Below are positions 1 through 64,000 of a DNA stretch of 64,000 nucleotides, one piece after another. Both the position numbers and the translations under genes were made by a program. The first letter of the stretch is position 1. Every line of letters starts with the position of its first letter. The notes beneath the pieces are model-generated. The model was not told the DNA's origin. It was given only the letters and a program-made list of their open reading frames with translations, and did no database searches. This DNA is from Rhizophagus irregularis (taxonomy: Eukaryota > Glomeromycota > Glomeromycetes > Glomerales > Glomeraceae): NCBI RefSeq assembly GCF_026210795.1, contig NC_089438.1, positions 4,733,501-4,797,500 on the forward strand, read 5' to 3'.

Positions 1-686
1 TTTGAATATCATCCAATTGAATATCATCTTGTTTAATAAGAGTAATCAAGCATTTTTCTGAAATTGAATTGAAATCGATTGAATTAAAAATTTTTTCTGG
101 TTCTTTAGATATTAATTCTATACAAAAGTTTTGTAATTTTAAGAAAGTATCATTATTAAAACTTGTTTGATATATCAAGTTAAAATTTTGGTTTATCCAA
201 TTTTCTTTATTGATAATCAAAAATGATTGTAAATGAGTGATTAATTCCTGAAGACTAAGTTCATTGGCAGCGACCAAGATTTTAATGATATCTAAAGTAT
301 CATATTCTTTTAAAGAAAGTCTCCCTCCATAAATATATCTTTTTTTTTAAAAAAAATAATAATAACAAATTAAGTAAAATAAGAAATATATATCACATAT
401 ATATAACATATTATAATTCGCTACCTTACCTTAAAATTATCTGAAAAACTTCGGGTGAAATATTCGGTAATTTAATGTGTGTTAAAATCCCATCATTTTT
501 CTTTCTATTGGTTGATAAAATTCTTCGCAAATAAGGAGAACGATAATATAAAATAACCATATGAGCATGAAATATTTTTACGTATGGGTCATTACCAACT
601 TCAATAGTAGTATCATAGTATTCGTTATCTTCTAAAATTTCAAGTAAATTTTGAGATAATTTTGGTAGAAATGTATTGTCATCCAT
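1..686 (-). CDS. BTB/POZ-BACK domain protein, 5' part (runs off the window)
   Basis: Two exons are visible. Exon 1 is 686-430, starting at the ATG that opens MDDNTFLPKLSQ; an in-frame ATG eight codons earlier (710) is possible but less likely. It ends before a GTAAGG donor. Exon 2 runs from 338 (after an AAAG acceptor) through base 1 and stays open; the join restores one reading frame (IILR to YIYGGRLSLKEYDT). The first ~100 residues carry the BTB fold signature: YYDTTIEVGNDPYVKIFHAH, then YRSPYLRRIL and IKLPNISPEVFQIILRYIYGG. The visible part of exon 2 (QELITHLQSFLI, NWINQNFNLIYQTSFNNDTF) matches the BACK-like helices that follow. In fungi of this type such proteins usually continue into a TLDc or Kelch region, which lies outside the window. 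BTB proteins commonly act as Cullin-3 substrate adaptors; that role is inferred from the family. No break is seen. Confidence 0.85.
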
Positions 687-710
687 TTTATAAGAATTTT
701 TGTGTTTCAA

Positions 711-2223
711 AGAAAAAAAAATTGGTATATTGTATGGCTAATCGGTTTTATATGGTAAATCTCGGTTAAATTCGGCCCGAAAAAGTATATGTCATGTGTT
801 AAACAATTACATTACACCACTTAAAAGGTTTGTTGGCCGCTGATCGGGATCGTATTAAAAATCGAAGATCAAGTTAATTGAAGTCAATATAAGTGTACTT
901 GTAATTTATAACGCTATCATAAAAGTTTTTTTCAGTGATAATTACGTATCTGGTGGTGGCGCACAATCATCACGCATCGACCTTAATAAAAAATTTTATT
1001 ATTAAAAACGAAAAAAATCATTTTTTTTATTAAAAACGAAAAAAATCATTTTTTTTATTAAAAAAAAAAAATGAAACACACCTAACACACCTGATTTTTT
1101 CATAAAAAATCGTCATTTTCTCTATTAAATGATTTATTAGTTAATAAAAAAAAAAGTCATTTTTTTTATTTTAAAATGGAAAAAAAAATCATTTATTTTT
1201 ATTAAAAATGAAACAACTGATTTCTCATAAAAAAATCGTCCATTTTTATTTTATTTAAAATGAAAAAAATCATTCTTTCTTGTTTTAGATAATTCTTGAT
1301 TTGCAATTATACAATACATATTTTTTTTTGATTTATTAATTATTAGTCAGAAGCTCACCGTTTTGTTAAACGTTTTTTCCCAAATATGTTATTTTTCAAT
1401 GTCAATTTTTTGAATGTTCAAATTCCCGAACTTTGGATCATTTTCTAAAATTCCAATTCCATAATTCTAGCTAAATTTCCTGAAACCCAATTATTTGAAG
1501 GAAAATTTCCCGAATCCCAATTTCCAATATCTAGACTACTTTTTTTTTTAATTTATTGCATAATATATGTATTTACTGTATATATCAATAAATAATAACA
1601 AGGATTAGCGTCAAGAATTTTATTGTCAAGTCATTAATGTACTTATCTGTTAGTCTGTTACTGTATGTACTAGTTAAATTATTACGTAGTAGATCATTCT
1701 TACGTAAAAAAGTTTACGTACATATTGTATTATTATTTTCATTATTATATATTTTTTATATTTAAAAACTTTGATTAATTAATGTTATTTTATTTTAATT
1801 TTGTAATCAAATAATCCTTTGGCTAAAATGGAACGAGTTAAAAAGAATCCTAAATCATAGGAAAATATTTTAGGAATTAATTTTATTTTTCGCCATAGTG
1901 ATTTATTAAATATAAATAAGGTTTTTAAAAAAGAAATTTAGTAAAAAGTTCATACTTCAAGAAAATGGCGCTCGGGAAATCATACTGTAACCGGTCAATT
2001 AATTAAAGAAAAAATCCCATTTAATAAAAGATTCAATTAGACTATTAGAGGGTAATTGAAAGTGTGATATTGCGCCACCGTCACATGGTAAAACGGTGAT
2101 AATGTCGATTGATCACATAAATTAATTTTCAAATACAAAAAAAAAATATAAATTAACCCTGAAAAAATTAGGTTAAAGCAGCTGTTCAGCAATAAAAAAT
2201 ATAAAGAAAATATAAACGATAAG
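711..2223. other. intergenic, AT-rich with short tandem repeats
   Basis: No coding signal is seen. About 981-1270 is an imperfect tandem repeat of a roughly 28-30 bp unit mixing runs of T, 'attaaaaa' and 'cgaaaaaaatca'. The rest is low-complexity A/T sequence. Confidence 0.5.
981..1270. repeat. imperfect short tandem repeat
   Basis: The core 'ttttttattaaaaacgaaaa' and decayed versions recur about every 30 bp, with 'gaaacaactga'-like interruptions. It is low-complexity and probably grew by slippage. Confidence 0.5.
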
Positions 2224-2870
2224 ATGATTTTTAAACCATTTGAGAATTTTGAAATTAATGAATTTGTTTTGTGATATATGTAGTCTATATTAATACAAAT
2301 ATTTTACTCATGTTCCTATTCCTATTCATTGGTATTCTTCCTTATGCTATTTGTTTTAAAGGGGATGTCACAAAATTTTATAAATATTGTTACGAGAAAT
2401 ATGGTGACGTACATGAGATTACCGGTAATTTACGATCTATAGTTTTATATCGAGCAGAACATCTTGAAAATTTGTTGTCAAAAAGTACACATGGGATGAG
2501 ATGTCAAAATCACGAGGGATTAAAAGAATTGGGAATTGAAGGAAAAGGAATAACGTACAATAATAATTTTAACTGAATAGCTATTTTGTCACCAAAATTT
2601 ACTGATGAAGTTAAACGAACATTTCAATGAATTAGAAAGTTATTGGGATAAGTTATTTCTTGAAGAAGAAATTATTAAAATAAGTTAGATTTTATTAAAT
2701 AGTTTAATCAATATAAAAATGGTGGTATTTATAAAAAATGATATGATTATTAAATTGTTAACTGATAAAAAGTCTTATTCAATGGAAGCTTATTTTGATA
2801 CACTTAGTGATGAAAAATCTGATCATCAATCATCAGCGAGAGTCGAAGATTTCGTAAAAATTATTTTATA
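2224..2870 (+). pseudogene. cytochrome P450 relic (N-terminal half)
   Basis: This is a decayed copy of the P450s found at 32.5-60.3 kb. It opens with ATG at 2224 (MIFKPFENFEINEF, compare MISKLFENFNYLSL in P450-1) and hits a TGA at 2272. It then continues in another frame with a hydrophobic anchor and YEKYGDVHEI, HLENLLSK and HEGLKELGIEGKGI (compare KKYGDLFEF and HELGALGKGI). After a stop at about 2574 further pieces follow in changing frames: SPKFTDEV, NELESYWDKLF, NDMIIKLLTDKKSYSM and AYFDTLSDEKSD. Homology fades by about 2870. The I-helix, ExxR and heme-binding regions are gone. It shows at least three frame changes or stops, so it cannot encode an enzyme. It lies about 30 kb from the main cluster, so it is either an old dispersed copy or the edge of a once larger array. 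Confidence 0.85.
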
Positions 2871-3535
2871 ATTTCTCATTTTTTACGACGTTATTTTTTT
2901 TTTTGATTTATAGTGAAAAAGTTATTATTATTTTTTTAGATCTCTAATGAAAAATTATTATTAATTTTTTAGATTTTTAATACAAAAAATATTATTTTTT
3001 AATCTTTTAATGAAAAAGGTTATTTTTTTAAAAAATCTTATAGTAAAAAAATATTATTTTTTTAAAATCTTTATTGAATATACTGTGTATATATATTTTT
3101 ATTTATTTAATTTTCTAATGAAAAAATGGGATTTTTTTTAATAAAACAAAATGAAACAAGTTTCTTAAAATGTTTATATTTTTAACCATATTTTTTTAAT
3201 TATAAATACAAAATATCTTGCTTGGAAGATTAAGTCCTATGCAAAATTAACTAAATCAAAAAAACTATAGCTGGGACAATTTGAAAACACCGATTATCAA
3301 ATAAAAATCCGAGCTTTAAAGAAAAATTCTCACAAATTTTCTTGCTTTTAAACAATGGTTATCAAAAAAAAAAATAATAATAATAATTTTAAGAAAAATT
3401 CATGGGAATTTTCTTTCTTTTAAACAAAGTCTCCAGTAAATCACATATTCTAGTTTATTATGAATAGTAAGATATGCAAATTACGATTCACATTACGACA
3501 TTTTGTATTACAGCAATATGGCGGCTTAATTCATT
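2871..3535. other. intergenic with A/T tandem repeats
   Basis: 2880-3130 is an imperfect tandem repeat of about 35-40 bp ('tttttaatgaaaaaggttat' and variants). The remainder, to about 3535, shows no coding signal. Confidence 0.45.
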
Positions 3536-3760
3536 TCAACATGATAGAATACTTGAATTGATGTTGGTGCAATATTTTACGCCGCCATGCAAAATTCTGA
3601 ATTGGTGAAATCTAATGCAAAAATTATTTCTTTCCTCAATTGAAACATCCTTTAAATTATCACAGCTAATAAGAAATTTCAGTTGGTTAAAACACTGATA
3701 CATATACAGGTAAATAGGTATGGTAACTTCTTCCAGTACTTGGAATAACACACGATCTAT
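3536..3760 (-). CDS. unrecognised possible terminal exon
   Basis: An open stretch of about 70 codons on the minus strand ends at a stop at 3536. It is less A/T-biased than its surroundings and reads like protein: VLEEVTIPIYLYMYQCFNQL, ISCDNLKDVSIEERNNF, FHQFRILHGG. An acceptor-like 'atatatag' lies just upstream on the minus strand, so this could be the last exon of a multi-exon gene or a relic of one. I do not recognise the family and see no convincing upstream exons. Confidence 0.25.
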   Translation of the reverse strand: MDRVLFQVLEEVTIPIYLYMYQCFNQLKFLISCDNLKDVSIEERNNFCIRFHQFRILHGGVKYCTNINSSILSC

Positions 3761-4599
3761 ATATATATCAAATCGTATGATCGTAATAAAGAATGCAATT
3801 TATTAATTAAGAATTTTATTAATTAAGAAGAATTTATATATATTCGATTTATGGGATATTTTAAGAAGTCACTCATAAATTAAATCTAGACAATTGCATA
3901 CTTAATTGTTACAGTTATAACACAGTTTCTCACTTTGTATGAAGCTGACTTCCTAGTTATAGTTTCGCTGAGAGTGAGTCTCTGAGTAATTCAGGGAATT
4001 ATTTTAACATTTAAAAAAGTGTTATTATTGCCACTACTAGCAAAAATAAAGTTACTTTTCTTTTAAAGCTTTGATATAGTGGTTAACTAGAAGGAGTTTC
4101 TCATTAATTTACTTTTTGTTTCATTTTTACGTTAGAATTATTGTCTGCATACTTTAATAATCATTTATGCTTTGGTTCTACTAGCTTATCAAAAATTGTA
4201 TCACTAATAGACATTATAAATATCGTCCTAATAAATACTAGCTTACACTTCCCTTTTTTAAAAAGAATTTGTCTCAAAACCATCTATACTAATTAATGTT
4301 ATTAATTACGTATTAAATGCGTCCTCAAAATTTTTTTTATCGCTCGCTCACTCTTTAAAATGTTTCTTCATAATTTTGTCTACTATCATACTTCAATAAA
4401 TTTGAATTAATTAAAGAATTATAAAACCTACTAATTAAAGAAGAACGTGAAGACTCATCACTGAATTGCCATTCATTATTACTATCTTTAAATAATATTA
4501 TTTTTAAATAATACCATAAAATAGTAAATTATATCAATAAATACATTGACTAATTAATAAGTAACAATATTTACAAGATCTCTATGCAAGACATTACAT

Positions 4600-5260
4600 T
4601 TTCATTATCCACCTATAATTTGAAATGTCAATTTTTTCTTATCATTCCAAGTCAAATATTTATTTTTTGGCCATACAGATTGCGGACAAACAACTGAAAC
4701 AAGTATATTAGCATATTACATAAAGGGATATTCATAAAATGTAAATATAAAAATGTGAAATAAAAAAATTTCTAGTAATTACTACCTAACCTATTTTTAG
4801 TTCATATCTAACAGATCATTTTTATTACCAATTGCATTATTCAAATTTTTACAAATAATATTATTATTTGTTTTGGTCAATACTACTTTGAAATATGTTC
4901 AACAAAGTAATTCAGTATTCTTTATTTCTGCACAAGGTATAAATAACTAGATAAAGAAATATTGGTAAACCTGCAAATTTATAGATTTCAAAAAGTTATT
5001 GAAGACCTCTAAATAGAGAATATCATTTCTATAAAAAAAAATTATTATTAATCATTACTATAACTTGATAAGCCACTTTAATTATATACATTTACCTTGA
5101 AGGAGCTGGAATAGTCACTAAAGACGCATCATTAATGTAAACTTCTCTTTTTCATTTTTAGATCCTTATTATTACTTTAGCATCTGATCCAATAACAATT
5201 CGGAAATTTCTTCTTCTTTAGAAGCGGCTTTGAGCAAGAATGACGATGGTATTTGAAATT
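4600..5260 (-). pseudogene. decayed coding fragments, family not recognised
   Basis: On the minus strand several short pieces look protein-coding but lie in different frames with stops between them. They are EFQIPSSFLLKAASKEEEIS (about 5255-5175), VIGSDAKVIIR in the overlapping frame, VYINDASLVTIPAPS (about 5140-5097, followed by a GTAAAT donor-like site) and VCPQSVWPKNKYLTWNDKKK (about 4700-4600, preceded by TTTCAG). This may be a multi-exon gene whose exons I cannot join, or a pseudogene. The breaks in frame favour the second. No function is assigned. Confidence 0.25.
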
Positions 5261-7076
5261 CAGAATATTTTAATGAATATATACTTTTTAGAAAAATCAT
5301 AATATATATTGGTGTTGAAGCTTAAATAAAAAAAAAAAGATATCAGTATAATAAAATCATATGTACTTATAGTAGATATTAAAGTTTTGAAGAAGAAACT
5401 AGATCCTATATAAAATAGTTTAAAAATAAATATAAGTGAGAACATTATATAATCAAAGTTTTTGCTTACAATATTTTTATCTTCAAATAAGGATTACCTC
5501 ATATCAAACGTAATACCCGAATATACATTTGTAAATACCAATAATGATTAAAAAGTAAATTTTTTTTTTTTTTGATAAATCATTTTATACCAATAAAAAA
5601 ATTATAATAGAAAAACATGAAATGAACATAAATGTAACATTATAGATTTGTATTAAGGCTTTTTGTACATTTAAATAAAACATTATCAATCTAACCGATT
5701 TCAACCTATGACAATAAAAACAATAGCACTGGTCAATTATAAGTTCCGGTCCATTTTTTGAGGTTGACAGGTATTATCTTTTTTGAGTTTACTTTTACTG
5801 TGATTTTTCTCATTTTCTTCCTAAATTTAATTTGACTTTACTCAAGCAGTAAATATGATGAAATTAGTTACTATTTTATTTAATGTTGTTAACTCTGAAC
5901 TGGAAGTAAATCGAATCTTAAATTTTCTTCATAAACTAAAGTGTATTACAAACATGTGATTAACAGTATGAGAGACCAGTTAACACTATATTTTCACGTG
6001 TATTTTTTTTTGATTAAAAAAAAATAGTAAAATAAATAAAAGTGGAATATCAAAAATATAGAGTAAAGAGAAAGAATGTTGATTATTTTAGACTTTACTT
6101 TAGAACTGTTAGAACCATATATCAAACAAAGTATATAAAATAAAATAATAGATGAGAAAATGAGAAAGCTTATTTCTGAAAATCTCTCAGAAATAATTCT
6201 TTCTCACCTTTCATAAGCAATAGTATCACATAACCAAAAAACACTATGTATTTTATGAGTAAAGACAGTTTATATCAAATGAAATGAACATTAAAAATTG
6301 CGATACTAAGAAAACTAATTAAATAGACTTGATTTACTATATTTAAGTTTAAAAAAGTGTGTGTAAAAGTTATAGCTATTGGTATGATGCATTATCGATT
6401 ATGTACTATATTACTTTAGCTTTAGAAAAAGGAATAAAGAATACTTTTATGAAAAAATTATTTTTTTTTCTTTTCTAAAGAAATTTTATAAACTTTGAAA
6501 TTGAAGTTTGATCTCAAATTAATTTAATTTAAAAAAATTTCAAAAAGAAAATATGTATAATACATAATTGATAACCTTTGAGAAGAAATTGAAATTAGCT
6601 AAGCTTATCTTTAAAATTCATTTACTTAGTAAATTGATGATTTTAAAAATACTGTCATAGTATATTAAAAGATATCAAATTTAAACTTTCCATGTATTGT
6701 CACCCTATTAAAATTCCTCAAAGCTTCAAATACATTTCACATTTATTTTCTATCCAATTTACATAAAAATATTGCACAGTAATTAAGCTTGGTATTTAAC
6801 AAGAATATACAAACCATTATTAAAATGCCAGAAATTTTGCAGAATATAATGAAAAGTGTTTGTATAAAATTTTTATAGGATTAAATAATAGAATTTCATT
6901 TCATTCGAATTCAAAAACAAAGTAGATACAATAACAACAACACAGTCTATCAAGAATGACTGTTTGTGCCAAATGTATATTTAAATTATTAAATCAATGT
7001 CAAATTTCAATAATAATTTTTCTTTTTTTTTTCGAATTATAATTAATAAATTATTAATATTCGTCATAAAATTCAA
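5261..7076. other. intergenic, nothing supported
   Basis: AT-rich sequence with only short, compositionally biased open frames. No gene, RNA or mobile element could be supported. Confidence 0.4.
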
Positions 7077-7316
7077 TTGCAGACTCTATCTAAAGAAGAT
7101 ACAACAAAAGTAAAAAGTACAAATTTTATTAATACCAATACAATTCAATATAATAGCATCAAAGAATTTTTTGATTGTAACAAATTTATTATTAATAAAG
7201 AAATCAGAAAATGGGCAAACATTTTCTTAACAAGTAGACATTTCAATGAATCTTTAAAAAACTTGTCTCTTTCGCCCATATTCGATTATTCTAAACTAAA
7301 TAGACTAGTCTCTTAG
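7077..7316 (+). CDS. unrecognised open frame, possible terminal exon
   Basis: An open stretch of about 79 codons follows an acceptor-like 'aattgcag' and ends in TAG at 7316. It has a fairly protein-like composition (IKEFFDCNKFIINKEIRKWA, LTSRHFNESLKNLSLSP). No upstream exon or family is recognised. It could be a last exon, a relic, or chance. Confidence 0.2.
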   Translation: MQTLSKEDTTKVKSTNFINTNTIQYNSIKEFFDCNKFIINKEIRKWANIFLTSRHFNESLKNLSLSPIFDYSKLNRLVS

Positions 7317-7498
7317 TTCTAATAACCAAATCAAATATAACTATGTACGCAGAGAAACTCTTCTTATGGTTAGTCAAGAGATAGTAAAATAGTTATTTAT
7401 TTATACCTTAAAATAACCTCAACCAAAATTATCCTGAATTCTGCAATCTACACTGACTCAATTTGCTCTAGTTATCAAGTTCACGAAGATAACAATAT

Positions 7499-7903
7499 TA
7501 GGGATTGGAACCGGTTAATGTTAACCGGTTAATTAACCGGTTAAGATGGTTAACCGGTTAAAGGATTTTGAAAATCGGTTAACCGGTTAAAACTATATTT
7601 ACCATAATTCTAGTCAGATTTATATAATGCGGCCCAGAGACATGTAAATTGTGGCCACGTGTTCCTAAACTTGAAGTTTTAATGCCGAATTTTTTTCTAT
7701 TTATTTATAATAATTTTAGTGATACATAGTCTTCCTATAACTAAATTATAACTAAATATGCAAGTAAAATCCAAAATTGGTACAATTTGCAGTAAAAAAA
7801 GTTTTTAAAATATTTTTAATATTAACCGGTTATTAACCGGTTAAGACCCTTGGTTAACCGGTTTTTAACCGGTTAAGGTTTTTTTGGACGGTTCCAATCC
7901 CTA
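7499..7903. mobile_element. hAT-type MITE with intact 8-bp target-site duplication
   Basis: A 405-bp element is bounded by perfect 15-bp terminal inverted repeats: TAGGGATTGGAACCG at the left and its exact complement at the right. The flanking octamers are identical: aacaatat at 7491-7498 and again at 7904-7911. An 8-bp duplication is the hallmark of hAT transposases. Both ends are packed with the palindrome AACCGGTT or TTAACCGGTTAA (several copies in 7510-7600 and 7820-7880), which would be subterminal transposase-binding repeats. It has no coding capacity, so it is non-autonomous. Confidence 0.92.
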
Positions 7904-8234
7904 AACAATATTCCATCATGTTATAGAATAATTAGGAAGTTAGAATATGTGTTTGTATTAAGGCTGAAGTAAGACAAGTTAGGGTATGTTAAGGTCAGGA
8001 TTTGGATATATATTACAGTATTAGAGTAAGGTACTCATTATTTAAGGCTAATTGTTTTAATATATACAAATTTCAATAGAACAATCTTGCACAACAAAGA
8101 TTACAATCAGGCATTCTTATTTTTAGGAAAAAATCTCATTATGGAACAAATGTGAGAATTTTGGGCAAAATGCAAACAAGGCTTTATGGAAAATCAATTC
8201 TAGTAAGATTCAATAAGAAAACTATTCCCTGCAA

Positions 8235-8370
8235 AAAAGTTGATCTGTTTTTATATTCCATCTTTTTCCGTAAAAGGCTCATATTTCCAGAATTAATAAC
8301 CTTATATCACGGAATTTATCAAATCATTTACATTTCCGTGAATGGATCTGTGAAAGGCTCATTTTTACAG
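8235..8370 (+). repeat. dispersed repeat, copy 1
   Basis: The stretch with 'aagttgatctgtttttatat', 'ccgtaaaaggctcatatttcc' split around it, and 'gaatggatctgtgaaaggct' reappears inverted at about 31912-32015. The motif aaaggctcat occurs twice inside each copy. It is probably a fragment of a transposon; ends and duplication were not found. Confidence 0.55.
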
Positions 8371-8951
8371 AGTTTTTACGTGTTTATTGTGTAATGTCAC
8401 ATGATGATGCAGAAATAATGGATAAAATTTTTTATAGGGATTTTATCAAAAATTCGAGAGAATCTATCGCACTTAAATTAAAAATATTAGTAAAGCTATA
8501 GTACATATAATTTTTTTTATCAAGTACATCTACTAAGTATGTAATAATATTTTTAAATAAAAATTAATACATATTAGCTAATTTTACATTGGTGAATTGA
8601 TATTGATTCTTATATATTAATTATATAAATATTTTAATTTAAATATAAGTATAAAACATTTACAATAGTATAAATGGTTATTTAAATGACTTATATAAAA
8701 GAACTCTAAAAGTTTAATGATCTTTTATTAAACCTTTTGATAAAAAAAAAATATTTAATAAATATAATAATATAGATAAAAACATAACTTCCCAAAATAT
8801 ATTTTTTCTTTCGTTAAAAAATACGAGTATTATAATGTTCAATAAATACTAGAATATATATTCATATATTTTGATAAATACTAAAGATTTTCATTTCAAT
8901 GAATAAATAGCTATTTATAAACTGTACTATAATCCATCAATATGGTTAATT
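8371..8951. other. intergenic 3' flank of the microexon kinase gene
   Basis: AT-rich, no open frame of note. It should contain the 3' UTR and poly(A) region of the minus-strand gene that ends at 8952. Confidence 0.4.
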
Positions 8952-11900
8952 CTAAACTGCTGCTAAATTTTTTAATTCACTTTTTTCTTGGTTTAATTCT
9001 AATTTCAATTCATTCAAATTCTTTCTTAATGAATTTATATCTTCTTCCATCATATTAGAATTTAATTGAATTCTGGTTCCTTCTTGAGAATTAGTAGCAA
9101 ATTTAAAAATTTTGTATTTATCAAGATTAAAAGAATTCAACCTAAGAATATTTTCAATCTTAAGGCTAACTTCCAACTCTTTATTTTCCTGAACAACATT
9201 TTTTAAGGAATAATGATTTTTGTTCAGCTCTAATAATCCATCATTATATTTTACAAGAGTATTTTGAAATTCTTTAGTATACTTGTCAGTTAATTCAGTG
9301 GTTTTCATACTTCTAGTAATATCAATAGAGTTTACTAAGCGATTATAACAATTTTGCAGTTTTTTAATAGCTTCTTCTCGTAAAGTTAGAAAAGCTTCCT
9401 TGGTTTTCAAAAAATTATTAACTTGTTTAAGAACTTGTTTTTTTCTATTGGCATTATAAGAAACTGAAGTTCTTGATAATTCTTGTTGGAGTTCATTTAT
9501 CTCTCTTTGTTTAGCTTCTTTTTCTTTATGAACTTCCTTAGTATTTTCTCCACTGGTTAATTTATCTATTAATTCCCCTTTGACTTTACTCAATTCTTTT
9601 TCTTTGACTTTTAGTTGTTTAATACGCTCTTGATCAAGAGTAACAAGATTCTTTTCTAATTCATTCACTTTATCTTCTTTAATCTGCAAAGCTTGAGTTA
9701 ATTGCATTTTGATTTGTTCTTCAATGATCAATTTTTGTTCCAATTGAGCCATTTCTTTTTCCAACTTGGCTTTCAATTCAGTAGTAAGCTTTTGATCTTG
9801 TAAGAGATCACTCATCTTATTTTGCAACCTAATTTTTTCTTGTTCTATTTGTTCATAATTAACTTGAAACTGTTTTAATCTATTTTCTAATTGCTCTTTT
9901 TGTTCAATTAAGCTTTCTTTGTAAGATGTTAATTCTTGAATATTAGCTTCTGTTTGAGCTAATTTTTCTTGCAATTTAGTTTCTTCTTGCTTTAAATGGC
10001 TGATTTGATCTTGAACTTGCTGGTTAGTTAGTTTATTTTGTTTTAACTGTTCAGTTAAATTGCTAGCTAGGTTTTGCTTTTCATTTTGTAGGTCAATAAT
10101 TTGGGTTTGTAAAATATTTTCTTTTTTTGCAAATTCTTTAATTTGTTCAGCTAAATTAAGCCTTAGATTTTGATTATTTTGTTCAAATTTAAAATTCCTT
10201 TGTTGTAAATCAAATAATTCATTTTCTAACTTAAGATTTTCTTCCTCTATTTGCTTATAATCAATTTGAAATTGATTTAATTGATTTTTAAATTGAGAAT
10301 TTCTTTGTTGTAAATTAACTAACTCATTTTGAGAACTTTGATAATAAGTTTCAGCAATCTTTTCTAACTTAAGATTCTCTTCTTCTACTTGCCTATGATC
10401 AATTTGAAATTGATTTAATTGATTTTTAAATTGATCTTGCTGAGATTTTAATTCTTGAATAATGGTTTGAATTAATTTATCTTGCAGATTATTTTTTTCT
10501 TGATTTAACTGACTGATTTGTTTTAACTGTTCAGCCAGCTTGCCATCTAAAGCTTGCTTTTCACTTTGCAGGTTTGTAATTTGGATTTGTAAAGTACTTT
10601 CTTCTTTTGCCAATTCTTCATTTTGTAAAATTGGATTTTGTTGTAAATTATCAGGAGATTCTTGAAAACCTTTTAGAATTTCATTTAATTCTTTACTAGT
10701 AAAATCAAGTAAATGACTTGTATAGCATGCTTTTGGATGGGAATTCACAATAAGGTTATTATGCTCAATTGGTGCATTTATAAATTCCATAATATCACTT
10801 TTTAATTCTTCATTAATATCTTCAATTTTCTTATTTTCAGAAAGAAAAATCCAATTTTTAATAATATCTAAAACTTCTTCAGATGATGGCCTTTTTAATG
10901 GATCTTCATCCCAACATTTTTTCATCAAATCTACATAACATTGTGGAGTATTTTTAATAATTTCAGGACGTTTACCTTTACAAATACTTAAAGCAAGTTG
11001 AAAATCATGTGCTGTATCATTAAATGGTGGAATTTCAGATGTAAATTCCCACATAATTATAGAAAAACTATATATATCACTAGCTTGAGTATAAGGTTGA
11101 CCTCTTAAAATTTCAGGTGCTATAAATGGTAAAACTCCATAAATATTATCTTCCTTTAAAAAAGAATTTGCAAGTTGATATAATCCTAAATAATCACTAA
11201 TATAAATATGTATATACGCATATTCATCACATAAAATATTACCATCATGAAAGTTATAATGAATAAGATTTTCTTTATGAATATCATTAAGGCCCACAAT
11301 AATTTGATATAGATTAAATAATTTTTGTACCCAACTTTTTGTCATTTCTGTTAAACATCTTCTTAAATTACCCTTATTTGTATATTCCATTATTAATATA
11401 TAATTCAAAGTATCTGGATCTTTTGTAAATCCATATATTCTAATAATTCTATCTGAAAAATTAATAATTTTCCACTATAAAAAATAATATTTATTAGTAA
11501 ATTAGCATAAATAGTAAACTATAAAATTATAATATTGAATCATACTTCATTTAAAAATTCATTTAAACTTTCATCTGAACTATTAAAATAATCAACATAT
11601 TTAAGAATTACTTCAACATCTTCATATATAGCTTTATATATAGTACCCAATCCTTCTTTATTAAGATATTTAATATTCTTAAATTTATCATAAGGGATCC
11701 ATTTTAAAGAATTATTAGTAATAAATTTATCCACAATTTTACTTCCACTAGTACCCAATCTTTAAATATAAAAATGAAATTATATTAAAATTTAAAATTT
11801 AATGTTAAATAATATTAATTATACTTACTCTAAATAAAATTATAAAATTTTAATATAATAAATAATTAATTAATTTAAATTTTATATAAATAATATATAA

Positions 11901-14900
11901 TATCTTATAACTTACCAACTAAAAAAAATCAATTATTTTTAAAAAGATTTATTAAGAATTATAATAAATTAAATATAAAAATATAGGATTATTACAATTA
12001 TAAAAAAGGCCAATACTTACGGGCTGAAATGTTTTAAATAATTTTTAGTTAGTTTAAGTTATATGTAAATATTATATAAATATAATAAATTACTTACAAA
12101 CTAAAATATTTGAATAATTTTTTAAGAATTTAGTTAATTTTAAATTATATGCAAATATTATATAAATATAATAAAAATTACTTACTAACTAGAATATTTG
12201 AATAATTTTTTAAATAAAGAATTTAGTTAGTTTAAATTATTTGTAAATATTATATAAATATAATAGAATTAAATAAATAACTTACATCCTATATTATTAA
12301 ATAAATAATTTTTTAAATAAAGAATTTAGTTAGTTTAAATTATTTGTAAATATTATATAAATATAATAAATTACTTACCATCTAAAATATTTGAATTATT
12401 TTTTAAATAAAGAATTTAGTTAGTTTAAAATTATATTGTAAACATTATATATGTAAATATTATATAAATATAATTAATTACTTACAACCTAAAACATTTG
12501 AATAATTTTTCAGTTAGTTTAAATTATATGTAAATATTATATAAATATAATAAATTACTTACCCTCTAAAATATTTGAATAATTTTTTAAGAATTTATTA
12601 GTTAGTTTAAATTATATATATTTAAATATTATATAAATATAATAAATTAATTACCATCTAAAATGTTTGAATAATTTTTTTAAGAATTTAATCAGTTTAA
12701 ACTATATGCAAATATTATATAAATATAATAAATTACTTACCAACTAAAATATTTGAATTATTTTTTAAATAAAGAATTTAATTAGTTTAAATTATATGTA
12801 AATATTATATAAATATAATAAATTACTTACAATCTAAGATATTTGGATAATTTTTTAAATAAAGAATTCAGTTAGTTTAAATTATATGTAAATATTATAT
12901 AAATTTAATAAATTACTTACGTCCTAAAATATTTGAATGATTTTTTAAATAAAGAATTCAGTTATTTTAAATTATATGCAAATATTATATTACATAAATA
13001 TAATAGAATTAAATAAACAACTTACTTTCTATATTATTAAATAAATAATTTATTAAATAAAGAATTTAGTTAGCTTAAATTGTATATAAATATTATATAA
13101 ATATAATAAATTACTTACTATCTTAAATATTTAAATAATTTTTTAAGAATCTAGTTTAAATTATATGCAAATATTATATAAACATAAGAATTAAATAAAT
13201 AACTTATAACTTACCAACTAAAAGAAATTACAAAATAATTTTTTAAAGAATTTAGTTAGCTTAAATTATAAGCAAATATCATATAAATATAATAGAATTA
13301 ATAAATAACTTATAACTTACCAACTAAAAGAAATTACAAAATAATTTTTAAATAAAAATTAAAGAATTTAATTAGTTTAAATTATATGCAAAAGTTATAT
13401 AAATATAATAGAATTAAATAAATAGCTTATAACTTACCAACTAAAAGAAATTAAAAAATAATTTTTAAATAAAGAATTTAGTTAGTTTAAATTACAATGT
13501 AAATATTGTATAATGAATTACTTACTATCTAAAATATTTGAATAATTTATAAGAATTTATTAGTTAGTTTTAATTATATGTAAAATATTATAATAATATA
13601 ATAAACTACTTACCATCTAAATATTTGGACAATTTTTTAAAGAATTAGTTAGTTTTAAATTATATGTAAATATTATATAAATATTAATTACTTACAATCT
13701 AAAATATTTGAATGATTTTTTGAATATAGAATTTAGTTAGCTTGAATTATATGTAAATATTAGATAAATATAATAATTACTTACATTCTAAAATGTTTGA
13801 ATGATTTTTTAAATAAAAAAATTTAGTTAGTAGTTAAATTATATGCAAATATTATATATTATATAAATATAATGGATTAAATAAATAACTTACTCTCTAT
13901 ATTATTAAATAAATAATTTTTTAAATAAAGAATTTACTTAGTTTAAATTATATGTAAATATTATATCAATGCAATAGAATTAAATAAACAATTTACCCCC
14001 TATATTATTAAATAAAGAATTTTTTAAATAAAGAATTAGTTAGTTTAAATTATATGTAAATACATAAATATAATAGAATTAAATAAATAACATACTCCCT
14101 ATATTATTAAATAAATAATTTTTTAAATAAAGAATTTAGTTTAAATTATATGTAAATATTATATAAATATAATAAATTACTTACGATCTAAAATATTTGA
14201 ATAATTTTTTAAATAAAGAATTTAGTTAGTTTAAAGTATATGTAAACACTATGTAAATATAATAAATTACTTACTTTCTATATTATTTAAATAAATAATT
14301 TTTTATATAAAGAATTTAATTAGTTTAAATTATGTAAATATTATATAAATATAATAAATTACTTACCATCTAAAATATTTGAACAATTTTTTAATAAAGA
14401 ATTTAGTTAGTTTAAAATTATATTGTAAACATTATATATGTAAATATTATATAAATATAATTAATTACTTACAACCTAAAACATTTGAATAATTTTTCAG
14501 TTAGTTTAAATTATATGTAAATATTATATAATATAATAGAATTAAATAAATAATTTACCCCCTATATTATTAAATAATTTTTAAATAAAGAATTAGTTAG
14601 TTTAAATTATATATAAATATTATACAAACAAGTAATAATAGAATTAAATATATAACTTACTCCCTATATTATTAACATAATTTTTTAAATAAAGAATTTA
14701 GTTAGTTTAAATTATATGTAAATAATATATAATATAATAGAATTAAATAAATAATTTACCCCCTATATTATTAAATAATTTTTAAATAAAGAATTTAGTT
14801 AGTTTAAATTATATGTAAATATAATAGAATTAAATAATTAACTTATAACTTACAAACTAAAAGAAATTACAAAATAATGTTTTAAATAAAGAATTTAATT

Positions 14901-17249
14901 AGTTTAAATTATATGTAAAATATTATATATTATATAAATACAATAGAATTAAACAAATAACTTACTCCCTATATTATTAAATAAATAATTTTTTAAATAA
15001 AGAATTTAGTTAGTTTGAATTATATGTAAATATTATATAAATATAATAAATTACTTACATTCTAAAAGATTTGAATGATTTATTAAATAATAAATTTAGC
15101 TAGCTTAAATTGTATGCAATTATTATATAAATATAATAAATTACTTACCATCTTCAATATTTAAATAATTTTTTAAGAATTTAGTCAATTTAAATTATAT
15201 GTAAATATTATACAAATATAATAGAATTAAATAATTAACTTATAACTTACCAACTAAAAGAAATTACAAATAATTTTTTAAATAAAGAATTTAATTAGTT
15301 TAAATTATATGTAAATATTATATGAATATAATAATTACTTACATTCTAAAATATTTGAATAATTTTTTAAGAATTTAGTTAGTTTAAATTATATGTAAAT
15401 ATTATATAAATATAGTAGAATTAAATAATTAACTTATAACTTACCAACTAAAAGAAATTACAAATAATTTTTTAAATAAAGAATTTAGTTAGTTTATAAA
15501 TTGTATAAATAAAATATAAATAAATAACTTACATTCTATAAATGATTTTTAATAAAGAATTTAGTTAGTTTAAATTATAATGAAATATTATATAAATATA
15601 ACAGGATTATTAAATAACTTACTCCCTATATTATTAAACAAATAATTTTTTAAATAAAGAATTTAGTTAGTTTAAATTACATGTAAATATTATATTAATA
15701 TAATAGAATTAAATAAATAACTGAACTTACTCCCTATATTATTAAATAAATAATTTTTTAAATAAAGAATTTATTTTAAATTATATGTAAATATTATATA
15801 AATATAATAAATTACTTACAATCTAAAATGTTTGAATAATTTTTTAAATAAAGAATTTAATTAGTTTAAATTATTAAATGTAAATATTATACAAATATAT
15901 TACTTACATTCTAAAATATTTGAATAATTTTTAAATAAAAAATTTAGTTTAGTTTAATAAATTATATGTAATAAATATTATATAAATATAATAAATTACT
16001 TACCATCTAAATATTTGGACAATTTTTAAAGAATTGGTTAATTTTAAATTATATGTAAATATTATATAAATATAATAGAGTAAATTTATTCATCGCACGT
16101 GCGATGCATCGCCACTTTCCTTTTTTGTAAATTATTTATGTTGATCAACCTGCTTATACATCGCCACCCCCCTTAAAATGGCAATGATAAACATAAAAAT
16201 TTGCATCGCACGTGCGATAAATAAATTATTTCAATATAATAAATCACTTACCATCTAAAATATTTGGATAATTTTTTAAATAAAGAATTTAGTTAGTTTA
16301 AATTATATGTAAATATTATATAATAGAATTAAATAAATAGCTTACTTTCTATATTATTTAAATAATTTTTTAAATAAAGAATTTAGTTAGTTTAAATTAT
16401 ATGTAAATATTGTATAAATATAATAAATTACTTACCATCTATAATATTTAAATAATTTTTTAAATAAAGAATTTAGTTAGTTTAAATTATATATAAATAT
16501 TATATAAATATAATAAATTACTTACCATCTAAAAATTTAAATAATTTTTTAAATAAGAATTTAGTTAGTTTAAATTATATATAAATATTATATTAAATAA
16601 TATAATGAATTAAATAAATAACTTACACCCTGTAGCATTGTTAATTAATAATAATTTTTAAGTAAAGTAATTATAATCAATTAGATAAAATATTATAATT
16701 GTATAAAAATTAAATATATACAGTAACTTACAATCTAATTATTTAAATAAATAATTATTAGTTTAAATTATATATAAATATTGTTAAATTAATATAAAAT
16801 TAATTAAATACTTACTTTCTATAATATCAGTGATTATTAAACAACCATATTATTAAATGGGAAATTTAGTTATTTGAAATATTGTTAAAAATTAAATAAC
16901 TATTAACTTACCAACTGTAATAATATTAATAATAAAATAAATTATTTGGTTATATAAAATAATAGAAGTAAGTAATTAATTATCATTTCAACTACAAGAT
17001 AACCTAGTATTACTTACGAGCTAATATGGTAAAACAATTTTTAGACATGGTTAGTTTAAAAATTTAAATTATATATTTATAATTTACAAGCTGTTAAATA
17101 ATTTTCTTACCTTTATCTTCCTCAATTTTTGAAACTAGTTTTATTGTATTACAAATATGTTTTAAGAAAAATTTTAGAATAATTTCAATTTGTATTATAT
17201 ATCTATATTCATGCTATGTGCTTTTACCTTCATCACTAGTTTGAGCCAT
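8952..17249 (-). CDS. kinase-like coiled-coil protein with a 55-unit microexon array in its 5' half
   Basis: Proposed model, transcribed right to left. Exon 1 is 17249-17228 (ATG, 22 nt, MAQTSDE); exon 2 is 17134-17111 (24 nt, VSKIEEDK). Then come 54 three-nt exons and one 1-nt exon (see the array entry), exon 58 at 11759-11546 and exon 59 at 11474-8952. The sum is a whole number of codons, about 981 residues. The kinase fold is split over the last two exons. EGLGTIYKA is the Gly loop and VILKYV holds the beta-3 Lys. The catalytic loop reads IHYNFHDGNIL where relatives have IHRDLHSGNIL, so the catalytic Asp is Asn. ISDYLG replaces ISDLG, while APEILRGQPYTQASDIYSFS and CWDEDPLKRPS are kept. 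This makes it a likely pseudokinase. From about residue 380 to the end it is a long Gln/Glu/Leu/Lys coiled coil (QLNQEKNNLQDKL-type heptads). The kinase family and both large exons are secure; the 5' structure rests on splice-signal reading. Confidence 0.8.
11829..17090 (-). repeat. tandem array of 55 intron-like units separated by 3-nt microexons
   Basis: Unit length is mostly 85-115 bp. On the minus strand each unit reads: donor (GTAAGT in about 48 of 55, otherwise GTAAGC, GTAAAT, GTATGT or GTAATT), AT-rich body, CTAAC branch-like motif, T-rich tract, acceptor (mostly TTTTAG or TATAG, a few CAG or AAG), then a triplet followed at once by the next donor. First base (plus numbering) of the triplets in transcript order: 17088, 17018, 16912, 16816, 16732, 16627, 16526, 16436, 16346, 16252, 16004, 15908, 15820, 15731, 15623, 15533, 15445, 15343, 15251, 15149, 15059, 14966, 14854, 14760, 14661, 14559, 14473, 14367, 14275, 14185, 14096, 13997, 13894, 13785, 13696, 13614, 13526, 13438, 13321, 13215, 13119, 13026, 12921, 12831, 12741, 12655, 12563, 12486, 12379, 12286, 12186, 12098, 12021, 11916; then one base at 11829. 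Triplet counts: ATG 9, TTG 8, AAT 5, GGA 5, ATT 4, AAA 4, GGG 3, GTT, TTT and ATA 2 each, ten others once. Alternative view: a plain intronic satellite. Confidence 0.85.
16078..16232. mobile_element. MITE inside the microexon array (Mutator-like, 9-bp duplication)
   Basis: A 155-bp element with inverted ends of about 30 bp. The core ATCGCACGTGCGATGCA is present at both ends and is itself a 14-bp palindrome around CACGTG. The 9-mer aatataata flanks it on both sides (16069-16077 and 16233-16241). Deleting the element plus one copy of the 9-mer restores an ordinary array unit running into 'aaatcacttaccatc', which identifies it as an insertion. It lies wholly inside the intron between the triplets at 16252 and 16004, lengthening it from about 81 to 245 nt and leaving the splice signals intact. 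Confidence 0.85.
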
Positions 17250-17382
17250 TACTAAATAATTTTATTGGAATTCTACCTAAAAAATAGGGTAAAATACGAG
17301 ATTGAACGCCTTTATTCAAGTATATATAGTTGTTTGTGTAATATTATTTATGCAAAATGCAGATACTAATTTTCAGCCAGAT

Positions 17383-18078
17383 TAGGTAACAGGAACCGTT
17401 GAAGCGTCCGAAATGTTGATCCAAATTAAATAGTACAACTTTCTTGTCGATCATTCGACCAAAAATTTCACGGTCAAAAAAAAAAAAAACCAAAGTTCTT
17501 GAAAGTATTAAAAGTTAAAACTATACTTGCTTGAGCCTTCTTTATCACTTATATATATCTTGAAAAATGTCGACCAAAAACGTTTTATAAATAGAGTTGA
17601 ACATTTCGAAAAAACGAAAAAAGGTTTCGCGTTTCTTTTGATACAAAATTCAATAGCGCCAATATAATAGTTTCTATACAAATTTTTGTTATGAAGAAGA
17701 TGGACATATGAAAAAGTCTGACAAGAAATTTTTGACCTTTAAAGACGGCTGCGGGTGGAAGCCGACATTTATGGTGATACGTGACATTTGTGACATCCAA
17801 TGGAAGAGATATATTCGGTTATCACTTGGGAAAAGAGTTTTGTTGTCCAGAGCGAAGCGAAGGACTATATAGTATGTCTACGCACTATGATGATCTATGG
17901 AAATAACGTGTAAATTTTCAATCACGTGAGTTTCTCTGTCCAGGAATTCCAAGGCGTTATGCTGCTAACAGCAGAAAATTACCGGAATTCCAAGGCGTTA
18001 TGCTGCTAATTAGTAGAATATCGCTACATCTTTATTTATTATACCTCGCTCCGGACTTACAACGGTTCCCGTTTCCTA
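17383..18078. mobile_element. putative DNA transposon, non-autonomous
   Basis: Inverted ends are about 18 bp with two mismatches: TAGGTAACAGGAACCGTTG at the left, and TAGGAAACGGGAACCGTTG as the complement of the right end. No matching flanking duplication was found, so the exact boundaries are uncertain. The interior includes a 26-bp direct duplication (17943-17968 and 17984-18009) and the motif gtcc-agagcgaagcgaa-ggac, whose relative appears at 34515-34545. It sits about 130 bp upstream of the start of the microexon kinase gene, in its likely promoter region. Confidence 0.55.
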
Positions 18079-21000
18079 GTCGTGACAATGATACTTTTCT
18101 GGAAGAAGCGGCTATATTATTTATAGTTTTTAGTTTCTGTATTTTTTTTTAGCTCTCAGATTTTTTCTTTTTTTTTATAGATACAGCGTACAGTTTAGTC
18201 TAACAACATATCTGATATGTATTTTGGTTAGCAGTTATGTTTAAAGTTTTGTTTTGTCTTATTTAAGAAGTTCTTAGTTTTCTTATTAAAAAGGACTATA
18301 TCATCTCTAAATAGATTTAATATTTTATATATACCGCAGCGGCACGTAAAGTATTATGTTACACAAATTTTTTATAACTGAAATATATTTTACGGGGTTA
18401 ATGTTTTGTGATTATTTATGAATAATTGAATAATTTAAACAACGTTTATAAATAATTAAGTCATTTAATTTCAGACTTGTTAATTTTAATATCATGTTAG
18501 GAATAGCTATAAAGGATAGTTTAGTTTTAGACTTTCATAACTCAGCATCATTAAGTTTTATTATAGATTAAATCAACGTTGTTATATTGTACTAATATTG
18601 TCGACAACAATAGCATTCTTATAAAGTATATTAATAAATTTGCTGAAAACGAAAGAAATTAAAAGAAATAACAAGTATTAGCCACAGAAATAGTGAAATT
18701 ACTGTATTAAATCATCTGTACAACGGATTAGACACAAATCTCGTTTAATGTACTTATGTACCCATCCTATTTCCTCTAGAACTGTAATTTTTTTAATTTT
18801 TTCACAAAATGCATGGAATAAAAATCAAAAGTCCCATCTATTTGAAGTCGATATTGCATTCTGATTGGGACCAGTCGTCCCATTTGGACTATAGATTAAC
18901 CGCAATCAGTATTCATCCCAAATGGCATCAATTTTTAAATTTGTGTAGGCGTGTATATGTATAATAAATATTTGCAAATAAAAATTTTGCCAGATATGGA
19001 TTTATTTTTTAGCATTATAATCAGAATTATTTTCTTAGCGAAAAAATATTCGTTAAAATCAGAATAACAGTATATCATTTATAGAAGTTTACGTAAATGA
19101 AAAAATTATAACTCGCTAATACATAATTTCGTAATATTACTATTATCCCACTCTTTCTTCCACCCTAAAAAACCGTATTTGTCCATAAAGTCAATATTAT
19201 TTCCCTTATTTTCTTTCCAACATTTTTTAATATGTTATCATGATCCTCTTCAATAATATCAGTATTATTGACACTAAAGGATTCTAAAGGATTCGGAATT
19301 TTCTATTTTATCAAGATCGCAAAAAAATGTCATAAATTAGTCACATTTTTATTTTTGAAAAGAAAATGAACAAATTTTCTTACCGGCATAAGAGTCAGAA
19401 ACATTAGAAACAATGCTGAAATACGATTCTTGCCATTCGAATATGTCCTTAAGATCACAAAAACTATAATCTGCTAATGTCACGCGCTTTGTAGGGATGA
19501 TGAAAAGTGACATCCTTTTTGTATTCCGAAAGGAAACCGGGATTTCACCTTGTTTGTATAGACAAAAGCCAATCCTTGAGGCAAAAGAGTGCCTTTAGAA
19601 ACAATTTAACACTCAGATTGTTTACTAAGCAGAGTGTTGTGAGGAGAAGCATCCAAGAATACGAAGAATACGAAGCATGAGGCACCAATTGCGTTAATAT
19701 CATTAAATTAAGCTTCATGAATTCGTACTATAGTCACCCTTTTAATAAGTTCCTCATTTATAGCATCAAGTCGGTGAATTATCTAATTAGCATTTGCAAA
19801 GCTTACCTACTAACAATGGTGGGTTTTCATTCCATAGCAGATTTGAGTATGAAAGCGAGTTTAGTTAAAGAAAAGAGTTTGGGAAAGTTTTTAAGAGAAT
19901 CTCTCTCTGAATATACCGAGACTTAATAATTAGATAGACTCTTGATATACTCTTGATTGGTAACCTACCATAATGAATCAAATACAGCAAATGATATAAA
20001 ATTAATAAGCAAAGTAAGATTTTCAATTCTCAGGGTATTAAAAAGATGACGTAATTTTTTGGTCACGATATATGATTATTCTAGAACGATAAGCGCAGCG
20101 ACTATTAATTCATTATTTATTTAAGTGATCTGAATCTAATCTAATCTGGCCAATCGTCGGTAATCTTACTTTTTTTTATCGATATACATGGCTGTTACAA
20201 GGATTCAAACCCTTTATTTTGCTCTAGATTTCAGCAAAGCAAAATTGACATAAAGAAAAAAACTTTTTTTTTCCATTTAAATAGAAATATTTTTTAATAA
20301 TATTCCATCCCGAAATTTATTAAAATCATGATTTTCGTTAAACAGTTTCTTTAATCATATGAACGTGCAAAGAAGCATCCCTAGTTAAAAATCAAAAGAC
20401 AATTTTAGTTTAACCACTTTAATTTTTTAGGAAAGGCTAGATTCAATTAATTCAAAAAACATTATCAGCTTATATAATCGAATAAAATAATATCATGCGG
20501 TTATTGCAATTGGTAATATTTTTTATTTCGTCAAAAAAAAAAAAGGTTTAATTAAAAGGTTGTATTTCAAATCATTTTCTATACGTTTTAGTTAATTTAC
20601 AGTTTAAATTAAATTCTATTAAAAATGCCAAATTACTTCATCTTTTCGCTTGCGATATTACAGTACTTGCGGTAAGATTTTCTGATCATCTAATATTGAT
20701 CACTTTATGATAACCAGATGAATAACTTTGTAAATCATAATTGCATCACGAAGTATTTATTCGTTTATATACTTTTTGGCGCCGAATCCTGGCATTTAAT
20801 TTTAAGAGTGATCTCTATTTAATAGGGTTTACTGACTTTTTTGGATCTTTGAATAAGAGATAAAAAACATTTTCTTTACTATTTTTTTTTATTTTTTTAT
20901 TTATTTTTACAATGTTATTGTATCTGTAGTACAAAAATTATTTATTATAAAGTACAATCAATTTTTATAAAATAAATAGATTATATATTTTCTTCATTAT

Positions 21001-21184
21001 GAATAGATCTCCTAAACGCATAAAATAAAAAAAATATACATAATCTATAATCTAATAATTTTATATTATTCATTTAATAAAATAAATTTTTTCTTTTTCT
21101 TTTTCAGAGTAGGTAATCAAGTTTATCCCCAAAATTTTATAAGGTATATAGATTGAAAATTTCCAAAAATGAATAAAAAAATAG
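18079..21184. other. intergenic, nothing firmly supported
   Basis: Mixed-composition sequence. 19430-19930 has somewhat higher GC and a 69-codon open frame (19717-19926, +) with no recognised family. It may be an eroded transposon or gene. No RNA gene was found. Confidence 0.35.
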
Positions 21185-21944
21185 TAGTGTTCAGACCCGT
21201 AAAACCATTAATAACGGATAGAAACGAATATCCTTTATTATCGTTTGACACACCAGGACAGACAAAATTGCATTTATTCTTAAAATATGATTTAAACGTT
21301 TTATTTTTACATTTTAACAGTTTATAATTTTTTTTTTTTACAAATATGAGATTTCTATTCTTATAAATTGTTTATTCACAAATTTAGTATTTCAATAAAA
21401 ATTCTTTTTCGTAACACAAAATTTAAATGTGGAAATCTCAATAATAAGTGCTTTAAAATAAAACTTAAAAGCTTTAAATATGAAAATAAAGTTTAAACCC
21501 ACACTTTAGGCGTTAAACAAGCATTTAATAAACGTAAAAATAAACGCAATTTTGCATGTCTTGGCATTCCATATTATTGGGTATCCGGTTTAATTTTATA
21601 GGGTAACGCTTATCATCCGGATATAAAATCGACCAACGGATTTAACCAGTTGGATCCGATCAAGGGTATTGAGTACCCTTAATCCGGATTCATAACGGAT
21701 TAACAGATTAACCGAAAACCGTTAATTGTTTCACATAAAATATATAAATAGATCTGTTATTTACCCGTTAATAACCGTTATCTTAGTGGATGAATAACAG
21801 GGTTAATAACAGGTTGTTAACGGTTAACCCAGATTGAACCCGATAATAAACCTAATAAACCGGATTGAAAATTCATTAGCCGATATTAACTGGATTGAAT
21901 TTTTCGACCCGGTTTATTCATTAACAAAGCGGATCTGAACATTA
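21185..21944. mobile_element. hAT-like non-autonomous element (degenerate)
   Basis: The left end reads TAGTGTTCAGACCCG and the complement of the right end TAATGTTCAGATCCG: 15 bp with two mismatches and a hAT-like TA-start. The right half (21580-21930) is dense in 'ccggatt', 'cggattaacc' and 'ttaacggttaac' motifs, like the subterminal repeats of the 7499 element. The flanks are A-rich and give no clear 8-bp duplication. Confidence 0.55.
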
Positions 21945-22740
21945 AAAAAAAAGTACGTATTATTATTATGTTGTTTTCTCTGATACTTTAAAATATATCG
22001 TTAATTATGTTATAAATTCATGTTTTTTATGCATAAGCGGAATTATGGATAAATAAGGTTTTTGTTTATTGTAGTCGTACAAAAAGCATTAATATCATTC
22101 TATTATTTGTTTAAATACAAAATTTATTACGACCATAGTATTTTTTTTTTTATACTATTTTTAAATTTTTTGTGTCATCATAATAAATTTATCCAAAATT
22201 TGCATTATGCATAAACGGAATTATCATTAATATCATTCTATTATTATTTTAAATACAAATTTATTACGACCATAATAATATTTTTTTTTTTTATACTATT
22301 TTTAAATTTTTTGTATCATCATGACGGAATCAAATAAATTTATCCAAAGTTTGCATAAGACGTAATTATTGTTTGTTTTTAAACTTTTATAATACCCTTT
22401 TTTTTGTTATCATTGTGAAAAGACCATTCGGATTAACCAAATTAAGTTGAATTACTCTAATATTCTTGTAAGACTATTTTTGATGTAGCGCAAAGTGGTA
22501 TTTTTAATTTTCGTTAAAATTAAAAAAAAATGATAAGCTAGCTTATTACAGAAGAAGAAAATTCCGAGTTGAATAATTGAATTCGATAATAATATTTAGA
22601 AGATTTACTGATCTTAGTCACACTCATATGCATGCATATTTACATTTTTTTTTTTTAGTAGTAATTGGTTAAAAATAGATCAAATAAAGAAGAAATTGAA
22701 GAAATATTTTATTAATATAGATTCTCCTTTCTTGCGAGGA
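21945..22740. other. intergenic upstream of the secreted-protein gene
   Basis: AT-rich. It contains a local duplication: 'tttattacgaccata' with the following T-run and 'ctatttttaaattttttgt' occurs at about 22125 and 22260. No gene is seen. Confidence 0.4.
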
Positions 22741-22749
22741 ATATAAAAA
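22741..22749 (+). promoter_or_regulatory. TATA box of the secreted-protein gene
   Basis: 'atataaaaa' lies about 100 bp before the ATG at 22843 and is followed by pyrimidine-rich sequence, a usual arrangement for a fungal core promoter. Confidence 0.55.
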
Positions 22750-22842
22750 GGGTGATTTTTTTCCCACTTCCCATTCCTCACGAATTTGATTCTCCTTTAA
22801 GATAATAATAATAACGACTCTTTTTCTCTTAAAAAAAAAGAA

Positions 22843-23379
22843 ATGAAATACTATACATTATTATCATTTCTAGTTCTCTTATTCTTAATTACCATTGCGT
22901 TAGCTTTTCCAAATGGTAGTGAATTATTGCCCAAAACATTTGAAAAACGAAATCAATGTAATTCCGCTTTAGTCAACGCAGATTTCAACACAAATATTTT
23001 CAAACGAAATCCATCAGTTGTAGGTACTGTAATCTTTTCTCAAGATGAATGTGGCAGTACCGAGGTTGTGGGAATTTTCAGCAAGGGCTTCGATGATACG
23101 AGCGCAACTTATGGACTTCAAATTGTTGACGAATGCCGTAATGTCCTCTTTGATTTTACGGAAGGATTAAATATACAACCTGATGGTTCCGGTGGTACTA
23201 AATCTTTTAGGCATAAGTTTGATAATGTGAGTATTGACTGTGACAGCAATGGTATTCTTACCAAAAAAGTTCATAATTCCAAACGTAATTGCTATAGAAA
23301 TAAAATTAGGAATCGTCTTCCTAATAAAGTAATGATTACTAAGAATGGTCAAGGCATTGATTTTGCAGGGATTTTTTAA
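22843..23379 (+). CDS. small secreted protein, effector-like, with dibasic sites
   Basis: A single-exon frame of 178 codons. Residues 1-21 form a clear signal peptide (MKYYTLLSFLVLLFLITIALA, cleavage probably before FPNGS). Two Lys-Arg sites follow, EKR at about residue 36 and FKR at about 55, which suit processing by a Kex2-type protease. The rest is compact, with five Cys and beta-rich stretches (VVGTVIFSQDECGSTEVVGI, ATYGLQIVDECRNVLFDF, FRHKFDNVSIDCDSNG) and a basic tail. The pattern GTVIFSQ-x-GSTEVVGIFSKG vaguely recalls Cu/Zn superoxide-dismutase-like folds. No His metal cluster is visible, so that is speculation. Secretion is well supported. A role at the plant interface is possible only by analogy with other small secreted proteins of mycorrhizal fungi. 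Confidence 0.8.
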   Translation: MKYYTLLSFLVLLFLITIALAFPNGSELLPKTFEKRNQCNSALVNADFNTNIFKRNPSVVGTVIFSQDECGSTEVVGIFSKGFDDTSATYGLQIVDECRNVLFDFTEGLNIQPDGSGGTKSFRHKFDNVSIDCDSNGILTKKVHNSKRNCYRNKIRNRLPNKVMITKNGQGIDFAGIF

Positions 23380-23710
23380 ATGATATACTGAATATTACAT
23401 TTTTTTTAAAATTTAAAGAAAAATATATCTTGTGTGTTGTAATAATTAAACTGAAAGGCGGGCGTTTTTTTCTGTAAAATTATTTTTGTATTTTTTTTTT
23501 TTAATTTTAAATAACATAATAATAAATAAATTTATCCATTTTATAATCCTAATTTTATTAAAATAAATATTAAATATAATGTACTGTATGATATCTGACC
23601 TATTAATTTTACGGAGAAATTCTTTTCATGGTGTTTTTTCTTTTGAACACTTTGCAGAGTTTGTAGTATAATTTGCAAATATATTCAGGTAAACCGTTCC
23701 AACTTCTAGT

Positions 23711-23924
23711 TAGTGTTTCGATCCGGATAAAACCTCAAATATTTTAACGTGGGATTATGATTAAAAAAGGTTACAAATTTCGGCTTTGAGTGGACTATAA
23801 TTTCGGCCAGAATTAAAATAATATTATTCCATAAATTTTTATTAATTTTGGTGGTCCCAGCCTAAATTAACCGAGCCGGTATCCGGATAAAAACCGGATA
23901 AAACCGCTACGGATCGAAACTCTA
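23711..23924. mobile_element. hAT-type MITE with intact 8-bp target-site duplication
   Basis: A 214-bp element. The left end reads TAGTGTTTCGATCCG and the complement of the right end TAGAGTTTCGATCCG (one mismatch in 15). The octamer cttctagt flanks both sides exactly (23703-23710 and 23925-23932). Subterminal 'ccggataaaac' motifs occur at both ends. It has no coding capacity and lies about 330 bp downstream of the secreted-protein gene. Confidence 0.9.
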
Positions 23925-24291
23925 CTTCTAGTAGATAAATATTACGCGGTGTTAAATACAAATGGTAAATTTTTCTATAAAGATATACTCATATACTGTA
24001 TAATCACGAACCTTACAGATTTATGTAAATTATATTAATGATAAGTATAAAAATTTATTAATGGAAAATTTATGTTAAAACAGCTTAATTCCGTTATATT
24101 ATATTAAACGGATATCATAATATTAAAAATTAATAGGTTTCGATAAACTATTTTTTCATTTTCGCTAAAATTAGTACTATGTACTATTTATCGTCATTAA
24201 TTGAATTATTTTTATTATTTTTATCAGACGTACAGTATCGACCCTACAATGTAGATCACGTCTAACCCAAGTAGGACCATAACATTTTAAT

Positions 24292-24514
24292 ATGGAATTA
24301 TTGTATCTTATGAAGACTAACCGTTATAATGAGGTCAAAGAGCTATATTGGCATTTTTCGTTTGTGACCACGGCTAAATGCTTAAATACCAACATTGGTC
24401 GTGCAATAAGTTGGATCCGCGACGTAAGTAAATTATTATAATTATAACTTTAAATCCTTTTTTTATAAAGAAAGAATCTTTGAAGTAACTTTTTCTTTGT
24501 TTTAGTCTGTTTAA
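24292..24514 (+). CDS. possible two-exon short gene, family unknown
   Basis: ATG 24292 opens 44 codons (MELLYLMKTNRYNEVKELYW, then HFSFVTTAKCLN and NIGRAISWIRD) that stop exactly at a consensus donor GTAAGT (24424). A strong acceptor ttgttttag ends at 24505; splicing there adds Ser-Val and then TAA at 24512-24514. The product would be 46 residues. An in-frame stop lies just upstream of the ATG. Composition and the perfect donor make it look real, but it may equally be a relic exon of a larger lost gene. Confidence 0.3.
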
Positions 24515-25535
24515 CCATCCACGTACTTTTTACGCATAGAGAAAAAGAATATATTTACGAGTGGGTGGAATAGTATCTCTCCTATAATAATAATAATAAT
24601 AAAATTCCATGGAAGAATTTATAATCGAACATGGAAAAAGTATTTGAAAGATTGCGTTCAAGAAATGAAATTAAAAACGTTTGGTATTCCATAAACAGAC
24701 AATTAAAAAATCTTACTAAAATTTTCAATAACCCATTTCAAGTATTTTTTTTAACGTCATTATTATATATACTTAAATATTTTCATTTTTGTTTTCTATA
24801 TTTTATCTCATAAATTTCATATTATCCCACGATATCGTTATCTGTTATGTATTTGAATTTTAAATTACAAATTTTTTAAATAAAGTATGAAGCATTAACC
24901 CTTTTAACATTTGTATATTAAAAAAAAAATTATGTAATATAATATATTACCAGTTACATATATGTAAAAGAAATAAGAGAACTATTTTTATAAAATCAAA
25001 ACTAAAATTTATAAATTTTTGATTTATATTCACAGTGATACCTTTTTTAAATTTTTTGTCGCTTTTATCTTTTCTCTCTTGCAAAAAAAAAATTAGCTTC
25101 CTAATCATGTGACATAAATGATAACTTCTAATAAATAAATATTTCATAAATAGTTCGACCGGAATTAAAAATCTGAAATAATTACAGCTGGAGTTAAGAT
25201 ATCAATGAAATCTGTACGGCTTACACCCGAGTCTTTTATTGACTACATTGATTCCAAATCTATCTAAATAATAATAATAAAGTTCAATTTGGTGAATTAA
25301 GTATAATAAACATTATAATAAATCAAAGTACTAGACAAGAGATGTAGACTCGTGATCCCATGATATAATTTCATAATTTCATAATTTTGTGGATCCTTGG
25401 ACCAAAATTTTGACAATGAATTTCCTATTTCGCTTTTTAGCAGGGTTTTCAAAATAAAGTTGATAGAGCTTGTACAAAAATAATTATTGACTTTTGGAAA
25501 TCGTACCAACTGTTTAATTACAAAACCTTCTCTAA
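24515..25535. other. intergenic, nothing firmly supported
   Basis: A 60-codon frame at 24631-24813 (+) starts plausibly (MEKVFERLRSRNEIKNVWYS) but degenerates into low-complexity sequence. The remainder is AT-rich, with the 3' flank of the minus-strand ATPase pseudogene. Confidence 0.35.
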
Positions 25536-27022
25536 CTATGCAAGAATCTTTAGAAGACGCTCCATAGCACGCAATGACGGCTGATTCATCGCAGTCAAAA
25601 TTACTTCATTTGGTGCGTTAATGTCATTGGCAAACATATTGGTTTGTCGACGGTGTAAAAAATTATTATAAACAAGTGAATGAAGTTTTCTTATTCCAAT
25701 TTCTTCAATCAGATCCCGTTCTAAGACAAATCCTTTATTCTCCGCCTCCACAATTTTTTTCATAACTTTGATTAAATCATTTCGATCCCAGAGTGGGTCA
25801 ATAGGCTCGCCTGGAAAACCAAAAGGATCAAGACCAGTTCGTAACTTATCATCTTCTTGCCTGAAAACTGAAAATTCATCATCTGCAAAATAATTAGTTA
25901 TGACATTAAGTTTTTAAGTCAATAGAAATTCGCAGCTTTTAAAGAAAATTAATCTGATATGTACATTCAAGTTTCCCTCCATTATTTTTGTATTCACTAA
26001 CATACATATTAATGATGAGCATACGTGTACCCGTTATCCTTCTGACATGGTCAAATTTGCCTTTGAGTTCTTCACATCCTATTTGGACAAAAAATTACCA
26101 TTATTTGAATATTCTGTATATATAAATTGATGGGACATACCATGTTGAGGAAGAACATGCTTTTCAAAATAATCTTCAGCTTCTCCTATACTCAAATCTC
26201 CAACAACATATGGAGTTACATGTGGAATTTGCAATTCTATTGAAACAAATGTAAATTAGAGAATTATAACCTTTACATTGTTATCAAATATGATTATAAG
26301 GATTATAAGATGACTCACGACTTTCAATCTAATTAATAAAAAATGAATCGGAAGAGGTAAGAATAGCATGAAAGCGTCTTTCTTCTTTTGTATCCAGTTA
26401 AGAAATGATTTGAGAAGGGATGCCCCTTCCTTCGAACTGTTACCAAGTTGGCTAAACAAGTTTGCTTCATCAATAACCAAAATAGGTTGTGGTATTCTAT
26501 AACCATTCCAAAAGTTCCAATCCGAAGAGTACCAACAATCTTACTAAGCAATTCACTGACCCTATCAGAGGTAATTTTTTCCTTTCCTTTTTCAGCAACA
26601 AAATTGACAAAATCAAGAATCTTATCCTTGATCTCCAGCTCATTTGGCAATTTCTCCAGGTATTTCATTTGTTTATCGGCAAGTGTTTTGAATTGGATGG
26701 AAAGAGAATTATATACATTCTCTGGAGAGTCAAACTGCCCGTTACGGCAGTTAATAAAAAGAGGGCTGAAGTTTTCATTTTTAGTAGTTATCTCACGGAT
26801 TAAGGCAGTTTTTCCAGTACTAGGAGGTCCTAGAATAACATGAAGTCGAGGTTGCTCATTACTAAATGCATTTCTGAAATATCTGAGTTCTCGCGTCCGG
26901 TTAAAAAAAACATTAGCCTTTGTATTATAACGAGCAATGTAACCATTACTCAGCATATTCGAAATGCTACCACCAGTAGATAAGCATTTGAAGGATTTAG
27001 TTAAACTGGAAAAGAACATCAT
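25536..27022 (-). pseudogene. P-loop ATPase (archaeal/AAA-type NTPase family), disrupted
   Basis: The layout is four exons on the minus strand: 27022-26319, 26236-26141, 26078-25965 and 25882-25536, with good splice sites and matching phases (IES to LQIPHVTPYVVGDLS to GCEELKGKFDHVRRITGTRM to YDEFSVFRQ). Walker A is GPPSTGKTA and Walker B is ILVIDEAN. The N-terminus is hydrophobic and Ser/Lys-rich and could be a mitochondrial or membrane targeting segment. Exon 1 has three lesions. The first is a frame change near 26525, before NGYRIPQPILVIDEAN. The second is a frame change near 26380, before FHAILTSSDSFFIN. The third is a TAG where relatives would have Trp (FFIN-stop-IES). Exons 2-4 are undamaged, down to the stop at 25536. 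It is therefore probably a young pseudogene; sequencing error is the alternative, though three separate faults make that less likely. Confidence 0.8.
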
Positions 27023-29330
27023 GGCTGTATTTGCAGTATAAATATTCAGTATTCAGAAATGACCTTGTTATAAAGGATTTGTCTAATCCCTTGTCATAAT
27101 AATCATGAATCATTTGGTATTTATTATTTGAATCATTTGCAAAAATATGATTTATGATTATACAGCACAGTTTCTATTCTGAACGATGCAATCCTACTGT
27201 AAATTGTATAAATAAATTTCACATGATCATATAAAATTGCGCCACAATTAAGGGTGTCAGTATGATTATGACAAATGACATCAATCATTTGGTCATTTGG
27301 TCATTTGTCATTAAAAATTTCTATGCATAAATTTTAATGCGCGAAACTAAAACATTTTTGTATTTTTTTCCATACTATATTATTCTGTATGTTTTCTGAA
27401 TGATAAAAATGGGCAAGCTATCACTAGTGGACAAGACTTTTATTTGAAGGAAAGAATAAAAAAGATGAAAAGGAAAGAAGGAGAGAAGCAAAATGGAAAA
27501 ATAAGGATGAAAGAAAGGAATGAAGAAGTTGAAAAAGAAAGAAAAAAGAAGGCAAAAGGAAGAAATAGTATACTGATTTATTGTTATTAAAGAATATCTA
27601 TTATTCATTATCTATTGTTATTAAAAAAAAATCCCAAAAAATTTTTGATTTATTGTCATTGAAAAATATCAAAAAATTTTTTATATATATTATACTATAC
27701 CGATCTATTATTATTCAAAAAAATCCTAGAAATTTTTTTAATGGCAGTTGTATTTGCATATTTGTATTTGATTGGTGTTAACCTCTTTGTTGATATAAAT
27801 ATTGGCTAGTTTCTTGTGGCACAGCAGGTCTAGCAAAGAATTAATAGGTGATGCAATACAAGATATGCAAAATACACAGTGAAATTTGATAAACCTAAAG
27901 ATGTAGTATGTAATTGATGTATTGCAATAGGGTTGCAATCTATTACTACTTTTGAAGTCAGAGAGTTGTAATATTACAGATAATGATTTTTCAAAAATTT
28001 CCTTTTTTTGAAAAATAAAAATTATAAAAATAAATTTGTAGAACAGATATCACCACAAAAAGAAATGATTAATACATATTTTATATAATTGGTAATAATT
28101 ATAATACAACAAAGATGTTGCAGATGTTGCATGTATGTTGTCATGGAACATGAGGTTTATTGGTTTAATGTGTTTTATGTTTAAATCTCTAATTTATTTA
28201 TCCTATTTTATAGGATAATCATGCAGTCATGGCATATACTCCGTTCTCGCCAAAACTCAAAAGAGCAACTGGGCGAAACATTGGGCTGAGAGAAACTTAC
28301 ATAAATTATGATCATGCCATTATTACGTAGCCAGTTTAACGCAAAACGCTTTTTTAACTTTTTTACCCTCCCAACTTTTTTCTGTAATAATCTCCAGTGA
28401 ATGTAATTTGCATATTTAATTGGTAAGTTTTGGTTCATTTTTTATATTTGATGTGTCTGACATATCTAATCTTGTTTTGGTTTTTAAATTTCTACCTTTA
28501 TTTCATAACTTTTCGGTTAATTTCTACTTTGATTTCACTTTTCGGTTAATATTTTCATTGATAGATATCTTTGTCTGTTTTGGAGTCTTTACCCTAATAC
28601 TCTATTACGGCTATGTATAAAAATTAGAATTCCAAAGAAAGTATTCAATTTTTGTTTCCAAAGTTAGAAATTATAAGATATTGGCAAAAAATAAGTAAAC
28701 CTATATAAACGATTGGAAAAAAAAAAGTTCATTATAATAACCAAATAGTTTATACATATTAAGCATATTTTTCATGCTCAAAAATATATATACTTGAATC
28801 GTTTCAGGTAAAATGAGTTTACATTAATGAATAAATATTTTATTTCTTGAATATATATATATTATACAATATTATATAAATTTGTTGGACAGTAATACAG
28901 AGATTTAATCTTTATAAAGTTTACACTTCCACCTATAATAATAATTGCTAACTTGCCACCTAGGTTAAATAATCTGGGTTAAATCACCCTCCCCAAAAAT
29001 TTATATTTTACGTGATTTTTTGCCAATTACTTTTTTTTAATTAAAAAAAAAAATTTGTGTAATTATTTATTTCACTTTACATAGATATTATTTATTTGGA
29101 CATTACTATGGAATATAATGACCAAGTTTCTTACATTTTGATAATGTCTCTTACATTTTTGATTGTTACAATTTTTTTTTTTTTTTGGAAATTTGGGCAA
29201 AATTATATAATTATATAAAATTTACTATTAGGTTAAATTAAATTAGCCTTATACTAATAATTATATCATACTATAACAAATTACCTTCTTATATATATTG
29301 TTTAATGTAATCCAAAAAAGATTTATTAAA
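27023..29330. other. intergenic, simple-sequence rich
   Basis: 27270-27315 has 'atttggtcatttgtcatt'-type short repeats. 27430-27560 is a purine-rich tract on the plus strand. 28190-28440 holds an open frame (-) without recognised family. 28780-29280 is low-complexity A/T, including the 3' flank of the glycosyltransferase gene. No element with clear ends was seen. Confidence 0.4.
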
Positions 29331-30359
29331 TTAGTTATCATCCGAAAAGTATAAATCAATAACACCTTTCCATGCGCGAATATCTTTTAGCCAATGTATG
29401 GCAATCGAATTTGGAGATGCCCATGGTCTCCACATTTTCCGTCTAACTTTTCTAATTCTTGGGTCAGTAAAAATTAAGCAATTTTCTCCTATTGTATTCA
29501 GAGATTTTGCATGTTTATTCAGAAAGGCTCCCAATTGTACATCTTCAGGTCCATTCCATTCTCTTTTCTTAAATGGAAATGAGGCAATCAAGTGAGCAAG
29601 ATCAACTGATAGTACTTCAATCGTGCCACGTATAAAAAAACTATGAGGCGACTTGTTTCCATAATACAAATGGCCTCGTGTCAATGGTCGAAGGTTAAGT
29701 GCCAAATTTTGAAAGTGGATGAATAAGTCATCATCTACCTTTGAAACATAATCGTATCGTGTAGTGTCAAGTTGCTCCGCTATCCACTTCCAATAATAAT
29801 ATCCCTTTCCATTATTCATATTCTCCACCATATCTAGCATGACGAGGTCACCATAGGTGTCATTTTCGGCCTTCAATTTTAATTTCAACTCAGGATTATT
29901 ATCAGATGGTATTCCAAGAATAAACTTGAAATCTACAATATCACCAGCCAAATTTCGTCGCTGTTTTAAATTTAATGTTCTTATGAGATGTCGAATCTCA
30001 TACTTGTCTGCCACTGACCATATACCAATAAAGATGCGGACTGATGGCCAAAACCATAATTGTTCAAAAGGGATTTCTCTAAATTCATTATAACCGTCAC
30101 ATTCCATCTTTGTTCGGAAAGGAATTCGTACATTATCCTGTAAAGCAAATATTTCTTCGTTAGTGGGTTTTATTTCCACTGGTAACGGCGTTGGTAGCGT
30201 ATCATTTAGATAGTAAAAGGTGACAATAAGAAGATATACGAATAAAATCAATGATAAATATAATATAAACAAGGGACGAGAAGCCATTATTTTAATGAGA
30301 AAAATTAAAATATTTAAGGCGGCAAAACGAGTTCCTTGAAGATACGATATTTTTATCAA
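29331..30359 (-). CDS. GT31-type (galactosyltransferase-like) type II membrane glycosyltransferase
   Basis: A single exon of up to 342 codons. The ATG at 30287 (MASRPLFILYLSLILFVYLL) gives a short cytosolic stub plus one membrane anchor and may be the true start; the upstream ATG at 30359 adds 24 residues. After the anchor comes a Pro-rich stem (LPTPLPVEIKPTNEE). The catalytic part follows: RIFIGIWSVADKYEIRHLIR, DIVDFKFILGIP, ENDTYGDLVMLDMVENMNNG, then the metal-binding DxD motif in YDYVSKVDDDLFIH, then GPEDVQLGAFL and AIHWLKD. This order fits the beta-1,3-galactosyltransferase family (GT31), which adds sugars in the Golgi lumen. Donor and acceptor cannot be told from the sequence. No break is seen. 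Confidence 0.82.
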   Translation of the reverse strand: MIKISYLQGTRFAALNILIFLIKIMASRPLFILYLSLILFVYLLIVTFYYLNDTLPTPLPVEIKPTNEEIFALQDNVRIPFRTKMECDGYNEFREIPFEQLWFWPSVRIFIGIWSVADKYEIRHLIRTLNLKQRRNLAGDIVDFKFILGIPSDNNPELKLKLKAENDTYGDLVMLDMVENMNNGKGYYYWKWIAEQLDTTRYDYVSKVDDDLFIHFQNLALNLRPLTRGHLYYGNKSPHSFFIRGTIEVLSVDLAHLIASFPFKKREWNGPEDVQLGAFLNKHAKSLNTIGENCLIFTDPRIRKVRRKMWRPWASPNSIAIHWLKDIRAWKGVIDLYFSDDN

Positions 30360-30475
30360 ACATTGAGAAGTAAAAAAATGGGGTAAATGTTATTATCATC
30401 ATCAGGGCCCTGTGACCGATATAGCTACTCCCTATTTAATAATATATATTTGGTGTTTGCATGGTTGCAATGGTT

Positions 30476-30669
30476 GGGTGGCCAGAAATGACGTCATTTC
30501 CTAAGGGGGAGGGGGTTAAGACCATGATGATGTTACACACCCTCCATTTTTAGACACTTGTAGTTAATATAATTCTAGCCAGAATTATGTTTTAATTTTA
30601 CATTTCCTAAAATGAATGAAGGGGGTCAAAAATCCTAAAATTTAAATTACGTCATTTCTGGCCATCCCC
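30476..30669. mobile_element. MITE-like element with long inverted ends
   Basis: The arm TGGCCAGAAATGACGT is perfect at both ends (left about 30479-30494, right about 30649-30664), within inverted ends of about 22-24 bp starting GGG. The interior is GC-poor and non-coding. No convincing target duplication was found. Confidence 0.6.
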
Positions 30670-32410
30670 TTGCATGAAGTGCATCTATTACTTATTTATA
30701 ATTTCTTATTAATTGAAATTTCCTATATTATTTAATTAAAAAATTTTTCAAGTGACAGTTTTTTTTCCTTTTTTTCAAAATACATATATATGTATGTATA
30801 TGAACCTTCGTAAAAAAAAATTTATTTAATTTTTTTTTCAGGCATAATGACCGGTACCATTACCGTGTCCTTAATTGGTTTTTTGGATTTTGTGAACCTG
30901 TGATTTTTTTTTCTTATTAAGTTTACATTGTTATCCAAGTTGGCAAAATTACGTAATGACACATGAATTACATGAATTACACCTGTAATGTCACAAGAAA
31001 TTTAATAGTAACCGTCAAAATTTATCTAAAAAACTAAACATGATGTATTTTAATCAGGATATTGTTCTTTCTTGTTATCAACTATAATGATTTTCAAAAA
31101 ATGAGTATCACCACAAAATTATCGTCAACTAATTATTTATAGCCAACTAATAATGCGCAGCTTACATATTAGAAGATTAAATAGTCTATCTACCACCAAT
31201 AAGCCACACCATTGAATTGGCTGTGTAGGGCTATAGGTTATACAATGAAAAAAAAAAATACTATTATTAGATAATATGAAACAATGATTACATAATAAAA
31301 AAAACCATATCAGATATAAGCACCCTTCGACCCTTTGTTCTATGGGTGATGGGGTCAAGTCGAGACATGACATGATTAAACTAGACTAGATTAGTAACAT
31401 AAGACTTTGGAATGCTGATCCCATTTAAGAATGATTTTAATACCATATATAAATATTTTACTAATTTTACTATATTCATAAATTTGACCTTTCCTTTTTT
31501 TAACAATTACCGTCTTTAGTGTTTTATGCTATTTATAGAAATATCGAATGGAAAAATATATGTAGTACGAAATTTTCAATAAATAAATACAAATTTAGTT
31601 AAAAAAAATAGGATCACCTACAACGCAATTTAATTATAAAGTAGCCAATCACATTTTTTGAAAATCATTGGTTAATCAAAACATCATAATTTTACTGCTA
31701 ATCTTTTCCTTTTGAAACATTGAATTTTTTATAATCGACGATCCTTTGTTCTTTTACGTTCTAATAATGTTAAATTTTTTTTAATGATAATGAAATCTAT
31801 TATTACTACTACTTAATATTAATTAATATATAAAGATCTACCAATTCTTGAATTATTAAACATTTAATATTTATTTTGCCTCTATAAAAAATTTTAATGA
31901 TGTAATCACGATTCGAATGAGCCTTTCACGGACCCATTCACGGAAAATTTCGGAAATATGAGCCTTTTACGAAAAAAAAGATGGAATATAAAAAATGGAT
32001 CGACTTTTTTTTACAGAGTGTCATTACTTAAAATTTACCTCGCTTATTAGAGAGAATTTAAATAAAAATCGCAATTGCTAAAATTGAATAAATTTAATTG
32101 CCGAAAAAGTTCCTTTACAGACATTATAATTACATTATTCCCAATTTAAAAAAATGTGTACCAAAAAAATGTACTTATATAGAATTAGAATATACTTAAA
32201 ATTTTAAATTATACTTAAATTATATTTTAATTGCAATTTTAAGTGTATTTTAAAATTTTTTTTTAAGTATTTTACGTTAACATTCAACTCATATAGCAAA
32301 TTAAGGCATGTTAAAAAGAAATAAAACTGCTTTAATACTAGATTACATTTTTAATAAAATAATAATTTAATAATTAAGCGAAAGCTCGGTTATTTCTAAG
32401 AACAAATTTA
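30670..32410. other. intergenic, upstream flank of P450-1
   Basis: 31500-31700 is similar to 35810-36000 upstream of P450-2, so this flank was duplicated together with the gene. 31912-32015 is a dispersed repeat listed separately. No other gene is supported. Confidence 0.5.
31912..32015 (-). repeat. dispersed repeat, copy 2 (inverted relative to 8235)
   Basis: Read on the minus strand it matches 8235-8370: the 'aaaggctcat' motifs, the 'atattccatctttttt' stretch and the 'gatc' core occur in the same order. Confidence 0.5.
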
Positions 32411-32497
32411 TCCGGAACGGAAAAAAAATCAATCATTCATATGGTAAAAATTTAATATAAATACATCACTTTCAAAAGTCTATGGTTATATCAAGAA
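32411..32497 (+). promoter_or_regulatory. conserved P450 promoter block (P450-1)
   Basis: In order: ccggaacgg followed by an A-run, catatggtaaaaattt, the TATA-type atataaatac (about 100 bp before the ATG), and a block ending in ggttatatcaagaaaat. The same order is found upstream of every P450 copy in the cluster. Confidence 0.65.
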
Positions 32498-32561
32498 AAT
32501 AAATTTAATTTATTAATCTTTTAAAATTTTCCCTTCATTTATTATAAAGTATAATAATAAT

Positions 32562-34273
32562 ATGATCTCAAAATTATTCGAAAATTTTAATTACCTTTCA
32601 TTGATAGGTATCGCATTAATAACTTATGTGACATATTATTATTATAGATATTTTACTCGTATCAATCCTTTACCTGGTCCTTTTCCATTTCCATACTTTG
32701 GAAATTTACCTCAATTATATATTTCGAATGGTGGAAGTCTCAAAAAATTTTTCGAAACTAATCAAAAAAAATATGGTGATTTATTTGAGTTCTATTTTGA
32801 AGTACGCTTTATAGGACTAAATCGAATAGAACAAATTCAAAAACTTATATTAGCTTCAGCAAAAAATCCATTTATTAAGAAAATTTCTAATGAAAATGGT
32901 CAAGGATTTCATGAATTAGGAGCGTTAGGAAAAGGAATATTATTAAATCAAGATTATAAATCATGGAGTTTTAATCGTAATTTTTTTACACAAGCTATTT
33001 TATCACCAAGATTTGTCAATGAAGCTCCTAATTTGGTAAATGAACTTTTTAATGAATTGGAGAGTTATTGGGATAGATTATATCTTAAAGAAAATGCTAT
33101 AAAAGAGAATAGAAATAAATTGGATATTTCTGTATGGTTCAATTTATTTACAAATGATATGATTTTCGCTTTATTAACTGGTGAAAGATTTTATACAATG
33201 GCAGGATATTTTAATGAACTCAGTGATGATGAAAAAGCTGAAAGACCATCTGCATTAATTGATGAGACAGTAAAATTTGTTAATGCAATTCATAAACATT
33301 TTTTGGGTTTATTAATGTTTCAATTCGTATCTCCTTTTTTAAGACATTATTTTCCATATTTTAAGAAAAAATCTGATGATATTCTTCAAAATCTCAAATT
33401 TTTAAATCAAAGAATGGATGAAATTATTAAAAAACGTAAACAAGAAATTGAAGATACTCCATTAGATAAACCTTTACCAAGTGACTTTTTGACTTCAGTA
33501 ATTGTTGCAAATACACCTCGTGATGTTAATTATAATAAAATTGTTGATAAAGAAGCTAATAGACCTATGACTGATCTTGAAATTCGTGGTATTTTATTTG
33601 ATGGAATAGTTGGTGGAACTGATACTGTGAGTATATTTTTTAGTACTTTCAATATATAATTAATTTTGATTATTAATATTATTTAACGCTTTATTCTTTC
33701 TTTCAATAGACTGCGAATACTGTTTCATACATTATCTATTATCTTTCACTTTATCCAGATGTTAAAAAGAAAATGTTGGACGAAATTGATAGAAACTTTC
33801 AAGGTGACAAAAAACGTCCAATTACCAGAAAGGATATTAATAATTTAAAATATTGTGAAGCGGTTATAAAAGAAGTATCTCGTATTTTCCCAGTCGTAAA
33901 TTCATTTCCAAGATGTCTTGAAAAACCTGATGAAATAGCAGGTTATCAATGGCCAGCTGATACAATGTTAAGAATTAATATTGATGCTATGAATCTTAAT
34001 GAAGACTATTGGGATGAACCAAATAAATTTAATCCCGATAGATGGATGGTTGAAGGGTTTGAACCAAAGAAAAAAGCATTTGTTATGTTTGGAGGAGGAT
34101 TAAGACTATGTCCAGGAAGAAAGTTGGCAATGCTTGAATTAGCTGGTTTAATAGCTTTAATATATAGAAAATATGATATTGATGTAATAGATAAGAAAGC
34201 TCCTTTAAAAACTGAATCAAGTATTATAACAGCTTGTTCTGAATTATTAGTTGAAATTAAATTAAGAAATTAG
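32562..34273 (+). CDS. cytochrome P450 (P450-1)
   Basis: Two exons, 32562-33626 and 33710-34273, give 542 residues; the intron (GTGAGT...AATAG) interrupts the I-helix between Thr and Thr. Landmarks in order: N-terminal membrane anchor (FNYLSLIGIALITYVTYYYY); Pro-rich hinge NPLPGPFPFPYFGNLPQL; I-helix GGTDT/TANT; K-helix ExxR in KEVSRIF; PxRW in FNPDRWMVEG; heme loop FGGGLRLCPGRKLAM with the axial Cys. All parts of a working microsomal monooxygenase are present. It would be anchored in the ER and need a P450 reductase. The substrate is unknown; P450s in this kind of fungus often act on sterols, fatty acids or xenobiotics, which is general knowledge only. It is the outermost member of the cluster and in tandem with P450-2. 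Confidence 0.95.
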
Positions 34274-34499
34274 AAAATTTCTTAGATTTCTTAGATATTT
34301 ATTTAGTAAAATCAAATTAAACTTTTTCAATCATATTATAAAGTAAAATAAAAAAAAATTCTTTATATTTATCAACTTTTTTTTTCGATTGTGTTACGCG
34401 GAAAAATCGTACGTCGTGAAACGTCCAGATGCTTATAATCACGGGATAGATTATAATCACGAGGTTAATCAGGTTATATCCCGGAATTTTTTTTTTATG

Positions 34500-34738
34500 T
34501 TAATTATATATTTAGTTTGTCCGAAGCGTAAGCGTAACGTAGGACTATAAGTTAGACTCGAGACATGCAATGTCCGTTTGTCATAGCAACAATAACAATA
34601 ATTAAATAATTTATTTATTATAAAATAGTTTAAAAGTGTAACTATTACCGTACTACTTACTATGTTACTATTTTAAAAATTGTAATACTTAAATAATTCA
34701 TCGACGTTTCGAACGCTCCAACGGTCCCCGTTACCTAG
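34500..34738. mobile_element. truncated relative of the element at 17383
   Basis: The right end, complement TAGGTAACGGGGACCGTTGG, closely matches both ends of the 17383 element. Inside, gtcc-gaagcgtaagcgtaa-cgtaggac resembles the gtcc...ggac motif of that element. No matching left end was found. Confidence 0.45.
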
Positions 34739-35470
34739 TATTAAACTATGTCCTAAACTTTTTTTTTTTTAAATATATAATATAATGATTTTTTAAAAAA
34801 AAATATTTTCGGTCAATAGGACCCGTACACGCTTAACAAAATAGCTGGGATTAGATTTTTAATTTTTGCTTGTCTAATTTTGGCCAGAATTTGATTATTC
34901 AGTTTTTACTGCACTAAATTTATGACATGCCGTGATAGTGTGATTTTAATCACATTCATAATTTTGACCGTAATTATTACTAACGTCCGGCAACTTTGAT
35001 TCTTGGTGAATAATACTGAAGTGTTAATAGAGGCAGTGTTAAGTAAGTAGTTGTTCGAATTATTTCTGAGTATTGAGTAATTCTACAATTATTTCTTACA
35101 ACTTTTACCATTTGATTTACCAAAATAATTCATTCCTTCCTTCAAAGTTGATATTTGATAAAAATAAATGAATTTTTCTTTTAGTTCAAAACCCACATAT
35201 AGATAAAATAAAACTTATATAAGAAAAATAAGCGGATCCAATTTATTGTAGATAATGTGTTAGTTAAAATAATTTTGTTTAACAGAATAAATATATTGAA
35301 TATAATCGGCAAATTAATTTTTTATGAGACCAAGAATAAGGTTAACAATCAAACAAATCTGACTTATAGTATTTCTTAATGTTTCAAACTGAAAATAAAA
35401 CGATTAGAAAATATGATAATAAAATGAAAGAAAAAAAAATCAACATTTTTTAAAAGAATTTTTCTAACTA

Positions 35471-35585
35471 TCACCGGGGGTGATGATCACCGGTGACTGA
35501 AATTATGACGATCGACCAGCATTAAAAAAATAGTGCCGGTAAAAATTGATAATTCTGGCCAACGGTGATGATCACCCCCAGTGAT
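35471..35585. mobile_element. short palindromic MITE
   Basis: A 115-bp element with inverted ends of about 25 bp built on GGGGGTGAT and ATCACCG; each end also contains tgatgatcac, itself nearly palindromic. No clear target duplication. Confidence 0.6.
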
Positions 35586-36500
35586 TTGAAGTAAAAAACT
35601 TTTTAAAATATAAAATTACCGTATTTTATGCGATTAACCTATCATAACCATTATAATACAGCCCAAGAGCTATACCCCTTATTTTTGCCAATCTCATAAA
35701 ATTTCTAAAAGTAAATATTTTAGGAAAACGAAATTGAATACCTTCTTTGAAATTCCAAGTAAACTTAATAGAAACAGTCAAAAAAAAGTTCATTATAATA
35801 ATGATTATATATACAGCTGTAAATGAAGTATCGAACGGAAAATATACGTAATTCGAAATTTTCAATAAAAATGTGTATCCTTTTGAAACTAAATAATTTG
35901 TTAAAAAAAAAAAAAGATCGCAATATCGATAACGCAGCAACCCTGATCTTGTCTAACTGTAATAAATGACGAATCACGTTTTTAAAAATCATTGGTTAAA
36001 TTTTTCAACATTTTAATATTCCACATGTCTATTAATATAATGAAAAAATTAACCTAAAATGGGTAATCCGTATTCATTATTCCTTTTAAAGAATTTTATT
36101 ATCTGAATGAATTTCTATAATCGGCGATCTAATGAGTTCTATTATTACGACTTTTCGCTACTACTATTATTACTATTAAAATTCATCCTTTAATATATAA
36201 GAGAAAGTTTCTTTACCGACATATCATAATTGCATTGTTTCCCAAATTAAAGTATCAAAAAGAAATAAAACTGCGCATTATGTATTTTTTTTTGCTTACG
36301 ATCTCGATGATGCGGTATGACATAATCCCATTTGCATGAGTATCGTATTAACTATATTTTATTCACCATACCGTATATACAACGGATATTAGTTAAATTC
36401 CTTATATATTACTAGTCTATTATAAGTTAACAATCTTGGCGGACCGTGATCTGAAATTCAATGAATCAAGCGAAAACTCGGTTAATCAATTTATCAATTT

Positions 36501-36600
36501 ATCGGAACGGAAAAAAAAATTTTTTTTTTTTTTTACCATGCATATGGTAAAATTTAATATAAATACATCACTTTCACAAGTCTTGGTTATATCAAGAAAA
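36501..36600 (+). promoter_or_regulatory. conserved P450 promoter block (P450-2)
   Basis: Same order as for P450-1: cggaacgg, A- and T-runs, catatggtaaaattt, atataaatacatcacttt, cttggttatatcaagaaaa. Confidence 0.65.
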
Positions 36601-36662
36601 TATTATTATTTTTTTAAAAATTTAAAATTTTTCCTTTATTTATTATTATAAAGTATAATAAA

Positions 36663-38392
36663 ATGATCTCTAAATTGTTCGAAAATTTTGATTACCTTAC
36701 ATTAATAGGTATCACATTAATAATTTATGTGACACATTATTATTATAAATATTTTACTCGTATCAATCCTTTACCTGGTCCTTTTCCATTCCCATACTTT
36801 GGAAATTTACCTCAATTATATATTTGGCATAATGGAAATCTTAAAAATTTTTTCGAATCTAATCATAAAAAATATGGTGATTTATTTGAATTACATTTTG
36901 ATACACGAATTATAGCTTTAAATAGATTAGAATATATTGAAAAACTTTTATTGGCTTCATCAAAAAATCCATATATTAGAAAAATTTCTGATAATGATAG
37001 TAAAGGATATCATGAATTAGGGATAATGGGAAAGGGAATATTATTAAATCAAGATTTTAAATCATGGAGATATAATCGTCATTTTTTTACACAAGCTATT
37101 TTATCACCAAAATTTGTCAATGAAGCTCCTCTTTTGATAAATAAACTTTTTAATGAATTGGAGAGTTATTGGGATAAATTATATATTAAAGAAGGAGTTA
37201 TTAATGAGAATAGAAATAAAATGGATGTTTCTACATGGTTTAATCAATTTACAAATGATATGATTATCGCATTATTAACTGGTGAAAGATCTTATACTAT
37301 GGCTGGGTATTTTAATGAACTTAGTGAGAATGAAAAAGCTGAACGTCCATCTGCATTAATTGATAAGACTGTAAAATTTGTTCATGCAATTCGTAAACAT
37401 TTTTTGGGTTTATTAATGTTTCAATTCGTATCTCCTTTTCTAAGACATTATTTTCCATATTTTAAGAATAAATCTGATGATTTTATTCAAAACATCAAAT
37501 TTATAAATCAAAGAATGGATTCAATTATCAAAAGACGTAGAGAAGAAATTGAAAATACTCCATTAGATAAACCTTTACAAAACGACCTTTTGACATCGAT
37601 AATCACTGCAAACACACCTCGTGATATTAATTATAATAAAATTGATGATAAAGAAGTTATGAGACCTATGACTGATCTTGAAATTCGTGGTATTATATTT
37701 GATGGAATAATTGCTGGAACTGATACTGTGAGTATATTTTTTGTACTTTTGTCAAATATTTAAAAAAAAAATTTTTTGATTTTTTGATTTTGAATATTAT
37801 TTTAACGTTTTATTCTTTCCTTGAATAGACTGCGAATACTATTTCATTCATTATCTATCATTTGGCACATTATCCAGATGTTAAAAAGAAAATGTTGGAC
37901 GAAATTGATGGAATCTTTCAAGGTGATAAAACGCGTCCAATTACCGAAAATGATGTTCATAATTTAAAATATTGCGAAGCGGTTATAAAAGAAGTATCTC
38001 GTATTTTCTCTGTCGTAAATTCATTTCCAAGATGTCTTGGAAAACCTGACGAAATAGGAGGTTATCAATGGCCAGCCGAAACAATGATTAGAATTAATAT
38101 TGATGCTATTCATCATAACGAAGAATATTGGGATGAACCTGATAAATTTAATCCTGATAGATGGATGGTTGAAAGTTTTGAACCAAAGAAAAATTCATTT
38201 ATTATGTTTGGAGGAGGATTAAGAGTCTGTCCAGGAAGAAAGTTGGCAATGATTGAATTAGTTTGTTTAATGGCTTTATTATTTAGAAAGTATGATATAG
38301 ATTTAATAGATAAGAAAGCTCCTTTAAAAACTGAATCAAGTATTATAACTACCTGTACCGAATTATTAGTTGAAATTAAATTAAGAAAATAA
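36663..38392 (+). CDS. cytochrome P450 (P450-2)
   Basis: Exons 36663-37727 and 37829-38392 give 542 residues, the same length and intron position as P450-1. The anchor is followed by NPLPGPFPFPYFGNLPQL. The I-helix is AGTDT/TANT, ExxR is in KEVSRIF, FNPDRWMVES is present, and the heme loop is FGGGLRVCPGRKLAM. It differs from P450-1 mostly in the substrate-recognition stretch after the hinge (ELHFDTRIIALNRLEYIEKL). It lies head-to-tail after P450-1 with a duplicated upstream flank, so the pair arose by tandem duplication. By these motifs it is closer to P450-3 and P450-4 than to P450-1. Confidence 0.95.
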
Positions 38393-40498
38393 ATAAATAA
38401 CATATTCGTAGATATTTAAAGGATACGCAGTATTTATTGAATTTTTAAATCATATTAAGTAAAATAAAAAAATCTTTTATCACGATACTATGAATGAATT
38501 TGACATCTATCAATTTTTTTTTTTTCGCGCTTGTATCACGAGATAATCACATGTCACGTGACTCTAACGAATTTTTTACGTTATCTGTTATTATATTTAT
38601 ATTTTAGACTTTCAGTACTATTTACGATTTGTCGTCAACATTTAGACACTAATGGCCATCTAGGTCTTTGTTCTCCGTTACGAATATCACTGCAAACGCA
38701 TTTGTCCTATTTAAAAACGATTCTTTATAATTCGATGGCTTCTTACCTCCCGGACCCGAATTCGATCAAATTTCTTAAATATAGCATCACTGCATCAATC
38801 ACTTATTGTTATTCACTACCATCACTAGCAATACACACGATGTATCTTTTGAATTAATCAACTAATTCTGCAAGAACTCTATGGTATGACCATTATTCGG
38901 AAAATTATTTTTGAATTAATGTCCTCATTTCTCAATTACTTTATTAAAGAAATTTGGATTCCAAATAATGACAAGCTTCATGCTTGGGAACGAGCAAGAA
39001 ACATATCAAGAAAAGATAAACGAAAGCGTCCTAAAAAACTTAAACTTAATTCTTCCAACAAACCACCTCTACCGCAGGAATGCGAGCCGTGTCCGTGTCA
39101 CTGACGCGCCCAGTCATCCGGATTTTCTTCTCGACAACATCCTTTTTTTATCATTCCGGACGGTACTCCCGACGCATCACTCGGTTCTCCGATCCTCTGT
39201 GGTTGGTCTTGATTACCTCGAATTATTTGCATTCTGGTGGATGGGCCTCTTTTCTTCATTACAACTCTTATATAAATTTTACTTTAGCAAATTCTTTCCA
39301 TGTATATAATTTTTTTTCTTCTTTTTTCTCTTTACGTTCGATCTTAGACAGTGTTGACCATACCTAGTGTTGTTTTTTTTTTCAATAACAGGCGAGGCGA
39401 TTTCTTCTTAGGAGGAAGTTGCGTTCATACGTGTACGGGTGGTGTTTGTTGCTCCTTCGTTAAGGACTCGATCCATAAACTCGTTTTAACTCCCGTCTCG
39501 GTCTACATTTCAAAAAAAAAAAAAATTTTAGTACTATTTATTACTATATTTTATTAATGTATATTGTTTAATTTGTTAGTATACTTTGCTATCAAGAGTA
39601 GATTTTGATAATATTTTACAATTATTATCATTTATGCAATTATAGTTATAACATATAATAATATCAAAAATATAATTTATTACTTTATAATCAATAATAT
39701 CATTATAAATGTGAATTTATTACTTTGTAATTAATATTATCATAATAAAATATGAATCTATTCATTACCCAGACCTCAAATCGATCGGTTGGTTTTTGAT
39801 TGGCTAATTTTTGATTGGATATTTAAATTTTTTTTTTCGGAAAATAATTTTATGTATTATTGTACTATAAATACAATGTTAAAAGTCATAGACTTATTGA
39901 TGTATCAAAAATTACTTAGTTTATTTATGTTTTATTAAAAAAAAAATTATAATAATAAAGATTAACGAATCAGGACCCGAAATATAATATATAGACTGAG
40001 GCCAGATCCAGTAGTAGTCCATTGTATACACTTTTTCAGGGCTGGAATTAATAAAAATGGTAATAAAGTTTTGACCAGTATTATTCCACTCTACGTAAAC
40101 TCAGAACTTTTGTACAGTATATTTCAGGATCCTGACGAATCCGATATTAAAAATTTTTTAAAATTATTTGTTTTTAGCAGAACTAGCAGTAATTGAAATG
40201 GGACAAACTAACAATAGCGCAAAAATATCATTTTGATTCACGTAATAGCAAATACATAAAACATAATATCTGAATTAAATCGATATATTTCCGTAGAATA
40301 TTTAATTTTTAGTTTTACTTTTATTAAATATCAACTTTCAAATCAAAATCAAAATCAAAAAAAATTTTTAATAAATATCAAAATTCATACATATGATAAA
40401 AAGATTTTTTTTCGTTATAAATTTTAAGTACTAATATAATTATAAATTCAATTTAATAATAAATTATAGCATTTTAAATACTACTGACGGGAATGTTA
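38393..40498. other. spacer between P450-2 and P450-3
   Basis: 38560-39310 carries a decayed coding repeat (listed separately). The rest, 39310-40498, is AT-rich without features. This spacer is the turning point where P450 orientation changes from + to -. Confidence 0.5.
38560..39310 (+). pseudogene. decayed retroelement-like coding relic
   Basis: Higher-GC sequence with protein-like pieces in three frames: RQHLDTNGHLGLCSPLRISL, ILYNSMASYLPDPNSIKF, FIKEIWIPNNDKLHAWERAR (followed by a basic KRKRPKKLKL tail), then WLVLITSNYLHSGGWASFLH. The order and style resemble the C-terminal part of a LINE-type retrotransposon protein; this is from memory of style and was not searched. A second, more decayed copy of the last piece lies at about 44650-44740, which supports a dispersed repeat. 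Confidence 0.4.
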
Positions 40499-42212
40499 CT
40501 AATTTCTTAATTTAATTTCAACCAATAATTCAGTACATGCAGTTATAATACTTGATTCAGTTTTTAAAGGAGCTTTCTTATCTATTAAATCAATATCATA
40601 TTTTCTAAATAATAAAACCATCAAACAAACTAATTCAATCATTGCCAATTTTCTTCCTGGACAAACTCTTAATCCTCCTCCAAACATAATAAAAGAATTT
40701 TTCTTTGGTTCAAAACCTTCAACCATCCATCTATCAGGATTAAATTTCTCAGGTTCATCCCAATATTCTTCATTATTATGAATAGCATCAATATTAATTC
40801 TAATGATTGTATCAGCTGGCCATTGATAACCTCCTATTTCATCAGGTTTTTCAAGACATCTTGAAAATGAATTTGCAACTGAAAAAATACGAGATACTTC
40901 TTTTACAATCGCTTCACAATATTTTAAATTATGAATATCATTTTCGGTAATTAGACGCGTTTTATCATCTTGAAAGATTCTATCAATTTCGTTCAACATT
41001 TTTCTTTTAACATCTGGATGATGTGCAAGATAATAGACAATGAATGAAATAGTATTCGCAGTCTATTGAAGGAAAGAATGAAGGAAAAAATAAGACGTTA
41101 AAATAATATTCATCAAAAATTTTGTTAAATATTTACAAAATACTCACAGTATCAGTTCCAGCAATTATTCCATCGAAAATAATAACACGAATTTCAGAAT
41201 CGGTCATGGGTCTCGTAACTTCTTTATCATCAATTTTATTATAATTAATATCACGAGGTGTATTTGCAGTGATTATCGATGTCAAAAGGTCGTTTGATAA
41301 AGGTTTATCTAATGGAGTATTTTCAATTTCTTCTCTACGTCTTTTGATGATTGCATCCATTCTTTGATTTATAAATTCGATGTTTTGAAGAATATCATCA
41401 GATTTATTCTTAAAATATGGAAAATAATGTCTTAAAAAAGGAGGGACGAATTGAAATATTAATAAACCCAAAAAATGTTTACGAATCGCATGAACAAATT
41501 TTACAGTCTCATCAATTAATGCAGATGGACGTTCAGCTTTTTCATCATCACTAAGTTCATTAAAATATCCAGCCATAGTATAAGATCTTTCACCAGTTAA
41601 TAATGTGATAATCACATCATTTGTAAATAGATTAAACCATGTAGAAACATCCATTTTATTTCTATTCTCATTGATAACCTCTTCTTTAATATATAATTTA
41701 TCCCAATAACCTTCCAATTCATTAAAAAGTTTATTTATCAAATGAGGAGCTTCGCTGACAAATTTTGGTGATAAAATAGCTTGTGAAAAAAAATTACGAT
41801 TATATCTCCATGATTTATAATCTTGATTTAATAATATTCCCTTATCCATTATCCCTAATTCATGAAATCCTCTACAATTTTTATCAGAAAATTTCTTAAT
41901 ATATGGATTTTTTGATGAAGCCAATAAAAGTTTTTCGATATATTCTATTTTATTTAAAGTTATAAAGCGTCCATTAAAATAGAACTCAAATAAATCACCA
42001 TATTTTTTATGGTTAGATCCAAAAAATTTTTTAAGATTTCCACCATGCCAAATATATAATTGAGGTAAATTTCCAAATAATGGGAATGGAATAGGGCCAG
42101 GTAAAGGATTGATACGATAAAAATATTTATAATAATAATGTGTCACATAAATTATTAATGTGATACCTATCAATGAAAGGTAATCAAAATTTTCGAACAA
42201 TTTCGAGATCAT
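40499..42212 (-). CDS. cytochrome P450 (P450-3)
   Basis: Exons 42212-41148 and 41062-40499 on the minus strand give 542 residues with the cluster's usual I-helix intron. It has the hinge NPLPGPIPFPLFGNLPQL, I-helix AGTDT/TANT, KEVSRIF (ExxR), FNPDRWMVEG and heme loop FGGGLRVCPGRKLAM. All landmark residues are present, with no frame damage. Within 1.7 kb upstream there is a short scrap of the kinase gene (42735-42790), a sign that P450 and kinase genes were copied together. Confidence 0.95.
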
Positions 42213-42290
42213 ATTGTTAATATGATAATTAAATGAATTTTCTTGTTTGATAATAAATAAAAAAAAAAATATTTAAAAAATTAATTTATT

Positions 42291-42375
42291 TTCTTGATAT
42301 AACCAAGACTTGATATTTATATGAAATTTTTTTATCATATAGTAACCAAAAAAAAATTTTTTTTTTCCGTTCCGA
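42291..42375 (-). promoter_or_regulatory. conserved P450 promoter block (P450-3)
   Basis: On the minus strand: cggaacgg, A-run, tatgataaaaaaatttc, TATA-type atataaatatc, aagtcttggttatatcaag. It is slightly altered compared with P450-1 and P450-2. Confidence 0.6.
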
Positions 42376-44821
42376 ACAAATTTGTACTTGGAATTAACCT
42401 AATTAGGTATCAGACGATCACGATCTACTTAATTTAGCCAGATTGCTAACCTATAATAGACTAGTAATGGGAAAGGACAAAACCCTATCGTATTATTCGT
42501 ATCTAAATAACTAAATATGCCGTTTAATATATGTTATTGTAAATAACTATTTATATGTGAGTTGAATATTGACATAATAATGTTAATTATGATATGTTGA
42601 CAAAAGAACTTTCTCATGTGTATTAAAAGATGAATTTAATAACTGAATAATAGAAGTAATAGCAGTAGTAGTAGTAATAGTAGAAATTATTGAAAAGAAA
42701 AAAAAAATTAATGTAAAATAACAAAAAATCGTTCTTGGTTCCAATTTTCACAAATTCTTTTTGTTTCCTTTATTGTAAATAATCTAAAATTTTTCATCAT
42801 ATTGTTTGTGTATCATTATGAATTTTGTGATATAGTAATACATAAACTTTTGATTAATGAAAGCGATAATATATTATAAAGCTTTAAAAGTTTATTTATA
42901 AATTTGAAAAGAAAAGTAATGTCTGAGCTGATATACACTTTTAAATTGTCCTGACATCAAATTAATTGTATGATATCAAATATTGATTTATCATAATAAT
43001 TTTCCGTACTCCAACGGATCAACGGGCTACCACTAGTTCTATTTATTGAATTAATTATGTGTAACAAAAATGAAAAACAAAGTACTACCTAAAAAATTTA
43101 TTATAGGGATTATGGGTACAAGGCAGTAGTACAACACGGATGTTTAGTATTTATTTAGTATTTGGTTACGGGTATGAGAGCAACATGCTATGGTTGCGCC
43201 AGCGATGGCAACAAGTGTTAACATATTAATAGTACGTTGTTACATCGGTATGAGTTGTATAACAACATTGCGATGTACTCTATTTTTTATTATTCGTAAT
43301 TATTTAAGCATCGGCGCAATATTTGATATACTTACTGTATTACTATTTTACGAACGAATCATAAAATTATGAAATAATATTCTAATATTTAACTATGGTC
43401 ATTCCATTTAGCGGTAGTTTTATGATTTAATTGTATTATTTTATTAATATTAAAATAATTCACATCGTAATAGCGATAGTTAGCGTAACGAGATGATTGT
43501 TTTCTGATCATGTGATATTACGATCTCTCTTGTAATATTTTATAGGAATATACTAGCTGTAGCCTGTTGCGTTGCAACAGGATTAATTCATACGCCCTAT
43601 TTTATATAATTAAAAATTTACTACAATAAAAAACAAACAATAAAAAAAAAATAGTAGCAAAAAAAATCTTTTAATAATACAAAAATTTTATTAATTATAG
43701 ATTAAATAAAAAATTATTTTATTTTTTTTTGTCTAGATATTTTATTTTATTTTTATAAAATAATATTTGGTTATTCTAACTGAATAAAATCACAAATTAT
43801 TTTATTTCGATCTGATCAACCGATCCAGGCAAAAAAGGTAGAAAAAAAAATAAAAAAAATTATAAATAAAATGTAAGCTCACCGATCACTGATCCAAACC
43901 TAAAGGGGAAAAGAACAAAAAGAAAAAAGGATAAAAGAAAAACGAAAAAAATAAATTAATTAATTAAAAAATCCGGTTTAGAAAACCGCGAAAGGAAAAA
44001 AAAAAATATTATTAAAAAAAACCCCAGTTTTAAAAGAACCGGAAGAAAGAAAAAATTTTTTTTAAAAAAATCCGAGTTTAAACAAAACTGAAGAGAACAA
44101 AAAAAATTTTTATTTTTAAGAAAAAGAAAAAAATCCAGTTTTTTAAAAACTGGAGAACGAAAAAAAAATAAATTGTCAATAAAGATACAGATTTACTTAA
44201 AATTTCGTTAGTAATACAGTAGATAAAAAATCGGGACAATATTTCATTAGTTAGAACGTAAGCATTTTTTTTATTTTTTCTTAACGCAGTTTTACACACC
44301 CACGCTATATATTGTACAATATAAACATGTTATATAATCATAACTATGTCACATTATTATAGTTCAATGTAGAAAACTTGGATTAATAAACTTTTTTCAA
44401 ACTTTCAAACTTTTTTCACCATTTTTTAATTTTTATTGCCGTGCGTATGTGCGTAAAATGTTTATAAAAATTTATATGTTAAAAATATGTAATTTATTTA
44501 ATTTATTTTATAAAAACATGTCATAATATAATAATATAAAAAAAAATAATAAACAGATTACAACCAAGAATCTTGAAAAAAAAATAACTCATCAAAGTTA
44601 TATCCCTCGTACTAGATCTCAAAATTATTCCATATGAAATCCTTCACCAGTACCTCTTTGGATGATTTTAGTTACTTCGAATTGTTTATATTCGGGGGAT
44701 AGACTTCATTTTTGAATGATTTTAATTATAATTTAGATTTCTTTAACGATAACGTTTAAGTAATTTATGATAAGAAAAAAAATCAGACGTAATAATATTG
44801 TTTATTTTATATAATGTGTAT
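42376..44821. other. spacer between P450-3 and kinase-1
   Basis: 42420-42480 is the upstream P450 flank with the empty site of the MITE seen at 60560. 42735-42790 is a kinase scrap. 42790-43560 is homologous to about 51410-52390. 43580-43600 is a short palindrome (cctgttgc-g-ttgcaacagg is imperfect). 43971-44160 is a tandem of hairpins, and 44650-44740 is a retroelement-like scrap. Confidence 0.5.
43971..44160. repeat. tandem hairpin units
   Basis: Four units of about 50-60 bp start at about 43971, 44022, 44070 and 44133. Each has a small inverted repeat of the form ccagtttt...aaaactgg (or ccggttta...aaaaccg), followed by a purine-rich spacer (gaacgaaaaaaa). The fourth unit has the most perfect stem. 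Confidence 0.55.
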
Positions 44822-47114
44822 CTAAATATCTATTATAAAAAAAAAAATATTGTTAAATTATGTAATTGTTAATAAAATTTAATATTTAAAAACAAATTCT
44901 TACCTTCAGGAAGTTCCAATTCATCTTGCTCTTCTGAATGAAGATTTGGATTGTTATGTGCTTCATCTTCATCTACCAAATATATAATGTATTAAAATTA
45001 AAAAATCAATGAAAAAAAATAATAATATAAAGTAATTATTATAAGAATTGTTTATGTACCATTATCTTTAATATGATGATTCATTGTTTGCTGTTGCATT
45101 GCTCCAATCTTATAATCATTTTGAGTATCTAAAAAAAATTGTATCATATTTAATATTAATAAAATTATATTATAATTAACGTACTTTTAATTACTTTACT
45201 TGCCATTTTTTGAGCTTCTTTTAAATATATTGGATAACCTTTTGCTGCTAACTAAATAATATTAAATATAAGTTATTCGTTCATTTCAAAATAAAATATA
45301 TTATTTAATTACCTTTGAATAATCTACTCATTTTTGAAGTACTATTTTTCTTACTACTTAATTTATCAAAATCATCAACTAAAAAAAGCAAAATAAGTCA
45401 ATAACAACGTTTCATTATATAAAATTTAAAGTAAATGTAATTGCACTTACTATTATTAGGAATATGAAAATTATTATATGATTTATTACTGTGAAATGCT
45501 ATAAAAAAATTAACCATGTTATCATTAATTTTATAAATTAAAATTATATAAGAATTTATTTAATTTATACCTTCTTGTTCTTCTATTATAATATTTAAAT
45601 TAAAAAAAATAAACATTATTAATTAAATATATTAATACACTATTTAAGCAATTAACAAAAAGCAATAAATACCTTCTGTTGCATTTCTTGGTTTAGGAAG
45701 ATTATCAAATTGATGAAGTTTACTTGTAAATAGTTTGCTACTGTTAGTATAATTTTCCATTTCAAAATTATTATTTTCTTCTGGTTGAGTTAATGATTCA
45801 TTTGATTTACTTTGATAAAATAAATTAATTTCTCTCATCTTATTATCAAGTGTATTAATATCAGGTCTTTTTGATGGATCAGCATCCCAACATTGTTTCA
45901 TTAAATTTTTATATTCTAAAGGAGTTCCTGGTACAATTTTTGGTCTTATGCCATTAACAATATTCATAGCAAGATCATAATCATGTTCACAATCAATAAA
46001 TGGTGGTTGTCCAGATGAAATTTCCCACATAAGTATTGCAATACTATAAATATCAGATTTAAAAGTTTGTTCTTTTCCAATAATAACCTCAGGTGCTATA
46101 TAAGGAAGATTTCCATATATACTTTTTAATGGTTTATCTGCAGGTCCGCAAAATCCAAGATCACTAATACTAAATCTATTTTTAAATAATATATTTCCAG
46201 AATGCAAATCTCTATGAATTGCATTTTCTTCATGAATTCTTTGAAGTGCAAGAGTTATATAAGTAACAATTTGAATTCTTTCTTTCCATGTAAGTTGATT
46301 ATGATTTTGTTGTAAATATTTTCTTAAATCTATATTCATCTTATTCATTACAAGCATATAATCTCCATTTGATGGATCTTGTGTTAATCCATAACATTGG
46401 ACAATCTCGCCCCATTTATTGCTTATATTTAAATGTGATTTAGCCTATAAAATAAACCATTATAAAATTTTAAACAAAAAATTAATTTGCAACTATTTTA
46501 ATATTTAGATTACAAACCTCTTCAATCCAATTTTGATTTGCATTTTCAACATTTTCTAATTTTTTAAGTATTACTGCTTGTACTAAACCAGTTTCTCTAA
46601 GTCTTTTTAATTTTTGCCCTTCAGAATCCCATTCATAATATGCTCCATTAATCCAGGCTGCTGTATAAATTTCTGAAAATCCACCTTTTGTTAGATATTC
46701 AATATTTTGTAGATTATTATATGGAATCCATTCTGGTATTAAGTCTGGATTAATTGTCTTCATTTGACATTCTTGTATTAAATTATCAATAATAACATTC
46801 CCAGATGTCCAATTTGAAAAATTTGCTTTTAAATAATTTCGAACACAATATTCACAATATGTTATGGCTAAACATTCTTGGCTACAATTTTCACAAATTC
46901 TTTTTGTTCCTTCATTAAAAAGAAGTTTGGCATAATCATAAATTTTAGTTATTATTCTTATTGCTTCAGATTTTTCATTTTCCGTAAGTGATTCATCATC
47001 AAGAAGTATTTGTTTTCTAAGTTCATAAAATGTATCACTATTAAGAGTGTTATCTAATAATGCATATGACCTATTAAGTGCATTATTAATTGATTTATTT
47101 TCACCATATGACAT
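44822..47114 (-). CDS. tyrosine-kinase-like protein kinase (kinase-1)
   Basis: Nine exons on the minus strand: 47114-46518, 46444-45673, 45582-45571, 45498-45451, 45378-45313, 45251-45204, 45128-45060, 44972-44904 and 44829-44822. They total 1689 nt, a whole number of codons (562 residues). The N-terminus has a Cys-rich metal-binding-like patch, ICENCSQECLAITYCEYCV. Kinase motifs are GGFSEIYTA, VILKKL, IHRDLHSGNIL, ISDLGFC, APEVIIGKEQTFKSDIYSIA and CWDADPSKRPD, with all catalytic residues intact. The C-terminal tail is encoded by small exons (KRLSNIFKRSSKN, then NNPNLHSEEQDELELPE) and is Ser/Asn/Glu-rich, probably unfolded. Exon 3 is only 12 nt, and the intron after exon 6 uses GC-AG. These kinases are greatly multiplied in mycorrhizal fungi; substrates are unknown. 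Confidence 0.9.
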
Positions 47115-48352
47115 AATGAATATTTTATAAGGCTTTAAATTCTTTTATAAAAATATGCTTATTAATTTTTTAAAATAAAAAAAAAAAGAAAAGGTTGAAA
47201 CCGGCGTTTTAACTCCGAAGTTATACAGATTAAAATAGTAATGTATAACCAAAATGAATGTTACATAAACAACATTGTACTACCTAAATTTGTGATATGC
47301 ATGCAAATCAACGTTACATAAAAAAGAAAGAAAAAAAGAAGTCGTCATTATATAAATTACTAATTTGATAGGTTAAATTTTTTTTTTTTATTTAATAAAA
47401 ATCATCAAGAAACTATGCTAATGTCACACTTCTCAATTACGTAGACGTAAAAGGCTAATATTAAGCACTGCATACGCCACATACTAGTAATATAATCCCA
47501 GTGATTTGTTTTATAATTTAAAAAACTTTAAATATTACAAACCTTCCAGAAAAAGTCCCGCAGCTACAAATAAAATCTTTCACTTGACAATAAAAATTTT
47601 TTTTTTGGAATATTAAATTATTTTTCCGTACTTATCTAAGGATCTGCAAGGTGACTTCTTGTTCCACTATCTATTTAATCACACTTTCTTTATTTATGGT
47701 TACCATGTGACTATCATTTTTACTTCGCCACCCGCAGCAGGTTGAAAATTTTTCTTCATCAAAAACTTTAAGGTCATATAACATCTTATTTACTCCATAA
47801 AAGTTAAATAAAAACACCCTTATTGAACTTTTTATCAAAAAAAAAAAGGCTTGAACTTCTTTATCATTTTCCAAAATATTTCAACTTTTTGTTGAAACAT
47901 CGTTGGCCGGTTTGGTCGATATTTCTTTATTTTCCAAAAATAAAAAAAAAATTCAAAAAATATACATAATCTATAATAAAAGGATAACAAAAGTTGATTT
48001 TAATAAGGATAGACTCAAAAATTAATAAAATTTGTAAATTCTTCAATTTTTTCATATAACTTATTGTCATTTTTTTTGACCATAAAATGTTTGGTTAAGT
48101 CTCGATCGAAAGGAAGAGTTTTTTTTTATAGTTTGAAATCTTTTATTACTCTTGTAATAATTATTAATGAAAAATATGTTTGCTAACAGTATAACGTCAT
48201 AAGAATTTGGTATCCAGAGTTCAAATTAATCAGTATCAAAATAAAAAAAAATTTAACAAATGTCAATTTCACATATGTAATAAAAGATTTTTTCTTTATT
48301 TTACTTTTAAATATGATTGAAAAATTCAATTTACGTTATTATTAAATATTAT
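47115..48352. other. spacer between kinase-1 and the P450 pseudogene
   Basis: Homologous along most of its length to 56446-57420 upstream of kinase-2: shared aaccaaaatgaatgttac, cattgtactacctaaattt and gatctgcaag blocks. No gene is seen. Confidence 0.6.
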
Positions 48353-49992
48353 TCATTCTTTTAAATACTCATAAAAATGTTTTAAATTTCTTAATTTAAT
48401 TTTAATTAATAATTCAGTACAGGCAGCTATAATACCTAATTCAGTTTTTAAAGGAGCTTTATTATCTATTAAATCAATTTCATATTTTATAAATAATAAA
48501 GTCATTAAACAAATTAATTCAATCATTACCAACTTTCTTCCTGGACAAACTCTTAGACTTCCACCAAACGAAATAAATGAATTTTTCTTAACCTTCAATC
48601 ATCCATTTATCAGAATAAAATTTATTTGGTTCTTTCCCAATATTCTTCATTATTATGAATACCATCAACTAATAATTGTTTCACATTGATACCCCCCTAT
48701 TTCATCATGATCTTAATTTACGACTGAGGAAATGCGAGATACTTCTTTTACAATCGCTTCACGATACATTAAATTATGAAAATCATTTTCGGTAACTGGA
48801 CGTGTCTTGTCATCTTGAAGATTCTATCGATTTCGTTCAAAATTTTCTTTTTAACATCTGGATAATTTGCAAGATAATAGACAATGAATGAAATAGTATC
48901 AGTCTATTGAAGAAAAAAATAAAATTTTAAAATAATATACAACCCAAAAATTTTGTCAAATATTTCAAATATTTAACAAAAGTACAGTACCAAAAATATA
49001 CTCACAGTATCATTTCCAGCAATTATTCCATTGAAAATAATAACACGTATTTCAAGATCAGTCATAGGTCTCATAACTTCTTTATCATCAATTTTATTAT
49101 AATTTATACCACGTGATATATTTGCAGTGATCATCGATGTCAAAAGGTCATTTGGTAAAGGTTTATCTAATAGAGTATTGTCTACTACATACATCTTTTT
49201 GATAATTGTATTCATTCTTTGATTTATAAATTTGACGCTTTGAATAAAATCATATCCGATTTATTCTTAAAATATGGAAAATAATGTCTTTAAAATGAAG
49301 ATACGAATTGAAACATTAATAAATCCAAAAAATATTTACGAATTACACGAACAAATTTTACAGTCTTAGCAACTAGTGCAGATTGACGTTCATTTTTTTC
49401 GTTCTCACTAGTAAGTTCGTTAAAATATCCAGCTATAATATAAGATCTTTCACCAGTTAATAATTCGGATAATCATATCATTTGTAATTGATTAAACCAT
49501 ATAGAAATATCACGAATTTCATTAAAAAGTTTATTTACCAAACGAGGAGCTTCATTGACAAATTTTGGTGATTAAAATAGCTTGTGTAAATTGTGTAAAA
49601 AAAAAAGATGTCGATTATATCTTCAAGATTTAATAATATTCCCCTAATTCATGAAATCCTCTACAATTTTTATCAGAAAATTTCCTAAATATATAGATTT
49701 TTTGATGAGGCTAATAAAAGTTTTTCAATATATTCTATTCGATTTAGAGCTATAAAGTGTGTATCTAAATAGAACTCAAATAAATCATCATATTTTTTAT
49801 GATTAGATTCGAAAAATTTTATGAGATTTTCACCATGCAATATTTATATAGTTGAGGTAAATTTCCAGAATGGGAATGGAAAAGAATCAGGTAAAGGATT
49901 GATACGATTAAAATATTTATAATAATAATGTATCACATAAATTATCAATACGATACCTATCAATGAAAGGTGATGAACAATTCCGAGATCAT
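48353..49992 (-). pseudogene. cytochrome P450 pseudogene
   Basis: A full-length but broken copy of the P450-3/P450-4 type. It starts at the ATG 49992-49990; a deletion right after MISELF destroys the frame. Later there are several frameshifts, loss of part of the C-helix region and altered motifs (AGNDT in the I-helix, damaged ExxR stretch). The heme loop is still readable (FGGSLRVCPGRKLVM, about 48575-48525), and the open end reads KIKLRNLKHFYEYLKE to a stop at 48353. The upstream promoter block survives (50068-50157). Confidence 0.9.
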
Positions 49993-50067
49993 ATTATAAT
50001 ATAATTAAATGAATTTTCTTGCTGATAATAAATAAAAAAAAAAAATATTTAAAAAATTAATTCATTT

Positions 50068-50157
50068 TCTTGATATAACCAAGACTTGATAAAGTGATAT
50101 ATTTATATCAAATTCTTTTTTTATCATATGGTAACCAAAAAAAATTTTTTCCGTTTT
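50068..50157 (-). promoter_or_regulatory. conserved P450 promoter block (pseudogene copy)
   Basis: On the minus strand: ccaaaacgg, A-run, ccatatgataaaaaa, tgatataaatatatcac, aagtcttggttatatcaag. The CGGAACGG motif is mutated here. Confidence 0.5.
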
Positions 50158-50799
50158 GGATAAATTTGTTCTTGAAATTTAACCGAGTTTTTGCTTAATT
50201 AGGTTTTAACGATTAATTTAGCCAGATTGCTAACTTACAATAGACTAGTAATGAAATCGAAAACAAAGAAAAGGACAAAATCCTATCACTAACATGCCGT
50301 TGAAAATATGTTATAGTGAACAACAATTTAATATATGTGAGTTGAGTATTAACGTAATAATGTAATTAAAATATGTCGATAAAGAAAATTTCTCTTATGT
50401 ATTAAAAGATGAATTTAACAATAATAGTAACAGCTGTAGTAGTAGTAATAGTAAAAATTATTATTAAAAAAAAAAAATTAAAAGAATGCAAAAGGAAAAA
50501 AAATCGTTGATTATAGAAAATTCATTCGGATAATTAAACTCTTTAAAAGGAATAACAAATAACGATTAATAGTTAAACTATTTTTAAATTAATGTATTCA
50601 TATGTATTAAATAGACGTGAAATATCAAAATGCGAAATAAATTGATGCACTTAGTATGTTTGTGTTAAGAAAACAAAACAGTCGAAGAATAAAATTTAAT
50701 TTAGCCAAAGGTTTTCAAGAAACGTGATTCTGTTCGACATTACGAGTTGCCAATTAAATTGCATTGTCGATATTGCGATCCTTTTTTTTTTTAACTAAC

Positions 50800-51415
50800 A
50801 ATCATATAATTTTCATTTGATGAATCTTGTGTTAAACCATAAGATTGGATATCATTGCATCTACTGCTTATATTTAAGTGTATTTTACCCACAATAAATT
50901 GTATTTAAAAGATTAATAATGTTATTGGCTAACTGAAACATTTTAAATTACAAACTTCTTCAAACCAATTTTGACTTGCACTTTCAACATTTTCTAACCT
51001 TATATGTATTACTTTCTGATCAAGTTTTTAAAATTTTTGCTTTTAGAATCCCATTCAATAAAATTTTCTTAATCCAAACTACACTGCTGTATAAATTCTA
51101 CCTTTTGTTAAATATTTAATATTTTTGTAAATTATTAAATGGAATTCATTCTACAATTTTATAATGATATTTTTTTATTAACAATCTATATTAAATTATC
51201 AATATTATTATTTCCAGATGACAAATTTGAAAATTTTGCTTTTAAATAATTTCAAACACAACGTTCACAATATTTGTCTTAGTCACAATTTTCATAAATT
51301 CTTTATTATTATTAAACAATCTTTGCTTAATCATAAGATTTAGTTATTATTTCAGATTTTTCATTTTCTGTAAAAAGAATCGTCATCAAGAATCAATTGT
51401 TTTCTAAATTCATAT
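50800..51415 (-). pseudogene. kinase fragment, N-terminal part only
   Basis: This matches the 5' portion of kinase-1 and kinase-2, from the YELRKQ region through the Cys-rich patch, the Gly-loop region and the exon 1/exon 2 junction, to the LTQDPSNG-YMLV stretch. It has many frameshifts and stops. Everything after the N-lobe is missing. Confidence 0.8.
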
Positions 51416-54259
51416 AATATTGTTTGTATATATCATTGTGAATTTTATGATTAATACATAAGATTTATTAATTATAGTACAAACTTTTACATATAATGAA
51501 AGTGAAAATATATTATAAAACTTTAAAAGTTTATTTATAAAATTTGAAAAAGAAAAAGAAATAGCTGAGCCAGTATCTTTAACATCGAAATCTACATAAA
51601 AATAAATCGGTGTAACTGTCACTTTTAGATTGTCCCATGATTCCTATGACATAAAATTAATTGTACGATACGCCTGTATCAAAATATTGGACTTGTTATA
51701 CGTACTCTAACAGGATCAACGGGCTACCACTACTAATTCTATTTATCTAAATTAATTATGTGAAAAACAAAGTACTGCCTAAAAATTTAATATATAAGGA
51801 TTATAGAAATAAATATACAGTAGATGTATAGTATTTGTTTAGTATTTGGTTACAGGTACGAGATTGTCACATACAATTCGTACCAACGTACCAACGTAAT
51901 AATGATCCAAATAGTAACATTGCTATGGTGACGCCATTGAACATTTCAATAATACGATATGAATTGTATATATATGACAATCAACCACTTATAACATTTA
52001 CCATATAATCTGTTGATTTTTTAAATTTTTACTATTTGTAATTACTTTATATTATATAATCTAATAATTTATAAATATGTTCCCAAAAATAGTCTTCCTG
52101 CCGAGTTTTGACAATTTTTACTGAGGCAATAGCTTAAATGACGCAATATCATCTGATATACTTACTGTATTACTATTTTAGCGAATTATAAAATTATGAA
52201 ATAATATCTTCCACAAATGATATTTAACTAACCTCATTCCATTTAGTGGTACCTTTATGATTTAATTGTATTATTTCAAAAATTAATTAAAATAACTCAC
52301 ATCGTAGTATACGTAACAAGATGATTGTTTTCTGATCATGTGATATTAAGATCTCTCGCCATATTAACGTAGATACTTAAAGTTAAATATTTACAGGAAT
52401 ATACTGTATTAAAATATTAAAATGGATTTCATGATACAATAGTATAAGTTATTTATAAAATGTAATTTGACGAGCAGTCTTTAAAGGTTATAATGTAAAA
52501 AATAGAATTTAAAGAAATCAGAAATTTTTTTACAAATAAGGCAAAAGAAATTATTAAAATACATTGTAAATATCAATGTTGTAAAAGGACGGATTTTATT
52601 TATACTGCGGATTTTAATAACTTACACGACGATGTTAAAAAATTGAGTTTGCTATACAGTATTATTTTTAAGCCTTTATTATTTCGAATCATTGATAATA
52701 TATATTTAGCTTTTTAAAAAAATAATCAATTAATAAAAGAATTTTTAAAGGAACTAATCATTATCATTGAGATAATCGTTATGAATCGAATAATTAAAAT
52801 AAGGTAGCGTTAAATCTAATTCCAAATCATAAAGTACTACATATACTATATATATATGTAATAAACCCAAGTATTTTTCTTAAATCATTTCAGAAATATT
52901 TTGCACATTACATTTTATTAAAGTGAATAAATCGCCTCAAGTCTTTTTTCCTTTTACTGTGATACTTTTAACAAATATATTAAACTTAATTTAAACTCGC
53001 GTTCTTTGAAAGTTATACTATGCCAATAATAATGTCGTAATCAATTTTTAATGATCAACAAAGTTCTTTGCATATTTGAATCGTACAGACTTTTACTGTA
53101 TTCAAGGTATAATGATTCAAATTCAAAACTTTTTATATGTATAATACTTGATTTAAGTGAAACCTACAAATCATTTACTTACTAGTGTAATGTTCGTTCT
53201 ATCCAAATTTCTGCGTAGTTTCACCTTGACGAATTTATATTTGCAATGAAATTAATGTCTAACTTTATTAAAATTAGTAACTATTTCTAAACTATTTAAC
53301 ATTACATAGAAACTTTTTATAATACATCACCAGATTTAAAAAGAATGTTCGTCTTAAGCTTCTTTTTTAAATTTGATACTTGTAAGACCATAAAATTATA
53401 TTCAGTAGATTCGAGAAATAATTAAATAGTCGAATTTAGAGATTCCAAATAGGTGATTTATTTGGAATTCCTTGATTATACAATAAATTAAACTTTATTA
53501 AGCTTTTTTTTTACATCTAAATTATTTATTTATCTGTTCCTTCTAATTGTAATATTTTTATTTTTTATTTATTTATTTCTTTTTTTGTACTAAAATAAAG
53601 TTCATTAAATATACTTAAACTTAACACGCAATGTATTTTTTTTTTATTTTTTAACCCTTTAAAAAGAAAAAATAGGGTTTCATGAATGTTTTATACGAGA
53701 TAGAAAAATATTATTTTTATTATAAATTAAATGTTTTTTTTTAAAAAAAATTATAACTAATTAAATAATGAAGTAAATTATGTAATTTAATTTAATTTCA
53801 AAATCTTTTAGCTGTTGGACGTTACGTCGTTACGAAGCATTTCAATAATGTATAAGCATCATGTGATTAGTCATCTGATTGCTCCCAGAATTATGACAAT
53901 CCTGATTATTCTGGCCAAAAATTTTGCGACAATTCATCTGACTACCGTAATTTTTTATATAACTATTAAATGTTAATCACTTTAAATATAAACGTTGCTT
54001 GTATGGACATGAAATGATTTAAAAATTTAATTCATAAAATATATTTGATTTATTTAACGAAAACGTATTTATACTACACACTGATATTTTATAATATATA
54101 ATAAAAAAATAAAATAAAATAAAAAAATACTTAATAATCATAATTCATGATAAAAAAAAATAAGATGTACAGTATAAGTGTCGTTTAATTTATACAACAT
54201 TTGTACCTAAGCATCTATAATATTAAATTGTAACAATTTAAGTTAATAAAATTCAACAT
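51416..54259. other. spacer, duplicated flank then unremarkable sequence
   Basis: 51416-52390 is homologous to 42790-43560 (tattatgaattttgtgat, cggatcaacgggctaccact and tagtatttggttac blocks). 52390-54259 is AT-rich with no gene, RNA or element I could support. Confidence 0.5.
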
Positions 54260-56445
54260 TTAAAATAAATTCTTAGGAAGTTCCAATTCATCTTGTTCTT
54301 CTGAATGAAGATTCGGATTGTTGTACGTATCATCTTCGTCTATCAAATATAAATTAAAATTAAAAAATCAAAAAAATAATTATTTTAATAATTTAAATAA
54401 TTGTTTAATCATACCATTATCGCTAATATGAAGTTTCTTTATTCGCTTTCGCATTGACTCAATCTTATAATCATCTAGTAAATGATAGTAATAAATCATG
54501 TTTAATATCATAATAAAATTAATATATTTTAAATTATTTTACTTGCCATTTTTTGAGCTTCTTTTAAATATATTGGATAACTTTTTGCTGCTAACTAAAT
54601 AATCTTAAATATAAGTTATTCGTTCATTTCAAAATAAAATATACTATTTAATTACCTTTAAATAAGCTACTTATTTTTGAAGTACTATTTTTCTTACTAC
54701 TTAATTTATCAAAATCATCAACTAAAAAAGCAAAATAAGTCAATAAATAACGCTTCATTATATAATATTTAACTAAATGTAATTGTACTTACCATTATTA
54801 GGAATATGAAAATTATATGATTTGTTACTATAAAATGCTATAAAAAAATTAACCATGTTATCATTAATTTTTATAAATTAAAATTATATAAGAATTTGTT
54901 TAATTTATACCTTCTTGTTCTTCTATTATAATATTTAAATTAAAAAAAAAATAAACATTATTAATTAATTATATTAATAAACTATTTAAGCAATTAACAA
55001 AAAGCAATAAATACCTTCTGTTGCATTTCTTGGTTCAGGAAGATTATCAAATTGATGAAGTTTACTTGTAAATAGCTTGCCACTGCTGGTATAATTTTCC
55101 ATTTCAAAATTATTATTTTCTTCTGGTTGAGTTAATGATTCATTTGATTTACTTTGATAAAATAAATTAATTTCACTCATTTTTTTACTAAGTATAAAAC
55201 TATCAGGTCTTTTTAATGGATCAGCATCCCAACATTGTTTCATTAAATTTTTATATTCTAAAGGAGTTCCTAGTATAATCCTAGGTCTTATTCCATTAAC
55301 AATATTCATAGCAAGATCATAATCATGTTCACAATCAATAAATGGTGGTTGTCCAGATGAAATTTCCCACATAAGCATTGCAATACTATAAATATCAGAT
55401 TTAAAAGTCTGTTCTTTTCCAATAATAACCTCAGGTGCTATATAAGGAAGATTTCCATATATACTTTTTAATGGTTTATCTGCAGGTCCACAAAATCCAA
55501 GATCACTAATACGGAATACTTCACCAAAATTATACAGTATGTTTCCAGAATGCAAATCTCTATGAATTGCATTTTCATCATGAATTCTTCGAAGTGCAAG
55601 AGTTATATTAGTAATAATTTGAATTCTTTCTTTCCATGTAAGTTGATTATGATTTTGTTGTAAATATTTTCTTAAATCTATATCATATTTATTCATCACA
55701 AGCATATAATTTCCATTTGATGGATCTTGTGTTAATCCATAACATTGGACAATACCATTCCATTTATTGCTTATATTTAAATGTGATTTAGCCTATAAAA
55801 TAAACCATTATAAAATTTTTAGCAAAAAATTAATTTGTCAACTATTTTAATATTTAGATTACAAACCTCTTCAAGCCAATTTTGATTTGCATTTTCAACA
55901 TTTTCTAATTCTTTAAGTATTACATAACAATTTTCAAGTCTTTTTAATTGTTGCCCTTCAGAATCCCATTCATCATATGATCCATTGATCCAGACTGCTG
56001 TATAAATTTCTGAAAATCCACCTTTTGTCAGATATTTAATATTTTGTAGATTATTATATGGAATCCATTCTGGTATTAGGCTTGGTTTAATTGTCTTCAT
56101 TTGACATTCTTGTATTAAATTATCAATAATAACATTTTCAGATGTCCAATTTGAAAATTTTGCTTTTAAATAATTTCGAACACAATATTCACAATATGTC
56201 GTAGCTAAACATTCTTGGTTACAATTTTCACAAATTCTTCTTGTTCCTTGATTAAAAGTAACTTTGTTAAGATCATAAGTTTTAGTAATTATTTTTATTG
56301 CTTCAGATTTTTCATTTTCCGTAAGTGATTCATCATCAAGAAGTATTTGTTTTCTAAGTTCATAAAATGTATCACAATTAAGAGTGTTATCTAATAATGC
56401 ATATGATCTATTAAGTGCATTATTAACTTTTGGATTATAAGACAT
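54260..56445 (-). CDS. tyrosine-kinase-like protein kinase (kinase-2)
   Basis: Eight exons on the minus strand: 56445-55867, 55792-55015, 54922-54911, 54837-54793, 54721-54656, 54594-54547, 54474-54415 and 54339-54260. They total 1668 nt, giving 555 residues. It is a close paralogue of kinase-1: Cys patch ICENCNQECLATTYCEYCV, GGFSEIYTA, VILKEL, IHRDLHSGNIL, ISDLGFC, SDIYSIAMLMWEIS and CWDADPLKRPD. The catalytic residues are intact. It keeps the 12-nt exon and the GC-AG intron. It differs at the 3' end: a small deletion removed the donor of the last intron, so exon 8 runs on and ends LELPKNLF-stop instead of splicing to the final short exon. A stretch after RSSKN is more basic (MRKRIKKLHI). 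Confidence 0.9.
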
Positions 56446-58618
56446 TATGAAATATGTTATAAAGCTTTAAAATCTTTTATAAATATATTTATTGATTTTT
56501 TAAGTAAAAAAAAAGAAAGGATGCAACCGGAATTTAATTCCCGAATTTATACATATAAGAATAGTAATGTGTAACCAAAATGAATGTTACAAAAAGCAAC
56601 ATTGTACTACCTAAATTTATGATATGCACGCAAATCAACGTAAGAAAGAAAAAAAAAGTTGTCGTTATACAAATTACTGATTTGATAGTTTAAAATCTTT
56701 TTTTAAAAAATAAAAAAATTTCTTAAATGAAAATCATCAAGAATGCTACACTTCTTAACTACATAGACGCAAAAGATAATAATAAAGCACTGCATACATC
56801 ACATTATTCACATACTAATATAAATTCCCAATAAGTATTATCATCCTTCCAGAAAGTACCGCAGTTACAAATAAAAATCTTCCCACTTGACAATAGAGTT
56901 TTTTGGAATATATTATTATTCCGTTCTTATCATTCTTAATCTAAGGATCTGCAAGATGGAGTCGTTCCACTATCTATTCAATCAATCATCATTACTTGTA
57001 TCACCTTTACTTCGCCACCGCAGCCATCTTCAAAGGTTGAAAATTTCTCTTCATCAAAAACTTTAAGGTCATATGACCGTCTTCTTTACTCCATAAAAGT
57101 TGAATAGAGCACTATCATACTGACATTTAACACTCGGCTCTTATTGAACTTTTTTTTAAAAAAATAGAGCTTGTCGTTTTTTCAAAATATTTCAACTTTT
57201 CGTGTAAAGCATCTTTGGTCGATATTTCTTTATTTTCCAAAAAAAAATTCAAAAAATATACATAACCTAGGAATGAAAAGAATGTCAAAAGTTGGTTTTA
57301 ATGAGACTCAAAATCAATAAAATTTGTAACTATTCGGTAACTTATTTGTCATGTTTTAACCATAAATTTTTTGATCGAGTTCTCGATCGAAAGGAAGATT
57401 TTTTTTTCTAGTTTATTATACTTGTGATATATTAAGTGTGACAGGAAATACGTACACTTTAATTGGATTTTTTATATGTACAATTAACCAATTTAACTAC
57501 GCATAACAGTCATGTGATCGAAGTATCATATGACAATCGTGACGTTACGATGAAAATGTTAAAATAAAAGCGTTTTACAGGCATAATTATTGAATATGAT
57601 TTATTTTGTTAAGAAATGATTTTTGGATGAAAACAGCTTATATTTTATTTATTTTTTTTTTCTTTATTTAAAAAATCATTAAAAATTATGAATATATAAA
57701 TTTTTTTTTTAATTTGTTAATATCTACAGTAAATTACAATTAATTTTATGAACACGATATACTAAATTTTTATGATGATACATGATCTAAATCATACAAA
57801 TAATGATGACAGAAAAAATTACCAACATACGGATTCATATTTAATTGAAAAAAAAATAATATAATATAAAAATACATTATTTTAAACATTTGTCAAAGAT
57901 TAGTTATTTTTTTTTCTTTAAATTTTAGAAAAGATTTTTATATAGTATTTTACTAATTAATTATTAATCATTCATTATTATATATATAATATTGTTTAAC
58001 AGGACTTATTAACAGGACCAGTGCACAAAAATTTTTGGAAATTTTCCGAAAAGATCTAAATTGATTTTTTTGCATCGGAACATGTGACCGAAATGAATAA
58101 ATTTTACCGGCGCCAATGTTTTGCTTTACGGTATAAAATAAATGAATTCGGTAGACGAGGAATTTTTTTTAGTTTTTTTACTCGTTTCTTGGACTTATTG
58201 GTACATTTGGTACATTTACTACATGACTTAAGATTAAATTCCTAAAGTTATCCTTATTATTAAAAGAAAATATAAAACTATCCTTTATTTTCCCATTTTC
58301 ACCTCGATCTATGATCGAATCCCTCCAAATCAAAGGATTATATCCTCCAAGAATTTCTTCTATTATTTAATATTGTTTTATAAATTTTTATTTTAAATAT
58401 TAAGCTATAATGTAAATTTATCTATGAATGAAAAATATGTTTGCTATCAGTATAATGTCATAAAATCTTTACATTTGTCATTTTTTTTTTTTTTGATTTT
58501 GGATACCGAATTATTAAGATTTTTTTTATTTATTTTTTTCTTAATATGATTGAAAAAATTCAATTTACAAAAATTATTAAATATTGCATATTATTTTAAA
58601 ATACTTAAACTAAAAATG
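56446..58618. other. spacer between kinase-2 and P450-4
   Basis: 56446-57420 is homologous to 47115-48100. 57420-58618 is AT-rich with long T runs and no supported feature. Confidence 0.5.
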
Positions 58619-60344
58619 TTAATTTCTTAATTTAATTTCAACTAATAATTCATTGCAAGCGGTTATAACACCAGATTCAGTTCTTAAAGGAGATTTCTTA
58701 TCTATTAAATCAATATCATATTTTCTAAATAATAAAGCCGTTAAACAAACTAATTCAAGTATTGCTAACTTTCTTCCTGGACAAACTCTTAGTCCTCCAC
58801 CAAACGAAATAAAAGAATTCTTCCTTGGTTCAAAACCTTCAACCATCCATCTATCAGGATTAAATTTCTCAGGTTCATCCCAATATTCTTCATTATGATG
58901 AATAGCATCAACACTAATTTTAATCATTGTTTCAGCTGGCCATTGATAACCTCCTATTTCATCAGGTTTTTCAAGACATCTTGAAAATACATGTACGACT
59001 GAGAATATGCGAGATACTTCTTTTACAATTGCTTCACAATATTTTAAATTATGAACATCATTTTCAGTAATTGGACGCGTTTTGTCATCTTGAAAGATTC
59101 TATCAATTTCGGTCAACATTTTTCTTTTAACATCTGGATGATGAGCAAGATAATAGACAATGAACGAAATAGTATTCGCAGTCTATTGAAGGAAAGAATG
59201 AAGGAAAGAATAAAACGTTAAAAAAAATATTCAAACCCAAAAATTTTGTCAAATAATTAAAAAATATACTCACAGTATCAGTTCCAGCAATTATTCCATC
59301 GAAAATAATAACACGAATTTCATGATCATTCATAGGTCTCATAACTTCTTTATCATCAATTTTATTATAATTAATATCACGTGGTGTATTCGCAGTGATT
59401 ATCGATGTCAAAAGGTCACTTGGTAAAGGTTGATCCAATGGAGTATTTTCAATTTCTTCTCTACGTCTTTTGATAATTGCATCCATTCTTTGATTTATAA
59501 ATTTGATGTTTCGAATAAAATCATCCGACTTATTCTTAAAATATGGAAAATAATGTCTTAAAAAGGGAGATACGAATTGAAACATTATTAAACCCATAAA
59601 ATGTTTACGAATCGCACGAACAAATTTTACAGTCTCATCAACTAATGCAGATGGACGTTCAGCTTTTTCATCATCACTAACTTCATTAAAATATCCAGCC
59701 ATAGTATAAGATCTTTCACCAGTTAATAATGCGATAATCATATCATTTGTAAACTGATTAAACCATGTAGAAATATCCATGTTCTTTTTATTTTCCTTTA
59801 ATATAACTCCTCCTTCTTTAAGATATAATTTATCCCAATAACCTTCCAATTCATTAAAAAGTTTATTTATCAAATGAAGAGCTTCATTAGCAAATTTTGG
59901 TGATAAAATAGCTTGTGAAAAAAAATGACGATTATATCTCCATGGTTTAAGATCTTGATTTAATAATATTCCCTTTCCCATCAATCCTAATTCATGAAAT
60001 CCTTTACTATCCTTATAAGAAAATTTTTTAATATATGGATTTTTTGATGAAGCTAATAAAAGTTTTTCAATATATTCTATTCGATTTAGAGCTATATTTC
60101 GTGTATCAAAATTAAACTCGAATAAATCACCATATTTCTTATGACTAGTTTCGAAAAATTTTTTAAGATTTCCATTATGCCAAATATATAATTGAGGTAA
60201 ATTTCCAAAAAATGGGAATGGAAAAGGACCGGGTAAAGGATTGATACGAGTAAAATATTTATAATAATATTGTGTCACATAAATTATCAATGTGATACTT
60301 ATTAATGAAAGGAAATCAAAATTTTCGAATAATTTCGAAATCAT
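58619..60344 (-). CDS. cytochrome P450 (P450-4)
   Basis: Exons 60344-59274 and 59182-58619 on the minus strand give 544 residues, two more than its relatives because of an extra pair in a Lys/Asn/Glu-rich loop (GGVILKENKKN). Landmarks: NPLPGPFPFPFFGNLPQL, AGTDT/TANT, KEVSRIF, FNPDRWMVEG and heme loop FGGGLRVCPGRKLAI. Reading through the intron would add a spurious C-terminus, so the spliced form is used. It is intact and closest in sequence to P450-2 and P450-3. A young MITE sits just upstream of its promoter block. Confidence 0.95.
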
Positions 60345-60407
60345 ATTATTTATAAATTAAATGAATTTTCTTGATTGATAATAAATAAAAGAAAATATTT
60401 ATTAATT

Positions 60408-60490
60408 TTCTTGGCATAGCCAAGACTTGTGAAAGGGATATATTTATATTATATTTTTTTAACCAAAAAAAAATTTTTTTTTCCGTTCCG
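60408..60490 (-). promoter_or_regulatory. conserved P450 promoter block (P450-4)
   Basis: On the minus strand: cccggaacgg, A-run, ataaatatatccctttcac, aagtcttggctatgccaag. The catatggta part present in the other copies is lost here. Confidence 0.6.
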
Positions 60491-60559
60491 GGTAAACTTG
60501 TTCATAGAGTTTAACCTAATTAAGTTTCAGACGATCCCGATTTGCCAGATCGCTAAACC

Positions 60560-60743
60560 GGCTATACTAATTTTCGCCCCTAGTTTCCATTGATTCTGGC
60601 TGGTGAACCGGGTCCGATTGATCAACATCTGAAATTTTTTGATTTGTAATCATTTGTAATCAACCAGACTCATGACTTCTACCGTCATTACATGGAATCC
60701 GAGCTGATTCCACATCGGATCCAGGGGCGAAAATTATTATAGC
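60560..60743. mobile_element. Mutator-like MITE with 10-bp target-site duplication
   Basis: A 184-bp element. The inverted ends share GCTATA and TAATTTTCGCCCCT with one or two mismatches over about 23 bp. The 10-mer tcgctaaacc flanks both sides (60550-60559 and 60744-60753). Paralogous P450 flanks show the uninterrupted site, for example gccagattgctaacctataa at about 42430 and the like at about 50220. Such a long duplication fits MULE-type transposition. Confidence 0.88.
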
Positions 60744-61501
60744 TCGCTAAACCTACAATAGACTAGTATGGAACTCGAAAGAGGACAAAAATTCATCGTA
60801 CTATTATTCGTATCACGGTATAGTGAATTAATATAATGCCCCCACAAATGATGGTCATATGTCGGTGCACTGCATCGGGAAAACATTATAAGCAAAAAAT
60901 ACATTATATGTAGCGTATGTAGCAATAATCTAGTATTAAAAACAGTAGTTTTATCTTTGACGTTTGGTATATATACATTGATAAAGAAACTTTATCTTAT
61001 GTATTAAAAGATGAATTTAATAATAATAGTAGTAGTAATAGAGAATGCAGAACAAAAAGATCGTCGACTAGATATATTAGATAAAAAGAATAATAAAAAT
61101 AACGTAAAACTTGATGTTTTCATATGTATGCCAGTTGATCTGATGATCATTTGCGGATCACAATTTTTCTCACGTACGAAAATAAAACATTTTAAATTTT
61201 TTTTTGTGTCTCTTTATACATTACTGTATATACTGAACTTGAAGTCTTAATAACTATAAAATGACACTGTAAATACCAATAAAAAAGTGACTTTTGTCGT
61301 ATTAAAGACAATAATTAATATTTTAAAGGTTATATATCATATATTTATCTATAAAAAATTTTTTTAAGCTTAATACACTAATAATTATATTTTGTATTAT
61401 TTAACTGTAGACGATAAAAACAAGCCAAGAGTATTATTAGTAGTTTTATATGTTTTTGTATATGGATTATTTATTTGCTAATATGTAATATTTGTATAAT
61501 T

Positions 61502-61620
61502 TAGAGTCCGGATCCGTTAATCCGGAGATCCGATTTTGAATTTATTTGTTCAATCCGGATAAACGGATAATTTGTCCGGATTATCCCGATAAAATCCGGA
61601 TATCTGCTGGATATCTAGGA
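61502..61620. repeat. possible orphan hAT end
   Basis: It begins TAGAGTCCGGATCCG, similar in form to the ends of the 23711 element, followed by several copies of tccggat or atccgga in both orientations. No partner end or duplication was found. Confidence 0.35.
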
Positions 61621-62942
61621 GATTTGGAATGTCTGAAGTAATTAATTTTAACAAATTTAAAATATATGTATTTTTTAATTAATAATAAAATACTTATATA
61701 AAACAAGTCATACACGACTACTAACATATAACCTCTGGTGATACAAAAATGAACAAAGTATAAATTTTATTATCAAATAATAGTAATTAATAATACAAAA
61801 AGTTTTTTTAATCAATAAATACATTCGTTTGAATTTTCATTTTTAGCTTATAATACTGTAATAAAAAAAGAAGAATACGTAATTAATTAATATCTACTCC
61901 TTATCAATGATCAGCTGATTCAGCTTATGTGATTATCATCAAATCCGAAATTCAGCAAATATGCATTTTTTATAATAATATATTACAGTAAAAAATATGT
62001 ATTTTTTTTTTAATAAAAATAACTGATTTTCGTTTTTTTTTTTGCCAAAAATAAATAAATAAATAAATAAATATGATAAACGCGTTTTTTAATTTTTAAA
62101 TTAGAAAATACTGTATATTCATTCAATAAAAATCGATTTTGGTTTTTATTTAAAAAAAATAATAATAATAATAAAACAATTTTCTGATATAGAAAACTGA
62201 TTTTCAGATTTTTTAATATAGAGAGTCAATTTTTATTAAAGAAATGACAATCATTTGGGCGACACGACCGACACGTCGACAATCAGATACACAGTACATT
62301 ATACCGACGATCAGATTACCGATTAATTTTTTTTTTCTCGAAAATCTTGATGAGCAATCTAAAACATAGACAATTGCTTCACGTACAAAATTCAATAAAT
62401 TTTGATATCAGATGTATAAATATAAATATTAATTAATTCCCTAAGTTAAGTCAATATTAACTAATTTTTTTCAGTATTTAATATTTCACAATACGAAATA
62501 CTATTTATTGTATATAACATAATGCAAAATACTGTACTTATCTTGTATAGTATAAAAGGAAATTGTATTATTTCGCCACGTGGTCAATAACAATATTCAG
62601 TTTTTCTTATCTCTTTTCTTCGTGTTCGGATGATACTCCATTTTGTTTATTATTTTTTCATTTTTTAATAATAGATATACGCGTTTATTTATTACCCTAT
62701 AAAAAATTCGGGAAAAACTCCAATAAATGATCATTTTTTTAGTTTTTATTCCGAAGAAACCCAAACACATGATCATTTTTCTGAAAAATTTTTTTATAGG
62801 GTTAGATATTTATAAAAATATAACGTATAAATTACAATACCCCATTTGTTTATAGATAACATAATAAATAACTAATACTTTGTCGGTAATTTGATTGTCG
62901 ATATAATATACCTGTCGGTTACAGCTAACTTCAAAAAGGTCG

Positions 62943-63071
62943 GGACACTCGGAAATATTCGGTAAAGCTTGAAATAAAATAAAAATTATACGTTAATTTT
63001 GTAGTACTGTTCCGAGAATGATGATATAATTTTATCTTATTTTGAGCTTAACCGAATATTTCCGAGTCCTT
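62943..63071. mobile_element. foldback / MITE-like inverted repeat
   Basis: Left arm 62947-62978 and right arm 63036-63068 are inverted copies sharing ACTCGGAAATATTCGG exactly and a further 'taagct...aaataa' part with a few mismatches. The loop is about 57 bp. No target duplication was clear. Confidence 0.6.
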
Positions 63072-64000
63072 TTTAAAAATTTGCTAAGTAATTTCTAATC
63101 TGCAAAATTATGTCACTACTTCTCTATCTATATAATTTATTTTTTTGTCCAATTCTTGCGCATTTATTACGAACATTCTTTTTTTTTCCAATGTATTTGG
63201 AATTCTCGTCATGCATCCTCATTTGTCCTTGTATATTCTATATTCTTCTTTCGTTAGTTTCTTATTTATTAAATCGTTTCTTACCTTCTCAGTCAAAATA
63301 CTTGGTGAGGATGAAACATTCATGTCCACTTGGCGTGCTTCTAACTATACTCGTCATATTACTTCATTAATTCTAATTCCGTTTCAGTATCTTTCACGAA
63401 TATCTGATAATTGCATATCTGCCGGAAACTAACCATCGGCGTCTATCTATCTCTAAATTAATATTACTTCTTTAGAGCCATGTTGCATTTCTTTGTACAT
63501 TTTTAAGATGTATCACCACTATACTTGTGTTGTTTTTTGAACTCTAATGCGTTTTATGGAAGATGAAGATAACTCTAATCTTTCTTACTCTTACTCCATA
63601 AGAATCTCATCCGTTGTTAGCACAACATTTTCCCACACTTCTTGATTCTCAATAACACAAACATTAATAATTTTCACCTTCTATATCAACAAATTCTTTA
63701 TTTTTCACATGATGCTTTCATATTCAAATCTCTTTGGCAACATAAGAGGCTCACCTTTTAAAAAACTGATGATACTAAATCAGGTCTTACAAAATCAAAA
63801 TAATATATATATATATATATCTGATATACTATATTTTTGACAAATGTCATCAAATATGTACGTGTTAAAAAAATTTTTTATTTAAAAATACTTAATATAA
63901 CAAATAAAAAAAATATTGCAATATCCTTTAATTATAAAATACTTAATAAATATAATTGAAAAATATTGTATCCTTTGAATACTTACGAAATTATTAATTT

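Follow-up and report, generated by a model that had tools for sequence, protein, structure and literature searches.

The minus strand of the window, a stretch of 64,000 nucleotides from the root-symbiotic, model mycorrhizal fungus Rhizophagus irregularis, contains a gene for which we put at roughly 0.9 the probability that a long array of one-codon exons is translated ahead of a predicted pseudokinase and has been expanded and reshuffled through recombination between its near-identical introns. The original prediction had been that the spliceosome assembles a segment of a kinase-like protein from 54 consecutive 3-nt exons, almost one residue per exon. Its core is supported, at the level of sequence, by stop avoidance confined to neighbouring exons, a frame-restoring 1-nt exon, substitutions that follow codon position and the like architecture of a minimal relative. 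It needs amending in that the gene belongs to a family, that the domain looks pseudokinase-like and that the array, real where it had been placed, holds 53 exons of 3 nt, the supposed 54th being a 1-nt exon, A, at 11829. The gene is laid out as follows:

17228..17249, minus strand: exon 1 with the ATG start, 22 nt, encoding MAQTSDE plus 1 base and leaving in phase 1
17111..17134, minus strand: exon 2, 24 nt, encoding VSKIEEDK, phase 1 kept, GTAAGA directly after
11916..17020, minus strand: array of 53 consecutive 3-nt exons with 0 in-frame stops
16092..16218, no strand assigned: insert-like stretch in the 245-nt array intron, with a copy of the palindrome ATCGCACGTGCGAT at either end
11829..11829, minus strand: 1-nt exon (A), shifting the frame out of phase 1 into phase 2
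11546..11759, minus strand: first kinase-like exon, starting LGTSGSKIVDKF, with a match to Pfam PF07714
8952..11474, minus strand: second large exon with the remaining predicted pseudokinase and a long tail; the stop ends at 8952

The exons were located with a splice-signal parser that receives no reading-frame input and permits exon lengths of 1-40 nt. On the minus strand its output comprises 55 introns and, between them, the 53 exons of 3 nt and the one of 1 nt; an mRNA including all of these small exons would be 160 nt longer than one that skips them completely. Each array unit consists of a GT-AG intron of ~90 nt with a strong donor, a CTAAC-type motif and an AG acceptor; array introns measure 74-114 nt, except the one of 245 nt. 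The array scores 663, compared with 9-33 for ten dinucleotide shuffles, which yield no 3-nt exons, and 95 for its opposite strand. Elsewhere in the window, the score stays at or below 43 on either strand of eight 6-kb stretches, with a single isolated 3-nt exon in 2 of these 16 cases. A CTT at 17090 was dropped as a candidate first micro-exon, as the intron upstream of it would measure only 20 nt; the CTT does parse as a micro-exon in a related locus, L027. For the last acceptor the parser had picked CTAG|T; AAAG|A, which lies 12 nt further upstream, was preferred because the acceptor of related genes sits at that place, and CTAG|T is left as an alternative that keeps the frame.

The window gene is a member of a family: runs of one-codon exons occur in 25 parsed loci of the genome, and exon 2 with its donor is matched at 16 places (up to 3 mismatches allowed). 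In 22 loci, again parsed without frame input, 877 of 940 internal exons are exactly 3 nt long, far below 51 nt and frame-preserving as in micro-exon genes taken as a structural class; 46 are neither 3 nor 1 nt, and a partial check shows that in some of these the parser plainly erred, at inserts or through GTAA slips. The longest arrays reach 84 consecutive one-codon exons, and the segment that they appear to encode reaches ~80 amino acids. The introns between 3-nt exons (n = 823, median 93 nt) carry a GTAAGT donor in 624 cases and TTAG or ATAG acceptors in 454 and 310, respectively. They have the GT-AG (or GC-AG) ends and typical length of U2-type spliceosomal introns, and CTAAC-type branch motifs are scored by the parser and visible, without a separate count. 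Their lengths are uneven modulo 3 (247, 328 and 248; p 0.0004), for which we offer no explanation beyond duplication. These numbers suggest that one-codon exons amount to hundreds (877 parsed in 22 loci) and perhaps, by rough extrapolation, thousands in this genome, presumably missed by gene predictors and standard aligners. The 3-kb pieces L001-L008 lie outside the statistics, and L018, where the parser found no array, was omitted.

In the window locus, the 1-nt exon puts the frame back in register with the kinase exons. A search permitting 0-4 nt between AG and donor motif returned an exon of 1 nt, A, in 9 of 9 matches. Free parsing places such an exon in 17 of 22 loci, with A in 15, C once and G once, so that its length is kept and its base is free to vary. 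Two pattern searches together list 27 loci with a 1-nt exon (18 + 9 places). A direct splice from exon 2 to the kinase exon would break the frame (phase 1 versus phase 2), which speaks against a minisatellite within one large intron, where splice-like motifs would be passengers of the repeat and the whole array would be excised together. Tandem repeats do make up much of the window array, with periods near 90 bp and multiples thereof, and the intron core has 2449 matches genome-wide; the minisatellite is nevertheless extremely unlikely, considering also where stops are depleted, that diversification lies in the triplets and not their flanks, and the non-repetitive introns of the minimal relative.

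As had been predicted, the in-frame junction codons of the window array contain no stop (shuffle mean 3.57; 0.8% of shuffles equally low), and another phase is closed by 14 stops. Across the 22 loci, codons spanning adjacent micro-exons include 1 stop in 822 versus 39.3 +/- 4.7 expected, and 0 of 2000 shuffles were equally low, a value that, like the Fisher values below, overstates significance as tandem copies are non-independent, the skip controls carrying equal dependence. Once a single micro-exon is skipped, no depletion is seen (41/777 versus 38.0 expected), and skipping 2, 3 or 4 gives 45/732, 45/689 and 33/650 versus 36.1, 34.8 and 33.0. Stops are thus depleted solely at immediate-neighbour junctions, and therefore it is the product with every triplet spliced in, in order, on which selection has acted. 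Variable inclusion, with the array as a cassette bank from which each mRNA draws a subset of 3-nt exons to give combinatorial isoforms, would keep the frame, nearly all units being 3 nt, and exon skipping is said to be favoured by exons under 51 nt (PMC4674806). The chance rate of stops at one-exon-skip junctions implies, however, that skipped products are unprotected by selection, making variable inclusion improbable; occasional skipping is compatible with these counts. Each triplet read as its own codon is stop-free too, which leaves the neighbour test and the flanking exons as the grounds for assigning the phase.

Held-out loci gave 2 stops in 162 junctions with the first parser (7.9 expected); this set included L024, whose introns had been partly inspected beforehand and which was absent from the first stop test. 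Both stops lay where the parser had jumped a unit, at one GC-AG donor and one weak GTAATA donor, and both disappear under a second setting that accepts GC-AG and weak donors, a fix made after the two stops had been noticed. With the fixed parser, three more loci, for which the exon limit was 60 instead of 40, yielded 0 stops in 175 junctions (4.5 expected; 0.5% of shuffles equally low), and another three loci also yielded none. L033-L035 are outside the pooled test. The sole remaining in-frame stop is found in L011 (ATT|AGA, 90-nt intron). This stop, together with inserts within introns at several loci, the window included, would suit a decaying, formerly spliced array with present-day transcription or translation beginning below it. 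Such decay is very unlikely given that neighbour-junction stops are absent from 21 of 22 loci, that the window's 53 triplets are stop-free and that the second large exon is open over 840 codons. The second setting produces some 7-nt slips in L014 and exonises inserts, all of which were left in the length counts.

Conserved splice signals around variable triplets had also been claimed, and they are found in 504 units from 15 sequence stretches: variability reaches 1.71, 1.59 and 1.99 bits at the three triplet positions and 0.15-0.49 bits at donor +3 to +6, with AG and GT invariant because the parser requires them. Along 290 nearest-unit edges, substitutions per site are 0.023 in intron interiors and 0.128, 0.238 and 0.310 at the triplet positions, such that triplets change ~5-13 times as fast. 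Transitions and transversions stand at 194:168 in the interior; compared with this ratio, the second triplet base has 8:61 (Fisher 2e-11), the first 13:24 (p 0.04) and the third 50:40 (p 0.8). The arrays thus carry the position-specific constraint and codon signal that neutral satellite DNA lacks. The minimal relative, L035, has eight 3-nt exons and one 1-nt exon, and identity among its introns averages 62%, versus 57% for shuffled ones. Satellite periodicity is consequently not the cause of one-codon exons, as L035 has them between non-repetitive introns.

The predicted spliced product matches a kinase domain (PF07714, E 8e-32, residues 102-342 of the predicted protein; second figure 5.7e-31, profile test PF07714/PF00069). 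In the window gene HYN replaces HRD, with loss of the Asp, and DYL replaces DFG, with the first Asp kept, and we thus predict a pseudokinase. HYN (8 loci) or HYS (1) plus DYL recur in 9 of 19 loci; the motif search yielded nothing in the remaining 10 stretches. By eye, the tail after this domain looks coiled-coil, and the predicted N terminus MAQTSDEVSKIEEDK shows no obvious hydrophobic core. The 54-residue segment has the predicted 14 aromatic and 8 Lys/Arg residues and 15 acidic ones, where 14 had been given. A database search with the N-terminal 130 residues returned 109 candidates, none at E <= 0.01, and therefore no outside homologue or transcript-derived protein. Intronless genomic copies, which would have been proof of splicing, numbered 0 within 3 mismatches, both for the string of first triplets (CTT included) and for L035. 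In a tblastn search with the array segment and kinase start (126 residues, the first ~55 from the array), the earliest match began at residue 39 and the others at residue 42 or later (150 scored of 3183 candidates); of the scored matches that extend into the segment, many run across a TAA, which is what reading into an intron would produce. Open matches from residues ~42-49 (e.g. C24:1599004, C2:1192607, C2:647517) may represent kinases in which the last segment residues are contiguous. Predicted tryptic peptides of the spliced product are ALENWYDENDEYWR, FEFDEWIWGR and HFDEGYGFISLELGTSGSK, the last covering micro-exons, 1-nt exon and kinase exon.

We envisage that each short intron is removed by the spliceosome through intron definition and that neighbouring introns are spliced sequentially, because a 3-nt exon could not hold both machineries simultaneously. 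Constitutive mRNA would then encode a variable segment of ~54 residues before the predicted pseudokinase and its coiled-coil-like tail. Because near-identical introns flank each codon, unequal crossing-over or conversion within introns could add, remove or reorder whole codons without frameshift, and selection would retain diversified, stop-free versions. The segment is likely used as a variable recognition surface. We give about even odds to a fuller scheme of genome-encoded codon shuffling, in which an intron cassette for each codon of a variable, receptor-like segment lets recombination between near-identical introns insert, delete and reorder single residues in frame. Splicing of up to 84 consecutive one-codon exons plus the frame-setting 1-nt exon would then turn the order of the moment into a repertoire of variable pseudokinases, which might serve in recognizing self versus non-self or a partner.

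Microexon-rich genes are already known; what appears to be new is the tandem array with one residue per exon. The exons of aphid bicycle genes reportedly measure tens of bases, not one codon. Like the present genes, bicycle genes form a large family with numerous small internal exons, nearly all of one phase, and fast-evolving proteins; one 'megacycle' gene has >100 microexons, but the products are putative gall effectors rather than kinases, and the available part of the report mentions no tandem array of near-identical introns (PMC9168663). Schistosoma micro-exon genes (MEGs) likewise have runs of short, mostly frame-preserving exons, but are described as having 10-20 of them, mostly 15 bp (range 6-81 bp in the main text, 3-81 bp in the abstract), introns of 0.1-5 kb and secreted products (PMC10526429). 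Both likenesses concern gene architecture; the domain found here is a kinase. Functional 1-nt exons occur in plant APC11 and VPS55, where GTRAGT donors are conserved (VPS55) and intron definition with stepwise splicing has been proposed; in the sections available these are lone micro-exons without an array (PMC4674806, PMC8831610). Drosophila homothorax has a functional 3-nt exon, a single, alternatively spliced one according to the accessible text (PMC7392893). Searches confined to open-licence PMC papers listed no description of a comparable array, and the available parts of the assembly paper (PMC10234402) and the SP7 effector paper (PMC11333574) make no mention of one-codon exons.

If our reading is correct, there is no contiguous coding sequence for this protein segment until splicing has joined it one residue at a time, and introns double as recombination arms by which single codons are shuffled, a way of diversifying proteins not met in the literature examined. 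The arrays would also be a test case for how the spliceosome handles dozens of serial 3-nt exons and a 1-nt exon; some fifty serial micro-splices demand very high fidelity.

The minus-strand array of the window was parsed by dynamic programming, with scores for donor, branch and acceptor signals, exons of 1-40 nt allowed without any length preference and the reading frame ignored. Combined with flanking exons placed by hand, the parse gives the following gene architecture:

17249, minus strand: exon 1 and gene start, 22 nt, placed by hand
17134-17111, minus strand: exon 2, 24 nt, placed by hand
17020 to 11916, minus strand: 53 exons, each exactly 3 nt, from the parser
11829, minus strand: 1-nt exon (A)
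11759-11546, minus strand: first large exon, placed by hand
11474-8952, minus strand: second large exon, placed by hand

The original prediction of 54 consecutive 3-nt microexons feeding one kinase-like protein is thus confirmed for 53 of them and otherwise describes the gene correctly; the 54th is 1 nt long. The two large exons encode a kinase-like domain and a long tail, which looks like a coiled coil by eye. The parser returned nothing like this array from 10 dinucleotide shuffles of it, from the opposite strand or from either strand of eight 6-kb stretches elsewhere in the window. One array intron contains an insert-like stretch of 127 bp (16092-16218) with the palindrome ATCGCACGTGCGAT at both bounds, and long, insert-looking introns are present in several other arrays.

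The intron core of the array has 2449 matches in the genome at up to two mismatches, and the reversed core pattern has none. Our pooled counts comprise 22 loci (19 plus three added later), and three further loci were parsed separately. Of the 940 internal exons in the pooled loci, 877 have 3 nt, 17 have 1 nt and the other 46 match neither length. Scaling from the core matches suggests roughly 3,900 such exons genome-wide, assuming that unseen matches sit in similar arrays. The number of 3-nt exons per locus is lowest in L024 (6, where the parse is short) and highest, at 84, in L009+L010 on the contig that holds the window (C13:288000-307500). The latter array is the largest parsed and leads into a tail exon with no kinase exon or domain between. 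Its first exon seems to require an unusual donor. ATT GGT near the start is common to 16 of 19 loci.

Exons 1 and 2 set a phase-1 entry into the array, in which each codon consists of the last base of one triplet and the first two of the next. Across 22 loci, these neighbor junctions form a single stop in 822 codons, against 39.3 +/- 4.7 expected when the triplets of each run are shuffled (0 of 2000 shuffles as low). Stops formed after skipping 1, 2, 3 or 4 micro-exons occur at 41/777, 45/732, 45/689 and 33/650 junctions (expected 38.0, 36.1, 34.8 and 33.0). Stops are rare at ordered junctions and at chance level at skip junctions, and hence selection has acted on the complete, ordered product. 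These codon counts imply that the triplets have been joined by splicing and translated in that order. The shifted frame contains 101 stops across 19 loci. Triplets taken as self-contained codons are open as well (0 stops, 19 loci), and the phase is therefore settled by the neighbor test together with the flanking exons.

The first test set had 1 stop in 482 codons (expected 26.7), and loci tested later with the same parser had 2 in 162 (expected 7.9). Both later stops lay exactly where the parser had missed a unit (a GC-AG donor in one case, a weak donor in the other), and they vanish once such donors are allowed. Because this repair was made after the two stops had been seen, three new loci were tested with the repaired parser, giving 0 stops in 175 codons (expected 4.5); three more loci beyond those also had none. 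The sole in-frame stop to survive all parsing, at the junction of ATT and AGA in array locus L011, may be the mark of a dying copy.

The phase is 1 at the end of exon 2 and the kinase exon needs phase 2, a difference made up by the 1-nt exon; leaving out the whole array together with this exon results in a frameshift. In the first loci, where 0-4 nt were permitted between the AG and the donor motif, all nine matches had a single base A. A terminal signature including the 1-nt exon occurs at 18 places in the genome and a relative of it at nine others, counts of places that do not put the exon itself to the test, as both patterns contain it. Sixteen of the 18 and all nine have a listed kinase match no more than about 500 bases away. 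In a second subfamily, free parsing again closes the array with a 1-nt exon, here A, C or G. The length of this exon is conserved, its letter is not.

The three triplet positions measure 1.71, 1.59 and 1.99 bits over 504 units, with the adjoining donor and acceptor positions almost invariant. Along 290 nearest-unit edges (at most five differences in 72 flanking bases), the intron interior differs at 0.023 per site and the triplet positions at 0.128, 0.238 and 0.310, that is 5.5, 10 and 13 times the interior, indicating faster triplet change. Transitions and transversions number 8:61 at the second triplet base, which is the third codon position in the phase inferred here, versus 194:168 in the interior (Fisher, 2e-11), 13:24 at the first base (p 0.04, not predicted beforehand) and 50:40 at the third, in line with the interior ratio (p 0.8). 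All p-values are nominal, given that duplication and conversion relate the units to one another and that the second base is seldom C. The transversion excess at the second base is as expected if mainly amino acid-changing variants had been retained.

A minimal version of the array, L035, has eight 3-nt exons and a 1-nt exon. Its introns share a mean identity of 62% (best pair 71%), compared with 57% (best 63%) for shuffled introns, an excess that may stem from shared splice signals. The intron between ATG and CTT most resembles those of the window (mean 0.74, best 0.88). Another locus, L034, carries an array in which a related intron, without the exact window-type core string, has been amplified. 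It is plausible that an old run of one-codon exons came first, followed by mid-run tandem amplification of one intron-codon unit.

Splicing of the arrays would be stepwise and intron-defined, with constitutive micro-exon inclusion, and unequal exchange between introns could add, remove or reorder codons. The array segment may form a variable binding or recognition surface ahead of a predicted pseudokinase, in which HYN replaces HRD and DYL replaces DFG; such a motif occurs in 9 of 19 loci, as HYS in one of the nine. In locus L023 (4839), the HYN pseudokinase is accompanied farther along by a second kinase whose HRD motif is intact (HRDFHSGNIL).

We compared these arrays to known micro-exon systems. 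Microexons number over 100 in one aphid bicycle gene (PMC9168663), the exons of schistosome MEGs are mostly 15 bp long (PMC10526429), and functional 1-nt exons exist in plants (PMC4674806, PMC8831610). Searches of open PMC papers showed neither consecutive one-codon exons nor tandemly arrayed introns whose repeat unit holds a single codon.

The window also contains two sets of similar gene copies:

32517-34270, 36618-38389, 40502-42272 and 58622-60356, two per strand: four similar copies, cytochrome P450-like by eye
45647-47144 and 54989-56466: two very similar copies, kinase-like by eye

The P450-like copies have a membrane anchor-like N terminus (MISKLFENF), and their second exon opens with TANTIS or TANTVS. 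The kinase-like copies, judged from their first 60 residues, read KSHLNISNKW..IVQCYGLTQDPSNG.
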